The notes below the pieces were generated by a model. The model was not told where the DNA came from. It made no database searches and worked only from the letters and a program-made list of their open reading frames with translations. From contig NZ_JAUYGV010000006.1 of the NCBI RefSeq assembly GCF_030690345.1, forward strand, positions 682,001-746,000: a stretch of 64,000 bases of DNA. The letters run 5' to 3'. Within the stretch, counting starts at the first letter, position 1. The number at the start of each line of letters is the position of its first letter. A program made the translations under genes and the position numbers. Below, piece after piece: positions 1 through 64,000 of the stretch. The DNA is from Rheinheimera sp. (GTDB lineage Bacteria > Pseudomonadota > Gammaproteobacteria > Enterobacterales > Alteromonadaceae).

Positions 1-1
1 T

Positions 2-280
2 GCGGCTGAACCGCTGGCGGAAGCGCAATTGCTGCCGGATCAGCTGGAAATGCGTTTTAGTGCAAACTGCTGGGTCGATGTGGTGGATGCTGAAGGTAAT
101 CGCGTGGCTTACGGCACTAAACAGGCCGGTTATGTGATGCAGCTTACCGGGAAAGCGCCTTTTGTGGTTACCCTGGGTAACCCCGGTGTAGTGCAAATCA
201 GTTACAATCAGCAACCTTTTGATATGTCAGCGTTACCGGCTGGCAGAGTGGCAAAATTTTCTATTCCTGAGTCTGAATAA
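2..280 (+). CDS. rodZ: RodZ C-terminal domain, 5'-truncated by window edge
   Basis: The open frame runs in from the left edge, so only about 92 C-terminal residues are present. They match the periplasmic DUF4115 beta domain of RodZ, the membrane-anchored MreB partner needed for rod shape: a CWVDV strand, a [12 protein letters not shown] segment and a final SIPE. The stop lies two bases before ispG, the usual rodZ-ispG arrangement. The cytoplasmic HTH and membrane segment lie outside the window. Identification rests on the terminal domain plus the neighbouring gene order. Confidence 0.85.
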
Positions 281-282
281 CC

Positions 283-1386
283 ATGTTTGCAGAAAACCCT
301 ATTAAACGCCGTCAAAGTACGCAAATTCGTGTTGGTAACGTGCTGATCGGCGGTGATGCGCCGATAGCAGTGCAGTCGATGACCAACACCCGGACTACCG
401 ATGTCGCCGCTACAGTGGCGCAAATTCAGGCGATTGCCAAAGCCGGCGCTGATTTGGTGCGGGTATCGGTACCTACCATGGAAGCGGCAGAGGCCTTTAA
501 GCTGATTAAGCAACAATCGCCGATCCCGCTGGTGGCAGATATTCATTTTGATTACCGCATTGCCTTAAAAGTGGCCGAGTACGGCGTAGATTGCCTGCGG
601 ATTAACCCGGGCAATATAGGCCGCGAAGACCGTATTCGCGCCGTGGTAGATTGCGCGCGGGACTACAATATTCCCATTCGTATCGGCGTAAATGGCGGTT
701 CACTGGAAGCGGATATCCAGGAGAAATACCGTGAGCCAACGCCCGAAGCCTTGGTAGAGTCGGCGATGCGGCATGTCGAGATTCTTGACCGGCTGAATTT
801 CGATCAGTTTAAAGTCAGCGTTAAAGCATCAGACGTGTTTTTAGCCGTTGGCGCTTACCGTTTGTTGGCAAAGCAAATTAAGCAGCCGCTGCACTTGGGT
901 ATTACCGAAGCCGGTGGTGCCCGTGCCGGCGCAGTCAAATCAGCGATTGGCCTGGGCATGTTACTGGCCGAAGGCATTGGCGATACGCTGCGCATATCGC
1001 TGGCTGCGGATCCGGTAGAAGAAGTCAAAGTAGCCTTTGATATTTTAAAGTCACTGCGTATTCGCTCGCGCGGCATTAACTTTATTGCCTGCCCCAGCTG
1101 TTCGCGGCAGGAATTTGATGTGATAAAAACCATGAACCAGCTGGAAGAGCGGCTGGAAGATGTGATTGAGCCATTAACGGTATCGGTAATTGGCTGTGTG
1201 GTAAACGGCCCGGGCGAAGCCCTGGTGTCCGATTTAGGCGTAGCCGGTGCCAGCAAAAAAAGTGGCTTTTACATTAACGGCCAACGGCAAAAATTGCGGC
1301 TGGACAATGATCAGGTTGCAGATCAGTTGGAGCAACAGGTACGCGACTACCTGCAACAGAAAATTGCCGTGCGCCAGCTGGATTAA
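283..1386 (+). CDS. ispG: 4-hydroxy-3-methylbut-2-en-1-yl diphosphate synthase (IspG/GcpE)
   Basis: IspG is the [4Fe-4S] enzyme of the MEP pathway that converts MEcPP to HMBPP for isoprenoid synthesis in the cytoplasm. The 367-residue product is the normal size for the short proteobacterial form. The N-terminal TIM barrel has IAVQSMTNT, and LRINPGNIG and GITEAGG follow. The C-terminal cluster domain supplies three cysteines in ACPSCSR and [10 protein letters not shown]. It follows rodZ by two bases and is probably translated from the same mRNA. Confidence 0.97.
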
Positions 1387-1400
1387 GCCCGGTAACAAGC

Positions 1401-1429
1401 TTGGTGTTTAGCCGTGTTACGCCTATAAT
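1401..1429 (+). promoter_or_regulatory. Probable sigma-70 promoter for hisS
   Basis: A perfect TATAAT lies at 1424-1429. A weaker TTGGTG -35 hexamer at 1401-1406 is 17 bases upstream. The start of hisS is 40 bases downstream, so hisS and its followers can be expressed independently of rodZ-ispG. Confidence 0.6.
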
Positions 1430-1468
1430 CGCCACTGTTTTTTAACTCAAACCGATGGAAGTTTAATT

Positions 1469-2734
1469 TTGTCGAAGCAAATTCAGGCCATTCGCGGCAT
1501 GAACGATTGTCTGCCGCAAGATACGCCGGCCTGGCAATATGTTGAGCAGGTGCTGCGTCAAACGGTTGCCAGCTATGGCTACAGTGAGATCCGTTTCCCT
1601 ATCGTGGAAATGACCGAACTGTTTAAGCGCTCTATCGGCGAAGTGACCGATATCGTTGAAAAAGAAATGTACACCTTTGCCGATCGCAACGGCGACAGTT
1701 TAACACTGCGCCCGGAAGGCACGGCTTGCTGCGTACGCGCCGGCAATGAACATGGCTTGTTATACAACCAGGAACAGCGGTTGTGGTACACAGGGCCAAT
1801 GTTTCGTCATGAACGGCCGCAAAAAGGCCGCTACCGGCAATTTCATCAGTTCGGTTTGGAAGCCTTCGGTATAGCCTCGGCTGATATCGACGCTGAAGTG
1901 ATCATGCTAAGTGCGCGGCTGTGGCAGCAATTGGGTTTAACGCCTTACGTTAAGCTGGAGCTGAATTCGCTGGGTTCAAGCGAAGCCCGCGCGGCATACC
2001 GCGATGCGTTAGTGGCCTATTTAGAGCAACATAAAGCGCTGCTGGATGAAGACAGCCTGCGCCGTATGTACACTAATCCGCTTAGAGTGCTGGACAGTAA
2101 AAACCCGGCGCTGGCCGATATGTTAGCTGCTGCGCCTAAACTGGCAGACTACCTGGATGAAGATTCAGCCACTCACTTTGCCCGTGTGCAGCAGCTGCTG
2201 ACGCTGGCCGGTATTGAGTTCACGGTAAACCCGCGGTTGGTACGCGGGCTGGATTACTACAACAAAACCGTGTTTGAGTGGGTTACCACTGAATTGGGTT
2301 CCCAGGGCACTGTATGTGCCGGCGGCCGTTACGATGGTTTAGTGGAGCAATTAGGTGGCAAGGCTACACCGGCAGTGGGTTTTGCGCTGGGGTTAGAACG
2401 GTTGGTGTTGCTGTTGCAAACGTTAGAGTTACTGCCACAGCTGCCGGCGGTGGCAGATATTTACCTGATGGCGCTGGGTGAGCAGGCGGAACTTGCGGCA
2501 CTTTCTGTTGCCGAAAGGCTGCGCAACAACTTGCCCGGGCAGCGCATTATGGTGCATTGTGGCGGCGGCAATTTAAAGAAACAAATTAAGCGCGCTGATA
2601 AATCCGGCGCGGCCATTGGCCTTATCATCGGCGAAGATGAGTTGGCACGCGGCGAAATTAGCGTGAAGTGGCTGCGGCAAGATAAGCCGCAACAAACAAT
2701 TTTATTAACTGATTTGGCCGGCCTTCTGGCCTGA
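1469..2734 (+). CDS. hisS: Histidyl-tRNA synthetase
   Basis: Class II aminoacyl-tRNA synthetase charging tRNA-His. The protein has 421 residues, the usual bacterial length. Motif 2 is seen as [18 protein letters not shown], the histidine-specific motif as [13 protein letters not shown], motif 3 around GFALGLERL, and a C-terminal anticodon-binding domain follows. The start is a TTG codon: [13 protein letters not shown] matches the family N-terminus and a GGAAG ribosome-binding site lies 7 bases upstream (1457-1461). It has its own promoter and is followed by yfgM after 22 bases. Confidence 0.97.
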
Positions 2735-2756
2735 GCAGCATTGACGGAGTAACGCA

Positions 2757-3389
2757 GTGGAAATTTACAGCAGTGAAGAACAACAGGTAGAAGCCATTAA
2801 ACGTTTCTGGCACGAGTACGGTAAAGCTATTCTGGCCGGTGTGGTGCTGGGTTTGGCGGCATTATATGGCTTTCGTTACTACCAGGCCGAGCAGCGCAAC
2901 ACCGCTGAGGCTGCATCAACCGAATTCAGCCGTTTAGTTGAGCAACGCGGCGCGGCCGGCAGTGAAGACTGGCTGGCGCAGGCGCAGGATTTTGTTGCCA
3001 CCTCTGATGCCAACAATTACGCCGTTATGGCGGCTCTGCTGGCAGCCAAAGATGCTGTGACGCTGCAACAATACGACAAAGCTGCAGAACAACTGAGCTG
3101 GGTATTGGCTAACAGCAAACAACCGGCATTGCTGGCCGTAACGCAACTGCGTTTGGCGCGGTTACAGCAAGAGCAAGGCAACTTTGATGCTGCCTTAACC
3201 ACGTTAGCGCAGCCGGTGCCGGATAGTTTTGTTGCTATTCAGGCTGAACTGAAAGGCGATATTTTAATGCAGGCCGACAAGTTGCCTGAAGCTAAAGCCG
3301 CTTATCAGCAGGCATTGGCTGCTGCCGGTCAGAATCAGCAGTTATTGAAAATTAAGCTGGATGAGCTGGCTCACGTCACTGCAGTATAA
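2757..3389 (+). CDS. yfgM: YfgM-like ancillary SecYEG translocon subunit, TPR protein
   Basis: A 210-residue inner-membrane protein with a short cytoplasmic N-terminus containing SEEQQVEAIKRFWHEYGK, one membrane helix (about residues 24-42) and a periplasmic region of TPR-like helices. In E. coli YfgM sits at the Sec translocon with PpiD and passes substrates to periplasmic chaperones. The start is GTG, chosen because MEIYSSEEQQVEAIK matches the family start. It lies between hisS and bamB exactly as in Enterobacteria. Confidence 0.9.
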   Translation: MEIYSSEEQQVEAIKRFWHEYGKAILAGVVLGLAALYGFRYYQAEQRNTAEAASTEFSRLVEQRGAAGSEDWLAQAQDFVATSDANNYAVMAALLAAKDAVTLQQYDKAAEQLSWVLANSKQPALLAVTQLRLARLQQEQGNFDAALTTLAQPVPDSFVAIQAELKGDILMQADKLPEAKAAYQQALAAAGQNQQLLKIKLDELAHVTAV

Positions 3390-3401
3390 ATAGAGGTAAG
3401 C

Positions 3402-4583
3402 GTGAAATTACAGTTAAAACAGGCTTTATTGTTTACTGCGGTGCTACTGGCGGGCTGTTCTTCGAAAGAACCTTTAGTACTGCCACCGGTGCAAAACAGC
3501 ATAGACCCCGATGTGGTCTGGAGCAAAAGTATCGGCTCCGGCGTTGAACATTATGAGTCGCAGCTAACGCCGATTATTGTCAAAGATACGGTATACGCCG
3601 CCAGCCGTGAAGGCCTGGTCGCCGCGTTTGACCTTAACTCCGGTAAACGTAAATGGCAGTTTGATTTACGCAAACCGGCCGGCAGCTCATTTTGGCAAGG
3701 CATCAGTGATGTCTGGTCCGGTGATAACGCCCGTATTTCCGGTGGTATCAGTTTTGGCTACGACAAGCTGTATTTTGGCACCGAAAACGGCGACGTTGTG
3801 GCACTGTCGGCTGATGGCGAGCTGGTATGGCGGGTAATGGTGAAAGGCGAAGTGCTGGCAAGCCCTGCTGTGGGCGAAGGCCTGGTAGTAGTGGCAACCG
3901 GCGCCGGTACCTTAATTGCGTTACACCCGGACAGCGGCGAGCAGCGTTGGGAGTTCGAGAATGAGCAACCGGCGTTAACGCTGCGTGGTGTCAGTGAACC
4001 GGTTATTGAAGCCGGTGGCGTGATTTACGGCTCCGGTAGCGGCCATTTGGGCGTGCTGATTGCAGATCGTGGTTATCAGGCGTGGGAAGAGCCTATCGCT
4101 GTGCCGTCGGGCTCTACTGACTTATCCCGCCTGGTGGATGTCGATGCCAAACCTGTAGTACAGGGTGGCACCGTATACAGTATTGCCTATAACGGTTCGC
4201 TGATTGCCCAGGAGCTGCGTACCGGCCGGCAAATTTGGAAGCGCGATTACGCCAGTTTCCGTAATTTCGCTATAGCCGACAGCATTTTGTACGTGGTCGA
4301 TTCTGAAGGCCGCATTTATGCACTGGACACTGCCAGTGGCACTGAGCGCTGGTCGCAATTTGGCCTGAACAAGCATTACCTGACCGGGCCTGCGGTATAC
4401 AAAGACTACCTGGTTATTGGCGACAACAAAGGCAATTTGCATTGGGTTAACCGTGCAACCGGTGATTTTGTTGCCCGTCAGAGTATGGATGGTTCCGGTT
4501 TTTATACCGAAGCGGTAAGCAATGGCGCCTATGTGTTGGTGCAAAGCCGTAACGGTGAGCTAGTCTTATTACAAACGCCTTAA
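3402..4583 (+). CDS. bamB: Outer-membrane assembly lipoprotein BamB
   Basis: A 393-residue lipoprotein of the BAM complex, which inserts beta-barrel proteins in the outer membrane. A type II signal peptide ends in the lipobox LLAGC. The rest is an eight-bladed PQQ-like propeller with repeated blade motifs such as LNSGKRKWQF, ALHPDSGEQRWEF, LRTGRQIWKRD and DTASGTERWSQF. The start is GTG with GAGGTAAG just upstream. Gene order between yfgM and der supports the call, and a terminator-like hairpin follows. Confidence 0.96.
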   Translation: MKLQLKQALLFTAVLLAGCSSKEPLVLPPVQNSIDPDVVWSKSIGSGVEHYESQLTPIIVKDTVYAASREGLVAAFDLNSGKRKWQFDLRKPAGSSFWQGISDVWSGDNARISGGISFGYDKLYFGTENGDVVALSADGELVWRVMVKGEVLASPAVGEGLVVVATGAGTLIALHPDSGEQRWEFENEQPALTLRGVSEPVIEAGGVIYGSGSGHLGVLIADRGYQAWEEPIAVPSGSTDLSRLVDVDAKPVVQGGTVYSIAYNGSLIAQELRTGRQIWKRDYASFRNFAIADSILYVVDSEGRIYALDTASGTERWSQFGLNKHYLTGPAVYKDYLVIGDNKGNLHWVNRATGDFVARQSMDGSGFYTEAVSNGAYVLVQSRNGELVLLQTP

Positions 4584-4609
4584 ACCGGGCTTAGCGGTTG
4601 AAGTTTTTA

Positions 4610-4640
4610 AACAGGCCTGTACCGGGCCTGTTTTGTTATT
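4610..4640 (+). terminator. Rho-independent terminator after bamB
   Basis: An 8-bp stem, AACAGGCC (4610-4617) with GGCCTGTT (4625-4632), is followed by a T-rich run. It lies between bamB and der, so der is probably transcribed at least partly from its own promoter. Confidence 0.75.
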
Positions 4641-4655
4641 TTTGAGGTTCACATA

Positions 4656-6134
4656 ATGTTGCCTGTCGTTGCCCTGGTAGGGCGAGCCAATGTCGGTAAA
4701 TCGACACTTTTTAACCGCTTAACCCGCACCCGTGATGCGTTGGTAGCGGACTTCCCCGGCCTGACGCGGGACCGTAAATACGGTTCGGTCAATTTTGAAG
4801 GGCTGGAATTTATTGTGGTAGATACCGGCGGTATCGACGGCAACGAGCAGGGCATTGAAGTGGAAATGGCTGAGCAATCGCTAAAAGCCATAGATGAAGC
4901 CGATGTAGTGTTGTTTATGGTCGACGCCAGAGTAGGCGCTACCGTAGGCGACGAAGCCATAGCGGCGCATATTCGCAAAGTAGAGAAAAAGGTGTTTGTT
5001 GTTGCCAACAAAACCGATGGTCTGGATGCCGATACCGCCATTGCCGACTTTTACAGTTTAGGTTTGGGTGAAGTGTATGCCATAGCCGCGGCCCATGGCC
5101 GTGGCGTGTCGGTGTTATTAAACCAGGCGTTGATCCCGCTGCTAAGCGAAGAGCAGCAAAAGCGGCTGGCCGGTGAGATTGACGAGGCCGATGGCCCGGC
5201 ATTAGAAACCCTGACTGAAGAAGAAGCCGATGCCGAAGCGGCGCGGCTGCGTAGTGAACATATTAAACTGGCGATAGTCGGCCGGCCGAACGTGGGTAAG
5301 TCAACACTGACTAACCGCATCCTTGGTGAAGAGCGGGTGGTGGTGTTTGATATGCCGGGCACCACGCGCGATTCTGTTTATATTCCGATGCAGCGTAACG
5401 AGCGCGATTACACCCTTATCGACACCGCCGGTGTGCGCCGGCGCGGTAAAATCGATGATATGGTAGAGAAATTCTCAGTAGTAAAAACGCTGCAGGCGAT
5501 TGAAGACGCCAACGTCGTCATTTTAGTTGTCGATGCGCGGTTGGGCATTTCCGATCAAGATTTAAGCATCCTTGGTTTTGTGCTGAACTCCGGCCGCTCG
5601 CTGGTTATAGCCGTAAACAAGTGGGATGGCTTAAACGACAGTATTAAAGATGAAGTAAAACGCGAGCTGGACCGCCGTTTAGGCTTTATTGACTTTGCCC
5701 GCTTGCATTTTATTTCGGCGTTGCACGGCTCCGGCGTGGGTAACTTATTTGAATCGGTGGAAGAAGCCTTTGATTCTGCTACCAAGCGCCACAGCACAGC
5801 GCTGTTAACCCGTATTATGAAAATGGCGCAGGAAGATCACCAGCCGCCGTTGGTGCATGGCCGTCGGGTAAAACTGAAATACGCCCATGCCGGTGGTTAT
5901 AACCCGCCGCTGATTGTTATTCACGGTAACCAGGTGGATGATTTGCCGGATTCCTATAAACGTTATCTGATGAATTACTTCCGCAAAACGCTGCAAATGA
6001 TGGGTACGCCGATTCGTATCGAATTCCGCGAAGGTGAAAACCCGTTTGCACCGAATAAAAAGAACACCGAAACGCCGCTGCAAAAGTACAAGCGTGAGCG
6101 CTTGATGAAAGCACGCAAAAAGATGGACCAATAA
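4656..6134 (+). CDS. der: Ribosome biogenesis GTPase Der (EngA)
   Basis: An essential GTPase that helps mature the 50S subunit. It has two tandem EngA-type G domains: G1 motifs GRANVGKS at about residues 8-15 and GRPNVGKS at 209-216, switch II DTGG and DTAG, and G4 motifs NKTD and NKWD. A C-terminal KH-like domain and a basic tail ending [16 protein letters not shown] follow. At 492 residues it is typical for gammaproteobacteria. The next gene begins 11 bases downstream and may be co-transcribed. Confidence 0.97.
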
Positions 6135-6145
6135 GGACCAAGCGC

Positions 6146-8401
6146 ATGAATTTTCGTTTCCCGGTTATTGTTATCGATGAAGACTTCCGCTCGGAGAATA
6201 TCTCCGGCTCCGGTATTCGCGACCTGGCCCAAGCTATCAGCAGCCATGGCTTTGAAGTAGTAGGCTACACCAGCTATGTCGATTTAAGTGCCTTTGCCCA
6301 GCAGGCCAGCCGCGCTTCCTGCTTTATTTTGTCGATAGACGATGAAGAGTTTGGTAACGGTAGTGCGGAAGAGGTGGCCAAAGCCCTGGCTGAATTGCGT
6401 ACTTTTATCAAAGAAGTACGCAAGCGCAACGCCGACATTCCGATTTTCCTCTATGGTGAAACCCGCACTACGCGGCATGTACCGAACGACGTACTGCGTG
6501 AGTTGCACGGCTTTATTCATATGTTTGAAGACACGCCGGAGTTTGTTGCCAAGCATATTATCCGCGAAGCGAAAAAGTACCTCGATGCGTTAGCGCCACC
6601 GTTTTTTAATGCCTTGATGGATTACGCCTCTGACGGTTCGTACTCCTGGCACTGCCCGGGCCACTCCGGTGGCGTGGCGTTTTTAAAAAGCCCGGTCGGC
6701 CAGATGTTTCACCAGTTCTTTGGTGAAAACATGCTGCGCGCTGACGTCTGTAACGCAGTAGATGAATTAGGCCAGCTGCTGGATCACACCGGCCCGGTAG
6801 CCGAAAGCGAAGCCAACGCGGCGCGTATTTTCAGCTGTGACCATTTGTTTTTTGTCACTAACGGCACTTCTACGTCCAACAAAATGGTCTGGCACTCAGT
6901 GGTGGCACCGGGTGATATAGTAGTGGTAGACCGTAACTGCCATAAATCGATACTGCACTCGATTATTATGACCGGCGCTATCCCGGTGTTTTTAATGCCG
7001 ACGCGTAACCATTACGGCATTATCGGCCCTATTCCGAAAAGCGAGTTTTCGCCTGAAGCCATTGCGAAGAAGATAGAAGCTAACCCGTTTGCCCGCAATG
7101 CCAGGAACAAAAAGCCACGCATTTTAACCATTACACAAAGTACCTACGACGGTATCTTGTATAACGTGGAAGAAATTAAGCAAGAGCTGGGGTCTACCAT
7201 CGACACGCTGCATTTTGATGAAGCCTGGTTGCCGCACGCCAGCTTCCATGATTTTTACAAAAATATGCATGCCATTGGTAAAGACCGGCCGCGCTCAGAA
7301 GACACCCTGGTATTTGCCACCCAGTCTACGCATAAGCTATTGGCCGGTTTGTCACAAGCGTCGCAAATTCTGGTGCAAAACGCGCAGAACCGTAACCTGG
7401 ATACGCACCGTTTTAACGAGTCGTACCTGATGCACAGCTCTACCAGCCCGCAATATGCCATTATTGCCAGCTGCGACGTAGCCGCGGCGATGATGGAAGC
7501 GCCTGGTGGCACGGCGTTGGTAGAAGAAAGCTTAATGGAAGCCATCGATTTTCGCCGTGCGATGCGCAAGGTGGATGAAGAATTTGGTGATGACGACTGG
7601 TGGTTCCGTGTTTGGGGCCCGGACGAGTTACCCGAAGAAGGCCTGGGCACACGCGATAACTGGACTTTGCACGCTAAAGACAGCTGGCATGGTTTTGGTG
7701 CGATAGAGTCGGGCTTTAATATCCTCGACCCGATTAAAGCCACCATTATTACCCCGGGTTTAAACCTGCACGGCCAGTTTGACGACCAGGGTATACCAGC
7801 GGCTATCGTTAGCAAGTACCTGGCCGAGCACGGTATTATTATCGAGAAAACCGGCCTGTATTCGTTCTTTATTATGTTTACCATCGGCATTACCAAAGGC
7901 CGCTGGAACTCTATGGTTACCGAGTTGCAGCAGTTTAAAGACGACTACGATCAAAACCAGCCAATGTGGCGCATTATGCCGGAATTCGCCAAAAAGCATC
8001 CGCGCTATGAAAAAGTCGGCCTGCGTGATTTATGTCAGCAGATTCACAATATGTACCGCAAGTTTGACGTGGCCAAAGTTACCACTGAAATGTACTTATC
8101 CACTATTGAAACTGCGATGACGCCGGCTGATGCCTGGGCCAGAATGGCACACCGCGATATTGAACGGGTATCGATTGACGAGATTGAAGGCCGCGTCACC
8201 GCCATGCTGGTAACGCCGTATCCGCCTGGCATACCGCTGATGGTACCAGGCGAGCGCTTTAATAAAATTATTATCAGTTACCTGCAATTTACCCGCGCTT
8301 TTAACGGTGCTTTCCCGGGCTTTGAAACCGACGTACACGGTTTAGTGCGCGAAATGGTAGACGGCGAGTTGAAGTACTTTATTGACGTCGTTAAAGAGTA
8401 G
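6146..8401 (+). CDS. Orn/Lys/Arg decarboxylase, PLP-dependent fold type I
   Basis: The 751-residue product has three regions: an N-terminal receiver-like wing domain (residues 1 to about 140), the large PLP domain and a C-terminal domain. PLP-site landmarks are WHCPGHSGG, VTNGTSTSNKM, the aspartate in LHFDEAW and the Schiff-base lysine at about residue 397 in THKLLAGLSQ. Such enzymes decarboxylate basic amino acids, often for acid resistance or polyamine synthesis. The length is closest to AdiA (arginine), but I cannot fix the substrate by eye. No amino acid/amine antiporter gene is adjacent, unlike adiAC, cadBA or speF-potE. It starts 11 bases after der and ends at a good terminator. Confidence 0.88.
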   Translation: MNFRFPVIVIDEDFRSENISGSGIRDLAQAISSHGFEVVGYTSYVDLSAFAQQASRASCFILSIDDEEFGNGSAEEVAKALAELRTFIKEVRKRNADIPIFLYGETRTTRHVPNDVLRELHGFIHMFEDTPEFVAKHIIREAKKYLDALAPPFFNALMDYASDGSYSWHCPGHSGGVAFLKSPVGQMFHQFFGENMLRADVCNAVDELGQLLDHTGPVAESEANAARIFSCDHLFFVTNGTSTSNKMVWHSVVAPGDIVVVDRNCHKSILHSIIMTGAIPVFLMPTRNHYGIIGPIPKSEFSPEAIAKKIEANPFARNARNKKPRILTITQSTYDGILYNVEEIKQELGSTIDTLHFDEAWLPHASFHDFYKNMHAIGKDRPRSEDTLVFATQSTHKLLAGLSQASQILVQNAQNRNLDTHRFNESYLMHSSTSPQYAIIASCDVAAAMMEAPGGTALVEESLMEAIDFRRAMRKVDEEFGDDDWWFRVWGPDELPEEGLGTRDNWTLHAKDSWHGFGAIESGFNILDPIKATIITPGLNLHGQFDDQGIPAAIVSKYLAEHGIIIEKTGLYSFFIMFTIGITKGRWNSMVTELQQFKDDYDQNQPMWRIMPEFAKKHPRYEKVGLRDLCQQIHNMYRKFDVAKVTTEMYLSTIETAMTPADAWARMAHRDIERVSIDEIEGRVTAMLVTPYPPGIPLMVPGERFNKIIISYLQFTRAFNGAFPGFETDVHGLVREMVDGELKYFIDVVKE

Positions 8402-8472
8402 TGCTTAGTGGTGAGTTTTTAGTGTTGAGTTTTTAAGGCTTAGTGCTGGCAACTAAGCTCAGCGTCTGCAAG

Positions 8473-8506
8473 ACCGGGATGGTGTTATGCCTTCCCGGTT
8501 TTTTTA
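8473..8506 (+). terminator. Rho-independent terminator after the decarboxylase gene
   Basis: A 7-bp stem, ACCGGGA (8473-8479) with TCCCGGT (8493-8499), is followed by seven T residues on the plus strand. It lies between the decarboxylase gene and the convergent fpr gene. Confidence 0.8.
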
Positions 8507-8513
8507 TGCTTAA

Positions 8514-9305
8514 TTACTTTTCGATAAAGGCTTGTTCAATCACGTAATGGCCCATAGTGCGTGAATTGGCTTTTGCAAAGCCGCGCTGCTCCAGCATGCC
8601 CATCAGCTGCTGCAACATGGCATCGTTGCCGCATAACATAAATCTGTCGTGCTGCGGGTTAAGTGCCGGCATGCCGGTATCTGCAAGTAACTTACCACTG
8701 TCCAACAGATCGGTAATACGCCCCTGGTGTGGCACGCCGTTTCTGACATAGTCTTCCCGTGTCACTGTGGGGTAATAAATCAGCTTGTCGCGAACTTCCT
8801 CACCAAAGTAAGGGTTGTTAGGTAATACCTGTTCAATTTCATGCTGGTATGCCAGTTCCGAGCGCCAGCGCGTGCCATGCACCAGGATAATTTTCTCAAA
8901 ACTCTCATAAATAAACGGGTCGCGTATTATGCTCATAAAAGGCGCAAGCCCGGTGCCGGTGCTTAATAAATACAAATGTTTACCGGGAATAAGGTAACCG
9001 GGTACCAGGGTTCCCGCAGGCCGTACCGTTAGCATAATTTGGTCGCCGGCTTTGATATTCTGTAGCCTTGATGTCAGCGCGCCGTCCGGCACCTTGATGC
9101 TGAAGAACTCAAGCTCTTCATCATAATGCGGGCTGGCAATACTGTAGGCGCGCATTAAAGGCCGGCCAGCAACCTCCAGCCCAAGCATGACAAACTGACC
9201 GCTTTCAAAGCGAAAAGACGCCTCCCGCGTAGTTTTAAAGCTAAACAGCGTGTCATTCCAGTGATGAACATCGGTGACAATGGCATTGACAATATTACGC
9301 ATCAC
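8514..9305 (-). CDS. fpr: Ferredoxin/flavodoxin-NADP+ reductase
   Basis: A 263-residue FAD flavoenzyme that moves electrons between NADPH and ferredoxin or flavodoxin, supporting Fe-S and radical enzymes and oxidative-stress defence. The FAD-binding motif RAYSIAS (about residues 53-59) and the NADP-binding stretch LLSTGTGLAPFMSII are clear. The C-terminus ends in FIEK, resembling the bacterial Fpr subclass. A 19-bp sequence closely resembling a Fur box lies 49-67 bases upstream of the start, so iron control is likely. Confidence 0.93.
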   Translation of the reverse strand: MMRNIVNAIVTDVHHWNDTLFSFKTTREASFRFESGQFVMLGLEVAGRPLMRAYSIASPHYDEELEFFSIKVPDGALTSRLQNIKAGDQIMLTVRPAGTLVPGYLIPGKHLYLLSTGTGLAPFMSIIRDPFIYESFEKIILVHGTRWRSELAYQHEIEQVLPNNPYFGEEVRDKLIYYPTVTREDYVRNGVPHQGRITDLLDSGKLLADTGMPALNPQHDRFMLCGNDAMLQQLMGMLEQRGFAKANSRTMGHYVIEQAFIEK

Positions 9306-9353
9306 AGTCCTTACTTAATGGCCTGAGCGCAATTATGCCATAGTGCATTAGGT

Positions 9354-9372
9354 GATAATAGTTATCATTTGC
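9354..9372 (-). promoter_or_regulatory. Putative Fur box upstream of fpr
   Basis: Read on the minus strand, the 19-mer GCAAATGATAACTATTATC matches the E. coli Fur consensus at 15 of 19 positions and contains the inverted repeat TGATAA-CTA-TTATCA. A CATAAT-type -10 lies about 17 bases closer to fpr (9332-9337), so the box would overlap the -35 region, the classic position for iron-dependent repression. Confidence 0.6.
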
Positions 9373-9401
9373 GTAAATAATACTTGCTGCCGCCAATGCT
9401 G

Positions 9402-9998
9402 TTAAAGCGACAGCGCTAACAACTGCCGCTCTATAGCAAATACATGCTCGTCATGCTCATTCATAGCACGCAGTGCCTGCGCCAGTTTCAGCACGTATTC
9501 ACTATTTGGGCCGCTGGGGCCACGGCTGCAGGCAATATGGGCAGCAATTTCAACATCACTGGCAGGGCCTAAATAAGCCTCGTTATCGGCACTGGCTAAA
9601 TACACCACGCCTTCTGTTTCACCGGGTTCATGCAACCAATGCAGGGGCGTAAATACACGCAGGTAACCGTTTTTCTCACGATGGTCTAAATGCTCAAAGG
9701 TATCCGGTGTCACCTGATACGCCATACCAACACAGCGCGCACCGGCTGCTGCAACCAGGGTTAACACCCGGCCTGGTGCCTCCGGCGTACCACGATGATC
9801 ATGCGAGCCCTGCCAAAACCGGCGCTGCCAGCCATAAATGCAGGCGGGTTTAGCGTCCAGATAGGCAAAGTCGGTTTTATAAATCAGCGAGCCATAGCCA
9901 AACAACCACACTGAATCCAGGTGGTGCAACGGCTGGCGCTGTTGATTCAGGGAAATGGTGTTGTGCGACATAACACTCAGCTTAGCCAAAAACAGCAT
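9402..9998 (-). CDS. chaC: Glutathione-specific gamma-glutamylcyclotransferase, ChaC family
   Basis: ChaC-type enzymes cleave glutathione to 5-oxoproline and Cys-Gly in the cytoplasm. The glycine-rich substrate loop LFGYGSLI, the RRFWQGSHDHRGTP segment and the catalytic glutamate in DHREKNGY are present, in family order. The frame gives 198 residues from 9998. An internal ATG at 9971 (MSHNTISL) is an equally plausible start, since neither has a strong ribosome-binding site. It lies behind fpr in the same direction but the fpr promoter region intervenes. Confidence 0.88.
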   Translation of the reverse strand: MLFLAKLSVMSHNTISLNQQRQPLHHLDSVWLFGYGSLIYKTDFAYLDAKPACIYGWQRRFWQGSHDHRGTPEAPGRVLTLVAAAGARCVGMAYQVTPDTFEHLDHREKNGYLRVFTPLHWLHEPGETEGVVYLASADNEAYLGPASDVEIAAHIACSRGPSGPNSEYVLKLAQALRAMNEHDEHVFAIERQLLALSL

Positions 9999-10218
9999 TG
10001 TATTTTTATGCAGCGACCAGTGAAAGTCTTTATTAGACGAGGATTTCCGTATTTGTCGATATGACTAAATTTAGATGTACCTGTAAGCCCTTGTAAATAA
10101 TCCAGAACCGCTGTAATGTCATAAACACTAAGTTTACAAAGACGGAAAAGCCCGTGTTTAAATACGGATTTTTCGGCCTGATAAGCGTTATGCTTAATCA
10201 GTCTTCAAGGAAGGACTT

Positions 10219-10548
10219 ATGAAAAGGTTTATTTTCGTTTCTCTGCTGCTAATAATTTCTGGATGTACGACCACATTACCCAACAATCAGAGTTATGGGT
10301 TGGAAATGGTTTCAATCGGTGAAAAAGGCGAAACACGACATATAAAATATAACAGGACTACCGGGGAAGCTTGGTGGGCGAGCGATACTGCATGGACAAA
10401 AATAACAGATCAAGAAACCCTTCCTGAATCTAATTATCTGATCCGTATAATCTCAACAGGAGCTAGTTGGCGAGCTCTAAGAATAGATACAAAATCAGGG
10501 AAAACATGGAAAAACAGCAAAGGGAAATGGGTTCCTTTCAAAGAATGA
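10219..10548 (+). CDS. Small lipoprotein of unknown function with a duplicated motif
   Basis: The 109-residue product starts with a type II signal peptide whose lipobox is ISGC (Cys16). The mature part holds two related segments at about residues 42-62 (YNRTTGEAWWASDTAW) and 87-107 (IDTKSGKTWKNSKGKW), each of the form D/N-x-T/K-x-G-x-x-W followed by W. They look like single strands of a propeller-like fold, but no family is recognised. A GGAAGGAC ribosome-binding site supports the start. The gene is visibly more A/T-rich than its neighbours, suggesting acquisition. Confidence 0.7.
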   Translation: MKRFIFVSLLLIISGCTTTLPNNQSYGLEMVSIGEKGETRHIKYNRTTGEAWWASDTAWTKITDQETLPESNYLIRIISTGASWRALRIDTKSGKTWKNSKGKWVPFKE

Positions 10549-10611
10549 ACAACGCAAAACATAACAATTGTAGACATCGTGACTCGCTAACGCTCGCGCA
10601 TGCTAAAGACA

Positions 10612-10797
10612 TTATGTGATGAGAAATACTTCACCATCCACAATATTGCCGCGAGTCAAATCGTCTTTCGCGGTGTTAAAACAGTGTTTGAGGTACGCTG
10701 TTTTAAACGCTTCTGGCTGCGCATCTTGTGGTAACTCATCGAAGTTTAAGCTGGTTTCGAAAAAAGGTCGGCGTAGATAATTAATCATATCGTTCAC
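10612..10797 (-). CDS. Hypothetical 61-residue protein, third gene of a toxin-antitoxin cluster
   Basis: This frame opens with GTG overlapping the TGA stop of the upstream toxin gene (a GTGA junction); an ATG follows three codons later. That arrangement favours translational coupling and argues for a real gene. The product is soluble, has a central acidic-hydrophobic region (NFDELPQDAQPEAFK) and ends in RGNIVDGEVFLIT. I do not recognise a family. It might be an accessory component of the toxin-antitoxin pair or the remnant of a longer gene. Confidence 0.5.
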   Translation of the reverse strand: MNDMINYLRRPFFETSLNFDELPQDAQPEAFKTAYLKHCFNTAKDDLTRGNIVDGEVFLIT

Positions 10798-11135
10798 TCG
10801 ATAATAGCGTGCATCACTGCCAGTACTTCATTGACGATGCTTTTTGGTGCGGTTTCCACTTTTTTGGCTTGCCTTGCCACCAAATCTGCCATTCTGATGC
10901 CGTTTACCAGCACAACACCCTGAGTTGCTGTACCGCTGCCCATTAATGGCACGGCAAAGCCGCGTATGCGGGCAAAATCTGCGCCTTGGGAAATAGGTGC
11001 TATTAATGTCATGCCCAACTGATTAAAAGCTTTTTGCGTTAAGACTAAACAGGGGCGGTAATCGCCTTGTATCTCTTTGCCCGCCGTGGGATTAAGGTTC
11101 ACCCGAACAATATCGCCACGCTCGAATACTGCCAT
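10794..11135 (-). CDS. chpB: ChpB/PemK/MazF-family endoribonuclease toxin
   Basis: The protein resembles E. coli ChpB along its length: FERGDIVRVNLNPTAGKEIQGDYRPCLVLT, then FNQLGMTLIAPISQG and GVVLVNGIRMADL, which are hallmarks of the PemK/MazF fold. Such toxins cut mRNA at short sequences when not bound by antitoxin. The chosen start is the ATG at 11135, overlapping the antitoxin stop as TAATG; the frame extends 12 codons further upstream but that extension lies inside the antitoxin gene. The product is about 113 residues, the family norm. Confidence 0.88.
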   Translation of the reverse strand: MAVFERGDIVRVNLNPTAGKEIQGDYRPCLVLTQKAFNQLGMTLIAPISQGADFARIRGFAVPLMGSGTATQGVVLVNGIRMADLVARQAKKVETAPKSIVNEVLAVMHAIIE

Positions 11136-11386
11136 TACCACTCGTTTCCAACCGGTGCTACAGCTTCCCACTCAATAAGCTCTTCCGGCATAGCAGCGTC
11201 TTGATCACATTTGGCGATAAGCTCAGCCAGCGAGTATTTCGTTTTTGCTTTGGGGGCAATAACTAAGCGGCCGTTTTCAGCCACTACGTCGGCTTTGTCA
11301 TCAATATCCAGCCCCAACTGTTTAAGCAGTGGTGCTGGTATCACCACACCCTTTGAGTTACCAATTTTACGGATAATAATTTCCAT
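11135..11386 (-). CDS. chpS: ChpS/MazE-family antitoxin, AbrB-type swapped-hairpin DNA-binding protein
   Basis: The 83-residue protein has an N-terminal SpoVT/AbrB fold (IRKIGNSKGVVIPAPLLKQLGL) typical of MazE/ChpS antitoxins, which bind the operon promoter. Its acidic C-terminal tail (AAMPEELIEWEAVAP) should wrap the toxin. It precedes the toxin gene with a one-base overlap, as in most mazEF-like loci. A short inverted repeat lies directly before the start codon and may take part in autoregulation. Confidence 0.88.
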   Translation of the reverse strand: MEIIIRKIGNSKGVVIPAPLLKQLGLDIDDKADVVAENGRLVIAPKAKTKYSLAELIAKCDQDAAMPEELIEWEAVAPVGNEW

Positions 11387-11388
11387 AC

Positions 11389-11400
11389 CAAAGCCCTTTG
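11389..11400 (-). promoter_or_regulatory. Short inverted repeat before the antitoxin start
   Basis: CAAAG-CC-CTTTG lies 3 bases before the antitoxin start codon and includes the likely Shine-Dalgarno sequence AAAGGG. It could be an operator half-site or a small hairpin hiding the ribosome-binding site. The stem is only 5 bp, so this is tentative. Confidence 0.3.
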
Positions 11401-11471
11401 TACTAACAATGTTATTACTTTAGCAGGCCGTGCTATGACGTCAATAATTTTTATCACTCAATCAGGTCGGG

Positions 11472-12299
11472 CTAGAAGATATAAATAAACCCAATGCCTA
11501 CTTCGGCTTCATAGTTGCTGCGGGCGATGGGGCTATTGCGCACTTCGCTACTGAAATGCTCATATAGTGCCTCGGCGAAAATTTGCCAGTTGTCGTTGAT
11601 ATTATGCCGGTAGTTGTAATCAAGCCCGATGGAGCGTAAGCCGCTACTTAATCTGGTTTCGTCTAAGCCCGATGCCAGCGACTGCTGTGCAGTGATGCCG
11701 AAACCTGTATTGGCATATTTACTGTCGTGAAACACCGCCACCAGATTAATTTCAGATCCGGAACCGTCGGTTTTATCGCCGAAGCGCCGGCCGACGCCAA
11801 ACAAGCCAAGGTTGCCGTTGTCTCCGCTCACCAGCCGGCTTACCAACCAATAACGCCAGTCGGTGTTAAACGCCCGCCGTGCCTGCAGCACTACTTCAAA
11901 ACCCTCTTCGGTGTCACCCAGCCCGTCCAGACGACCATCGTCAGAGTCGCTTTCTTCGCGGCCCTCATCAAAGCCTAATAAGGCTTCGAGTAACCAGGTG
12001 TCAGAGCGCAGGCCGCGCCAGCCCAATGCTTCACCGGCAAAGTAGAAAATGTCATTGCCGCGGCGCCATTGCACCGCGCCTGCTGGCTGTATTTCGACAC
12101 CAAATTCGTCCGACCCTTCATAGGCCGTTTCATATTCAACACCCGCGCCCAGCGCGAACGCCCAGCCATCATTACCTCTGGTAAAGTCGTCTACGGAGGG
12201 CAAAGGTACCAGCGCTACTTTATCGTCTTGCGCTAATGCGGTTTGAGGGAAAAAACCAAGTATTAAAATGGCCAACAGTAAACCGGTAAAGTTTTTCAT
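11472..12299 (-). CDS. MipA/OmpV-family outer-membrane protein
   Basis: A signal peptide (MKNFTGLLLAILILGFFPQTALAQ) is followed by amphipathic beta strands of an OmpV/MipA barrel: WAFALGAGVEYETAYEGSD near the N-terminus, YRHNINDNWQIFAEALYEHFS, and a C-terminal strand ending GIGFIYIF with the terminal Phe favoured by BAM. The start at 12299 is preferred over a frame extension of 27 codons because an AGGAAG site precedes it and the signal peptide then begins correctly. A second family member is encoded at 25290. Function is unproven; relatives act in murein synthesis or as porins. Confidence 0.82.
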   Translation of the reverse strand: MKNFTGLLLAILILGFFPQTALAQDDKVALVPLPSVDDFTRGNDGWAFALGAGVEYETAYEGSDEFGVEIQPAGAVQWRRGNDIFYFAGEALGWRGLRSDTWLLEALLGFDEGREESDSDDGRLDGLGDTEEGFEVVLQARRAFNTDWRYWLVSRLVSGDNGNLGLFGVGRRFGDKTDGSGSEINLVAVFHDSKYANTGFGITAQQSLASGLDETRLSSGLRSIGLDYNYRHNINDNWQIFAEALYEHFSSEVRNSPIARSNYEAEVGIGFIYIF

Positions 12300-12403
12300 A
12301 TAAAGCTTCCTGTAAGAGTCCGGATAGCAGGCACCCGGGAGTATGTTCTTCAGTTGGGCTTTACGTGTACCCTTGGTCAATAGATCTTATCGGCGCACTT
12401 TTA

Positions 12404-13744
12404 TTACTTAAGTTCATGCAGCTTTGTCACTTGCGCATCAAAACCGCCTTCGGCCAGTTTAATGGCTACCTTATCCCCGGCTTTTAGCTGGCTGCTGGAG
12501 GTGACCACCTGCTGTTTTTCATCAAAGGTAATACTGTAGCCGCGGGCCAGTGTTGCCAGCGGGCTTACGGTATTTAGCTGGCTGCTTAACTGCGCCAGTT
12601 GCTGTTTGCTTTGCTTTAACTGCAACTGTTGGGCATTTATAAGCCGGCGCTCCAGCTGAGTAATATGCTGCGTATGCGCCAATAAGGTTTTAGCCGGCGA
12701 TAGCTGGCGCAGGCTTTTATCTAAGTACTGCTGCTGTTGCTGTGCAGCCTGCACAGTCCGTTTGGCGCTGGAGCTTAAGCGCAGTTGCAGCTCGTCGAGG
12801 CGTTGTTGCTGTTGCTGCAAACGGCGTTTCGGGTGCAAGGCTAGCAGGCGCTGGCTTAAATTTAACAGCTTAGGCGCGACCTGTTGCATGCGGCTGCGCT
12901 GTGCTTGTAGCAGGCGGTTTTTTAGCTGCAGTATGCGATCTAATACATGCGACTGATCCGGTGAGACTAATTCTGCTGCCGCCGAAGGTGTTGCCGCGCG
13001 CATATCGGCAACAAAGTCGGTGAGGGCAAAGTCGATTTCATGGCCTACGGCGCTGACAATCGGAATAGGGCAGGCGGCGACGGCACGGCATAAGGCTTCA
13101 TCGTTAAAACACCATAAGTCTTCTAATGAGCCACCGCCACGGCCGATAATTAATGCATCTACTTCATTGCGCCGAATCGCTGTGCTTAGCATATTCCTCA
13201 GTTGTGCCGCGGCAGTTTCGCCCTGCACCTGGGATGGGTACATAATAACTTCAATACCCGGCGCGCGGCGGTTTAGCACGGTAACAATATCGCGCACAGC
13301 AGCGCCGGTGGGCGAGGTAATCACGCCAACACGCTGCACCCGGGTGGGCAGGGCTTTTTTCCGTGCCGGGTCAAATAAGCCTTCGGCCTGTAATTGTGCT
13401 TTTAGCTGTTCAAATTGCTGTTTTAATAAACCGGCACCGGCAGTTTCAATAAATTCGGCTAACAGCTGATATTCGCCGCGTGGCTCATACACGCTGATGC
13501 GGGCGCGAATAAGCACCTGCTGGCCATTTTGCGGCCTAAAGCTGCTGTTGCGGTTGGCCATTTTAAACATGGCGCATTTTACCTGGGCGGCGCTGTCTTT
13601 TAACGAAAAGTACCAGTGGCCACTGGCGGCCGCGACAAAGTTAGACACTTCGCCCTGCAGCCACAGCGTTTGAAACTGCAGCTCCAGCGTAAGGCGTACT
13701 TCACTGTTTAACCGGGAAACGCTATAGATATCGGGGTTTTGCAT
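12404..13744 (-). CDS. xseA: Exodeoxyribonuclease VII large subunit
   Basis: XseA with XseB degrades single-stranded DNA from both ends in repair. The protein starts with an OB-fold (VSRLNSEVRLTLELQFQTLWLQGEVSNF), then the catalytic core with GVITSPTGAAVRDI, IIGRGGGSLEDLWCFN and SAVGHEIDFALTDFVADMRAATPSAAAEL. A long Gln/Leu-rich coiled coil follows, and a C-terminal segment with LARGYSI. The start at 13744 gives 446 residues, the family length; the frame extends 27 codons upstream without family similarity. It is divergent from guaB; xseB is not adjacent. Confidence 0.95.
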   Translation of the reverse strand: MQNPDIYSVSRLNSEVRLTLELQFQTLWLQGEVSNFVAAASGHWYFSLKDSAAQVKCAMFKMANRNSSFRPQNGQQVLIRARISVYEPRGEYQLLAEFIETAGAGLLKQQFEQLKAQLQAEGLFDPARKKALPTRVQRVGVITSPTGAAVRDIVTVLNRRAPGIEVIMYPSQVQGETAAAQLRNMLSTAIRRNEVDALIIGRGGGSLEDLWCFNDEALCRAVAACPIPIVSAVGHEIDFALTDFVADMRAATPSAAAELVSPDQSHVLDRILQLKNRLLQAQRSRMQQVAPKLLNLSQRLLALHPKRRLQQQQQRLDELQLRLSSSAKRTVQAAQQQQQYLDKSLRQLSPAKTLLAHTQHITQLERRLINAQQLQLKQSKQQLAQLSSQLNTVSPLATLARGYSITFDEKQQVVTSSSQLKAGDKVAIKLAEGGFDAQVTKLHELK

Positions 13745-13785
13745 AAAAAACGTACCAGCAGCTGGCCTGACAACGAAAACGCTAG

Positions 13786-15354
<1,569 letters not shown>

Positions 15355-15412
15355 ACTGTTTTCTGTTAATGCGGCTGGGTGATACCGGCCGCTGTACTTT
15401 CTAAAGGTCGCT

Positions 15413-16990
15413 ATGAACAAAAACATTCATCACCACCGCATCTTAATTCTCGATTTTGGTTCGCAATATACCCAGCTGATTGCCCGCCGTGTGCGCGAAA
15501 TTGGCGTCTACTGTGAGCTGTGGGCCTGGGACGTTACCGAAGCGCAAATTCGTGACTTTAACCCCACTGGTATTATTTTATCCGGCGGCCCGGAAAGCGT
15601 ACATGAAGCCAACTCACCACGGGCGCCACAATATGTGTTTGAAGCCGGTGTACCGGTGCTGGGCATTTGCTACGGCATGCAAACCATGGCCGAGCAACTG
15701 GGCGGCAAGGTGCAGGGCTCGGATATGCGCGAGTTTGGTTATGCTCAGGTAGAAGTGGTAGCAGCTAACGATTTATTCGCCAAAATTGAAGACCATGTCG
15801 GCAGCAGCGGCAATGCGTTGTTAGATGTGTGGATGAGCCACGGCGATAAAGTAGTACAGGTGCCGGAAGGCTTTATTACCTGCGCCAGCACCACCACTTG
15901 CCCGCATGCCGGTATGGTAGATGAAACACGCCAGTTCTACGGCGTGCAGTTCCACCCGGAAGTCACCCACACCCGCCAGGGCCAGCGTATGCTGGAACAC
16001 TTCGTGGTGGATATCTGTGGTTGCGACAAACTGTGGACACCGGCGACGATTATTGAAGATGCCATTATCCGCTTAAAGCAACAGATTGGTGATGATCAGG
16101 TTATTTTAGGCTTATCCGGCGGTGTTGACAGCTCGGTCGTGGCGATGCTGCTGCACCGTGCTATTGGCAAAAACCTGACCTGCGTATTTGTAGATAACGG
16201 CCTGCTGCGCTTAAACGAAGGCAAGCAGGTAATGGATATGTTTGGTGACCATTTCGGCCTGAACATTATCAAGGTTGAAGCCGAGCAGCGCTTCCTTGAC
16301 GCCTTAGCCGGTGAAAACGAGCCGGAAGCCAAACGTAAAATTATCGGTCGCGTGTTTGTTGAAGTGTTCGACGAACAAGCGCAAAAGCTGGAAAACGCCA
16401 AGTGGCTGGCGCAGGGTACAATTTACCCGGACGTGATTGAGTCAGCCGGCTCGGCAACCGGTAAAGCACACGTGATTAAATCGCACCATAACGTGGGTGG
16501 CTTGCCGGCACATATGAAGATGGGCCTGGTAGAGCCACTGCGCGAGCTGTTTAAAGACGAAGTGCGTAAAGTGGGTTTAGAGCTGGGCCTGCCATACGAC
16601 ATGCTGTACCGTCACCCGTTCCCGGGCCCGGGTTTAGGGGTGCGCGTACTGGGCGAAATCAAAAAAGAGTACTGCGACATTCTGCGCCGCGCCGATGCGA
16701 TCTTTATCGAAGAGCTGCACAAAGCTGAGCTGTATCATAAAGTAAGCCAGGCCTTTGCCGTCTTCCTGCCGGTAAAATCGGTAGGTGTAATGGGCGATGC
16801 GCGTAAGTACGACTGGGTAGTATCACTGCGTGCAGTAGAAACTATCGACTTTATGACCGCACACTGGGCACACCTGCCTTATGAGCTGCTGGGTAAGGTA
16901 TCTAACCGTATTATCAATGAGATCAACGGCATATCCCGCGTGGTATACGATATCAGCGGTAAACCACCAGCGACGATTGAGTGGGAATAA
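15413..16990 (+). CDS. guaA: GMP synthase (glutamine-hydrolysing)
   Basis: A two-domain enzyme of 525 residues that aminates XMP to GMP using glutamine. The N-terminal class I amidotransferase has the nucleophile in GICYGMQ and the His/Glu pair in QFHPEVTHT. The ATP-pyrophosphatase domain has the PP-loop LSGGVDSSV, and the dimerisation domain ends in [10 protein letters not shown]. It lies directly after guaB and before a strong terminator. An AAAGGTCG sequence precedes the ATG. Confidence 0.98.
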
Positions 16991-17007
16991 CCCCGTCCAG
17001 CTAAATA

Positions 17008-17037
17008 AAAAAGGCCAGCGCAATGCTGGCCTTTTTG
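17008..17037 (+). terminator. Rho-independent terminator after guaA
   Basis: AAGGCCAGC (17011-17019) pairs perfectly with GCTGGCCTT (17025-17033), and five T residues follow. Upstream A residues make it usable on both strands. Confidence 0.85.
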
Positions 17038-17078
17038 CTATGTTAATCAGCAATAATATAGCGGTCCGGGGATTGTAT

Positions 17079-17528
17079 ATGCGTAATGTAAAACAACTTC
17101 ACTTTAGTATTGTGATTAATGCGCCGGTGCAAACGGTGTGGCAGCGGATGTTGTCTGACGTTGGTTACCGTAACTGGACCTCGGCTTTTTGCGAAGGCTC
17201 GTATTTTAAAGGCAGCTGGCAGCAGGGCGAGACGATACGGTTTTTATCGCCGTCCGGCGATGGCATGGTGGCAACCATTGCTGAACACAAACCGCTGGAG
17301 CTTATCTCGATTAAACATCTGGGCTTTATTGTCGCCGGTAAAGATGATTTTAGCAGCGATAATGTTACCAGCTGGGCGCCGGCATTTGAAAATTACCGTT
17401 TTGCCAGCGTAGCCGGTGGCACTGAAGTCAGTATTGAGCAGGATATAGCGCCTGAGTATGAGCAATATATGCAGGACACCTGGCCCAAAGCACTGCAAAA
17501 ACTCAAGCTGTTATCTGAGCAAGCCTGA
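17079..17528 (+). CDS. SRPBCC (START/Bet v 1-like) domain protein
   Basis: The 149-residue protein has the helix-grip pattern of small SRPBCC proteins: an N-terminal strand KQLHFSIVINAPVQTVW, the DVGYRNWTSAF segment, a central GETIRFLSP strand and a long C-terminal helix (TWPKALQKLKLLSE). Such domains bind hydrophobic ligands; the ligand here is unknown. The start at 17079 is chosen because GGGGAT precedes it and the fold begins there; an upstream extension would lie within guaA and its terminator. Confidence 0.75.
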   Translation: MRNVKQLHFSIVINAPVQTVWQRMLSDVGYRNWTSAFCEGSYFKGSWQQGETIRFLSPSGDGMVATIAEHKPLELISIKHLGFIVAGKDDFSSDNVTSWAPAFENYRFASVAGGTEVSIEQDIAPEYEQYMQDTWPKALQKLKLLSEQA

Positions 17529-17554
17529 GTCTGCTGCCGCTGCAACTTTACGGC

Positions 17555-17584
17555 GATATACGTTTTATATATAATTCGTATATT
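17555..17584 (+). promoter_or_regulatory. Inverted repeat upstream of the parD-like/map pair
   Basis: GATATACG (17555-17562) and CGTATAT (17577-17583) form inverted half-sites around an AT-rich centre with TATATAAT-like -10 sequence. It lies immediately before the ParD-like gene and has the geometry of an autoregulatory operator for a ribbon-helix-helix protein. Confidence 0.45.
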
Positions 17585-17610
17585 CAATGGCCCGGCAGCG
17601 GAGTAAAACC

Positions 17611-17829
17611 TTGGGTATTGTTAAAATTGCAGATGAACTGCATGAGGAAATTCGTAAAGCCAGCGGCGCTATGTCGCGTTCTATTAATGCCCAGGCCGAA
17701 TTCTGGCTGAAAATGGGCATGTTGGCGGAGTTGTACCCCACGCACACTTATCAGCAACTGGTGCAGATGCTGCTGCAACAGGCAGAGTTTAAACTGGCCG
17801 GAGGCAGCGATGAGCGCCGTTCAGCTTAA
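17611..17829 (+). CDS. ParD-like antitoxin-family protein, partner of the overlapping map gene
   Basis: A protein of about 72 residues starting GIVKIADELHEEIRKASGAMSRSINAQAEFWLKMG, the pattern of the ParD-like family (small DNA-binding proteins related to ParD antitoxins). I chose the TTG at 17611 because a GGAG site lies 7 bases upstream and family members usually begin MGIVKI. The ATG at 17587 lies in frame but has no ribosome-binding site. Its 3' end overlaps the methionine aminopeptidase gene by 20 bases. No classical ParE or other toxin is adjacent, so the overlapping aminopeptidase gene takes the toxin position. Confidence 0.75.
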   Translation: MGIVKIADELHEEIRKASGAMSRSINAQAEFWLKMGMLAELYPTHTYQQLVQMLLQQAEFKLAGGSDERRSA

Positions 17830-18595
17830 AACTGCCGCCGAGTTGGCACTGCAACGTGAAGCCGGCCGCTTGCTGGCACAGGTGTTTGCCATGCTGGATA
17901 ATAACATTGTAGCGGGCATGTCTACTTTACAGATCAATGAGTTGGCCGAGCGTTATATTGTCGATGAATTGCAGGCGCGGCCGGCCAGTAAAGGTCAGTA
18001 TGGTTTTGCCTATGTGTTAAATACCTCGGTCAATGACGTGGTGTGTCATGGCGTGCCATCAGCCACGCAGCTGTTAAAACACGGCGATATTATCAATGTC
18101 GATATCACGTTAGAAAAACACGGCTTTATTGCCGATTCCAGCAAAATGTATGGTATAGGTGAGCTAAGCTTCCCCGCGCGCCGTTTGGTAGATGACTGCT
18201 ACAGCGCACTGTGGCTGGGCATTAAAGCGGTAAAACCCGGCGCCCGCTTAGGTGATATTGGCTTTGCCATTGAGCAGTTTGCCCGCAGCAAAGGTTACAG
18301 CGTGGTGCGCGAATATTGTGGCCACGGCATAGGCCGTGAAATGCACGAAGCACCACAGGTGCTGCATTACGGCGCGGCCGGCAGCGGTATGCTGCTAAAA
18401 CCCGGTATGGTATTTACCATAGAGCCGATGCTGAACCAGGGCAGTGCCAAAGTAAAAACCAAAAAAGACGGCTGGACAGTGGTAACCCGCGATAAAAAGC
18501 TTTCGGCCCAGTGGGAGCACACCATCGCCGTAACCGACAGCGGGGTAGAAGTGTTGACACTGCGGCCGGAAGAGCAAGCACTGCTTTTGGCCTGA
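17810..18595 (+). CDS. map: Type I methionine aminopeptidase, ParD-like-associated
   Basis: The enzyme removes N-terminal Met from proteins. All five metal ligands are visible: the Asp residues in NVDITLE and IADSSKM, the His in CGHGIGREMHEAPQ, and the Glu residues in FTIEPML and SAQWEHT. The substrate histidine is in VCHGVP. At 261 residues it is full length, so it should be active. It overlaps the upstream ParD-like gene by 20 bases, unlike the housekeeping map gene, which usually sits by rpsB. It may be a second, conditionally used MetAP. Confidence 0.92.
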   Translation: MSAVQLKTAAELALQREAGRLLAQVFAMLDNNIVAGMSTLQINELAERYIVDELQARPASKGQYGFAYVLNTSVNDVVCHGVPSATQLLKHGDIINVDITLEKHGFIADSSKMYGIGELSFPARRLVDDCYSALWLGIKAVKPGARLGDIGFAIEQFARSKGYSVVREYCGHGIGREMHEAPQVLHYGAAGSGMLLKPGMVFTIEPMLNQGSAKVKTKKDGWTVVTRDKKLSAQWEHTIAVTDSGVEVLTLRPEEQALLLA

Positions 18596-18704
18596 CACAT
18601 CCGGTTGCAGCAATAAACATAACCGCAACAGCAAAATTGAGCATTTATTCAAACGGGTACTAATGCTAGCCTGTAAGCACTTAGCCTGACTTAATGGACT
18701 TTCT

Positions 18705-19700
18705 ATGCGTTGCTCCGCTTTTATACTGTGTTTATTGGCTGCTCCGGCACTGGCTGCCAACCCGCCCTGGCCGGCACAGCCGGTATTAATGCTTAAGCCT
18801 GATATGCAACAGGTAGTGGCTGCAGATGCCACCCTGGAGCAACTGGCCGAAGGCTTTCGCTGGGCAGAAGGACCGGTTGCTGAGCCCGGTAGCGGCGATA
18901 TTTTGTTCTCCGATGTGCCGGAGAATAAAGTCTATCGCTGGAATAAAGCACAGGGTTTAACGCTATATTTGCAGCCCTCCGGCTATAGCGGTTTGTACCC
19001 GCAGAACAACCTGCAGCAAGGCGCCAATGGCTTGATTTTTAATAGCGATAATAAGCTGGTGCTGGCGCAGCATGGCGACCGCCGCTTAGCGCTGTTTAAT
19101 GGTTTCGACAATGGCGTACCGCAGTATCAGACTTTAGTCACAAAGTTTAACGGCAAGCTGTTAAACAGCCCGAACGACCTGGTACAGCACAGCAGCGGAG
19201 CTTACTACTTTACCGATCCGCCGTATGGCTTAAAAGGCGGCGATAATTCAACAGAAAAACAGCAAGGTGTAAATGGCGTATACCGGCTGACGGCGGATGG
19301 CAGCATTACGCTATTGGCAGATAACTTAACGCGGCCCAACGGCCTGGCGTTTTCACCCGACGAGCAATGGCTGTATGTGGCTAACTCCGACTCTGCCGCG
19401 GCACAGTGGTGGCGCTATGCCGTCAACGAAGATGGCAGCTTGGGCAAGGGCGGGTTGTTTTTTGATGCCACTGCCGCAACCCAAACCGCCAGCGGCTTAC
19501 CCGATGGTTTAAAAGTGTTGCCATCCGGCATATTGTTGGCCACCGGGCCGGGCGGGGTTTGGGTTTTAACGCCACAGGGCGAACATTTAGGCACGATACA
19601 AACCGGTGTCGCGGCGGCCAATGTAGCGTTAAGTAGCGACAACAGCTGGCTGTATATTACCGCCAGCAGTTATTTACTGCGGATTAAACTGCGGCCTTAG
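18705..19700 (+). CDS. SMP-30/gluconolactonase-family periplasmic lactonase
   Basis: A cleavable signal peptide (MRCSAFILCLLAAPALAA) precedes a six-bladed propeller of the SMP-30/gluconolaconase/LRE type. Metal-site landmarks are the Glu in FRWAEGPV, the Asn in LNSPNDLV, the Asn in TRPNGLAFSPDE and the Asp in LPDGLKV. Family members hydrolyse sugar lactones or other esters; the substrate here is not evident. The 331-residue length fits. It stands alone, with its stop 5 bases from the convergent diguanylate cyclase gene. Confidence 0.83.
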   Translation: MRCSAFILCLLAAPALAANPPWPAQPVLMLKPDMQQVVAADATLEQLAEGFRWAEGPVAEPGSGDILFSDVPENKVYRWNKAQGLTLYLQPSGYSGLYPQNNLQQGANGLIFNSDNKLVLAQHGDRRLALFNGFDNGVPQYQTLVTKFNGKLLNSPNDLVQHSSGAYYFTDPPYGLKGGDNSTEKQQGVNGVYRLTADGSITLLADNLTRPNGLAFSPDEQWLYVANSDSAAAQWWRYAVNEDGSLGKGGLFFDATAATQTASGLPDGLKVLPSGILLATGPGGVWVLTPQGEHLGTIQTGVAAANVALSSDNSWLYITASSYLLRIKLRP

Positions 19701-19705
19701 CGGTT

Positions 19706-20677
19706 TTAGTCCGGCGCCTGAGCCACACAATTGCGGCCGTTGGATTTGGCCTGGTACAGGGATTCATCGGCACGCTGGATCAGGCTGTGCAGATCGTCTG
19801 AGCTGCGACACTGTGTTACCCCTATGCTGGCAGTACAGTTTGGTATTAACGGGTTTTCAATGGTGTGCTGCTCCAATGTCAGGCGAATGCGCTCTGCCAG
19901 AGCGTAAGCACTGCTGATACCGGTGTCGGGTAAAATAACCAGAAACTCCTCGCCACCAATGCGGCCGATAAAGTCAGTTTTTCTCATCTGTTGTTTAAAA
20001 GTTTCGGCGGCGCTTTTTAAGGCACGATCGCCGGCCTGATGGCCAAAATTGTCGTTTACCGCCTTAAAGTGATCCAGGTCCAACATCATAATACTCAGTG
20101 CGGTGCCCTGGCGCTCAGCACGGGCAATTTCCAGCCCGAGCAGACGCATAATTTCGCGCCGGTTTAACAGCTCTGTCAGCTCATCCGTGGTAGCCATTTT
20201 TTCCAGTTGTGCCGTGCGTTTTTTTACCTCAGCTTCCAGCCGCTGATTTGATGCTTCCAGTTCATGTTCAGCCCGCATCAGCTCGACAATTTTAGCCTCC
20301 ATAGCACGCTTACCCGGCAAACTTATCACCTGCGGCAACAAGTACCACAGTAGTATCGCTGTCAGCATAGAGATAATGCCTGTCATCGACTTTATAATGC
20401 CGTGAATATAGTAGTAGCCATGCCAGACATTGATAATGCCGAGAATATGGGTGGCGCCGCAGAAAAAAATAAAACCGGCAAACAGCAGAAAGATCCAGTC
20501 AAAGCGCAGATCATCCCTGGCTCTGACCAGCCTTACCAGGGCTATCGGGATCAACATATAGGCGATAAATGTCAATGTATCGCCACCCACATGTAACAGC
20601 AGTAAATCGGTGCGCCATAGCAAACAATGGCCATGTGGCATAAAGTCGCCGTTCAGTAACTCATTGAAAAACGCCAT
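19706..20677 (-). CDS. Diguanylate cyclase with an ethylene-receptor-like membrane sensor
   Basis: The C-terminal GGDEF domain (about residues 160-320) has an intact GGEEF active site at 241-245 and an RKTD inhibitory site at 232-235, so it should make c-di-GMP with product inhibition. The N-terminal region has several membrane helices and closely resembles the ETR1 ethylene-binding domain: FCGATHILGI places Cys73 and His77 exactly like the copper-ligand Cys65/His69 of ETR1, and an Asp (Asp24) lies early in the first helix. A short coiled coil (about 128-160) links the two. Ligand identity (Cu(I), ethylene or another small molecule) is inference. Confidence 0.85.
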   Translation of the reverse strand: MAFFNELLNGDFMPHGHCLLWRTDLLLLHVGGDTLTFIAYMLIPIALVRLVRARDDLRFDWIFLLFAGFIFFCGATHILGIINVWHGYYYIHGIIKSMTGIISMLTAILLWYLLPQVISLPGKRAMEAKIVELMRAEHELEASNQRLEAEVKKRTAQLEKMATTDELTELLNRREIMRLLGLEIARAERQGTALSIMMLDLDHFKAVNDNFGHQAGDRALKSAAETFKQQMRKTDFIGRIGGEEFLVILPDTGISSAYALAERIRLTLEQHTIENPLIPNCTASIGVTQCRSSDDLHSLIQRADESLYQAKSNGRNCVAQAPD

Positions 20678-20783
20678 TTTTTAATCCTGTTTACGGTTAC
20701 AGCTGCAAATCAGCTTAGTCAACCTTGGGCAAAGGTGTTGTAAGAACCGAAACAAAGATACCGCAACTGCAGCTATTAGCGCT

Positions 20784-20813
20784 ACAGGGCTGATACAACG
20801 CGATCAGCCCTGT
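20784..20813 (-). terminator. Strong hairpin after the RND operon
   Basis: ACAGGGCTGAT (20784-20794) pairs perfectly with ATCAGCCCTGT (20803-20813), an 11-bp stem with an 8-base loop, 15 bases beyond the RND stop on the minus strand. There is no clear T tract on either side, so it may be a stabilising or Rho-assisted 3' hairpin rather than a classic terminator. Confidence 0.5.
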
Positions 20814-20827
20814 TGCCTGCTGCAGCC

Positions 20828-23800
20828 TTAGTGGTTAAGCGGTGAAAAGCGGCGTAAGCGCGGTTTTAGCCACTGCACGACATCATCTACAACGAGGTAC
20901 ACCACCGGAATTACCAGCAGGCTGAGAAAGGTTGAGGTAATAAGGCCGCCAATGACCACTATCGCCATCGGCGCGCGAAAGCTCGGGTCGCCGCCCATAC
21001 CTAAGGCGATAGGCAGCATGCCGGCGCCCATGGCAAGCGTGGTCATGACGATAGGTCGTGCCCGTTTGCGACAGGCATCGATAATGGCCTCCCAACGGTT
21101 TAGCTGGTGCTCACTCCTGGCAATAATGATGTAATCAATCAGCAGAATCGAGTTTTTGGTGGCGATGCCCATTAACATTATTAAGCCAATCATCGCCGGC
21201 AGCGACAGCGCAGAGTTGGTTAAAAACAGCGCCAAAAAGGCGCCAGGTACGGAGAGAATCAGCGCGGCAAGAATAGTGACCGGCTGGACAAAGTCTTTTA
21301 GCAGCAGTACCAGCACCATATAAATACAAAATACCCCGGTTAACATCGCGATAGCGAAACCGCTGGCCAGCTCGCCCATCATTTCCGCATCGCCCAGTGC
21401 GGTTTGCGACACGCCGGGCGGCAGGCTTTTCAGGCCGGGTAATGCCATAACGGCTTGTTCAACCACACCCAGCGGCAGGTTATTCAGCTCTATGTCGAAG
21501 TTGATATTGCGCATCCGGTCAAAGCGGGCGATTTCTGCCGGGCCGCTGCTTATTTCCAGGCTGGCGACATTTTCCAGCGCTACCGGGCCGCGCGCACCCG
21601 GCACCGGCAGGCGTTTAAAGGTGTCAAAATCCTCGCGGGCGATATCGCTCAGGCGCACCACTACCGGCACCTGGCGTTCACTCAGGTTAAGTTTGGCCAG
21701 GTCCTGATCATAGTCGCCGGCGGTGGCAACCCGCAGCGTATCAGCAATGGCGGAAGAGGTAACGCCAAGGTCGGCGGCACGGGCAAAGTCCGGCTTGATC
21801 AACAGCTCCGGCCGCACCAGGCTGGCGCTGGAGGTAACGGCACCGATGCCCGGAATAGCCCGTAACTCGCGTTCTACCTGCAGCGCATGTTGCTGCAATA
21901 TACGGCTGTCTTCGCCGGCCAGCACCAGCATATAGTTTTCACTGGTGCCGTCCATACCCACTTTAATTCTGGCGCCCGGCAGGGTGCTTAAGGCGTCGCG
22001 TAATTGCTGTTCAATTTGTTGTTTATGCATACCTGGTCGCAGCTTGCGGTGGCTTAGAGTTAGCGTAAGTACCGCTGAGCGCACACTGGCTGCAGCGCTG
22101 CCGGCGTCCTCTGATGCGCCTGAACTACCGCTACCGATAGCGGTGTAAATTTGTGTTACCTGCGTATTTTGCAGCAGCATTTGCCGTGCCTGTTCGGCCA
22201 GGGCAACGGTATCCTGCAGCTTAGTGCCTGGCTGCAGAGTAAGCCTAACCTGGGTTTGCTGGTTATCATCTGCCGGCATAAAGGCACCGGGCAGTGCCAT
22301 CGCCAGCATAATGCCGCCGGCAAAAAATATCGTAGCAGCGCCCAGGGTCAGGCTTTTGTGCTGTAAACACCAGGTGACCAGATTCAGGTAGTAGCGGATC
22401 CAACCCGGTTCCGGTTTAACCGGCTGCTTATGCTGCTTAGGTGAGCGCAGCAGGTAGGCGGCCATCATTGGCGTAAGCAGCCGGGCCACCAGCAGGGAAA
22501 ACAGTACCGCTATGGCTGCTGTCCAGCCAAACTGCACAAAGAACTTGCCGATTACGCCGCTCATAAAGGCGGTGGGTAAAAATACCGCTATCAGGGTAAA
22601 GGTGGTGGCAACCACTGCAAGGCCAATTTCATCGGCAGCTTCCATGGCCGCCTGAAACGGCGTTTTGCCCATCAGCAGATGGCGCTCGATGTTTTCTATT
22701 TCAACGATAGCATCATCTACCAGCACGCCAATTACCAGCGAAAGCGACAGCAGCGTAACGGTATTGAGCGAAAAGCCCATCAGATGGATCACCAAAAAGG
22801 TGGGAATGATCGACAGTGGCAGTGCCACTGCAGAAATAAAGGTGGCCCGCCAGTCGCGCAGAAACAGAAACACCACTAATACTGCCAGCAGGGCGCCTTC
22901 ATACAATAGCTGCATGGAACCGGCATAGTTCTCCGCTACCGGGTCAATCAGGTTAAATACTTCAGTTATGCTGATATCCGGCTGCTGTACTTGCAGCTGT
23001 TGCAGCGCGGCACGCACCCCATCTGCTACTTCAAGTTCGCCGTAACCTATAGCGCGGGTTATCTCAAAACCCACCACCGGCTCGCCATTCAGAAAAGCGG
23101 CAGAACGCTGCTCTGCCACAGTGTCTGAAACGCTGGCTATCTGATCCAGCCGGATGCGGCGGCCATCCGTTAAGGTGATATCCATAGCGGCGAATTCCTC
23201 TGCCGACTGCACTGTAGCGATGGTTCTCACCGATTGTTCCATGCCACCAAAATGGGCACGGCCGCCCGCCGCTTCTTGCTGCACCAGCCGTAACTGACGG
23301 GAGATGCCGGCGGCAGTGGTATTGAATGCCAATAGGGCGGCAAAATCCAACTCAACGCGGATTTCGCGGTTAACGCCGCCCACGCGGGCTACCGCACCTA
23401 CGCCTTTCACTGCCAGCAGGGCTTTGCTGATATCGTTGTCGACAAACCACGACAAGGCTTCGTTATCCATTTGGGCTGAGCTGAGGCTGTAGGTCAGAAT
23501 GGGCGAGCCGGACAATTCCTGTTTTTTTATCACCGGATCGCGCAAGTCTGCCGGTAGATCAGCCCGAATGCGAGCTACCGCATCGCGCACATCATCAACG
23601 GCTTGTTGTATTGAGCGCTCTAAACGAAACTCAACCGAAATGCTGGCTTCGCCATCGGTCAGGTTACTGTAAATGTGCTTAACGCCTTGCACAGTGGCCA
23701 GTGAGCTTTCTATCTTACGCACTACATCGGTTTCAAGCTGGGAAGGCGAAGCGCCAGGTAAGGACAAACTAACGGTAACAGTGGGTAATTCCACATCAGG

Positions 23801-23917
23801 CAGATCCTGGATTTTCATCGCGCGAAAACTGCTAAGGCCGGCAAAGGTCAGCAGAATAAACAGCAGGATAGCCGGCGTAGGGTTGCGTATGGCCCAGGTT
23901 GAGATATTCAAATTCAT
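20828..23917 (-). CDS. RND-family efflux transporter, inner-membrane pump
   Basis: A 1029-residue proton-driven pump of the HAE1/MdtB-like branch. It has 12 predicted helices and two large periplasmic loops. The N-terminus is MNLNISTWAIRNPTPAILLFILLTFAGL. The proton-relay Asp pair appears in VLVDDAIVEIENIERH (around residue 400), and the paired motif in the second half is GIATKNSILLIDYI. It is preceded by its adaptor gene with a 13-base gap. No outer-membrane factor gene is present, so it probably uses a TolC encoded elsewhere. Substrate unknown. Confidence 0.93.
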   Translation of the reverse strand: MNLNISTWAIRNPTPAILLFILLTFAGLSSFRAMKIQDLPDVELPTVTVSLSLPGASPSQLETDVVRKIESSLATVQGVKHIYSNLTDGEASISVEFRLERSIQQAVDDVRDAVARIRADLPADLRDPVIKKQELSGSPILTYSLSSAQMDNEALSWFVDNDISKALLAVKGVGAVARVGGVNREIRVELDFAALLAFNTTAAGISRQLRLVQQEAAGGRAHFGGMEQSVRTIATVQSAEEFAAMDITLTDGRRIRLDQIASVSDTVAEQRSAAFLNGEPVVGFEITRAIGYGELEVADGVRAALQQLQVQQPDISITEVFNLIDPVAENYAGSMQLLYEGALLAVLVVFLFLRDWRATFISAVALPLSIIPTFLVIHLMGFSLNTVTLLSLSLVIGVLVDDAIVEIENIERHLLMGKTPFQAAMEAADEIGLAVVATTFTLIAVFLPTAFMSGVIGKFFVQFGWTAAIAVLFSLLVARLLTPMMAAYLLRSPKQHKQPVKPEPGWIRYYLNLVTWCLQHKSLTLGAATIFFAGGIMLAMALPGAFMPADDNQQTQVRLTLQPGTKLQDTVALAEQARQMLLQNTQVTQIYTAIGSGSSGASEDAGSAAASVRSAVLTLTLSHRKLRPGMHKQQIEQQLRDALSTLPGARIKVGMDGTSENYMLVLAGEDSRILQQHALQVERELRAIPGIGAVTSSASLVRPELLIKPDFARAADLGVTSSAIADTLRVATAGDYDQDLAKLNLSERQVPVVVRLSDIAREDFDTFKRLPVPGARGPVALENVASLEISSGPAEIARFDRMRNINFDIELNNLPLGVVEQAVMALPGLKSLPPGVSQTALGDAEMMGELASGFAIAMLTGVFCIYMVLVLLLKDFVQPVTILAALILSVPGAFLALFLTNSALSLPAMIGLIMLMGIATKNSILLIDYIIIARSEHQLNRWEAIIDACRKRARPIVMTTLAMGAGMLPIALGMGGDPSFRAPMAIVVIGGLITSTFLSLLVIPVVYLVVDDVVQWLKPRLRRFSPLNH

Positions 23918-23930
23918 TTTATACTCCGGC

Positions 23931-25118
23931 TTACATCGCGTCGTCTGACTGAGCAGCCAAAGCCGCTGGCGTCCCGGCTGGTTTGGCTGTTGTTACCGAA
24001 GGCTGCGCGCCCTGCTGGTGGGGCACAATCCGCACTAAATCACCATCGCCAAGAAAAGCGCCGCCCGTTACGACGACTTGATCCGCCGCTGTTACACCAC
24101 TGCTGATTTCTACCAAATCAGCAGTGCGCCGCCCGGTGCTGACTTTGGTTTGCGTTACTCTGGCATCCTCGCCAACCTGCATCACATAGCTGAAACCATC
24201 GCGCAACAGCACGGCACTTTGCGGCAGAGTCAGTACTTCTGTTGTGCCAAGTTCAAACCGGCCACGGGCAAAACTACCGGCACGGAGGTTTTGGTCTAAA
24301 GGCAAGTCGACATACACCAGGGCATTACGGCTTTGGGTGTCTACCACCGGCGCGACCATGCGCAATGAACCGGTAATGGTTTCACCACCCACCGGTGTAA
24401 CGTAAACAACCTGGCCCGGTTGCAGCTTGGGCAGATCTTGTGCTGACACCTCTGCCCGCCATTCCAGCCGGCCGCCCCTGATCAGCCGGAACAGCTGCTG
24501 GCCCGGCGGCAGCACGGCGCCAACAGTGGCGTCTCTGGCGGAAATAATGCCGTTGTCCGGTGCCAACACCCGGGTTTGCTCAAGGCGTAATTGTTGGCTG
24601 TGCAGGCTGGCTTGGGCTGACTGCAGCCGGGCCAGGGCGGTTTTTTCCGCCGTACTGTATTGCTGAATTTGTCGTGTCGACAGGGCACCGCTGGCTTGCA
24701 GCTCTGCAGCACGCTTTACGTCGTCTGTCGCTTCCGCCAGTAAGGCTTCAGCTTCAGCTACTGCGGCCTGGCTTTGCGCCAGCTCAGAGCGTACCGAGTC
24801 AGCAGCAAAGCTGGCCAGCAGCTGGCCGCGCCTGACGATATCACCAACATTAACCAGCACCTGGTCTAGCCTTAAATCATTGGTTTCATTGCCAATGCTG
24901 GCTTCCTGCCAGGCGCTGATATTGCCACTGGCCGACAAAGTCAGGGGTAATATGACCCTTTGTGGCTTGGTTAGGCTAACGGTAAGTGTGGGCTTAGCCG
25001 CTGCAACGGCAGTGTTATCTGCTGCTGCGTCAGTGCTGTCTGCAGCGACGATTATGGCGGCGGTAACGGCCACCACAAATACTGTGGCAAGCAATACAAC
25101 CTGGTGAGACCTCTTCAT
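23931..25118 (-). CDS. RND efflux periplasmic adaptor (membrane fusion protein)
   Basis: The 395-residue adaptor has an N-terminal anchor (VVLLATVFVVAVTAAIIVA), a split biotinyl-lipoyl domain (GNISAWQEASIGNET...GDIVRRGQLLA), an alpha-hairpin of Ala/Gln/Glu heptads (about residues 120-190), then beta-barrel and membrane-proximal domains with AVLLRDGFSYVMQV. GGAAG lies upstream of the ATG. Together with the pump it forms a two-gene operon, divergent from a MipA-kinase-regulator operon. Confidence 0.9.
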   Translation of the reverse strand: MKRSHQVVLLATVFVVAVTAAIIVAADSTDAAADNTAVAAAKPTLTVSLTKPQRVILPLTLSASGNISAWQEASIGNETNDLRLDQVLVNVGDIVRRGQLLASFAADSVRSELAQSQAAVAEAEALLAEATDDVKRAAELQASGALSTRQIQQYSTAEKTALARLQSAQASLHSQQLRLEQTRVLAPDNGIISARDATVGAVLPPGQQLFRLIRGGRLEWRAEVSAQDLPKLQPGQVVYVTPVGGETITGSLRMVAPVVDTQSRNALVYVDLPLDQNLRAGSFARGRFELGTTEVLTLPQSAVLLRDGFSYVMQVGEDARVTQTKVSTGRRTADLVEISSGVTAADQVVVTGGAFLGDGDLVRIVPHQQGAQPSVTTAKPAGTPAALAAQSDDAM

Positions 25119-25214
25119 TTTCTGCTTCCTTAATTTTACCTGGCATCAGCATTACTGTCGGTTAAATTGCCTTTCAGCAAACTTACTGAGGCAAAAACAG
25201 CAAAAAAATGTGTT

Positions 25215-25232
25215 GGTAAGTTTTAGGTAAGT
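25215..25232. promoter_or_regulatory. 11-bp phased direct repeat in the divergent RND/mipA control region
   Basis: GGTAAGT occurs at 25215-25221 and again at 25226-25232, giving GTAAG-N6-GTAAG with one helical turn between sites. This is the pattern bound by OmpR/CpxR-type response-regulator dimers. It sits between the divergent efflux operon and the operon that encodes such a regulator. Confidence 0.5.
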
Positions 25233-25289
25233 CAGGCGATGGATGATGGCAGTTCTTTTACATCAAAATCATTTGAAAGGAACTGATCT

Positions 25290-26102
25290 ATGCGCTCATT
25301 GATTTCAACCCCGCCTTATTTCAAAACTGTTAGGGCATATACTGAGGCGGCGTTGTTTATGCTGCTTGGCGGTTTACCTTTGACTGTTGCTGCACAGCAG
25401 CCGGATGATGATGCATCGTCATGGGGCTTGGGCGTGGCGGTTATCACCAGCCAGAAAGCCTATGCCGGTATTGACCGTGACAACAAGCTGTTGCCGATAT
25501 TGTCATATGAAAATCGCTATATCCGTCTGACCGGGCCTGAGCTGGCGGTTAAATTGCCGGGTTATCAGTTTAGTGAGTCGAATAAGGTGAACTTCAGTAT
25601 TATCGGCAAGTACGATTTTACCGATTACAAGCAAAGTGATGCGCCAATCCTTAATGGTATGGCAGACAGAGATGGTGGTTTCCGCGCCGGCTTTAAAGCA
25701 GAATGGCAAAACAGTATTGCGGATATCAGTGCTGAATATGTTACTGAAGTGTCAGGCGACAGTGAAGGCAGCGAAGTTAATCTTATGGTAGAGAAAACCT
25801 GGCATTTTGCTGAACACTATATGTTTACGCCCCGCATAGCGGTGAGCTGGCAGGACAAAAAACATATAGATTACTACTATGGTGTACGCAGCAACGAAGT
25901 GACCGCAGAGCGGGCGTTTTATCAGGGGGAAGCCGGAATGAATATTGAGGCAGGCGCACGTGTCGGCTATATGTTTAAGCAAAGACATATTATTTTTCTG
26001 GATGTCAGCCTGACCAGCTTAGCGACAGAAATAAAAGACAGCCCTTTGGTTGACCGCTCCACTGAAAACCGGGTATTTCTCGGTTATAGCTACAGTTTCT
26101 GA
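25290..26102 (+). CDS. MipA/OmpV-family outer-membrane protein in a two-component operon
   Basis: The 270-residue protein has an N-terminal hydrophobic segment ending VAAQQ and then OmpV/MipA barrel strands: SSWGLGVAVITSQKAYAGID, the central YDFTDYKQSDAPILNGM region, and a C-terminal strand ending VFLGYSYSF with terminal Phe. It overlaps the next gene, a response regulator, by one base (TGATG). An AAAGGAAC sequence precedes the start. OmpV-family proteins next to OmpR-type regulators are often induced by cationic peptides or antibiotics; that role here is inference. Confidence 0.83.
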   Translation: MRSLISTPPYFKTVRAYTEAALFMLLGGLPLTVAAQQPDDDASSWGLGVAVITSQKAYAGIDRDNKLLPILSYENRYIRLTGPELAVKLPGYQFSESNKVNFSIIGKYDFTDYKQSDAPILNGMADRDGGFRAGFKAEWQNSIADISAEYVTEVSGDSEGSEVNLMVEKTWHFAEHYMFTPRIAVSWQDKKHIDYYYGVRSNEVTAERAFYQGEAGMNIEAGARVGYMFKQRHIIFLDVSLTSLATEIKDSPLVDRSTENRVFLGYSYSF

Positions 26103-26779
26103 TGAACCGTATCCTGCTGCTTGAAGATCATGAGCGCTTAGCCCGGTTGATATGCGAGGGGCTGGCGCCTGCCGGTATTGTCGCTGATGTGTTCAGCCGT
26201 ATCGATCATGCGTTGGTGGCCTTGCAGCAAGTGCCGTATCAGGCGTTGGTGATTGACCGGGGCGTGCCGGACGGTGATGGCCTGTCGTTGTTACGGCGGA
26301 TACGCGATGGCGGCAATACGGTTCCTTGCCTGGTATTGACAGCGCGCACCGCACTGAATGATCGGGTTGAAGGCCTGGATGCCGGTGCCGATGATTATCT
26401 GGCCAAACCTTTTGCTATGGAAGAAATGGTGGCGCGGGTACGGGCACTATTGCGCCGGCCGGCTGAGGTGCGCTCGCTGGAGCCGCAATGTGGCGACTTA
26501 ACCTTGCGCCCGGCAGACAGCCTTATCTGCTGCGGTGATAACTGCGAGATCCTGGCGCCGGCAGAGCTGCAAATTATGTTGTTACTGGTGCGCAGATGTA
26601 ATGAGTCGGTGCGTCACACTGCACTGGAGGCTGCCGGCTGGGGCTTTAGCGAAGCGGTTACGCCCAACGCACTGGATGTGGCATTGCACCGCATCCGGCG
26701 AAAGTTACAGGCCATTGGCTCGCAGCAGCGGATAGTAAATATAAGGGGTATAGGCTATGCGCTTCGGCACGATGTTTAA
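26102..26779 (+). CDS. OmpR/PhoB-family response regulator
   Basis: A 225-residue regulator. The receiver domain has the acidic pocket Glu8/Asp9, phospho-acceptor Asp52 (VIDRGVPDGDG), the conserved Thr in LVLTART and Lys in LAKPF. A winged-helix DNA-binding domain follows, ending RIVNIRGIGYALR. The closest relatives look like QseB/PmrA types. It is translated from the same mRNA as the upstream mipA and overlaps its kinase gene by 23 bases. Probable targets are its own operon and the divergent RND pump. Confidence 0.92.
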   Translation: MNRILLLEDHERLARLICEGLAPAGIVADVFSRIDHALVALQQVPYQALVIDRGVPDGDGLSLLRRIRDGGNTVPCLVLTARTALNDRVEGLDAGADDYLAKPFAMEEMVARVRALLRRPAEVRSLEPQCGDLTLRPADSLICCGDNCEILAPAELQIMLLLVRRCNESVRHTALEAAGWGFSEAVTPNALDVALHRIRRKLQAIGSQQRIVNIRGIGYALRHDV

Positions 26780-28148
26780 TTTCAATAGTTTGCGACTGCA
26801 GATATTACTGTCTTATCTTGCCGGTATGATGCTGAGCATCACCTTGCTGGTGTTGGCTGCGGTTTGGGTGTTGCAAAATAATACGCTGGCCAGAATGGAC
26901 CTGGCTGATGCAGCCGCCGGGATCGCAGACGATATCCGCTACAATGACGATGGCAAGCCTGTTGGCTTTGCGCCGAAGGTAGAGGACGTAACCTGGTTGT
27001 TTGAAAGTTTCCCGCGTGAAACGGCGTACCGGATCCTGGATGAAGCCGGCAACGTGGTGTTGCAGTCGGGTGGCGGTGAGTCTGTCTGGCCTGAGAGTAA
27101 AGAACTGCTCAGACTGGGGCGTGGCCGGTTTGATTTTGAGTCTGACGGCTTGACTATGCACGGAGCAACGGAGCCTGTCATGCTCAATGACAAAATCTGG
27201 TATTTGCAGCTTACCGCCAGCACAAGGTTTATGACGCTGATGCATCGCCGTATAGCCCTGCCGCTGGTGGGAACCGGTGTTACCCTGTTTAGCCTGGTGC
27301 TGCTGCTCGCTTTTGGTTTATGCGCTTACATCACGTTGCGCTACACGCTAAGGCCGCTAAAAGATATCTCCCGGTCTGCCTCCACTATTTCTCCTCATAC
27401 TCTGGATGTTCGTCTGCCGGTTAAAGGCGTGCCTACCGAGCTTGCGCCGCTGGTAAACAGCTTTAATCAGGCCCTTGAACGGCTGGAGCATGGCTACCGG
27501 GTGCAGCAGGAGTTTTTGGCCACCGCCGCGCACGAATTAAAAACCCCGTTGGCGTTGATCAGCGCTCAGCTCGAATTGATGTCGCCAACAGAGCAGCGTA
27601 ACTGGCTGCTGCATGATGTGCGCTATATGTCGCGCCAGGTGCAGCAGTTATTGCTGCTGGCCGAAGCCAGTGAGCAGCAGAACTACAGGTTTATAAAGCT
27701 TGACGTTACTGAGATTGCGGCCGAGGTTGTCGCTTATTTACAGCGGATGGCCGATAACCAACAAGTGAAATTGCGCCTGGAGCGGCATATAGCCAGCTTG
27801 ATATTGCCGGCCGATAAAGGTGCGTTATTTACCCTGCTGAAAAACCTGCTGGAAAATGCCATTCAACATGCGCCGCCGGGCAGCACTGTGGCGGTAGATG
27901 TGTTCGCCGACTATATCAGCGTGCGCGATCACGGCCCGGGTGTAAGTGAGGCGCAATTGCCGCAGTTATTTAACCGCTTCTGGCGCGCAGAAACCAGGCG
28001 GGATAGCGGTGCCGGGCTGGGCCTGACCATTTGCCGCGAAATTGCGCTGGCGCATAGCTGGGTGTTATCAGCCCACAGAATGCAGCCGGGGTTAATGTTC
28101 CGGCTGCAGCTGGTTGCTGATAATGACGGTAATACTCCAGCCGGGTAA
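26757..28148 (+). CDS. Sensor histidine kinase, partner of the OmpR-type regulator
   Basis: The 463-residue membrane kinase has two helices (about residues 16-40 and 167-193) bracketing a periplasmic sensor of about 125 residues, then a HAMP linker, HisKA with phospho-His259 in TAAHELKTPL, and an ATPase domain with N box NLLENAIQHAPP, G1 DHGPGVS, F box FNRFWR and G2 GAGLGL. The start overlaps the regulator gene; an in-frame ATG 15 bases later is also possible. Its stop lies 5 bases from the convergent gor stop. Confidence 0.92.
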   Translation: MRFGTMFNFNSLRLQILLSYLAGMMLSITLLVLAAVWVLQNNTLARMDLADAAAGIADDIRYNDDGKPVGFAPKVEDVTWLFESFPRETAYRILDEAGNVVLQSGGGESVWPESKELLRLGRGRFDFESDGLTMHGATEPVMLNDKIWYLQLTASTRFMTLMHRRIALPLVGTGVTLFSLVLLLAFGLCAYITLRYTLRPLKDISRSASTISPHTLDVRLPVKGVPTELAPLVNSFNQALERLEHGYRVQQEFLATAAHELKTPLALISAQLELMSPTEQRNWLLHDVRYMSRQVQQLLLLAEASEQQNYRFIKLDVTEIAAEVVAYLQRMADNQQVKLRLERHIASLILPADKGALFTLLKNLLENAIQHAPPGSTVAVDVFADYISVRDHGPGVSEAQLPQLFNRFWRAETRRDSGAGLGLTICREIALAHSWVLSAHRMQPGLMFRLQLVADNDGNTPAG

Positions 28149-28153
28149 GCAAA

Positions 28154-29509
28154 TTAGCGCAGCGTAACAAACTCTTCGGCGCTGGTTGGGTGCAGCGCTA
28201 CGGTGTTGTCAAAGTCGGCTTTGGTGGCGCCCATTTTTATCGCTACGGCAAAGCCTTGCAGTACTTCGTCCATGCCCTCACCAATGCCGTGCAAACCGAC
28301 CACTTTTTCGTCCGGGCCGGTGCACACTAACTTAAAGCGGCTAAGCGCACGATGCTCAGTAATGGCGTTGTACATGGCTGCGAAGTTAGAGCGATACACT
28401 TTGATATTAGCCGCGCCGTATTGCTCTATGGCTTCTGCTTCCGTTAAACCAATAGTGCCGATGGGTGGGTGGCTGAATACTACTGTGGGTATCAACGAGT
28501 AATCCATATGCGCGTCCGGCATGTCTTTGTTAAACAGCCGTTCGGCCAGCAGGCGGGCGGCTTTAACTGCTACCGGGGTTAGCTGGGCTTCGCCGGTAAT
28601 ATCGCCAACGGCATAGATGCCGCTAACATTGGTATTCTGGTATTTGTCGGTGCGGATATAACCGTCTTTATCAGTTGCCACGCCGGCAGCGGCCAAATTC
28701 AGCTTGTCGGTAGCGGGCTCACGGCCAATGGCCCAGATCAGGCAATCCACGTCAGTAAATACGCTGCCGTTATCGCAATGTACGCTTAAGCTGCCGTCAC
28801 TCATTTTTTCTACTTTACTGACATTGGCCTGGGTGTGCAGCTGCAGCTTATCTTGCGCCATGCGCTCAAGCAGCATATCGGTAATATCGCTGTCAAAATT
28901 ACGCAGTGGCCGATCTTTGCGTACCAGCAGGTGCGTGTCTGTGCCCAGCGCATGCAATACACCGGCGATTTCGATAGCGATATAACCGGCGCCGATTACC
29001 AGCGCTTTTTTCGGCTGGGTGGTTAGAGCAAAAAAGCCGTCGGAGTCTATACCGTGCTCTGCGCCGGGAATATCAGGCCGCGTCGGGCGGCCGCCTGTGG
29101 CGATGGTAATATGATCGGCCGTAATGCGCTCGCCGTTAACCTCAACGGTATGGGCATCAACAAAGCTGGCAAAACCGTTAATATAGGTGACCCCGTTATT
29201 GGTAAAGCCTTTTTCGTAACTGGCGTGAATGCGCTTGATATAGGCCTCGCGGTTTTTCACCAGGGTGGCCCAGCTAAAGCGGTTCTGGGTTATGTCAAAG
29301 CCGTAATCTGCGCTGTATTTCAGTGCTTCGGCAATATGGGCGCCATACCACATCACTTTTTTCGGTACGCAGCCGACATTAACGCAGGTGCCGCCCACTG
29401 CATTGGCTTCAATTACCGCGGCGCTGGCACCGCGTTGGGCCGCACGGTTGGCGCCGGCAATACCGCCGCTGCCGGCACCGATAGCAAGATAGTTAAAATG
29501 ACGGGTCAT
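28154..29509 (-). CDS. gor: Glutathione-disulfide reductase
   Basis: A cytoplasmic FAD flavoenzyme reducing GSSG with NADPH. The N-terminal FAD motif is [15 protein letters not shown], the redox-active disulfide is in [13 protein letters not shown], the NADPH site is around [13 protein letters not shown] with downstream Arg residues (RKDRPLR), and the C-terminal interface ends [12 protein letters not shown] with the catalytic His-Glu pair. The start at 29509 ([11 protein letters not shown]) gives 451 residues, as in E. coli; five more codons upstream lack family similarity. The gene is monocistronic. Confidence 0.96.
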
Positions 29510-29623
29510 AACGCAGTTCCACATTGCAGGTCAATGCACTGGTTATATGGGGTAAAGCGATGTTTTACAAGCCCGGCGTTACAGCTAAGTAAACGCCGGC
29601 CGGGGGAGTTGATTATTGCGCTG

Positions 29624-30199
29624 TTACAGCTTTTTCAGATCAATAGCATTGGCCAGCTTTAGCATAGTGCTTTGGGCGGCGCTGTCACCTTCCAGGCTAA
29701 CCATGGCACCGCCCGGGGTAACAAACTGCAGCTCCATGCTGTCGCCGTCCAACTTTTGTACTGCCTGAATGCCCTGAATTTTGGTTAATTTACCGCCGGA
29801 CATGGCAATCATTGACGGGTTGCTTAACATCATTGAAAACGCCTGCAGCATAGGTGAGTCCATCATTAGCTGCATTTCAATGCGGTGCTCATCGTTATAA
29901 TAGGTGCGCGATGCGCTGATACCGCCGCCAAACATTGCAGCAGCGGCGACTTCGCTGTTGGCATCTTCGGCCTGCCAACCGGCCGGTGGTGGCGGAAACG
30001 CCTGTTTTACCTGTTCGCCTTTCTCCTGACGGATCAGCGTGCTGGCGTAATCCAGCTGGGCGATAGCTTGCGACAGCTCGCCGGCTTTGTAGTGTTTGGT
30101 GGCGGCGTCTATGGCGTCATTTATTTCGCTGTCGCTGGCGGCAAGGTTCAGGCTGGCCAGCAGCAGGGTGGCGATGGTGGTTTTTTGTAACATGCTCAT
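29624..30199 (-). CDS. Hypothetical periplasmic protein
   Basis: The 191-residue protein carries a signal peptide (KTTIATLLLASLNLAAS) followed by a TPR-like pair of helices (DAIDAATKHYKAGELSQAIAQLDYASTLIRQ), a Pro-rich turn (FPPPPAGW), a Met-rich central region (MQLMMDSPMLQAFSMMLSNPSM) and an alpha/beta tail. I know of no characterised homologue. Two possible ATG starts lie two codons apart; AAGGGA upstream slightly favours the first. It is separately transcribed between gor and prlC. Confidence 0.65.
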   Translation of the reverse strand: MSMLQKTTIATLLLASLNLAASDSEINDAIDAATKHYKAGELSQAIAQLDYASTLIRQEKGEQVKQAFPPPPAGWQAEDANSEVAAAAMFGGGISASRTYYNDEHRIEMQLMMDSPMLQAFSMMLSNPSMIAMSGGKLTKIQGIQAVQKLDGDSMELQFVTPGGAMVSLEGDSAAQSTMLKLANAIDLKKL

Positions 30200-30362
30200 A
30201 TAAGTTCATTCCCTTGATTCACAAAACCGGCAAAGAGTATAGCCAGGCTTTATTTCCGCTGCCAATACCGTCAATACAGACAGTTGCGCCGGCTTTAGCA
30301 TTGACAACAGCCCGGTTAGCCCCAACATTAGCCGTATTACTTATTCTGAGCAAAGGTACTTT

Positions 30363-32411
30363 ATGTCAGCCAGCACCAATGTTTTATTATCTTTTCCGGC
30401 TTTGCCGCCGTTTTCGAAAATTACTCCTGAGCAGGTTAAACCTGCAGTAGAACAAGCCATCGCTCAGGCCCGCGATGCGGTAGAGCGTGCTGTGGCAGCA
30501 GCCGATGTCAGCTGGGACAGCCTGATAGCGCAGCCGGAGCAAGACGGTGACCGCTTGGGTAAACTGTGGTCACCGGTGTCGCATATGAACTCGGTAGTCA
30601 ATACCCCGGAGCTGCGCGAAGCCTATGAAAGCTGCCTGCCGTTATTGTCAGACTTCAGCACCTGGCTGGGCCAGCATGAAGGCCTGTATCAAAAGTATCA
30701 GCAACTGGCACAAAGTGCGCAATACGGCAAGTTAACCGCGGCGCAGCAAAAGGTGATTCAAAATGCACTGCGCGATTTTAAGCTGTCGGGTATTGGTTTA
30801 TCGGCGGAAAAAAAGCAGCGCTATGGTGAAATTCAAAGCCGGTTATCCGATTTAGGTTCGCAGTTTTCTAACAATACCCTGGACGCCACCCAAGCCTGGT
30901 TTAAGCATATTACCGTTGAGGCCGACTTAGCCGGTTTACCGGATGATGCCAAACTGGCCGCCGCCGAAGAGGCAAAAAGCCGCGAACTGGACGGCTGGGT
31001 ATTTACGCTGGAATTCCCCAGCTACATAGCGGTGATGACCTACGCCAATAATCGTGAACTGCGTGAAGAGTTGTACAGTGCTTATTGCACCCGGGCGTCG
31101 GATCAGGGCCCAACCGCCGGTAAGTTTGATAACAGCGCCATTATTGAAGAAACCCTGGCACTGAAACACGAGCTGGCGCAACTGCTGGATTTTAACAACG
31201 CCGCAGAAGAATCGCTGGCGACTAAGATGGCACAAAGCCCGGCGCAGGTACTGGATTTTCTGCATGATTTAGCCCGCCGTGCCAAGCCGCAGGCCGGGCA
31301 GGATTTAGCTGAGCTAAGCGCTTTTGCACAAAGCGAATACGCAGTGACAGAGCTGGCCGCCTGGGATGTGACTTACTACGCCGAAAAGCTGAAACAAGCC
31401 AAATATGCCATCTCTGATGAACAGCTACGGCCGTATTTCCCGGAGCATAAAGTGGTGGCTGGGTTATTTGCTGTGCTGAATAAGTTGTTTGGCGTAACAG
31501 TGAAGCAGCGCGACGGTGTGGATGTATGGCATCCGGACGTTAAGTTTTACGATATTTTTGGCGCACAGGGCGAGCTGCGAGGCAGCTTTTACCTGGATTT
31601 ATACGCACGGGCGAAAAAGCGCGGTGGTGCCTGGATGGATGACTGCCAGGGCCGGCGTATGTTGCCGGATGGCAGTGTGCAAACCCCGGTGGCTTATTTA
31701 ACCTGCAACTTTAATAAACCGGTGGGCGGCAAGCCGGCGCTGTTTACCCATGATGAAGTGGTTACCTTGTTCCATGAGTTCGGCCATGGTATTCACCATA
31801 TGCTGACCAAAGTTGATGCGGCAGCGGTAGCCGGCATTAACGGTGTAGCTTGGGATGCGGTAGAGCTGCCAAGCCAGTTTTTGGAAAACTGGTGCTGGCA
31901 GGCCGAAGCGCTGGCGATTATTTCCGGCCACTATGAAAGCGGCGAGCCATTGCCGCAGGATTTGCTGGATAAAATGCTGGCGGCGAAAAATTTCCAGTCG
32001 GCGATGTTTTTAGTGCGTCAGTTAGAATTCGCGCTGTTTGATTTCCGCCTGCATGCCGAGTATGACCCGGCGCTGGGCGGCCGCGTACAGCAAATGCTGG
32101 ACGAGGTACGCAGCGAAGTATCGGTGATTATTCCGCCGCGCTTTAACCGGTTTCAGCATGGTTTCAGCCATATTTTTGCCGGTGGTTATGCGGCAGGCTA
32201 TTACAGCTACTTGTGGGCCGAAGTGTTGTCGGCCGACGCCTTTGGCCGCTTTGAAGAAGAGGGCATTTTCAATGCCGACACCGGGCGCGATTTTTTACGC
32301 TGGATTTTAGAGCGTGGCGGTAGTGCCGAGCCGATGGAGCTGTTTAAAGGTTTCCGTGGTCGTGAGCCATCTAACGAAGCTTTGTTGCGCCATATGGGCA
32401 TCGCTGGCTAA
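30363..32411 (+). CDS. prlC: Oligopeptidase A, M3 metallopeptidase
   Basis: A 682-residue cytoplasmic zinc endopeptidase that degrades signal peptides and other short peptides. The zinc motif HEFGH lies near residues 471-475 (TLFHEFGHGIHHML), and the third ligand Glu is in WDAVELPSQFLENW. FPALPPFSKITPEQVKPAVEQ at the N-terminus and FSHIFAGGYAAGYYSYLWAEV near the end are M3A signatures. In E. coli prlC is next to rsmJ; here rsmJ lies 1.4 kb downstream with two genes inserted between. Confidence 0.96.
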   Translation: MSASTNVLLSFPALPPFSKITPEQVKPAVEQAIAQARDAVERAVAAADVSWDSLIAQPEQDGDRLGKLWSPVSHMNSVVNTPELREAYESCLPLLSDFSTWLGQHEGLYQKYQQLAQSAQYGKLTAAQQKVIQNALRDFKLSGIGLSAEKKQRYGEIQSRLSDLGSQFSNNTLDATQAWFKHITVEADLAGLPDDAKLAAAEEAKSRELDGWVFTLEFPSYIAVMTYANNRELREELYSAYCTRASDQGPTAGKFDNSAIIEETLALKHELAQLLDFNNAAEESLATKMAQSPAQVLDFLHDLARRAKPQAGQDLAELSAFAQSEYAVTELAAWDVTYYAEKLKQAKYAISDEQLRPYFPEHKVVAGLFAVLNKLFGVTVKQRDGVDVWHPDVKFYDIFGAQGELRGSFYLDLYARAKKRGGAWMDDCQGRRMLPDGSVQTPVAYLTCNFNKPVGGKPALFTHDEVVTLFHEFGHGIHHMLTKVDAAAVAGINGVAWDAVELPSQFLENWCWQAEALAIISGHYESGEPLPQDLLDKMLAAKNFQSAMFLVRQLEFALFDFRLHAEYDPALGGRVQQMLDEVRSEVSVIIPPRFNRFQHGFSHIFAGGYAAGYYSYLWAEVLSADAFGRFEEEGIFNADTGRDFLRWILERGGSAEPMELFKGFRGREPSNEALLRHMGIAG

Positions 32412-32513
32412 ACCTGTTTGCTCAGCGCAGGCTAATAATTAATTTAAGCTTAACAATTCATTGCCAATTCAGACAGGCTCTGCCAAGCTGAACTGCAAAA
32501 GCGGAGGCTGAAT

Positions 32514-33011
32514 ATGTACAATAAAAGTGTGATGGTTATGCTGGTGGCACTAGGGTTGGCAGGGTGCCAACAAGGCCAGGCGGGTACTGATACCGGAGCT
32601 GAGCGTTTACCACCGAAAGCGGTGGTGGAGCCGATAGACCCGGTAACAGACCCGTTAGCAGCGGCAAAAGCGAGGAAACAGCAAATGGCACAGCAGGTCG
32701 ATTTAAATGCTATGCGCGCCGATGTGATGGCGCTGATAGGTGATGCCAAAGCAGATAACGTGGCGCAGTGCCGTGTGGTTGGTTTTGGTAGCAAACCTTG
32801 CGGTGGTCCGGCGCGCTATATAGCGGTGTCGGTTAAAGACGGCGATGAAAATGAAATTATGGCTAAGATCGGCCAATATAATGCTGCAGCCAAAGCGGAA
32901 AACGAGCGGCTGGGTTTAATGTCGGATTGCGCGGTGGTGCCCAAGCCAACGGTGACGTTAAAAGACGGTGTCTGTACCTTGCAAGACAGCGGCAACAGTG
33001 CAACGTTTTAA
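32514..33011 (+). CDS. Hypothetical lipoprotein
   Basis: The 165-residue protein has a type II signal peptide with lipobox GLAGC. The mature chain starts with a Gly/Thr/Pro-rich linker, then a helix (AAAKARKQQMAQQVDLNAMRADVMALIG). Three or four cysteines (QCRVV, KPCGG, SDCAVV, GVCTL) probably form two disulfides in the periplasm. I do not recognise the family. It is a single gene between prlC and a strong terminator. Confidence 0.7.
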   Translation: MYNKSVMVMLVALGLAGCQQGQAGTDTGAERLPPKAVVEPIDPVTDPLAAAKARKQQMAQQVDLNAMRADVMALIGDAKADNVAQCRVVGFGSKPCGGPARYIAVSVKDGDENEIMAKIGQYNAAAKAENERLGLMSDCAVVPKPTVTLKDGVCTLQDSGNSATF

Positions 33012-33046
33012 CCGTTAAACACAGCGCAGAGGCTGGCGTTAGTACT

Positions 33047-33079
33047 AAGGCAACAGTTACACTGTTGCCTTATTTTTTT
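33047..33079 (+). terminator. Rho-independent terminator after the lipoprotein gene
   Basis: AAGGCAACAGT (33047-33057) pairs perfectly with ACTGTTGCCTT (33061-33071) around a 3-base loop and is followed by a run of seven T residues. Confidence 0.9.
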
Positions 33080-33099
33080 GCTAAAAGGTAAGGTTAATC

Positions 33100-33801
33100 G
33101 TGAATACTGCTGAGCCGTTTGCGCGTATTTATCAGCGCGCCTGTGAGCGCAAAGGTGGTGCTGAAGCACTGGAAGCCCTGTTGGGGCACAGTGCTGCGCC
33201 AGAGCAAATTGCTGCTATAGCGGACAACTTACTGCTGGGCGAGCTGACAAAAAAAGTGTTTCAGTCCGGTTTTGTCTGGCGTGTAGTACGGCAAAAGTGG
33301 CCGGGCTTTTGTGAGGTGTTTTTTGATTTTAATATTGAAAAAATCCTGCTGATGAGCGATGAAATGCTTGAAGCCAAAGCACGTGATGAACGCATTATCC
33401 GCAACGCAGCTAAAGTGTTTACCATCCGCCACAATGCCATGATGATTGATGATATTGCCCGCAAACACGGCAGCTTCGCCCGCTTTATTGCCGACTGGCC
33501 CACCACGGATATTATCGGTTTATGGGCTTACCTGAAACAGTACGGTGCAAGGCTGGGCGGTAATACCGGACCCTATGCTTTAAGAGCGATAGGCAAAGAC
33601 ACTTTTATTCTGAGTGAGGATGTTGAAGCCTACCTGCGTTCCACCAACGTATTTGATGGCGGTGTCAGCAGTAAGCGTAGTTTAAATCAGATCCAGCAGC
33701 AGTTTACAGCGTGGCAGCAGCAATCCGGTCGCAGTTTGCAGCATATCAGCCAGATCATTGCCTTAAGCGCCGGTGAGAATTTTGTCGGAATGCAGCAGTA
33801 A
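33100..33801 (+). CDS. Divergent DNA-3-methyladenine glycosylase I (Tag)-like protein
   Basis: The 233-residue protein resembles Tag in the order of segments: a helix with [23 protein letters not shown], then a [22 protein letters not shown] hairpin region and [10 protein letters not shown]. Tag excises 3-methyladenine from alkylated DNA. By eye alignment Trp in GFVW matches Trp46 of E. coli Tag, but the position of base-contacting Glu38 is Lys, and the Cys/His zinc-snap residues at both ends are absent. It may therefore have altered specificity or no glycosylase activity. Its stop overlaps the rsmJ start (TAATG). Confidence 0.65.
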
Positions 33802-34550
33802 TGCCGCTGAATTTATTACACAGCCCTGAGCTTAATGCAGACTATGCTGCCAGCCTCTGTCAGCAGTTTGGTTTAACCTTAACCACTGAGATCAATGGCT
33901 GGCATCTGGCCTGGCTGGATGATGCGCTGGTACTGCGTCACAGTGAGTTACCTAAGCAGGGCGATATCCTGGTCGATTTTGCCGGCGGTGCCGCCAGTTA
34001 CCGGCGCCAATATGGTGGTGGTAAAAGTGAAGCCATTGCCAAAGCCTGCGGCCTGAATAAAAAACGCGATCTAACCGTATTAGATGCCACTGCCGGGCTG
34101 GGTCGTGATGCCTTTGTGCTGGCCAGTCTCGGCGCCAGCGTTACCATGGTGGAACGTAACCCTGCGGTGGCCGCCTTGCTGCATGACGGTTTGCGCCGTG
34201 GCAAACAAAGCGCTGAACTTAGCTGGCTGGGCGAACGTATGCAGTTGGTGCACAGCAGTGCGCTGGATGCGTTACAGCAACAGGCTGCGGTTGATGTGGT
34301 GTATTTAGACCCGATGTTCCCGCCAAGGGATAAAACCGCACTGGTTAAAAAAGAAATGCGCGCGTTTCACGACGTAGTGGGCAGTGATACTGACGCCGAT
34401 GCCTTGCTGGCGCCGGCGCTGCAGTTAGCGCAAAAACGCGTGGTGGTAAAGCGGCCCGGCTATGCAGAGTTTTTGGCGGCAACAGCACCCACTATGTCGG
34501 TGACAGGCAAGAATAACCGCTTTGATGTGTATATTAATGCAGCAATTTAA
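33801..34550 (+). CDS. rsmJ: 16S rRNA (guanine-1516-N2)-methyltransferase
   Basis: RsmJ methylates G1516 of 16S rRNA with S-adenosylmethionine. The SAM motif [20 protein letters not shown] and the acidic end of the next strand (MVERNP) are clear, and the catalytic [18 protein letters not shown] matches the family. At 249 residues it is normal length. It is translationally coupled to the Tag-like gene upstream by a one-base overlap. Confidence 0.93.
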
Positions 34551-34590
34551 TGCTATTTTGACAACAGTTTACTTTAACAGGGGAAGCAAC

Positions 34591-35064
34591 ATGATTAAAA
34601 CCGGCGATAAATTGCCTGAGGTCAGTTTTTCACAATTGACCAAAGAAGGCGTAATGAACCCAACCACCAGCCAGATTTTTGCCAATAAAAAAGTGGTATT
34701 GTTTGCTGTGCCGGGCGCATTCACGCCTACCTGCTCAGCGGCGCATTTACCGGGCTATATTACCCTGGCCGATCAAATTAAAGCCAAAGGTGTGGATAGC
34801 ATTGTCTGCACCGCGGTAAATGATGCTTTTGTGATGAGTGCCTGGGCTAAAAGCCAAAATGCCGAAGAAATTGTGTTTTTGGCTGACGGCGGTGCAGCGT
34901 TTCATAAAGCCATTGGCCTGACCATGGATACCGGTGACTTTGGTGGTGTACGCTCACAGCGCTACGCCATGATCGTCGAAAACGGTGTGGTAAGCCTGCT
35001 CAATGTAGAAGCACCAAAAACTTTTGAAGTCAGTAAAGCAGAAGTGATTTTAGCGGCGTTGTAA
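34591..35064 (+). CDS. Peroxiredoxin, Prx5 type
   Basis: A 157-residue thiol peroxidase of the Prx5 group that reduces H2O2 and alkyl hydroperoxides in the cytoplasm. The peroxidatic Cys48 is in PGAFTPTCSAAHLPGY and the conserved Arg is in GVRSQRYAMIVENG. The C-terminal glutaredoxin domain of some relatives is absent, so an external reductant is needed. The start at 34591 is preceded by GGGGAAG; the frame continues 23 codons upstream into rsmJ without family similarity. Confidence 0.92.
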   Translation: MIKTGDKLPEVSFSQLTKEGVMNPTTSQIFANKKVVLFAVPGAFTPTCSAAHLPGYITLADQIKAKGVDSIVCTAVNDAFVMSAWAKSQNAEEIVFLADGGAAFHKAIGLTMDTGDFGGVRSQRYAMIVENGVVSLLNVEAPKTFEVSKAEVILAAL

Positions 35065-35065
35065 T

Positions 35066-35102
35066 TAAAAACGCCACTTCAGCCGCGGTGGCTGAAGTGG
35101 CG
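35066..35102 (-). terminator. Terminator between peroxiredoxin gene and glycosyltransferase operon
   Basis: CGCCACTTCAGC (35072-35083) pairs perfectly with GCTGAAGTGGCG (35091-35102), a 12-bp stem. On the minus strand it is followed by five T residues (35067-35071), so it best terminates the glycosyltransferase transcript and may also stop convergent transcription. Confidence 0.8.
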
Positions 35103-35115
35103 GCGTGCAAAGCTG

Positions 35116-36021
35116 TCAGCTTGTTTGGCGCAATGCCACAATCTTCCAACCATCTGCGCGGTATTTGTCGACAATAGCGCTGCGGGTGCCACGGTGATCC
35201 TGAGTTTGATAAGTGGCCACTTTTAACCGGCCAACGGCCTTGCCGAAATCCGGCCTGCAGCACCATAAAGATTGGTCATGCTCAGGGTGCGGCGGCACTA
35301 AGGTTTTAATGCCGCCATGCTTCAACGCCATGTAAGATAAGTGAATATCTTCACCATTATCCCAAAATTCCGGCTCTTCTATCCACATATAGCGCACATA
35401 AGCTTTACGCATAAACCAGGCGTGGCCGACTAAATCTACCTCTGTTACGGCGCTGTTTTGTGCACCGTTCCAGCCGGCTTTGTTCTTGCTGGAGTAGCCA
35501 CCGTCAGCAGGCAACAGCACGCCCGAGCCTCCCAGGATGCCGTCATGGCCGCTTTCAATAGTGTTTAAACAGTTTTCAAACCAGCGTGGTTGCGGCAGGA
35601 TGTCATCGTCAAAAAAGGCGACATATTCAGTACGTACCAGGCTGGCCAGTGCAAAGCGGCCCCAGAATAAAAAGTTGGTGTTGGATACCACTACGCGATC
35701 AGCTAATGCCGATATATCCAGCAAGTCGTCTTCACTGCGGTTAGACCACACCCAAATTTCATCCGGCGCTATGGTTTGAGCGCGCAGTGCTTTAATTTGT
35801 TCAGCCAAATACTCTGCACGGCGGTAGGCGGTTAAGATAACCGTAATGCCACTTTTTTTGGCTGGCGCCATAGGCGGCGCATCGCGGTTAAACACTATGG
35901 TATCGGCGGGCGCTGCCAGTTTGCGTTTTACCGCCCCGGATAGTTTAACGCGCCAAAATCCCAAAACCCGGGTCGACCACCACCAGCGGATACTTTGTGC
36001 AATTGTTTTTTTACGTGCCAT
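35116..36021 (-). CDS. Family 2-like glycosyltransferase, LPS core type
   Basis: The 301-residue protein has a GT-A fold: a first strand GITVILTAYRRAEYLAEQIKAL, the metal-binding triad FFDDDILPQPRW, the acceptor-side GGYSSKNKAGWNG segment and a late NGEDIHLSYM motif where the catalytic base is expected. The N-terminus is basic and amphipathic (KKTIAQSIRWWWSTRVLGFWRVKL), suitable for membrane association. It follows another glycosyltransferase gene by 23 bases. Close to waaA-kdkA, it probably adds a sugar to the LPS core; donor and acceptor are unknown. Confidence 0.8.
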   Translation of the reverse strand: MARKKTIAQSIRWWWSTRVLGFWRVKLSGAVKRKLAAPADTIVFNRDAPPMAPAKKSGITVILTAYRRAEYLAEQIKALRAQTIAPDEIWVWSNRSEDDLLDISALADRVVVSNTNFLFWGRFALASLVRTEYVAFFDDDILPQPRWFENCLNTIESGHDGILGGSGVLLPADGGYSSKNKAGWNGAQNSAVTEVDLVGHAWFMRKAYVRYMWIEEPEFWDNGEDIHLSYMALKHGGIKTLVPPHPEHDQSLWCCRPDFGKAVGRLKVATYQTQDHRGTRSAIVDKYRADGWKIVALRQTS

Positions 36022-36044
36022 AACTGTCTCTGCTGTTGTTAGCG

Positions 36045-36956
36045 TTATTTATTAATCAGCGCTGATTTAACGCGGCGAATGGCTTTGCGGATAACCGAAA
36101 TTTTACTGTCTTCTTTATAACGGCCTTTTTCAGCGTGGCGGATAAGCAACAGGTTTGGCAGCGCAACCGGGACGCCCTGAGTGCCTAATAACCAGCGCAA
36201 TGCGCGGTCTTCGTAGGTTTTTGTCCAGTGATACTTCGGCTTTTGGTATACGGCTAAATCATCGCAGTAGCCGCATTGGCGGGCAACATCGCCATGAATA
36301 ATCTGAATAGCCCCGGTGGCGCGGTCAAATTTGCGGGGCTTAAACTTGGTTTTATCCACTTCCAACAGCTCGGTATTATCTTTACCGGCTGAAATCATCG
36401 GATCCGCTTCGGTTAACAGCGGCGTTACCAATAAAGTATCAGGGAACAGCAGAATTTCCTGCCGGCCTTTTAACAGCTGCTGCAGCGTATCAAGGCAGCC
36501 TTCATGAAATACCATGTCGCAATCGGCAAACCAGATCCAGTCTGCAGTAGTATGTTTTGATGCATGGTTACGGCCTATAGCACGGCGCAGCAACAACGGC
36601 GTTGGTAATGCCTGAAAGTTCCACTCGACATTTGGCACACTGATGGTTTGAAAATGTTGCAGCAGTTTGGCTGTGGCCTGGTCTTCTTCTGAATAAAATA
36701 CCGTAAAACGCACCTGCATATCTTTTGGCGGGTACTTTACCAGCGAGCTTAATTGATAGACAAAGAAACGGGCGTAGTTCCAGCAGTGGCTGACAATTTC
36801 CAGTTTAATATTGTCGTTTACCACGCGCAGGTTGGCTTTGTCCGGCTGGTTTTTAATAAAGGCGGTGGCCGGAAAATAACCTGAGGCAGCAAAGCGCAGT
36901 AAAAATTCTTTTACGCCATCCAGCATGGCTGGTTGCTGGTGTTCTGGTAACGCCAT
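36045..36956 (-). CDS. Glycosyltransferase, GT-A fold, LPS core type
   Basis: A protein of about 303 residues. It has a GT-A-like first strand (KLEIVSHCWNYARFFVYQLSSL), the DxD-type motif WFADCDMVF, a central region rich in substrate-loop residues (RKFDRATGAIQIIHGD) and a late TKTYEDRALRWLLG motif likely to hold the catalytic Glu/Asp. The start at 36956 is supported by TTGGAG upstream; an upstream in-frame ATG at 37016 lacks such support. First gene of a two-gene operon divergent from waaA-kdkA, so it is probably an LPS core enzyme. Confidence 0.75.
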   Translation of the reverse strand: MALPEHQQPAMLDGVKEFLLRFAASGYFPATAFIKNQPDKANLRVVNDNIKLEIVSHCWNYARFFVYQLSSLVKYPPKDMQVRFTVFYSEEDQATAKLLQHFQTISVPNVEWNFQALPTPLLLRRAIGRNHASKHTTADWIWFADCDMVFHEGCLDTLQQLLKGRQEILLFPDTLLVTPLLTEADPMISAGKDNTELLEVDKTKFKPRKFDRATGAIQIIHGDVARQCGYCDDLAVYQKPKYHWTKTYEDRALRWLLGTQGVPVALPNLLLIRHAEKGRYKEDSKISVIRKAIRRVKSALINK

Positions 36957-37165
36957 AGTTAAGCTCCAAGGATCAGGGGGCATTCTGCCTGAAAAAAGAC
37001 AGTAATCTGACAACAAATAAAGTGGCTAGATTAGCATTTAATGTCGTTTTGAAACAGAATCTTTTGGTATCGCAGGGCTAATTTTGGCATTATGGCGGCG
37101 ATTATAGCGCGCCTGATAAGGCGTAATGTTACTCATGCCTGACAGTTAACCGCAGGAACCTGTTA

Positions 37166-39172
37166 ATGCCACAGCTGTTTGCCCGTTTTTGCTACAACGT
37201 CCTGATTTACCTCGCCATGCTGCCTGCGCTGTTGTATCTGCTGCTGCGCTCCCGCAAGGATCCGGCATACCGTGCGCGTATGGCCGAGCGTTTTGCCTTG
37301 CAGCAAGTGCCGGCTGCTGCAATGGGCGGCATAGTAGTGCATGCGGTGTCGGTAGGCGAAGTTGTCGCCGCCACACCGCTGATTAAAGCGCTGCAACAGC
37401 AGTATCCGCAGTTAACCCTTACCATAACCTGTACTACACCAACCGGCTCGGCACGTATTGTCAGCAACTTTGCCGACAGCGTGTATCACTGCTACTTACC
37501 GCTGGATACGCCAGGCGCAGTGCAACGCTTTTTACATAAACTGCAACCGCAGGCGGTTATCGTGTTGGAAACCGAATTGTGGCCAAATTTACTGCAGCAA
37601 TGCCGCCGCGCTCTTATCCCCACTATCGTAGTGAATGCGCGGTTGTCGGCGCGCTCTGCCCGCGGTTACTGCCGTTATTACGCGTTCAGCCGGTTGGCGC
37701 TGGACAATATCAGTATGTTATTAGCGCAAGACAGCGCTACCGCACGGCGTTTTAAAGCGCTGGGCTGCAAGGCGCAGCTTAGCGTGTGTGGCAATTTAAA
37801 ATACGATATGGCAGTGCCTGCCCACATCGATAGCCTGGTGGCGCAGTTCCGGCCGCAACTGAGCGGGCGCAAAGTGTGGGTGGCCGGCAGCACCCATGCC
37901 GGCGAAGATGAGCAGCTAATCAGCGCCTTTCAGCAGTTAAGTGCTGAGTTTCCTGACTTATTGCTGATTCTGGTACCGCGCCATCCGGAGCGTTTTGACG
38001 CCGTAGCGCAGCTGCTATCTGATACCGGCTTAAATATGCTGCGGCGTAGCGGGCAGCGCGCGGTAACGGCCGCGACTCAGGTATTGCTGGCAGACACCAT
38101 GGGTGAGCTTCTGGCGTGGTATCAACTGGCGGATGTAGTGTTTATCGGTGGCAGCTTAATTGAGCGTGGCGGGCACAACCCGCTGGAAGCAATGTATTTT
38201 GCCAAACCGCTGCAAACCGGGCCGCATGTGTTTAACTTTGCCAAGGCTTACCAGTGGCTGGAGCAGGCTGGCGCAGTTAATTGGGTATCTGATACCACCA
38301 CTTTGATCAGTAACACAGCACAGTTGCTGCGACAGCCACAGCAAACAGCAGAGCAGGGGGCAAAAGCGCTGGCGTTGTATCAACGTCACGGCGGGGCTTG
38401 CGCACGCATGAGCCGGGTTATCAGCGACTATTTAGCCGCTGACAGCGGTCATTTTCGTGTCCGGCAAGTGGGTAGTGTTGTGCAGTGGTATGACGCCCGG
38501 GTATTTCAGCAACCGGACGAGTTAAGCTTTAGCGCGGCGCATTGGCAACAGCAGCAGGCGGTTATCGGCCAGTCACGCGGGCGTAATATTGCCTGGTTTA
38601 TCCGCCATAACGGCACGGCGTTGGTAATGCGGCATTACTATCGCGGCGGCCTGATTGGCAAGTTGGTAAAAGATAATTTTAGTTATCAAAACGTGCCCGA
38701 AAGCCGTGCCATGCAGGAGTTTAACCTGCTGCGCTATATGCGCCGCTGCGGCTTGCCGGTGCCGCAACCGTTAGCCGCGCAATACGTGCGCCGGGGGTTG
38801 TGTTACCGTGCCGATATTATGATAGCGCTGATTGCCGGCAGTCAGGATTTGGCAACTATACTGGCCAGCGGCAGCGTGCTTAGTTCATTACAGTGGCAGC
38901 AGGTAGGCCGGGTTATCGCGCGGTTTCATCAGCAGGGGGTGTATCACTCCGACTTAAATTGCCACAATATTTTGCTCGATAGTGCAGACCAGGTCTGGCT
39001 GATTGATTTTGATAAATGTGCAGTGCGGGCCCCCGGCGACTGGACGCAGCAGAATCTGGCGCGGTTACAGCGCTCACTGCAAAAAGAGCAGACTTTGCAT
39101 GCTGCTTTTAGCTGGCAGCAGCAAGACTGGCAGGCACTGCTGCAAGGCTATAATCGGCAGTTTAACGATTAA
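37166..39172 (+). CDS. waaA: Bifunctional Kdo transferase / Kdo kinase fusion (WaaA-KdkA)
   Basis: The 668-residue protein joins two enzymes usually made separately. Residues 1 to about 425 are WaaA, the GT30 Kdo transferase acting on lipid IVA: N-terminal membrane segment, VHAVSVGEVVAATPL with the catalytic Glu, ETELWPNLL, WVAGSTHAGEDE and GGSLIERGGHNPLEA. From about residue 428 it is KdkA, the Kdo kinase: RHYYRGGLIGKLVKDNFSY, the kinase loop HSDLNCHN with Asp596 and Asn601, and LIDFDK. One polypeptide could add Kdo and phosphorylate it. I see no stop or frameshift at the junction. Confidence 0.9.
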   Translation: MPQLFARFCYNVLIYLAMLPALLYLLLRSRKDPAYRARMAERFALQQVPAAAMGGIVVHAVSVGEVVAATPLIKALQQQYPQLTLTITCTTPTGSARIVSNFADSVYHCYLPLDTPGAVQRFLHKLQPQAVIVLETELWPNLLQQCRRALIPTIVVNARLSARSARGYCRYYAFSRLALDNISMLLAQDSATARRFKALGCKAQLSVCGNLKYDMAVPAHIDSLVAQFRPQLSGRKVWVAGSTHAGEDEQLISAFQQLSAEFPDLLLILVPRHPERFDAVAQLLSDTGLNMLRRSGQRAVTAATQVLLADTMGELLAWYQLADVVFIGGSLIERGGHNPLEAMYFAKPLQTGPHVFNFAKAYQWLEQAGAVNWVSDTTTLISNTAQLLRQPQQTAEQGAKALALYQRHGGACARMSRVISDYLAADSGHFRVRQVGSVVQWYDARVFQQPDELSFSAAHWQQQQAVIGQSRGRNIAWFIRHNGTALVMRHYYRGGLIGKLVKDNFSYQNVPESRAMQEFNLLRYMRRCGLPVPQPLAAQYVRRGLCYRADIMIALIAGSQDLATILASGSVLSSLQWQQVGRVIARFHQQGVYHSDLNCHNILLDSADQVWLIDFDKCAVRAPGDWTQQNLARLQRSLQKEQTLHAAFSWQQQDWQALLQGYNRQFND

Positions 39173-39294
39173 AAACGGCCGTTTATCGCGGTTTTTGGCG
39201 TTTTATTCACCCTGAGTTCACTTTTAATCTCTGATTCGCCCTTGGTGTAAGTCACTTTCTTTGATATAACAGCTGTCAGTGAAAGGGGGCATCT

Positions 39295-41457
39295 ATGCGG
39301 CTAAACAAAATAATAATAAGCTTAATGGCAGTCAGCTGTATGCTGTCTGCAGAACCGCAACAAAAAATTGCCGCAGCAAAAGCGGCTTACCAGCAGGGCG
39401 ATCACGCTAAAGCCGCAGAACTGTGGCAAAGTCTGGCGCTGGACGGTAATGCTACGGCGCAGTTTGAGCTGGCAAAATTGTATTCTCTTGGGCATGGTGT
39501 TGAGCAAGATGCATTGCAGGCCGCTTATTGGCTGGAGCAAGCCGCTTCTGCCAGTACCGACTTTGCTGAATCCGCCAGGGCGCAGCGCGATATTGCCAAT
39601 GGTTTAACACAGTTAAAGGCGCAACAGCAAGCCGCTGAGGTGGCAACAACCGCAGCAGTTACGGTAGCAACAGCTGCACCAACCGCTACCCCAAGTGCGC
39701 CACCACCACCTGTTGCCACCGTTACCGTTGCCGCTGCAGCAAAAGCTGCACCGGCGCAACGTGCGGTGCAAAAGGCGGCAGGACCGGAATTGCCGGTAAA
39801 AGAGCTTGCCGATGCCCGCTTTGACAGCGGTTTGCGCGCCTTTGAGCAGCAAAGTTATGCCGAAGCATTCAGTCATTGGTATCCGCTGGCAGAATCCGGC
39901 CTGGCCGATGCGCAATTTAATTTGGCGGCTATTTATGCCAATGGTTATGGTATTAATAGTGACCAGTTGGCTGCAGCGCGCTGGTTTAGCGCAGCAGCAG
40001 AGCAGGGCATGGCGCAAGCACAGTACCAGCTGGCGGTGGCGCATGCCAATGGCAAAGGTGTGGCACAGGATGATGCGTTGGCTGTGTACTGGTATCAAAA
40101 AGCTGCAGAGCAGCAATATAGCCTGGCGCAGTACAATCTGGGCTTTATGTATGCCACCGGTCGCGGCGTTACGCAAGATGAGGCCAGTGCCTTGCTCTGG
40201 TACGAGCGTGCGGCACAGCAGGGTGATGTGGATGCGCAATTTATTGTTGCCGGGCGTTATCAGGACGGGCGTGGTACCAAGGCTGATGTGAACAAAGCCA
40301 TTGCCTGGTATCAGCGAGCATTGGCACAAAACCACAGCCGTGCAGCGTTCCAACTGGCGCAGCTCTATTTACAGGGGCTGGGTGTAGCGAAAAACGAAAG
40401 CCGTGCTTTTGAATTATTCAGCCGTGCTGCAGCCCAGGGCGTGGTGGAGGCTCAGCGCGAAACCGGTATCAGTTATTCGCTGGGTCGTGGTGTACGTAAT
40501 AACGACGGCAAAGCCGTGGAACTGTTACAACAAGCCTGTAGTGCAGAGGATATGGCGGCGTGCTTTTATCTGGCGCAGCACGTTACCGAAGGGCGGGGTG
40601 TTAAAGCGGACGCTGCCCGCGGCATGCAGTTATTTCAGCAGGCAGCTAAAGCCGGCAATGCGGAGGCTCAATTCCGCTTGGGCCAAATGTTAAGCCAGGG
40701 TCAGGGTGTGGCGGTAAATGAAGCTGCAGCCTTTAACTGGTTTTTACAGGCGGCGAAGCAGGGCCATGCTGAAGCGCAGTATCTCAGCGGTTTACGCTTG
40801 GCCAACGGCACCGGGGTGACACAAAATGATGCTGAGGCGGTGAAGTGGTACCGCTTGGCAGCAGCGCAGGGCGTGCTGTATGCGCAATATAATCTGGGCT
40901 TTATGTACGGTGCCGGCCGCGGCGTACCGCAGGATGATGCTCAAGCGCTGATTTGGTATATCAAGGTAGCAGAGCAAGGCGATGCCGATGCGCAGTTTAA
41001 CCTTGGCCTGCGCTTTGAAACCGGCCGTGGTGCACGCCAGGATGACAATCAGGCTGTAGCCTGGTATCAGAAAGCGGCAGCGCAGAACCATCAACGCGCC
41101 ATAGCACACCTCGGCTATATGTACGAAAAAGGTTATGGCGTAAGTTTAGACGAGCGTAAAGCCTTTGAGCTGTATCAGCAGTCGCTGGCGGCGAAGGTAC
41201 CACGGGCTTTAACCGCCTTAGGCTTGTTTTATAAAAACGGCCGCCAGGTAAAAGCCGATGATAAAAAAGCCGTGGAGCTGTTTGCTCAGGCGGCAGAGCA
41301 GGGTTACGCTAACGCGCAATATAACCTCGGCTGGATGTATGAGTATGGCCGCGGTGTCAGCAAAGATTTGGTGAAAGCGCGTGACTTATATCAGCTGGCA
41401 GCAGAGCAAAGCGAACCGTTAGCCCAGGCGCAGTTAAGTCGGTTATTGAATCCCTAG
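39295..41457 (+). CDS. Large Sel1-repeat (SLR) protein, secreted
   Basis: The 720-residue protein begins with a signal peptide (KIIISLMAVSCMLSAEP; an alternative lipobox AVSC is imperfect). One Sel1 repeat follows, then an Ala/Thr/Pro-rich linker (about residues 113-160), then about 14 more 36-residue repeats with the pattern AxAQYNLGxMYxxGRGVxQDxxxAxxWYxxAAxQG. SLR solenoids are protein-binding scaffolds in signalling and envelope processes. No catalytic domain is present. It is monocistronic and ends at a strong terminator shared with the convergent protease gene. Confidence 0.85.
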   Translation: MRLNKIIISLMAVSCMLSAEPQQKIAAAKAAYQQGDHAKAAELWQSLALDGNATAQFELAKLYSLGHGVEQDALQAAYWLEQAASASTDFAESARAQRDIANGLTQLKAQQQAAEVATTAAVTVATAAPTATPSAPPPPVATVTVAAAAKAAPAQRAVQKAAGPELPVKELADARFDSGLRAFEQQSYAEAFSHWYPLAESGLADAQFNLAAIYANGYGINSDQLAAARWFSAAAEQGMAQAQYQLAVAHANGKGVAQDDALAVYWYQKAAEQQYSLAQYNLGFMYATGRGVTQDEASALLWYERAAQQGDVDAQFIVAGRYQDGRGTKADVNKAIAWYQRALAQNHSRAAFQLAQLYLQGLGVAKNESRAFELFSRAAAQGVVEAQRETGISYSLGRGVRNNDGKAVELLQQACSAEDMAACFYLAQHVTEGRGVKADAARGMQLFQQAAKAGNAEAQFRLGQMLSQGQGVAVNEAAAFNWFLQAAKQGHAEAQYLSGLRLANGTGVTQNDAEAVKWYRLAAAQGVLYAQYNLGFMYGAGRGVPQDDAQALIWYIKVAEQGDADAQFNLGLRFETGRGARQDDNQAVAWYQKAAAQNHQRAIAHLGYMYEKGYGVSLDERKAFELYQQSLAAKVPRALTALGLFYKNGRQVKADDKKAVELFAQAAEQGYANAQYNLGWMYEYGRGVSKDLVKARDLYQLAAEQSEPLAQAQLSRLLNP

Positions 41458-41485
41458 TATTCAAAAAATACTGCAGCGCAATAAC

Positions 41486-41512
41486 AAAGGCCGGCATTAT
41501 GCCGGCCTTTGG
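41486..41512. terminator. Bidirectional terminator between Sel1 and subtilase genes
   Basis: AAAGGCCGGCA (41486-41496) pairs perfectly with TGCCGGCCTTT (41500-41510), giving an 11-bp stem with a 3-base loop and A/T flanks on both sides. It separates two convergent genes. Confidence 0.85.
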
Positions 41513-41538
41513 TTTATCAGACTAAGCTGATTGAGCTG

Positions 41539-43872
41539 TTACGGCTGATAACTGGTAGTTAACGTCAGGCCGCTTACTGCGCTGTAACCATACACTGAAA
41601 TATGCCATACCGCTGCTTGCGGGTTGGCAAAGCTACAGCTTTCTGCATTACCGGATTTATACGGCCGGCAGTCATAGCTGGTGGTAGTTGGCTGGCTGCC
41701 GCGTTTAACGTACAGATCGGCATCACCGCTGCCACCGCTGGTTGCTACAGTAAGACTGCTCATGCCGGCCGGCACAGTAACGGTGTAGTGCTGCCAGGCG
41801 CGACGGGCAATGCTGATATTTGATTCTGTCAGAGTTGCGCCTTCGGCACCACCATCGCCGCCACCGGAGGCCGCAGTGTAATCTGCCAGCAAGGACACAG
41901 CGGAGTATGCGCTGTAGCCGTTAAGCATCACATGATAGGTACCGGCTTGAGCCGTAGCGAAGCTGCAGCTTTCGTTGTTGCCACCCTGGTAAGGCCGGCA
42001 ATCATAACCCGAGCTGGTGGGCGCGCTGCCAAACTTAACATACATATCAGCGTCACCTGAGCCGCCGGACAGGTTAAATGTCAACTCAGTAGCACCGGCA
42101 GGCACGGTAAAGGTGTAGAAGGTATTGCTGCCCGTTGCACCAGACAGACCGGTGCTTGCTACGCCTTTTTCCAGCGCATTATCTGCCGGCGGTGGTGGCT
42201 CTTCACCGCCGTTACCGCTGCCGTCACAACCATTTTGCGCTATGTAGTCAAAGGCGGTTTTAGTGCGCACTAAACCGTAGCCATAGGAGTTATCACGGCC
42301 GGCAGTGCCTAAATCTTCAGCGGTGACCGCCAATACGTTACGGATTTGTGCATTGCTACATTGCGGATAGTGGCTCCACAGCAGGGCGGCGACACCGGCT
42401 ACATGCGGTGATGCCATAGAAGTACCACTCATTAAGCCATAGTTGCTGGCGCCTGAGTTAAGGCTGGCGGTTTGGCCAAGCCGGCTCATTAATGCCTGAC
42501 CAACGGCCTGGGTTACCGCCAACGCCGGAATGCTTGTGCCCGGGTTATCGCCTAAAGTACCGCCAAAATCACCGGCAGCATTGTTGTAGATAATAGCGGC
42601 TAAACCACCGCCGTCTTCACAAGACTGCACTTTTTGCACAAAGCTGACATTGCCGCGCTCAATCAGACAAATTTTATTCGCCACGCTGCTGCAGGTCGTT
42701 TCGCCCAGGCCACAGCTGGCTAAAGCGGCGTTGGCGCTGCCATCAGTTGAGTTGGTCATCGGGCTGCTGTCATAGCTGGTGCTGCCCACGCTTAACGTGG
42801 CTTCAAGACCTGTGCCTTCAGGGTAGGTCGAGCGGATATCGACGCCCGGGCCTGACAGTTCAACCTGGCTGTTACGCTGGGAAAAATCAGCCAGCTGTTT
42901 GTTTTTATCAATAGCGGCAACCGAAACCACCGCATTGTACGAGGCCGGGTAAGACATTACGGTATTGCCATCGTTACCGGCAGCAGCAATCAATAACACG
43001 CCCTGATCAAAAGCTGCCTGCATAGCGTTAGATTCTGTGGTACTTGAACCTTCGCCGCCCAAACTCATATTAATTACCGTAGCACCATTGCTGACACAGG
43101 TATTTACCGCGTTGGCCAGCGTTGAACTGTAGCCCCAGCCTTCTTCATTAAACACTTTGATAATATGCAATTTAATGTTGCCGTTTGGCATTACGCCCAG
43201 CATGCCGCTGGCGTTGTTCAGTGCGGCTATGGTGCCGGCGACATGGGTACCGTGCGGGCCGCCATTGTCATACCAGTTACCGGTGCCGGCGTTATTAGTG
43301 CCGGTAATGTTGCCGCTTAAGAAGTCCTCATGCGGTAAGTCCAGCCCCGAGTCAATAACACACACCTTCTGGTTCGAGGCAAACTGGTCGCTGACCTGAT
43401 CGGCCTGCACCATGGTGTAGCCGAAGGGTACTTGCTGTGCCATCGGGTAGCGTTTGTAATCTTCTTCTATCAGTTCTACTTCGCTGTCGTTTTGCAGTTC
43501 GGCCAACTCAGCTGCATTAAGCTCGGCAGCCAGTGCCGACTGCGCCGCCAGCAATTGTTTAACCTTTGCACCGCGGCGTTCAATGCGCTGCTGGCGCCGC
43601 TCCAGGTTATAACGCCGGCGCTCGGCGGCATTAATATTAAACAAGCCCGGGCTGGCCGCATCCAACTGCTGTTGTTTGTATTTGATGATATAGCGTTTAC
43701 GACCATCAGCTACGCTCTGGCTGGTTTTCAGTGTTGCCGCCAGCGGGCTGGCATAGTGGCTGGCTTGGTCGATACTGTTTTGGCTTTGTGCAGCAGCGCC
43801 GGTTGCCACCAGCAAAGTCGCCGGCAGGCACAGTAACGCCAGCTTGGTAAGTGTGAACTCAGGTTTTTTCAT
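41539..43872 (-). CDS. Secreted subtilisin-like serine protease with PA and two PPC domains
   Basis: A 777-residue S8 protease. After the signal peptide (LALLCLPATLLVATGAAAQS) comes an inhibitor-like propeptide (about 50-145). The catalytic domain has Asp174 (VIDSGLD), His207 (HGTHVAGT), oxyanion Asn300 and Ser485 (GTSMASPH). A protease-associated (PA) domain is inserted at about residues 360-470. Two C-terminal pre-peptidase (PPC) beta domains (about 590-680 and 690-777) share a DADMYVKFGS/DADLYVKRGS motif and a YDCRPY cysteine pair, and are usually trimmed after secretion. The organism probably exports it to digest protein. Confidence 0.93.
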   Translation of the reverse strand: MKKPEFTLTKLALLCLPATLLVATGAAAQSQNSIDQASHYASPLAATLKTSQSVADGRKRYIIKYKQQQLDAASPGLFNINAAERRRYNLERRQQRIERRGAKVKQLLAAQSALAAELNAAELAELQNDSEVELIEEDYKRYPMAQQVPFGYTMVQADQVSDQFASNQKVCVIDSGLDLPHEDFLSGNITGTNNAGTGNWYDNGGPHGTHVAGTIAALNNASGMLGVMPNGNIKLHIIKVFNEEGWGYSSTLANAVNTCVSNGATVINMSLGGEGSSTTESNAMQAAFDQGVLLIAAAGNDGNTVMSYPASYNAVVSVAAIDKNKQLADFSQRNSQVELSGPGVDIRSTYPEGTGLEATLSVGSTSYDSSPMTNSTDGSANAALASCGLGETTCSSVANKICLIERGNVSFVQKVQSCEDGGGLAAIIYNNAAGDFGGTLGDNPGTSIPALAVTQAVGQALMSRLGQTASLNSGASNYGLMSGTSMASPHVAGVAALLWSHYPQCSNAQIRNVLAVTAEDLGTAGRDNSYGYGLVRTKTAFDYIAQNGCDGSGNGGEEPPPPADNALEKGVASTGLSGATGSNTFYTFTVPAGATELTFNLSGGSGDADMYVKFGSAPTSSGYDCRPYQGGNNESCSFATAQAGTYHVMLNGYSAYSAVSLLADYTAASGGGDGGAEGATLTESNISIARRAWQHYTVTVPAGMSSLTVATSGGSGDADLYVKRGSQPTTTSYDCRPYKSGNAESCSFANPQAAVWHISVYGYSAVSGLTLTTSYQP

Positions 43873-44242
43873 CTGTTTCTCTGCTTATTTATTGTTATAT
43901 GTTCCCCGAAGGATGACAACTTATTGCAACCCTGCAATAACATCTGCCTTCGTTTTAACCAAACTGTAATTAAGTGTAAATCGGCGAAATGGTGACAATT
44001 GTTACAACAGGCGGCGGACAAAAATGTTGTCGGGAAAAAAGGTCTTTTTTTAAACACAGCAGAAAAGCCATACTGAGCGGCACTGCCGGCTGTAGCCGGA
44101 TCTGCGATTTACCGGGCTTAGCGCTATATATCAAAAAGATATAATTTATACGCATTATTGCTATAGGCGCAGGCATAGATTGCATCCGCCGGCAGAGTCG
44201 CCGACAATAGCGGCTTTTGCGTCAGACAGGTAAACAGGCGTT
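43873..44242. other. 370-bp divergent intergenic region
   Basis: No convincing gene is seen. The region must hold the promoters of the protease (minus) and the flavoprotein gene (plus). It contains a perfect 8-bp inverted repeat at 43921-43940, the palindrome ACAATTGT near 43997, and an AT-rich stretch near 44130-44155 suitable for a plus-strand promoter. Confidence 0.6.
43921..43940 (-). promoter_or_regulatory. Inverted repeat upstream of the subtilase gene
   Basis: TTATTGCA-ACCC-TGCAATAA is a perfect 8-bp inverted repeat, 49-68 bases before the protease start codon. It could be an operator or a leader hairpin. No matching regulator is known to me. Confidence 0.4.
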
Positions 44243-45424
44243 ATGCAGCAGTGGGATGTAATAGTAATAGGTGCCGGCGCAGCGGGCTTAATGTGCGCGA
44301 TAGAAGCCGGTAAGCGTGGCCGCAAAGTACTGGTGCTGGATAACGGTAAACGCGTTGGCCGTAAAATTTTAATGTCCGGCGGTGGCCGCTGTAATTTCAC
44401 TAATATCTATGCTGCGCCGGAGAATTTCCTGTCGCAAAACAAACACTTTTGTAAATCGGCGTTAAGCCGTTACACGCAGTGGGATTTTATCGCCCTGGTG
44501 CAAAAGCATGCTATTGCTTACCATGAGAAAACCCTCGGTCAGCTGTTTTGTGATGATTCCGCCAAAGATATTGTCGATATGCTGCTAAGCGAGGCTAAAG
44601 CCGCCAATGTGCAAATTGCGCTGCAGCAAAGCATTAGCGGCGTCAGCTTTGCTGACGGCCAATACACCGTTACCACGGCCGAACTTAGCCGGCAGTGCAC
44701 AAGCTTAGTGGTCGCCAGTGGTGGTTTAAGCTTGCCGAATTTAGGCGCAACTGCCTTTGGCTTTCAGCTGGCCGAACAGTTTGGTTTAAAAGTGCTGCCA
44801 CTGCGCGCAGCCTTAGTGCCATTAACCTGGCAACCGGCTGATAAAGCGGTATTTGAGGAAATCAGCGGTGTGTCCTTACCGGTAACGGCAGAGGCCAACG
44901 GCACGGTATTCCCGGAAGATATGCTGTTTACCCATCGCGGTTTAAGCGGGCCGGCCATACTGCAAATTTCCAGCTATTGGCAACCGGGCGATGAAGTAAC
45001 AGTAAATATGGCACCGCAAACCGATGTGGCAGAGTTTCTCGCCACGCAGCAGCAGGCTCACCCGGAGCAGGAAGTCAAAACCGCGCTGGGCAAATTACTG
45101 CCGAAACGGTTGGTAGAAAAACTGCTGGAGTTAAATATCTTCACTAACCAGCCGCTAAAAGCACTAAACCCGAAAAGCATTAAACACATCGCTGACAGCC
45201 TGCACGGCTATGTATTTAAACCCAACGGCACCGAAGGCTATCGCACCGCAGAGGTGACCATCGGCGGTGTTGATACCGACTATTTATCCTCGAAAACCAT
45301 GGAAGCGAAACAGCAACCCGGCTTGTATTTTATCGGCGAAGTAGTCGACGTTACCGGTTGGTTAGGCGGCTACAATTTCCAGTGGGCCTGGGCCAGCGGT
45401 TGGGTAGCGGGGCAGTATTGTTAA
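44243..45424 (+). CDS. NAD(P)/FAD-dependent oxidoreductase, HI0933/BaiN (YhiN) family
   Basis: A flavoprotein of 393 residues. The dinucleotide-binding motif IGAGAAGLMCAIEAGKRG is at the start, followed by the family signature GRKILMSGGGRCNFTN. The middle domain has FTHRGLSGPAILQIS, and the end carries FIGEVVDVTGWLGGYNFQWAWASG. The physiological substrate of HI0933-like enzymes is mostly unknown. It is the first of three closely spaced same-strand genes; the next begins 13 bases downstream. Confidence 0.9.
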   Translation: MQQWDVIVIGAGAAGLMCAIEAGKRGRKVLVLDNGKRVGRKILMSGGGRCNFTNIYAAPENFLSQNKHFCKSALSRYTQWDFIALVQKHAIAYHEKTLGQLFCDDSAKDIVDMLLSEAKAANVQIALQQSISGVSFADGQYTVTTAELSRQCTSLVVASGGLSLPNLGATAFGFQLAEQFGLKVLPLRAALVPLTWQPADKAVFEEISGVSLPVTAEANGTVFPEDMLFTHRGLSGPAILQISSYWQPGDEVTVNMAPQTDVAEFLATQQQAHPEQEVKTALGKLLPKRLVEKLLELNIFTNQPLKALNPKSIKHIADSLHGYVFKPNGTEGYRTAEVTIGGVDTDYLSSKTMEAKQQPGLYFIGEVVDVTGWLGGYNFQWAWASGWVAGQYC

Positions 45425-45437
45425 GGTAAGTGGTATT

Positions 45438-45746
45438 ATGAAAAAACTCTCTAAAGTTCAACTTAAACAACAGGCCGCGGTGTTAGATGCGGTGACCAGG
45501 CTGGAGCAGCAAGCGCTGCTGGAATTGCCGGGCGCGGTGCAGTGTTGGTTTAGCCTGGAGTATGAAGCCTTTCCGGTGTCGCTGCTGGTGCGGTTGCAGT
45601 TTACTGAACAAGCTATGTTAGATGCGGCGCAGCCTCAGCTGCTAACGTGGCAAAAGCGCTTAAGCGGCTTATTGCTGAAAAAAGGTATAGTGCTGAAAGA
45701 TATGCGTAAACACCTGGTATTTACCCTGAATAGCCCCGACGATTAA
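45438..45746 (+). CDS. Hypothetical small basic protein
   Basis: The 102-residue protein has an amphipathic N-terminal helix (KKLSKVQLKQQAAVLDAVTRLEQQALLEL), a central strand region (WFSLEYEAFPVSLLVRLQF) and a helical, Lys-rich C-terminal half. No signal peptide or membrane segment. I do not recognise a family. GGTAAG lies upstream, and the position between the flavoprotein and DUF4862 genes suggests co-transcription with both. Confidence 0.6.
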   Translation: MKKLSKVQLKQQAAVLDAVTRLEQQALLELPGAVQCWFSLEYEAFPVSLLVRLQFTEQAMLDAAQPQLLTWQKRLSGLLLKKGIVLKDMRKHLVFTLNSPDD

Positions 45747-45769
45747 GCGTTAAATAGGACAAGCAAACG

Positions 45770-46744
45770 ATGAAATACTACCTTGGCGCTTATGCCGTTT
45801 CACCCAATCACAGCGGTTGGCAGCCTGAGCTTGAAACTGCGTTTTATAACGAATTAAAAGCGCTGCCGAATATCAAAGGCCTGGAGCATCCGTTTTTAGG
45901 TGCTTTGCACCAGCATGATGACAACTGGTTTTTAGCGAATATTCAGCCGGATTGGGATTATGTGTTTACCTGTATTCCCGGCATTATGAATGCATTGGGG
46001 CAAAATCCGTTATTTGGTATTGCCTCGGATGACGAAGCCGGGCGCCAGGCTGCGCTGGATTTTATGCAGCAGGCCTGTGCTGCTATTGGCAAACTCAACG
46101 CCCATTTGGGCCGGCATGCGGTAACGGCAATTCAAATTCAAACCGCACCGGCACGGCATAAAGCGGCAGCATCTAAAGCCGCCCTTCAAGCTTCGCTTGA
46201 GACTATGTTGCAGTGGGACTGGCACGGCGCCCGGATTGTGATTGAGCACTGTGATGCTTATGTTGATAGCCACACACCGTCAAAGGGCTTTTTAGCGCTT
46301 GGCGATGAGCTTGAGGTAATAACACAGCTAAATACGCAGCTCAGCACAACGCAGCAATTAGGCATAGTGATTAACTGGGGCCGTTCGGTATTTGAAACCC
46401 GCCGTGTTGATGGGGCATTGGAGCATATTCGGGCCGTGCAGGCCGCTGGGGTGTTAAGCGGGCTGATGTTCTCCGGCGTATCTGACCAGCACAGCGAATA
46501 CGGCGCCTGGCGCGACAGCCATCAGCCGCCACAGCAAAGCGCACTGGTACCACATGGTGAGCCCGGCAGTTGGATGACAGAGCAGGCCATGCATAACTGC
46601 CTGGCAGCGTGCGACTCCCCGGAGGCATTATTAGTGTTAGGAGCCAAAATTGGTATCCGGCCACTCAGCGCGTCAGTGGCGCAGCGTATCGCTACTGTCC
46701 GCGATACTCTGGCCATTTTAGATCGATACTTTGCAGCGGTATAA
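45770..46744 (+). CDS. DUF4862-like TIM-barrel protein
   Basis: The 324-residue protein looks like the DUF4862 family, related to xylose-isomerase-like TIM barrels: YYLGAYAVSPN at the start, IKGLEHPFLGALH, FTCIPGIMNALG, the barrel strand ARIVIEHCDAYVDSHTPSKGFL with metal-ligand-like Glu/His/Asp, and a late IGIRPLSASVAQRIATV. A sugar-isomerase or epimerase-type reaction is possible; no substrate is known. An AGGACAAGC sequence precedes the ATG. Confidence 0.65.
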   Translation: MKYYLGAYAVSPNHSGWQPELETAFYNELKALPNIKGLEHPFLGALHQHDDNWFLANIQPDWDYVFTCIPGIMNALGQNPLFGIASDDEAGRQAALDFMQQACAAIGKLNAHLGRHAVTAIQIQTAPARHKAAASKAALQASLETMLQWDWHGARIVIEHCDAYVDSHTPSKGFLALGDELEVITQLNTQLSTTQQLGIVINWGRSVFETRRVDGALEHIRAVQAAGVLSGLMFSGVSDQHSEYGAWRDSHQPPQQSALVPHGEPGSWMTEQAMHNCLAACDSPEALLVLGAKIGIRPLSASVAQRIATVRDTLAILDRYFAAV

Positions 46745-46760
46745 TCAGCCGGTCGCCGTT

Positions 46761-46800
46761 AATCTTTATAAAATCTTTATACTGCAGCGCTAAATCTTTA
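46761..46800 (+). promoter_or_regulatory. Phased AATCTTTA repeats upstream of trkH
   Basis: AATCTTTATA begins at 46761 and again at 46772 (11-bp phase), and AATCTTTA begins at 46793 (21 bp further). The resulting TTTATA-N5-TTTATA layout resembles the T-rich KdpE site of E. coli kdp promoters. A TATACT hexamer (46778-46783) could be a -10. The operon downstream encodes a KdpE-like regulator. Confidence 0.5.
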
Positions 46801-46872
46801 GAAAAGCTTTACAACGGTGCAGGCGGGATAGCGTTAGGCTTGCGCTATCAATCTTTGCTGCAGTATATCCTG

Positions 46873-48357
46873 ATGTCTGGTTATTCTTTTGTGCTTGGCG
46901 ATACGGAAGTTGAAAACAAGCATTTCTTTTACCGCGTAATAGGTTATCTGCTGATTAGCCTGAGCCTGGCGCAGTTTGTCACTATGGCGGTAAGCTTTGC
47001 GCTGCAGGACCGGGCGTTCTGGAACTTTCTGCTGGCGGGAGCCATAACCCTCAGCGCCGGCGGCGTGCTGGTGCTGCGCTCCGGCAGTGCCGTACAGTTG
47101 AAAAAACGTTATCTGTTTTTACTCACCACTTTGTGCTGGTTATCGGTATGTCTGTTCGCTGCCTTGCCGTTTTATCTGAGTGTGCCGGGCCTTAGCGTTA
47201 CCGATGCCTGGTTTGAAACTGTGTCGGCGATTACCACTACCGGCTCTACCGTGTTAAGTGGCCTGGATACCAAGCCAAGGGCCGTGCTGCTGTGGCGGGC
47301 GATACTGCAGTGGATTGGCGGCATTGGTATTATTGTCATGGCCATAGCGATACTGCCGGCGTTGAAAATCGGCGGTATGAAACTGTTTAAAACTGAAAGC
47401 TCGGATATTTCGGAGAAAATACTGCCGCGCAGCAGCAGTTTATCCAGCTCTATTTTAATGGTGTATTTGGGCATCAGCGTGGCGGCGGCTGTCAGCTATT
47501 ATGCCGGTGGTATGTCGTTGTTTGATGCCATCACCCATGCCATGACATCGGCCGCCACCGGCGGTTTTGCCAATTACGATGCGTCCTTTGGCCATTTTAA
47601 CGATAAACCCTGGTTACTCTGGTTCAGCAGTATCTGGATGGCGCTGGCAGCGCTGCCGTTTGTGCTGTTTGTAGGCATGGCACGCGGCGATAAATGGGCA
47701 CTGCTGCGCGACCCTCAGGTAAAAGCCTTTATCGCTGTAGTGTTGGTAGCAGCTTTGCTGCTGGCCGGTTATCAGATAATACATGACGAGCGCGATTGGT
47801 TTTCGGCGCTAACCCACAGTGTGTTTAATGTGGTGTCGGTGATCACCACCTGTGGCTATGCCTCGGAGGATTACACTTTATGGGGCAGCATGGCGGTGGT
47901 GCTGTTTTTTTATCTGACCTTTAGCGGCGGTTGCTCCGGCTCAACCTCAGGCGGGCTGAAAATTTTCCGTACTCAGTTATCCGGCTATATGCTGCTGAAA
48001 CAGCTGAACCTGTTAATTCACCCTAATGCGGTCTGGACGCAAAAATACGGCAATAAAAAAGTCGATGACAGCCTGCTCAGCGCTGTGCTGGCATTTGCGT
48101 TTGTGTATTTTGCTACTATAGCGGCATTGGCATTGGTGTTATCCATGTATAATCTGGATTTTGTGACCGCGTTAACCGGTGCCGCTACGGCGGTAGGTAA
48201 TGTTGGCCCCGGGTTGGGCGATGTCATTGGTCCGGCCGGCAACTTTGCTTCTTTGCCTGATGGTGCAAAATGGTGGCTTACGCTGGGCATGCTGCTGGGC
48301 CGGCTGGAGATCCTGACCATGTTATTACTGTTTACGCCAATGTACTGGCGTTATTAA
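46873..48357 (+). CDS. trkH: TrkH/KtrB-family potassium uptake protein
   Basis: An inner-membrane K+ channel-like transporter of about 494 residues with the four pore-loop repeats: ITTTGSTVLSG, TSAATGGFANYD, ISVITTCGYASEDY and TAVGNVGPGLGD. Their glycines form the selectivity filter. The start at 46873 (MSGYSFVLGDTEVENK) is a compromise: the ATG has a weak ribosome-binding site and the frame stays open upstream without family similarity. No trkA/ktrA regulatory subunit is adjacent. It begins an operon with a KdpD-like kinase 12 bases downstream. Confidence 0.9.
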   Translation: MSGYSFVLGDTEVENKHFFYRVIGYLLISLSLAQFVTMAVSFALQDRAFWNFLLAGAITLSAGGVLVLRSGSAVQLKKRYLFLLTTLCWLSVCLFAALPFYLSVPGLSVTDAWFETVSAITTTGSTVLSGLDTKPRAVLLWRAILQWIGGIGIIVMAIAILPALKIGGMKLFKTESSDISEKILPRSSSLSSSILMVYLGISVAAAVSYYAGGMSLFDAITHAMTSAATGGFANYDASFGHFNDKPWLLWFSSIWMALAALPFVLFVGMARGDKWALLRDPQVKAFIAVVLVAALLLAGYQIIHDERDWFSALTHSVFNVVSVITTCGYASEDYTLWGSMAVVLFFYLTFSGGCSGSTSGGLKIFRTQLSGYMLLKQLNLLIHPNAVWTQKYGNKKVDDSLLSAVLAFAFVYFATIAALALVLSMYNLDFVTALTGAATAVGNVGPGLGDVIGPAGNFASLPDGAKWWLTLGMLLGRLEILTMLLLFTPMYWRY

Positions 48358-48369
48358 GGCCGCTGAACG

Positions 48370-49440
48370 ATGAAACTGACCCACGCCAGACATTTTGCCC
48401 TGTGGCAGCTGTTGCTGCTGGCGCTGGTCGTACCGGTAGTTATTGCGCTGCTGTTGCTGCCGGCCAGAGCGCTGCTTAATACTACCGACGTTGCCATGCT
48501 GCAGTTATTGTGGGTAACCTGGGTGGCGCAACAAGCGGGCCAGCGTTGGGCAGTTATTACTACGGTTAGCAGCGTGCTGTTGCTGAACTGGTTTTTTGTC
48601 ACACCTTATTACACCCTGTATATCCACCATATCGACTATCTGGTTACCTTTATTGTTATGTTGCTGCTTGGCAGTTTTATCGGCCGTTTATCGGGCCGGT
48701 TACGGATTGAGCTGGCGCGGGCAAAAAAGCATATGCGTCAGCGCCAGTTACTGGCCGGCAAAACCCGCCAGGCCAGATTCAGGGCTGAGCTGGAACACAG
48801 CCGCGCTATGCTGTTACGCTCCATTTCGCATGATTTACGCACCCCGCTGGCTACCATTATGGGCGCATCCAGCATGCTGGCCGATAGTGAACTGACATTG
48901 AGCAGCGACGAAATACGCGAGCAGGCGGCTAATATCTACCGTCAGAGCAGCTTGCTGAGCGAACATTTTGACAAGGTAATGGAGCTAAGTCGGGTGCAGC
49001 AGCCACAGCACACTTTGGCCCGTGCTGAGCTGGATGTGGCCGATGTGGTGTCGGCCGCTATCAGCCGCCGCGCACAGTTACTCAGCAATCAGCCGTTACA
49101 AATCCAGCTTAGCAGCAGTGCCCATTGCCTGGCCGACAGCACCCTGCTGGAAATTGCGCTGGCCAATATGCTGGAAAACGCCGTGCGTCATGGCGCAGCG
49201 CCGGTATCGGTAAGTTTTAATCAGGACAACGGCTACTACCATTTGCGTGTCAGCAATGCTATCGCCAGCCACAACAAGGCGCAGCGCGACAGCGGCACCG
49301 GGCTTGGCACCGCCATTTGTAAAGCCGTTATGCAGTTACACGCCGGCCAGTTCAGCCTGCACAGTAGCGATAATCAAACCATGCTGGCGCAACTGCGCTG
49401 GCCGGCAACAACCGATACCGTGGGGCAAAACGTTGGCTGA
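48370..49440 (+). CDS. KdpD-like sensor histidine kinase lacking the N-terminal KdpD/USP module
   Basis: The 356-residue kinase begins with a four-helix DUF4118 membrane domain (about residues 10-110), as in the middle of KdpD, then HisKA with His154 (SISHDLRTPLATI) and an ATPase domain with NMLENAVRHG and DSGTGLGTAI. It lacks the roughly 400-residue cytoplasmic KdpD and universal-stress domains of E. coli KdpD. Its gene sits between trkH and a KdpE-like regulator gene, which it overlaps by 8 bases. It probably senses K+ limitation or turgor. Confidence 0.88.
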   Translation: MKLTHARHFALWQLLLLALVVPVVIALLLLPARALLNTTDVAMLQLLWVTWVAQQAGQRWAVITTVSSVLLLNWFFVTPYYTLYIHHIDYLVTFIVMLLLGSFIGRLSGRLRIELARAKKHMRQRQLLAGKTRQARFRAELEHSRAMLLRSISHDLRTPLATIMGASSMLADSELTLSSDEIREQAANIYRQSSLLSEHFDKVMELSRVQQPQHTLARAELDVADVVSAAISRRAQLLSNQPLQIQLSSSAHCLADSTLLEIALANMLENAVRHGAAPVSVSFNQDNGYYHLRVSNAIASHNKAQRDSGTGLGTAICKAVMQLHAGQFSLHSSDNQTMLAQLRWPATTDTVGQNVG

Positions 49441-50119
49441 AACCATACTGGTGTTAGAAGATGATCCGGCGATGCAAAGCTTTCTCAGCACCTTGCTGAA
49501 AAGCCATCAGCATAAGGTGCTGAGCTTTACCGCCGGTTTGCCGGCCTTGCAATGTTTAGTGACTGAGCCGGCGGAGCTTATTTTGCTTGATTTGGGCCTG
49601 AGCGATATGGACGGTCAGGTCTGGCTGCAGCAGTTGCGTGGCTGGTGTGAGACCCCGGTGATCGTCATATCAGCCCGTCATAGCGAGCAGGATAAAGTGC
49701 AGGCGCTGGATAACGGCGCCAACGACTATGTAACCAAGCCGTTTAGTGCAGCCGAGCTGATGGCCCGCATTCGCGCCAATTTGCGCAAAGTTGCCAGTGC
49801 TCAGCAGGTGTTTGCTTTTGGTGAAGTACAGCTGGACCCGGTCAGCCGCACGGTGCAGCGCGCTGGCCAGCCGGTGCATCTGACCAAAACCGAATATGAC
49901 ATTCTGCTGTTATTGATGCGTCATGCCGACAAAGTACTGACGCATAACCAGATCCTGACTCAGGTATGGGGTAAAACCTACACTGAGCGGCCGGAGTACG
50001 TGCGGGTGCACATGGCACAACTACGGCAGAAACTGGAAGCGAACCCGGCGGCGCCGGCGTTTTTGAAAACTGAACCCGGCGTAGGCTACCGCTTAACCGT
50101 AGCCGCCACCGGGTTGTAG
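49433..50119 (+). CDS. KdpE-like OmpR-family response regulator
   Basis: The start is a TTG at 49433, giving MAETILVLEDDPAMQ, which overlaps the kinase stop; the frame is open further upstream but there it is antisense-like to the kinase. The receiver domain has acidic Asp10/Asp11, phospho-Asp53 (LLDLGLSDMDG) and Lys in VTKPFS. A winged-helix domain ends in FLKTEPGVGYRL, the KdpE-type C-terminus. It probably binds the phased repeats upstream of trkH. Length about 228 residues. Confidence 0.88.
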   Translation: MAETILVLEDDPAMQSFLSTLLKSHQHKVLSFTAGLPALQCLVTEPAELILLDLGLSDMDGQVWLQQLRGWCETPVIVISARHSEQDKVQALDNGANDYVTKPFSAAELMARIRANLRKVASAQQVFAFGEVQLDPVSRTVQRAGQPVHLTKTEYDILLLLMRHADKVLTHNQILTQVWGKTYTERPEYVRVHMAQLRQKLEANPAAPAFLKTEPGVGYRLTVAATGL

Positions 50120-50123
50120 CCGC

Positions 50124-52214
50124 TTAGTTTGACGGCGTGCGGTATTTCTCAAACCAGGCCAGCATATACTCTACTTTTTCGATCATCCGGCCCGGACGGT
50201 TCGATATGCCGTGTGGTGAACCCGGAATGCGTACCATTGCCGTATCAATGCGGCGTAGTTTCAGCGCTTGATAAAACTGCTCTGATTCAGAAATCGGTGT
50301 ACGGCGGTCCTGCTCACCGGTAATTAAAATGGTCGGGGTTTGCACATTGCCAACCAAGCTCAGCGGCGAGCGCTGCCAGTAATGTTCAACATTTTCCCAC
50401 GGCACACCAGGGAACTGGTGAAAGGTTTGGTAAGTGTAAGAGTCGCCGGTCAGCACCTTACTTAACCAGTTAATAATCGGTTTTACCACTGCCGCCGCTT
50501 TGTAGCGGTTGGTCAGGCCAATGGCATAAGCGGTGGCAATACCGCCGGCCGAGCCGCCACCGATAAACAGGTTGTTCTCATCGATAAAGCCCAGCTGCAG
50601 CATGGCATTAACGCCGCTGTCATGGTCGGCATAGTCTTCCGGCGAGCTGTACTTATTGTGCAGTAACATGGCAAAGCGTTCACCATAAGAGGAGCTGCCG
50701 CGATGGTTATCATAAAACACCACATAACCTTCTTTGGCATAGCGCTGCATTTCGGCGCTCCACTGCGGGCCATAGGCTAAATGCGGACCACCATGAATTT
50801 CCAGCAACAGCGGGTATTTTTTTGCCGGGTCAAAATCCGGCGGTGTCATATACCAACCCTGAATTTCCTCGCCATCAAACGACGATTTGTAAATAATCTC
50901 ATGCACCTGTGCCAGCTTTTTATGGCCGAGTAAATCCTCGTTCAACGCAGTAAGTACTGTGCTTTTGCCTTTTTGCACTACAGCGACATCGCTTGGGCGT
51001 TGGCTGCTGCCATGGGTATAGGCAATAACGCCATTGTCAGATACGCTGTACTGACCACTTAAATACGGCTGCGGTTGTGACACGCCGCCCAAACTGGCAG
51101 TCAGTTCAGTCAGTTTGCCTTTAGTGGTCAGCGTGCCAAGCTTACGTTGGCCGCGGTCATCGTACTGCACTACAAAGCTTGAGTTGCTCAGCCAGTTCGG
51201 GCTTTGAATACTGCGGTCAAAATCGGCAGCTATATCGCTGATAGTATTGTTGCTAAGCTGAAGTACTTTTAGCTTGCTGTTGCTGTAAGGCACCAAATCG
51301 TTGCTTTGCCATAAAAATGCCAGTTGTTTGCCATCGGGTGAAAATACCGGCGCCGATTCATCGCCGGCCATGGTAGTCAGGGCCTTCAAAGCACCGCTGG
51401 CTAAGTCTAACCGGTACAGGTTACTGTCGCGTGGCTGAAACTCCCACTCCGGGTCCAAATTAGCGGAGAACACCAGTGCCTGGCTATCCGGGGTAAAGCT
51501 TAAATCACTGCCGTAGTGAAAATCACCGGCGGTGAGTTGCCGCTCTGTACCGCCACTGACCGGCAAGACAAAAATTTGCCGGAACTGCGGTTTTAAAAAG
51601 CCCTGGCCATCGGCTTGATAGCGCACGCGATCAAGCACTATAGCCGGCTCTGACCATTTGGCACCGGCCGGCTTTTTCACCTTCTTTACCCGCTGCTTCA
51701 CGTCAGCTTCGCTGGCGTCAACATTCATGGTAAACGCCAACTGCTTGCCGTTTGGTGCCCAGGTTAGGTTAGACGGGCTCTGGCGTAAATTGGATAACTG
51801 TGCGGTTTTATTTTCCGCCAGATAATGCAGGTGAATTTGCCGCGAACCACTCCTATCTGAGATAAACGCCAACTGTTGGCTGTCGGCTGACCAGCGCGGC
51901 TGGCTGTAGTTAAATTTGTCGGCAAACAACGGTAGCTGCCGGCCGGATTTTACGTCCAGCAGCCACAAGCTGGTGCGGGTGCTGTCGGTCATAATGTCGT
52001 TACTGGCACGCACATAGACAATTTTGCTGCCATCGGGTGAAATCTGCACATCGCTGGCGTATTCCAGCGCAAAAATATCTTCGGCTTCAAAATAGCTGCT
52101 GCCGGCGCTTTGCTTAACTGCGGCGCTGCGGCTAACCGGTTCTTCAGCCTGCAGTAACGGGCTGGTAAGCAGCGTGGCCAATATAACGGAGGTAAAAGTT
52201 CGCATAGTCTTCAT
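50124..52214 (-). CDS. S9 prolyl-oligopeptidase-family peptidase (dipeptidyl/acylaminoacyl type), exported
   Basis: The 696-residue protein has a signal peptide (FTSVILATLLTSPLLQAEE), a seven-bladed propeller with TolB-like blades (ISPDGSKIVYVRAS, WSADSQQLAFIS, FSPDGKQLAFLW) and a C-terminal alpha/beta hydrolase. The nucleophile is in GGGSAGGIAT, the acid in GEQDRRTP and the histidine in GSPHGIS. Such enzymes clip dipeptides or acyl-amino acids from oligopeptides in the periplasm. Its stop is 5 bases from the convergent KdpE-like gene. Confidence 0.92.
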   Translation of the reverse strand: MKTMRTFTSVILATLLTSPLLQAEEPVSRSAAVKQSAGSSYFEAEDIFALEYASDVQISPDGSKIVYVRASNDIMTDSTRTSLWLLDVKSGRQLPLFADKFNYSQPRWSADSQQLAFISDRSGSRQIHLHYLAENKTAQLSNLRQSPSNLTWAPNGKQLAFTMNVDASEADVKQRVKKVKKPAGAKWSEPAIVLDRVRYQADGQGFLKPQFRQIFVLPVSGGTERQLTAGDFHYGSDLSFTPDSQALVFSANLDPEWEFQPRDSNLYRLDLASGALKALTTMAGDESAPVFSPDGKQLAFLWQSNDLVPYSNSKLKVLQLSNNTISDIAADFDRSIQSPNWLSNSSFVVQYDDRGQRKLGTLTTKGKLTELTASLGGVSQPQPYLSGQYSVSDNGVIAYTHGSSQRPSDVAVVQKGKSTVLTALNEDLLGHKKLAQVHEIIYKSSFDGEEIQGWYMTPPDFDPAKKYPLLLEIHGGPHLAYGPQWSAEMQRYAKEGYVVFYDNHRGSSSYGERFAMLLHNKYSSPEDYADHDSGVNAMLQLGFIDENNLFIGGGSAGGIATAYAIGLTNRYKAAAVVKPIINWLSKVLTGDSYTYQTFHQFPGVPWENVEHYWQRSPLSLVGNVQTPTILITGEQDRRTPISESEQFYQALKLRRIDTAMVRIPGSPHGISNRPGRMIEKVEYMLAWFEKYRTPSN

Positions 52215-52457
52215 CCGGATAAACGCTTTATAAATATTTGCGTATCAAACTACCCCGGACCCGGCATCAGAGCAAACCTAATAGCGGCAAAGAGCCGGTT
52301 TTCAGCGGCATAACGGCGCCAGGAGAAACTGAATAAAAACAATGGTTAGGTTAAAAAATGTACAGTCTTGTTAATTGCTGCCTATACTTGAACACTGAGA
52401 CCTGCGCCCAAGCTTGGCGCACACGCCACAACAGCTGGTTTCTGACCGGAGGATAGG

Positions 52458-53018
52458 GTGATGTTAAGACGTTATTTTATCAGTGATGACCTGGACGATT
52501 TAGCTACAATTGAACAGGAGCTGGAAGCACAAGGTATAGCGACACCGCAAATACATGTGTTAAGTGAAAGTGATGCCGAAGTGGAGTTGCATCATCTGCA
52601 TGAAGTTGCTCCGGTGCTGAAAAGCGATGTGGTGCATGCCACTGAAGTCGGTGCAGTTATCGGTGTCGTCGGGGCAATACTGGTTTTGGCACTGGCTTGG
52701 TTTATGGGCTGGACTAATACGGCAGCCGGTTGGATCCCGTTTATTTTTCTTGCCATAGTGGTGTTGGGGTTTTGCACCTGGGAAGGTGGCTTTATTGGTA
52801 TTCAGCAACCTAATGTGAATTTTAAGCGCTTTCAGGAATTACTGCATCAGGGCAAGCATGTGTTGTTTATCGACATTGAGCCGGAGCAGGAAGTGGTAAT
52901 GAAAAAGGTATTGGGTAAACATCCGCGCTTGCAAAGTGCCGGTGACGGCGAGGCGACGCCGGGCTGGGTGGTGCGCAGTCAGCAGTTTTTCCGCCGTTTT
53001 GTTAAAGCCATGCCTTAA
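52458..53018 (+). CDS. Hypothetical membrane protein with two helices
   Basis: The 186-residue protein has a soluble N-terminal alpha/beta part (residues 1-60: RRYFISDDLDDLATIEQELEAQG...QIHVLSESDAEVE), two membrane helices (about 68-88 and 93-112) with a short turn, and a C-terminal cytoplasmic part (VLFIDIEPEQEVVMKKVLGKHP). Proteins of this layout are sometimes annotated as magnesium transporter-like, which I cannot support. A GGAGGATAGGGTG ribosome-binding region is very strong. It precedes the cox operon after a hairpin. Confidence 0.7.
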   Translation: MMLRRYFISDDLDDLATIEQELEAQGIATPQIHVLSESDAEVELHHLHEVAPVLKSDVVHATEVGAVIGVVGAILVLALAWFMGWTNTAAGWIPFIFLAIVVLGFCTWEGGFIGIQQPNVNFKRFQELLHQGKHVLFIDIEPEQEVVMKKVLGKHPRLQSAGDGEATPGWVVRSQQFFRRFVKAMP

Positions 53019-53036
53019 ACGGCATGGCATTGTATT
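53007..53036 (+). terminator. Hairpin overlapping the stop codon before the cox operon
   Basis: GCCATGCC (53007-53014) pairs with GGCATGGC (53021-53028) across TTAAAC, which contains the stop codon. ATTGTATT follows. It is a plausible, somewhat weak, Rho-independent terminator. Confidence 0.55.
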
Positions 53037-53087
53037 AAACTGAACTCAAGCAGTACCCGTTCACTTTAAGCGTAAGGATCACCGGGT

Positions 53088-54482
53088 ATGGCCATAATTA
53101 TTGTCCTTGTGCTTCTGGTGCTGGGTTCTGTTGCCTTTCATTTTATCAGCCCCTGGTGGTTTACGCCGATTGCCTCAAACTGGCAGTCGATAGACACCAC
53201 TATCAACATAACCTTCTGGGTTACCGGCTTTGTCTTTGTCGCCGTAAATTTATTCCTGGCCTATGCCGTGTTTCGTTACCGCTTTAATAAAGACCGCAGC
53301 GCCGCCTATCAGCCGGAAAATAAAAAGCTCGAAGCCTGGCTTACGCTGTTTACCACAGTAGGCATTGTCGCCATGTTAGCCCCCGGGCTTTATGTCTGGG
53401 GTCAGTTTGTTGAAGTACCGGACGATGCGACAGAGGTCGAAGCGGTAGGCCAGCAATGGCACTGGAGTTTCCGCTTGCCCGGAGAAGATGGCAAGCTGGG
53501 CGAAGTCGATCCGCGTTTAGTCAGTGAAGCCAACCCCTTTGGTATTAACCCCGCAGACCCGGCAGGCCAGGATGATATCCTGGTGCAAAGCAACGAGCTG
53601 GTATTACCGCTTGATAAGCCGGTTAAGGTGCTGCTGCGCTCTAAAGATGTGCTGCATAACTTCGCTGTGCCGCAGTTTCGGGTAAAAATGGATTTGGTGC
53701 CCGGCATGGTCACCTACCTGTGGTTTACGCCTACCCGCGAGGGCCGTTTCGACATTATGTGCGAGGAGCTGTGCGGCGTAGCGCACTTTGCCATGCGCGG
53801 CAAAGTACGGGTAACGGCTGAGGCAGAATACCAACAATGGCTGGCGGCACAACCCACCTTTGCCCAAAGCCAAAACCGCTATGCCGGTGATGCAGAGCTG
53901 GGCCGTGCTATGTATCAGGTCTGCGCAGCCTGCCATGGTGCAAACGGCGAGGGCAACAGCCAATTGAATGCCCCGGCGTTAGCCGGCCAGAGCCGCTGGT
54001 ATTTAAAGCGCCAGTTGCAGCATTATCAACAGGGAATTCGCGGCAGCAACGAAGCTGATCTGTACGGTGCACAAATGGTGGCGATGGCCAATATGCTGCA
54101 GGATGAGCAAACTCAGGCCAATGTGCTGAGCTTTATTGATAGCCTGCCAGCGCCGGAAATAAAACGCGCAGATGGCGATATGCAGCGGGGCCGCGCCCTG
54201 TACCGTAATTGCGGCTATTGCCATGGCAGCAGGGCACAGGGCATTTACGCCATGAACGCGCCGGCGTTAACGGCGCTTGATGCCACTTATTTGCGCCGGC
54301 AACTGGACTACTTTAAACAAGGCGTACGCGGCAGCCACAGTGCAGATTTTTACGGTGCCCAGATGCAGCTGATGGCGCAGTCGCTGCACAGTGAGCAGGA
54401 CTATGCCGCCATTATTGCTTACATCTCCTCTTTATCTAATACCGCCGGCAGTGATGCTGCCACGTTAAGGAGCGCACCATGA
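53088..54482 (+). CDS. coxB: Cytochrome c oxidase subunit II with two fused cytochrome c domains
   Basis: The 464-residue protein has membrane helices at about residues 1-20, 42-64 and 84-104, then a cupredoxin domain with all CuA ligands: the His in VLHNFAVPQF and the set in CEELCGVAHFAM. Two C-terminal class I cytochrome c domains follow, with haem sites CAACH (279-283) and CGYCH (375-379); Met ligands appear in the AQMVAMANML and AQMQLMAQSL helices. caa3 oxidases usually carry one fused haem c; two is less common. The next gene overlaps it by ATGA. Confidence 0.94.
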   Translation: MAIIIVLVLLVLGSVAFHFISPWWFTPIASNWQSIDTTINITFWVTGFVFVAVNLFLAYAVFRYRFNKDRSAAYQPENKKLEAWLTLFTTVGIVAMLAPGLYVWGQFVEVPDDATEVEAVGQQWHWSFRLPGEDGKLGEVDPRLVSEANPFGINPADPAGQDDILVQSNELVLPLDKPVKVLLRSKDVLHNFAVPQFRVKMDLVPGMVTYLWFTPTREGRFDIMCEELCGVAHFAMRGKVRVTAEAEYQQWLAAQPTFAQSQNRYAGDAELGRAMYQVCAACHGANGEGNSQLNAPALAGQSRWYLKRQLQHYQQGIRGSNEADLYGAQMVAMANMLQDEQTQANVLSFIDSLPAPEIKRADGDMQRGRALYRNCGYCHGSRAQGIYAMNAPALTALDATYLRRQLDYFKQGVRGSHSADFYGAQMQLMAQSLHSEQDYAAIIAYISSLSNTAGSDAATLRSAP

Positions 54483-56245
54483 GCCATATTGCGGTGACCG
54501 ACCAGCCGGACGAATCCAAACACCCGCACAGTTTTATTACCAGGTATATCTGGAGTCAGGACCATAAAGTGATTGCCATTCAATATGGCATTACCGCCAT
54601 TTTTGTCGGCCTTATTGCCCTGCTGTTATCGGCATTGATGCGCTTGCAGCTGGGCTTTCCCGATACCTTCTCATTTATCGACCCGTCGGCCTATCTGCAA
54701 TTTGTTACCATGCACGGCATGATAATGGTGATTTACCTGCTAACGGCGCTATTGCTCGGCGGCTTTGGTAACTACCTGATCCCCCTGATGATAGGTGCAC
54801 GTGATATGGTGTTTCCCTATCTGAATATGCTCAGCTACTGGACCTATCTGTTGTCGGTCATTGTGCTGCTGGCCAGTTTTTTTGTGGTGGGCGGCCCCAC
54901 CGGTGCCGGCTGGACACTGTATCCGCCGCAGGCCATTTTACCCGGTACGCCCGGTGCCGATGGCGGCATAGTGCTAATGCTGGTATCGCTGGCGATTTTT
55001 ATCGTCGCCTTTACCATGGGCGGGCTTAATTACGTTACGACCATTTTGCAGGCCCGCACCAGAGGCATGACGTTAATGCGGATGCCGCTAACCATCTGGG
55101 GCATTTTTATCGCCACCATTTTAGGCTTGCTGGCGTTTCCGGCGTTGTTGGTCAGCGCCATTATGATGCTGCTGGATAAAGTAGCCGGCACCAGCTTTTT
55201 TATGCCGGCCTTGTTATCACTGGGCGAACAGCTGGATTACAGCGGAGGCAGCCCGATTTTATTCCAGCATTTGTTTTGGTTTTTCGGCCACCCCGAGGTG
55301 TATATCGTGGCCTTGCCGGCCTTTGGTATGGTGTCAGATGTGTTGGCCACCCATGCGCGGAAAAACATCTTTGGTTATCGCATGATGGTATGGGCCATAG
55401 TGGCAATTGGTGGCTTAAGTTTTGTGGTGTGGGCGCACCATATGTATGTCAGCGGTATGAACCCGTATTTTGGTTTCTTCTTTGCTACTACCACCTTAAT
55501 TATCGCTGTGCCCACGGCATTGAAAGTGTACAACTGGGTGCTGACCTTGTGGCGCGGCAATATTCATTTAACCACCCCTATGCTGTTTGCTATCGGCTTT
55601 ATTTTTACCTTTGTACACGGCGGTTTAACCGGGCTGTTTCTCGGTAATGTAGTGGTGGATTTACCGCTGTCCGACACCTACTTTGTCGTGGCGCACTTTC
55701 ATATGGTCATGGGCGTATCGCCGATTATGGTGTTGTTCGCGGCCATTTATCATTGGTTTCCGAAAGTGACCGGCCGCTTTTTGCATGAAGGCTGGGGTAA
55801 ATTTCACTTTTGGGCTACTTTTCTTGGCACCTATGCCGTGTATTTGCCGATGCACTACCTCGGTTTTCTTGGTGTACCGCGGCGTTACTTTGCCATGGGC
55901 GGCAGTGATTTTATCCCGGAGTCGGCACAATCGCTGAATGCCGGTATCACAGTGTCGGCCATTATTGTTGGTGTGGTGCAGCTGATTTTTATTGCTAACC
56001 TGATCTGGAGTTTACGCAAGGGTAAGCCGGCCGGCAGCAATCCGTGGCAGGCGACCACGCTGGAATGGCAAACCGAGCATACGCCGCCTGGCCACGGCAA
56101 CTGGGGGAAAACGGTGCCGGTGGTGTATCGCTGGGCCTATGATTACAGCGTACCTGGTGTAAAGGCCGACTTTATTCCGCAAAACGTACCGAATGAGCAA
56201 TTGCAGTATACCGATGAGCAGCTATACCGGGAGTCACAGCAATGA
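54479..56245 (+). CDS. coxA: Cytochrome c oxidase subunit I (haem-copper oxidase, type A)
   Basis: The catalytic subunit (588 residues, 12 helices). Haem ligands lie in TMHGMIMVI and in the HFHMVMG segment, the CuB histidines in WFFGHPEVYI and AHHMYVSGM, and the His-Tyr pair in HPEVYI identifies a type A oxidase with D and K channels. It reduces O2 to water while pumping protons. The start overlaps coxB and the stop overlaps the next gene, both as ATGA, so the operon is translationally coupled. Confidence 0.97.
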   Translation: MSHIAVTDQPDESKHPHSFITRYIWSQDHKVIAIQYGITAIFVGLIALLLSALMRLQLGFPDTFSFIDPSAYLQFVTMHGMIMVIYLLTALLLGGFGNYLIPLMIGARDMVFPYLNMLSYWTYLLSVIVLLASFFVVGGPTGAGWTLYPPQAILPGTPGADGGIVLMLVSLAIFIVAFTMGGLNYVTTILQARTRGMTLMRMPLTIWGIFIATILGLLAFPALLVSAIMMLLDKVAGTSFFMPALLSLGEQLDYSGGSPILFQHLFWFFGHPEVYIVALPAFGMVSDVLATHARKNIFGYRMMVWAIVAIGGLSFVVWAHHMYVSGMNPYFGFFFATTTLIIAVPTALKVYNWVLTLWRGNIHLTTPMLFAIGFIFTFVHGGLTGLFLGNVVVDLPLSDTYFVVAHFHMVMGVSPIMVLFAAIYHWFPKVTGRFLHEGWGKFHFWATFLGTYAVYLPMHYLGFLGVPRRYFAMGGSDFIPESAQSLNAGITVSAIIVGVVQLIFIANLIWSLRKGKPAGSNPWQATTLEWQTEHTPPGHGNWGKTVPVVYRWAYDYSVPGVKADFIPQNVPNEQLQYTDEQLYRESQQ

Positions 56246-56907
56246 GCGTAATAAGCAAGCTGCGGGAAAAACCCTGGTTGGCGCACCCGGCCGGCATGGA
56301 CCCGGCGTTGCAAACGACAGCGCAGCGCTGGCCACAACGTACGGCTTTACTTTTTATGTTGGCTATCAGCACTGTACTGTTTTTCCTGTTTACCATTACC
56401 TTTTTAGGCCGTACTCAGCTGCCGGACTTTCAGGCGCTGGCGGGGGAGCCGTGGCAGCCGCTGACCCGGCCGGGGCTGCTGTGGCTGAATACTCTGTGGT
56501 TGTTGCTCAGCAGTGTGGCAATGCAACTGGCGCTGTGGCAATCAAAGCGGTTACGGCAAAAGGTCAGCCCCTGGCTGGCGCTGGCTACGCTGCTGTTGCT
56601 GTTATTTTTAGCCGGGCAATGGCAACTGTGGCAGCAGTTGTTGGCACAGGGTTATGCGCTGCGCACTAACCCGGCCAACAGTTACTTTTACTTATTTACC
56701 GCCGTGCATGGTTTGCACTTGCTGGCAGGCTTGCTGGCACTGGCTAAAGTATGGTGGCAGCGCCGGGCGCCCGTGCAGTTCAGCCGCAGTTTGCAACTGT
56801 GCACCACCTATTGGCATTTTCTGTTTGTGGTATGGCTATTGTTGTTTGCGCTGTTAACCAGCTCTGCCGATACCTACAACACCCTTGCTGCTTTATGCGG
56901 CTTTTGA
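56242..56907 (+). CDS. Subunit III-like membrane protein of the cox operon
   Basis: The 221-residue protein has about five hydrophobic segments. The C-terminal half has the subunit III pattern FYLFTAVHGLHLLAGLLAL and TTYWHFLFVVWLLLFALL, where His residues match the conserved GxHGLHV and YWHFVDxVW motifs of CoxIII. The N-terminal part is divergent and contains MDPALQTTAQRWPQRTALLF. It lies between coxA and the canonical subunit III gene, so the operon encodes two CoxIII-like proteins. It could be an extra structural subunit or an assembly factor. Confidence 0.8.
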   Translation: MSVISKLREKPWLAHPAGMDPALQTTAQRWPQRTALLFMLAISTVLFFLFTITFLGRTQLPDFQALAGEPWQPLTRPGLLWLNTLWLLLSSVAMQLALWQSKRLRQKVSPWLALATLLLLLFLAGQWQLWQQLLAQGYALRTNPANSYFYLFTAVHGLHLLAGLLALAKVWWQRRAPVQFSRSLQLCTTYWHFLFVVWLLLFALLTSSADTYNTLAALCGF

Positions 56908-56915
56908 GGTGAGCG

Positions 56916-57593
56916 ATGACAGCTGACAGCAACAGCAGCAGTAAAACCGCCGGCGGTTGGCCATCGGTGGTCAGTGACTGGAGTGCCGACAAAGAAGCCT
57001 TCCGCATGCCGTGGGGCAAGCTGATGATGTGGATCTTCCTGCTGGGCGACACCTTTATTTTCAGCATTTTTCTGGTTGGTTACATGAATGTGCGGATGTC
57101 GACCACTGCCGCCTGGCCCAACACCAGCGAGGTGTTTGCTTTAACGGTGGCCGGCCAGCATATTCCGTTGCTGCTGATTGCCATTATGACGTTTGTGCTG
57201 ATCACCAGCAGCGGCACCATGGCAATGGCTGTGAACTATGCTTACCGCGGTGCCCGCAAAGCCACATTTTGGTTAATGGTAATTACCGCCATCTTAGGCG
57301 CATTGTTTGTGGCGATGCAGGCGTTTGAGTGGAGCAAATTAATTTCTGACGGCGTAAGGCCCTGGGGCAATCCGATGGGGGCGGCTCAGTTTGGTGCGGC
57401 GTTTTTTATGATCACCGGGTTCCATGGTCTGCATGTCAGTGCCGGGGTGATCTACCTGTTGGTAATTGCCAACCGCGTACGCAAAGGCCACTACGAGCAA
57501 AAAGGCTATGACATCGTCGAAATTACCGGTCTGTACTGGCACTTTGTCGATCTGGTGTGGGTGTTTATTTTCGCCTTTTTCTATTTATGGTGA
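56916..57593 (+). CDS. coxC: Cytochrome c oxidase subunit III
   Basis: The 225-residue protein has five to six helices and the subunit III hallmarks: WGKLMMWIFLLGDTFIFSIFL, AMQAFEWSKLI, the MITGFHGLHVSAGVIYLL segment and the final GLYWHFVDLVWVFIFAFFYLW. Subunit III stabilises the catalytic core and its proton uptake path. It follows the subunit III-like gene by 8 bases with GAGGTGAG as ribosome-binding site, and precedes the subunit IV gene. Confidence 0.94.
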   Translation: MTADSNSSSKTAGGWPSVVSDWSADKEAFRMPWGKLMMWIFLLGDTFIFSIFLVGYMNVRMSTTAAWPNTSEVFALTVAGQHIPLLLIAIMTFVLITSSGTMAMAVNYAYRGARKATFWLMVITAILGALFVAMQAFEWSKLISDGVRPWGNPMGAAQFGAAFFMITGFHGLHVSAGVIYLLVIANRVRKGHYEQKGYDIVEITGLYWHFVDLVWVFIFAFFYLW

Positions 57594-57601
57594 GGTGAGT
57601 T

Positions 57602-57925
57602 ATGACACAGAGCGTAAATCAGCAGCATCCAATCAGCCTGTATTTGAAAATATGGGGCTGGTTATTTGTGCTTAGCAGCCTGTCGTATATGGTGGATTAT
57701 CTGCAACTGCAGGGGGCTTTGCGTTGGGGCCTAATTTTGCTGTTTATGCTGCTAAAGGCAGGGTTAATTATCAGCATTTTTATGCATGTGGCGTGGGAGC
57801 GGTTGGCGGTAAAGTTACTGCTGTGTTTACCGCCGCTGGCCATTCTGGTGCTGATAGGGTTAATGGCTATTGAAGCCAACTACACTTTTTTATCCCGGCT
57901 GCTGTTTTTCAGTCAACCGGGATAG
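57602..57925 (+). CDS. Cytochrome c oxidase subunit IV (prokaryotic type)
   Basis: The 107-residue protein has three hydrophobic helices (about residues 18-35, 40-62, 75-95), the layout of prokaryotic cytochrome c oxidase subunit IV/CyoD-like proteins: LYLKIWGWLFVLSSLSYMVDYLQL, LLFMLLKAGLIISIFMHVAWE and LLLCLPPLAILVLIGLMAI. It is the last gene of the cox operon; GGTGAG lies upstream of the ATG. Its stop is 8 bases from a convergent CBS-domain gene. Confidence 0.85.
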   Translation: MTQSVNQQHPISLYLKIWGWLFVLSSLSYMVDYLQLQGALRWGLILLFMLLKAGLIISIFMHVAWERLAVKLLLCLPPLAILVLIGLMAIEANYTFLSRLLFFSQPG

Positions 57926-57933
57926 TGCCGGTC

Positions 57934-58494
57934 TCAGGCAGTCAGGCTGTCGAAAATATGCAAAAAGGTGGGTGTTTGCTGAATGTGCAACTGCACCTTT
58001 AACCGGCGCGCTATATCCTGGGCGCTGATCACGCCGCGGATTTGGTGCGATTCGCGGTCTACCACCACACAGTGTTGCTCGCCGCTGGATTGCAGGGTAT
58101 TTACCACATCTGCAATGCTACAGTGCTGCAGTTGCTGATACGCCAGCGCTTTAATGCGCTCACGCGGGCGCATTAAATCTGCCACTTTAATGTCGTCGCG
58201 GCTGTCGCCAAAGGCAACGCGGCGCATAATGGCCTGGTCTGACAATTGCTCCAGATGAATTAAACCGGCCAGTTCGCCGTCATGGTCCACCACCAGTTTA
58301 AGCTTGGCTTGCTCCTGCTGCATCATTTCCAGGGCGTCGCGGGCTGAGCTGGTGCTGCTGATCATATTCGGTTGGCTGTGTTTAAAGTCAGTGACCACAC
58401 TCAGTGCCGGTGAGCTTAAGGTGGTACCGTCAAAATCGTCCGGTTGTACTAAATGATCAATGGCTTCAACAGCATATAAGGCTAATGTTTTCAT
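57934..58494 (-). CDS. Tandem CBS-domain protein
   Basis: The 186-residue protein consists mainly of two CBS domains: the first around PNMISSTSSARDALEMMQQEQAKLKLVVDHDGELAGLIHLEQL, the second around ADLMRPRERIKALAYQQLQHCSIADVVNTLQ...CVVVDRESHQIRGVISAQDIARRL. CBS pairs usually bind adenine nucleotides and act as energy or ionic-strength sensors. It is convergent to the cox operon. No effector domain is fused; a partner is not obvious. Confidence 0.85.
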   Translation of the reverse strand: MKTLALYAVEAIDHLVQPDDFDGTTLSSPALSVVTDFKHSQPNMISSTSSARDALEMMQQEQAKLKLVVDHDGELAGLIHLEQLSDQAIMRRVAFGDSRDDIKVADLMRPRERIKALAYQQLQHCSIADVVNTLQSSGEQHCVVVDRESHQIRGVISAQDIARRLKVQLHIQQTPTFLHIFDSLTA

Positions 58495-58581
58495 CGTGTT
58501 TCCTCAGATACCGGTACGCAGAGGCCATACCGGCTAACAATAAATAATGAGTGTGAACAGCAGAGGCTGCCCGGACAAAAC

Positions 58582-58899
58582 TTAGAGTGAGGAGATTACC
58601 GGTGGCGCACGGGCCTGCAGCGACAGCAGAACATAGCGCCACACTGAGGTGCGGCCGCCACTATAACTATTCAGGTACAGCGGCAGGTTATGTTTCAGCG
58701 CAATGCCGGGCAATGCAGGGTGCTGTTCTTCGCCGGCGTCTTGTTCAGTAGTGAACGCTGTCTGGTGCAGTAACGGGCTGATGGCCTGTAGCTGGGTTTC
58801 TGCCATTGGTGATAAGCGTTTATCGTGCACCGCAAAGGCTTGCGGCATACACAATAAGCTTAAATACAACAATATGGCAAAACTACTTAGCCAGCGCAT
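58582..58899 (-). CDS. Small secreted protein, possibly DUF2946-like
   Basis: The 105-residue protein has a signal peptide (SFAILLYLSLLCMPQAFA) and a mature chain of about 80 residues that ends in LSLQARAPPVISSL. A terminal ARAPP motif is typical of DUF2946-type proteins often found near metal-uptake genes; assignment is tentative. A sequence (AATGATAAT) resembling half of a Fur box lies about 50 bases upstream. No close partner gene. Confidence 0.55.
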   Translation of the reverse strand: MRWLSSFAILLYLSLLCMPQAFAVHDKRLSPMAETQLQAISPLLHQTAFTTEQDAGEEQHPALPGIALKHNLPLYLNSYSGGRTSVWRYVLLSLQARAPPVISSL

Positions 58900-59044
58900 A
58901 AAACCTCGTTACCTTATGACATAGCAGTGCATTACACACTGCGTCAAATGATAATGAGCGCTTGTTCAGCACCCCGCAAGGGGGCTGCTGCAAAAATAGT
59001 CGCTAAATGCGATTAACGGCGGGTTTTGGCCGACACTTTGCCGG

Positions 59045-59158
59045 TTATATACCTGCCAGCAGTGATTTAAGCAACAAGGCTACCAGCGTAAGGCTGCACA
59101 GGCCGGCCAGATACAACAGCAAAAACCATACGGCTTTGGGTAACGGGCGCTTTAGCAT
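59045..59158 (-). CDS. 37-residue DUF2474-type membrane protein downstream of cioB
   Basis: This tiny gene starts with an ATG that overlaps the cioB stop (TAATG) and encodes 37 residues: a basic N-terminus (MLKRPLPKAVW), a single membrane helix (FLLLYLAGLCSLTLVALLL) and a short tail. Size, topology and position match the DUF2474 proteins encoded after cyanide-insensitive bd-type oxidases, which are likely small subunits comparable to CydX. The gene is too short for most automatic calls. Confidence 0.75.
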   Translation of the reverse strand: MLKRPLPKAVWFLLLYLAGLCSLTLVALLLKSLLAGI

Positions 59159-60201
59159 TAGTAACCCTCCTCGAAGTCTTCTACCTTACCGCGAAAGATA
59201 TGATAGCCCCACAGCGTGTAGGCAAGGATCAACGGCACGAAAATCAGCACCCCGGGTAGCATAAAACTTAAGCTGGCATCCGGCGCTGCGGCGGCGTAAA
59301 AGCTCAGTTGGCGTGGCAGCAGGTAAGGAAATAAGCCAACCACCAGCCCGACAAAGGCCAGCAAGAACAAACTGGCCGCCAGCCAGAACGGCCGGCTTTC
59401 ATGGCGGCGGTTAATATCGCTGTCGGCGGCAAACTGGCGTTGTACGCGGCCTAAGTCGCGAAATAATAAGCGCGCCGCTAACAAGGCCAACAATGGCAGT
59501 AACATCAGCGCCAGGGTATGCGCGCCGCCAAACCAACGCTGACGAATGTCCGGTTGCAGCCACAGTGTCCACAGGCTGACTAATAACATCGACAACATAA
59601 CAAATAACAGCAGGCGTTGACCGTAGCGGGCTGCCTTTTGCTGAATGTCGCCACGGCTTTTCATTGTCAGATAGGTGCAGGCCAGCAAAGCATAACCGGC
59701 CATCACGGCAAGCCCGGTAAACAGGCTGAACGGCGTTAGCCACTGTAAGCTGGACAAGGCTATAGTGTCGCTGTCTACGCCCTGCACCAGCACGCCCAGC
59801 ATTAAGCCCTGACAAAACGCCGCCAGGCTGGAGCCGATAGCAAAAGCCCGGTTCCACCACTGCCGTGAAGTGTTAGATTTAAAGCGATATTCAAAGGCGA
59901 CACCGCGAAAAATCAAGCCAATTAACATCAGCATTATCGGCAGATACAGCAAAGAGGCAATAGATGCATAGGCTGCCGGAAAGGCGCCAAACAGAATAAC
60001 GCCGCCAAACACCAGCCAGGTTTCGTTGCCATCCCACACATGCGAGATAGAGCGCATCAGATGATCATGCTCGGCATCGCTGTTAAACCAAGGATACAAA
60101 ATGCCGATGCCCAAATCAAAGCCATCCAGCAGCACATACATTAAAATGGCAAAACCGAGCAGCAGAAAGTAAAACAGCGGTAAGCCTAATTGCAGTTCCA
60201 T
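59158..60201 (-). CDS. cioB: Cytochrome bd-type quinol oxidase subunit II (CioB/CydB)
   Basis: The 347-residue, nine-helix subunit pairs with CioA. Family marks are the N-terminal LPLFYFLLLGFAILMYVLLDGFDLGIGIL, the WDGNETWLVFGGVILFGAFP motif and RGVAFEYRFK. It has no haem ligands itself. Its start overlaps the cioA stop by one base (TGATG), and its stop overlaps the DUF2474-type gene. The naming cio rather than cyd follows from the short Q-loop of subunit I. Confidence 0.94.
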   Translation of the reverse strand: MELQLGLPLFYFLLLGFAILMYVLLDGFDLGIGILYPWFNSDAEHDHLMRSISHVWDGNETWLVFGGVILFGAFPAAYASIASLLYLPIMLMLIGLIFRGVAFEYRFKSNTSRQWWNRAFAIGSSLAAFCQGLMLGVLVQGVDSDTIALSSLQWLTPFSLFTGLAVMAGYALLACTYLTMKSRGDIQQKAARYGQRLLLFVMLSMLLVSLWTLWLQPDIRQRWFGGAHTLALMLLPLLALLAARLLFRDLGRVQRQFAADSDINRRHESRPFWLAASLFLLAFVGLVVGLFPYLLPRQLSFYAAAAPDASLSFMLPGVLIFVPLILAYTLWGYHIFRGKVEDFEEGY

Positions 60202-61607
60202 CAGTGGTGCTCCTGTACCGGTTTAATCTGTTTCGCCAGTGCTGCGGCATAGCCGGCAGCTTTTACGCCAATCAGTTGTTGTTGCAGTTGCTCCGGCGAG
60301 GGCGGGCCTTTGCGGATCAGTTTGCGCATAAAGTACAGATAAACGCCAAACAGCAGGCTGTAAGTCAGCACAAACAGCGTTAAAGAAAACAGCACCCGCT
60401 CGGCCGGCAGTGGCGACACTACCTCCATAGTACGTACCAGGCCCTGTACCAGCCACGGCTGGCGGCCTACTTCTACCACATACCAGCCGGCCAGCACGGC
60501 AATAACGCCACCAGGCGCCAGATAGCTGCAGGCAGTTAAAAACCAGCGGCTTTGATACAGGGTGCCACGCCAACGCAGGAAAGCGCCGGTTAATGCCACC
60601 AGTATCATCAGCATGCCAATGCCGACCATTACGCGGAAGGAGAAAAACACCACGGCGACATTGGGCCGCTCGTCTGCCGGCACAGCTTTTAAGCCCATCA
60701 GCTCGCCATCCGGGTCATGGGTTAGAATCAGGCTGGCCAGTTTAGGGATAGCAATTTCAAAGTGGTTTTTCTCTGCCGCTTTATCCGGAATCGCAAACAG
60801 CAGCAGTGGCGCGCCGGCTTCACGCTCCGGCCAAATGCCTTCCATCGCGGCCAGCTTAACCGGCTGATGTTCTTTCACGTTCAGGCCGTGCAAGTCGCCG
60901 ACGTAGGCTTGTAGCGGCGTTAAAATCAGTGCCAGCCATAAGGTCATCGACAGCCCTTTACGCGCCATGGCTTTGTGCTCTGTATGCAACAGTTGCCAGG
61001 CACTGGTGGCCAGCACGACAAAGGTGCCGGTAATAAAGGCGGCCAATAGCATATGGCTGAAGCGGTAGGGCATGGAGGGGTTAAATATCACTTCCCACCA
61101 GCTTTTAACATGAAATACGCCGTCGACAATGACATAGCCTGCCGGGGTATGCATCCAGGAGTTTGCGGCAATAATCCAGAATGCCGATATCCAGGTGCCG
61201 ACCGCCACCACCACAGTGGCAAAGAAGTGCAGTTTAGGCCCTACACGTTGCCAACCAAACAGCATAATACCGAGAAAGCCGGCTTCGAGGAAAAACGCTG
61301 TCAACACCTCGTATGCCATCAGGGGGCCGAGCACAGTGCCGGTAATACGGGAAAACTCAGAGAAGTTAGTGCCGAATTCATACGACAACACTATGCCCGA
61401 TACCACCCCCATACCAAAGGTAATGGCAAATGGCTTGATCCAGAATTTGGCCAGTTGCAGATACACCGGCTTACGGGTTTTTAGCCACAAGCCTTCCCAA
61501 ATGGCAATTAAGGTCGCTAGGCCAATAGTAATCGACGGAAAAATAATATGAAAACTAACGGTAAAAGCAAACTGCAAGCGCGATAACAGCGCGGCATCCA
61601 ATTCCAT
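60201..61607 (-). CDS. cioA: Cytochrome bd-type quinol oxidase subunit I (CioA/CydA)
   Basis: The 468-residue subunit carries the haems and oxidises quinol. The haem-ligand histidine is in SFHIIFPSITIG, GRQPWLVQGLVRT is the conserved bd signature, and the quinol-binding Q-loop is short, the mark of the cyanide-insensitive (Cio) branch. It reduces O2 to water without pumping protons. A CGGAG site lies upstream of its ATG, inside the end of a 34-residue ORF that precedes it by one base. Confidence 0.94.
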   Translation of the reverse strand: MELDAALLSRLQFAFTVSFHIIFPSITIGLATLIAIWEGLWLKTRKPVYLQLAKFWIKPFAITFGMGVVSGIVLSYEFGTNFSEFSRITGTVLGPLMAYEVLTAFFLEAGFLGIMLFGWQRVGPKLHFFATVVVAVGTWISAFWIIAANSWMHTPAGYVIVDGVFHVKSWWEVIFNPSMPYRFSHMLLAAFITGTFVVLATSAWQLLHTEHKAMARKGLSMTLWLALILTPLQAYVGDLHGLNVKEHQPVKLAAMEGIWPEREAGAPLLLFAIPDKAAEKNHFEIAIPKLASLILTHDPDGELMGLKAVPADERPNVAVVFFSFRVMVGIGMLMILVALTGAFLRWRGTLYQSRWFLTACSYLAPGGVIAVLAGWYVVEVGRQPWLVQGLVRTMEVVSPLPAERVLFSLTLFVLTYSLLFGVYLYFMRKLIRKGPPSPEQLQQQLIGVKAAGYAAALAKQIKPVQEHH

Positions 61608-61608
61608 G

Positions 61609-61713
61609 TCAGCGTCTCCGTTGTTGTAAATAACACCAGGCGGCGGGAGCCAGGGCTACGGCGATCATCAGGCTCAGGGCCAGTACTTCAGTTAATAACA
61701 GGCTACTGTTCAT
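61609..61713 (-). CDS. 34-residue single-helix ORF leading the cioA operon
   Basis: An ATG at 61713 opens a frame of 34 codons: a short polar N-terminus (MNSSLLLTE), one hydrophobic helix (VLALSLMIAVALAPAAW) and a charged tail (CYLQQRRR) ending one base before the cioA start. Its end carries the cioA ribosome-binding site, which suggests translational coupling. The size and topology recall CydX/CydS-like small subunits, but no family is recognised. An AGAGAAC sequence precedes its start. Confidence 0.45.
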   Translation of the reverse strand: MNSSLLLTEVLALSLMIAVALAPAAWCYLQQRRR

Positions 61714-61847
61714 AAAGTTCTCTTTTACTGCTGTTGAAAAGCTGACTTAGCTATCTGCAGTACCCTATAGCAAGATGCTGACCAGCTTTGTTGGTTGTTT
61801 TTATGCTGTTGATTTTAAATGATTTTAATTTTTAACTTGAGCTAATT

Positions 61848-61897
61848 GTAAACAAGGTTTACGATTGTATTTCGCTTTAGCTGTTAACAGGGTTTAC
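61848..61897. promoter_or_regulatory. Two tandem 15-bp imperfect palindromes at the sensor kinase start
   Basis: GTAAACAAGGTTTAC (61848-61862) is a perfect inverted repeat, GTAAAC-N3-GTTTAC. GTTAACAGGGTTTAC (61883-61897) repeats it with 13 of 15 bases identical, 35 bases on, and ends one base before the kinase GTG start codon. Two spaced copies of one palindrome suggest a dimeric regulator controlling the kinase operon and perhaps the divergent cio operon. Confidence 0.55.
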
Positions 61898-61898
61898 A

Positions 61899-63797
61899 GT
61901 GGATCTGTCGTTACTGTTTGAAATCAGCATGTTGCTAACCAGTGCTTGTGCCGTATTGCTGGCCGGTTGGTTACTGTGGCAGGGCCAGCGTCAGCGTGCT
62001 ATGCCGGCGCTGGCCGGTTTTGCCGCCATGATGGCATTATGGTGTGCCGGCCATATAGCTATATTGCAACAGTGGCCAACGTTGGGTATGGCGCTGGTAT
62101 TGGCTAATCCGTTGATGCCAATGTTTTTTCTGCACTTTGCCGTACAGTTTGTTGCCGACGGCAATAAGCCGGTACCGGCCTTGCTGCAACAGCGCAAATT
62201 TCTTCCCGTACTGTATGGCTTAACCGGCATCATTATTATGCTGAGCTGGGTTGCCGGCGGCGCTAAGGTGATCAGCAGTAGCGGCTTTGCGGCATTTTTT
62301 GTGTTTCAGGGCATGGGCTGGCTGAATCTGCTGTACACGGTAGCGCTGGGGGTGGCAGCACATATTGTATTGTGGCTGGGCTGGCGCGTGCACAGCGGCA
62401 ATAAGCGCCGCTCTATCGTCGCCATGTTTCTCGCCGGAGGCTGGGGGTTGTTGCTCGCTACCAGCTTTGTGTTTCCGTCGCTGGGGCTGAACTGGTATCC
62501 GTACCCTATGCTGCTGTTGCCCAGCTACTTACTGCTGCTGGTGTACGGTGTGGTACGTTATCAGGTGCTGGCGATTAATGCTTTTGCTAATAAAGCGCTG
62601 CTATGGCTGGGCATGCTGTTGCTGGTGTTAGCGCTGATGGCGCTGGTCAGCGCTTTACTCGGGCAGTTGGGGATGCAAGCGTTGTCTGCGGTGCCTGCCA
62701 GTCAGCTGTGGTTGTATTCTGCGCTGTTACTGCTGTTGTCTGCGGCCTGTTATCAACCTTTGTCGTTGTTAGCCAGGCGGTTGATTTACCCCGGCGGCCA
62801 ATTAAATGAAAGCCTGCTGGCGCATTGGCGCGCGCAATTGCAACAAGCGCAGAGCTGGCCTGAGTTGGCAACCCGTGCTGCAGGATTATTGTCAGGCCGC
62901 TTGCGCCGGCGCGTGAGTGTGCAACTGCCGGCCGCCGGTGATGAACGGGCAGAGCTGGATATTTTGTGCCGGCGGGATGACAGCGGTTGGCACTATCAAT
63001 TACGCGGCTGGGATGATGTAACACCAGGCTACCGCTTACAGGGCGAAGTGTTTGCGGCTTTACTGCTGAGTAACTGCCGTATTCTGGAGCAGTCGTTAAA
63101 ACTGGCGGATGCCGAGCGCAAACGGCTGGACCAACAACATCTGGTTGAGCTCGGCGCTTTATCAGCTGCCATGGCACATGAGCTGCGTAATCCACTGAAT
63201 ATTATTGCTATGGCTGCCGCTACCACGCCGGCAGAGACGCGCGCTCATATTCAGCAACAATTAAAACGCGCGGATCGTTTAATTGCGGACCTGCTCAGTT
63301 ATTCCGGCCGGCTGCAATTGCAGTGCAGCCGGCTACCGCTAAAGCCGTTGCTGCAGGCGGTGATCAGCCAACAGGACTGGCACGGCGTGCAATGTCAGCT
63401 GCAGGTGGCAGATGAGCTGACGCTGTACGCCGACAGTTATCGTGTGCAACAGGTGTTGATAAACCTGATAGACAATGCGCTGGCATTTTGCCGCAACCAG
63501 CCGCAGGCGCTGATCAGCATCACCGCGCGCAGCGGCCAGGATCAGCTGTGGCTGTATGTGCATAACAATGGCCCGGCCATTCTGCCGCAGCAACAGGCCA
63601 CGCTGTTTCAGCCTTTTGTCAGTAAGCGTGCCGGCGGCAGTGGCCTTGGCCTGGCCATAGTGCGGCGCATTATGCAGGCGCATGGCGGTGAGGTAAGGCA
63701 CAGAACCGATCTGGGCTGGCCGGTAAGTTTTGAGCTGCAATTTAAGCATCAGATTGAACAACCGCATAAGCAACCACAGGATAACGCAGATGGCTAA
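61899..63797 (+). CDS. Multi-pass sensor histidine kinase (HisKA_7TM-like sensor)
   Basis: The 632-residue kinase has about eight membrane helices in its first 300 residues (a 7TM-like sensor region), a linker with a GAF-like segment (about 310-400), HisKA with the phospho-His in MAHELRNPLNII (about residue 427), and an ATPase domain with NLIDNALAFC, HNNGPAI and GGSGLGLAIVRR. This layout resembles membrane kinases that pair with NtrC-type regulators. The start is GTG at 61899. Its last 8 bases overlap the response-regulator gene. Confidence 0.9.
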   Translation: MDLSLLFEISMLLTSACAVLLAGWLLWQGQRQRAMPALAGFAAMMALWCAGHIAILQQWPTLGMALVLANPLMPMFFLHFAVQFVADGNKPVPALLQQRKFLPVLYGLTGIIIMLSWVAGGAKVISSSGFAAFFVFQGMGWLNLLYTVALGVAAHIVLWLGWRVHSGNKRRSIVAMFLAGGWGLLLATSFVFPSLGLNWYPYPMLLLPSYLLLLVYGVVRYQVLAINAFANKALLWLGMLLLVLALMALVSALLGQLGMQALSAVPASQLWLYSALLLLLSAACYQPLSLLARRLIYPGGQLNESLLAHWRAQLQQAQSWPELATRAAGLLSGRLRRRVSVQLPAAGDERAELDILCRRDDSGWHYQLRGWDDVTPGYRLQGEVFAALLLSNCRILEQSLKLADAERKRLDQQHLVELGALSAAMAHELRNPLNIIAMAAATTPAETRAHIQQQLKRADRLIADLLSYSGRLQLQCSRLPLKPLLQAVISQQDWHGVQCQLQVADELTLYADSYRVQQVLINLIDNALAFCRNQPQALISITARSGQDQLWLYVHNNGPAILPQQQATLFQPFVSKRAGGSGLGLAIVRRIMQAHGGEVRHRTDLGWPVSFELQFKHQIEQPHKQPQDNADG

Positions 63798-64000
63798 TGG
63801 CAAAATTTTACTGGTCGACGACGAGCCGGCGTTTCGCCAGCTGGCGCAAAGCTGGTTAAGCCAAACCGGCTATCAGGTAGAAACCGCAGCCGATCTCAGC
63901 GCAGCCCGCGCTCAGCTTAGCCGGTTTGACGCCGATTTAATTCTGCTGGATTTGTCCTTACCACCGCAATTTGATCCGCAACATACGCTGCAGGCATTGG
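63790..64000 (+). CDS. Response regulator receiver domain, 3'-truncated by window edge
   Basis: The gene begins at the ATG inside the kinase stop region (ATGGCTAA overlap) and runs off the window after about 70 residues. MANGKILLVDDEPAFRQLAQ provides the acidic pocket and ILLDLSLPPQ the phospho-acceptor Asp, followed by FDPQHTLQAL. This is a receiver domain; the output domain lies beyond the window, so whether it is an NtrC-like or other regulator cannot be told. Confidence 0.85.
   Translation, partial: MANGKILLVDDEPAFRQLAQSWLSQTGYQVETAADLSAARAQLSRFDADLILLDLSLPPQFDPQHTLQAL

Follow-up and report, generated by a model that had tools for sequence, protein, structure and literature searches.

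KdpD and KdpE are known as the switch of a potassium pump: at low K+ the sensor kinase KdpD phosphorylates the response regulator KdpE and kdpFABC is activated (PMC11018627). Trk, a different K+ transporter, is described as constitutively expressed (PMC3610689). In a stretch of 64,000 nucleotides from a Rheinheimera genome (the window, in what follows), a trkH gene is followed directly by genes for a short KdpD-like kinase and a KdpE-like regulator. Here, we ask whether this pair controls the transporter gene that it follows and, if so, how such an arrangement relates to the Kdp system. We consider it probable, at roughly 70%, that the three genes form a self-contained, self-regulated K+ uptake operon that places Kdp-type control on a Trk transporter. 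A self-regulated module of low affinity had been proposed in a preliminary description of the locus. The self-regulation is favoured by KdpE-like sites upstream of trkH, by the way these sites track the linked kinase across genomes, and by the lack of any match to KdpA or to the N-terminal domain of KdpD in the genome; the low affinity of uptake would be a presumption.

Genes of the operon

The three genes lie on the same strand within window positions 46873-50119 (Table 1). The ATG at 46873 was taken as the start of trkH, the exact start codon being uncertain. The kinase frame opens 12 nt past the end of trkH and the regulator frame overlaps the kinase frame by 8 nt, so that of the overlapping reading frames described earlier, the kinase/regulator overlap stands and the trkH/kinase junction is a short gap.

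Table 1. Features of the trkH operon and its upstream region (window coordinates).
Feature	Position	Strand	Description
First half-site pair, TTTATA-N5-TTTATA	46765..46781	+	Offsets 0 and 11; proposed regulator site; E. coli KdpE site form
Second half-site pair, TTTAGA-N5-TTTACA	46797..46813	+	Offsets 32 and 43
CGTTAGGCT stretch	46832..46840	+	Conserved at most of the 11 aligned related loci; may be the -10 region
trkH	46873..48357	+	K+ uptake channel-transporter subunit, 494 aa; PF02386 200.2 bits (cut-off 27)
KdpD-like sensor kinase	48370..49440	+	356 aa; DUF4118-HisKA-HATPase_c (Pfam)
KdpE-like response regulator	49433..50119	+	TTG start; receiver PF00072 and winged-helix DNA-binding PF00486

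The kinase combines a reduced domain set with a KdpD-like core. It carries the DUF4118 membrane domain (PF13493, 76.5 bits, cut-off 28.4) and the HisKA and HATPase_c kinase core expected of a KdpD and lacks the N-terminal KdpD domain PF02702. These three are the only Pfam domains found, with no match to KdpD, Usp or GAF at E up to 0.001, which bears out the earlier view of a kinase without the N-terminal KdpD/USP module. An H-box, SHDLRTPL, is present, and the catalytic motifs are intact in both kinase and regulator. Against the NCBIfam KdpD equivalog NF007793 the kinase scores 110.7 bits, far under the cut-off of 1123. The top NCBIfam model for the regulator is KdpE (NF007820), again below the equivalog cut-off (203.1 bits, cut-off 325). 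Its closest solved structure is E. coli KdpE (4kny), and the residues singled out in E. coli KdpE, two arginines of the recognition helix and a threonine of the wing, have aligned counterparts in it. By these tests both proteins fall outside the KdpD and KdpE equivalog families, yet they look built to work like members of those families. The transporter is likewise a member of the wider TrkH family (PF02386) outside the TrkH equivalog, with 297.6 bits against NF008020 (cut-off 866) and 292.5 against TIGR00933 (cut-off 331).

The assembly comprises 4.35 Mb in ten contigs. The window TrkH is 93-94% identical (best segment) to the TrkH proteins of Rheinheimera lutimaris and R. baltica, which marks the host as a Rheinheimera relative. 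A search for kdpFABC elsewhere in the genome had been suggested as a check, and no match to KdpA (PF03814) was found there with a profile that matched 5 of 14 control genomes. Neither PF02702, whose profile matched 6 of the 14 controls, nor Kup gave a match anywhere in the genome. A second TrkH, 39% identical to that of the window, lies on contig C4 next to a TrkA with two TrkA_N matches, and two more TrkA_N matches occur in the genome, one of them under the cut-off.

Half-sites upstream of trkH

The preliminary description had reported a pair of TTTATA repeats at 11-bp phase and a third copy further on. These repeats are real, and a fourth copy, TTTACA at 46808-46813, joins the TTTATA copies at 46765-46770 and 46776-46781 and the TTTAGA at 46797-46802, giving four half-sites at offsets 0/11/32/43. 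The E. coli KdpE site has been described as 6-bp direct repeats, TTTATA and TTTACA, with 5 bp between them (PMC3264566), and 11-bp-phased repeats of this definition are thus found upstream of the presumed target. Upstream of kdpF in E. coli K-12 we read TTTATA-N5-TTTACA-N15-TTTGCG-N5-TTTGCA, the same 0/11/32/43 layout as at trkH; the third and fourth of these half-sites are our own reading, beyond the description in PMC3264566.

How much of this could arise by chance depends on how much of the layout is considered. We rejected the 11-bp pair alone as proof of a site, since TTTANA-N5-TTTANA is matched 17 times in the genome, against 19 times for its reversed control; the case is therefore built on conservation and the layout of all four sites. 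With up to two mismatches, the four-site pattern occurs once in the 4.35 Mb, at the trkH promoter and with 0 mismatches, and its reversed control also occurs once. When the 300 bp upstream of the window's trkH were shuffled 100 times with dinucleotides preserved, no shuffle scored as high on the four-site pattern. As the motif was picked after viewing the window, conservation across genomes is the stronger evidence. Nine other genomes were scanned. In five of them (G400, G384, G349, G249 and G321) the linked trkH promoter carries the pattern with at most one mismatch, and the pattern occurs twice elsewhere, with 2 mismatches each (G249, G391). It was found neither at the linked trkH of G391 nor in G052, which has a linked trkH, nor in G210 and G281, where no kinase-linked trkH was found.

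Sites and linked kinase across genomes

Alignment to the linked TrkH gave 80 loci in named genomes, including 32 with the kinase directly downstream and 47 without it; one (L122) was dropped as its trkH is cut. The regulator also follows the kinase at all 32 linked loci except L107, which meets a contig end. A pair score of at least 9/10 within 300 bp upstream was found for 31 of 33 linked trkH genes, the window included, vs 1 of 47 unlinked ones. The two remaining linked loci (L112 and L116) have weaker pairs of 8/10, and at the unlinked exception (L166) trkH is truncated, with recombinase-like genes among those that come after it; this is probably an operon that was broken by an insertion and has retained its promoter. 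Four-site scores of at least 17/20 were reached by 15 of 33 linked and 0 of 47 unlinked upstream regions; the 18 linked loci below 17 belong mostly to a second Rheinheimera lineage. The conservation of operon and repeats that had been named as a check is therefore borne out, and together with the match to the KdpE site in sequence and spacing, this tracking strengthens the earlier impression that the repeats are the regulator's site.

In an ungapped alignment of 11 loci from the window's own lineage, 34 of the 49 site columns are invariant, compared with 7 of the 111 flanking ones. As the alignment was anchored on the first pair, 18 columns are invariant by construction. The second pair lies outside the anchor, and 9 of its 12 half-site columns are invariant. 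Further downstream of the boxes the most conserved part is a stretch ending in TAGGCT, which may hold the -10 element.

Rheinheimera relatives and the origin of the coupling

The linked operon was found in 17 of 246 family genomes, the other 229 being judged from their best TrkH matches, part of which were read for the kinase. KdpA turned up in 8 of these 17 and in 5 of the 229 others; the genomes are related, so no P value is given. In R. hassiensis, R. pacifica and one metagenome-assembled genome (MAG), a kdpE-kdpD-...-kdpC-kdpB-kdpA cluster lies next to the trkH operon in convergent orientation, and these relatives carry full-length KdpD/KdpE in addition to the short pair. The KdpD of these clusters has 885 aa (domains checked in one). 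In these genomes the kdp promoters have TTTACG or TTTATG pairs and the trkH promoters TTTATA. Across the same box region, ktrA and ktrB are divergently placed in four relatives, and they are absent there in the window. Three longer linked kinases (L079, L068 and L105) have no Pfam match to GAF at E up to 0.01, a GAF being suggested by position alone.

In a maximum-likelihood tree of 36 regulators, the label 'trkH-linked' needs two changes, and the well-supported branches force two. The trkH regulators of the Rheinheimera lineage group with the ktrAB-linked regulator of one genome from the order (G085; 100/98), and those of family f196 sit elsewhere, near kdp-linked regulators. The coupling to trkH hence arose at least twice, or it is old and was lost and regained. 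In the relatives with both systems, the trkH-linked and the kdp-linked regulator of each genome lie on separate branches, and the recognition helices of the two types differ in Rheinheimera. We also looked for a specificity code that would separate TTTATA from TTTACG; no clean code emerged, as the trkH-linked regulators of f196 resemble the kdp-linked type.

Short kinases beyond Rheinheimera

Models of the short kinase were searched against 369 genomes from the class and 398 from the phylum. Among the phylum matches listed, we took every one of the 27 whose open frame did not exceed 600 residues (the own genome, G052, G790 with locus L204, and 24 others), and five frames of 640-700 residues, two short class matches and the order-level match in G085 were added. 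Without the own genome and G052, the resulting set comprises 33 loci with short or mid-sized kinases, mostly outside the family, with several stretches cut by contig ends. KdpA was found at none of the 33, and neither was KdpB at 58% or above. At 20 of them a TrkH, KtrB or Kup is encoded close by: Kup in eight, TrkH (52-56%) in four, KtrB in four and a distant TrkH (30-33%) in four, leaving 13 with none. At 14 hand-chosen control loci with full-length KdpD, in comparison, KdpA and KdpB were found in 13, and Trk, Ktr or Kup in no stretch.

The idea that every short-kinase locus has a strict upstream pair was rejected by a shuffle test with 200 shuffles each. The strict score was reached by 0 shuffles at L204 (trkH-kinase-regulator-trkA), L202 (kinase-regulator-kup) and L262 (trkH-kinase-regulator) and by 2 at L207 (ktrAB-kinase-regulator), so that these four stand beyond nearly all shuffles. 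Most Kup loci do not, and intermediate counts were obtained for L237 (10), L263 (12), L266 (26) and L238 (43), with higher ones for L244 (81), L242 (89), L259 (98), L203 (119) and L252 (179). Once the half-site is relaxed, mean scores downstream of the first pair are highest at offset 43 in kdp promoters, the window's trkH lineage, L207 and the Kup group, the lead in the last being small (6.0 vs 5.8 and 5.4). The peak lies at 36 in the second Rheinheimera lineage and at 29 in family f196.

A wider reading of these data is that Kdp-type promoter control is a portable cassette, in which short kinases without the KdpB-directed serine-kinase domain and their KdpE-like partners have on more than one occasion been joined to TrkH, KtrAB and Kup, with phased boxes of the Kdp type in front. 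Such a cassette would make transporters that are usually thought constitutive K+-inducible, also where there is no Kdp pump, and the divergence of the boxes (TTTATA at trkH, TTTACG at kdp) would keep the switches apart in species that have both. We hold this wider reading tentatively, at somewhat short of an even chance; its probability is reduced by the Kup loci, the majority of which do not pass the strict promoter test.

Proposed mechanism and alternatives

The external K+ sensor of KdpD has been placed in its membrane part and the internal sensor in GAF, and the N-terminal domain is reported to act as a serine kinase on the pump subunit KdpB, which it inhibits (PMC11018627). On this model, the short kinase would sense external K+ through its DUF4118 membrane domain and, when K+ is scarce, phosphorylate the KdpE-like regulator. 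The phosphorylated regulator would then bind the two 11-bp-phased pairs at 46765-46813 and activate trkH and both regulatory genes, and TrkH would borrow the housekeeping TrkA encoded elsewhere. The missing N-terminal domain fits a kinase in the service of TrkH, for which there is no KdpB to restrain. As GAF, the reported internal sensor, is missing too, the kinase would be expected to respond to external K+ alone. From the likeness to Kdp we infer binding of the regulator at the boxes, activation rather than repression, and the use of TrkA. That K+ is the signal, and the module K+-responsive, is probable on the same grounds. A kinase that naturally lacks the serine-kinase and GAF parts would offer a clean test of which part of KdpD senses what, and the Rheinheimera species with both trkH and kdp switches one of how paralogous regulators separate their targets.

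The architecture could be right and the signal something other than K+ as such, with the short kinase reading osmolarity, Na+, pH or membrane state. The absence of the KdpD, Usp and GAF parts would allow for this, and the literature consulted, partly in excerpt, yielded no demonstration of K+ sensing by DUF4118 alone. We nonetheless regard it as unlikely, given the K+ transporters near 20 of the 33 surveyed kinase loci and the membrane location of the external sensor in E. coli KdpD (PMC11018627). A shade less likely is repression, in which a sigma70-like promoter at 46717-46745 (TTTAGA-17-TATAAT, 10 of 12 consensus matches) drives the operon and the regulator blocks it when K+ is plentiful, from boxes downstream of its start. 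This promoter does lie just upstream of the boxes; against it, the region has 2 promoter-like sites, fewer than the mean of 3.7 in shuffles, its TATAAT is not kept in 10 aligned related loci, where the TAGGCT-ending stretch downstream largely is, and E. coli KdpE activates through the same form of site (PMC11018627). Very improbable is a third alternative, in which a kdpFABC-kdpDE cluster was lost and the short pair is what remains of it, decaying and by chance behind trkH. The missing KdpA match in the own genome would suit it, as would the kdp clusters that adjoin this trkH operon in R. hassiensis, R. pacifica and the related MAG, but catalytic motifs and sites are conserved, and we rejected descent by decay from the neighbouring kdp genes, as full-length and short pairs coexist in relatives and the regulators of the short pairs branch apart from the neighbouring kdp-linked copies, not within them.

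Comparison with known systems

No description of a trkH-kdpDE operon was found in a literature search at the level of titles and abstract starts with excerpts from a few papers, from which subscription papers mostly fell out. A published survey of KdpD in 5,495 species was limited to species with an annotated Kdp pump (PMC11018627), and a module like the present one would therefore fall outside it. If the proposed control holds, K+-responsive transcription extends beyond Kdp.

The operon shares with KdpD/KdpE-kdpFABC of E. coli a DUF4118 kinase core, a KdpE-like regulator and pairs at 0/11/32/43 upstream of K+ uptake genes, and it differs in that the presumed target is trkH instead of the pump, that the kinase has no match to the serine-kinase domain, Usp or GAF, and that no KdpA was found in the genome. 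With the housekeeping TrkH-TrkA system it shares the transporter family PF02386, whereas the window TrkH is only 39% identical to the second TrkH of the genome, scores under the cut-offs of the TrkH models and has a regulatory pair of its own. A kinase polypeptide without the KdpD/Usp part is also known from split KdpD, in which a KdpD/Usp serine kinase and a TM/GAF/histidine kinase are separate proteins (PMC11018627); there, however, the missing part exists as a protein of its own in species with a Kdp pump, and here neither PF02702 nor KdpA has a match in the genome.

A likeness is also seen in Azotobacter, for which a kdpD1-kdpE1-kupA operon is stated (PMC4465626): there too, a KdpDE-like pair shares its operon with a K+ transporter other than Kdp. 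The transporter there is Kup and is placed last, the likeness drawn here is one of gene content, and the part of PMC4465626 examined describes no binding site. The association of a KdpDE-like pair with a non-Kdp K+ transporter is thus already known from the Azotobacter kdpDE-kup operon as stated there, and the pairing with trkH is a variant of it.

Genomic surroundings of trkH

In four loci from other genomes (L087, L074, L076 and L106), a ktrB-ktrA pair adjoins trkH in divergent orientation, and the intergenic region common to both, a possible two-way promoter, holds the phased boxes. In the window, by contrast, the immediate upstream neighbour of trkH is not ktrB-ktrA but a gene encoding 324 amino acids, the end of which is overlapped by a sigma70-like TTTAGA-17-TATAAT element; this element was not conserved across 10 aligned related loci.

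Locations of features in the window and in loci from other genomes (own coordinates)
Locus	Feature	Position
Window	324-aa gene	45770-46744
Window	sigma70-like element	46717-46745
L087	ktrB-ktrA/trkH	3798-6001
L074	ktrB-ktrA/trkH	42-2247
L076	ktrB-ktrA/trkH	255-2460
L106	ktrB-ktrA/trkH	3755-5962
L074	Gcw_chp gene	8858-9616
L166	truncated trkH region	3670-6795
L242	Kup upstream region	8607
L244	Kup upstream region	8563
L252	Kup upstream region	3101
L239	KdpDE-like pair and permease	2539-6794

The kdp cluster of L074 carries a Gcw_chp (PF09694) gene between kdpC and kdpD, and in the further kdp loci of Rheinheimera that were read, genes with similar N-termini fill this slot.

Copies without the kinase and other transporters

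At L166, a truncated trkH of the linked kind, with the upstream box still present, is followed by recombinase-like and other genes. Four genomes encode a second TrkH (loci L037-L040), 68-69% identical to that of the window, lacking both boxes and linked kinase; all four also carry the linked operon.

Among loci with short or mid-sized KdpD-like kinases, the Kup promoters of L242, L244 and L252 show TTGATA/CTGATA-like half-sites near offsets 0/11/32/43, and the strict motif test (200 shuffles per locus) scored these three upstream regions within chance. At L239, the short KdpDE-like pair is followed not by a transporter of the Trk, Ktr or Kup type but by an amino-acid-permease-family protein (PF13520).
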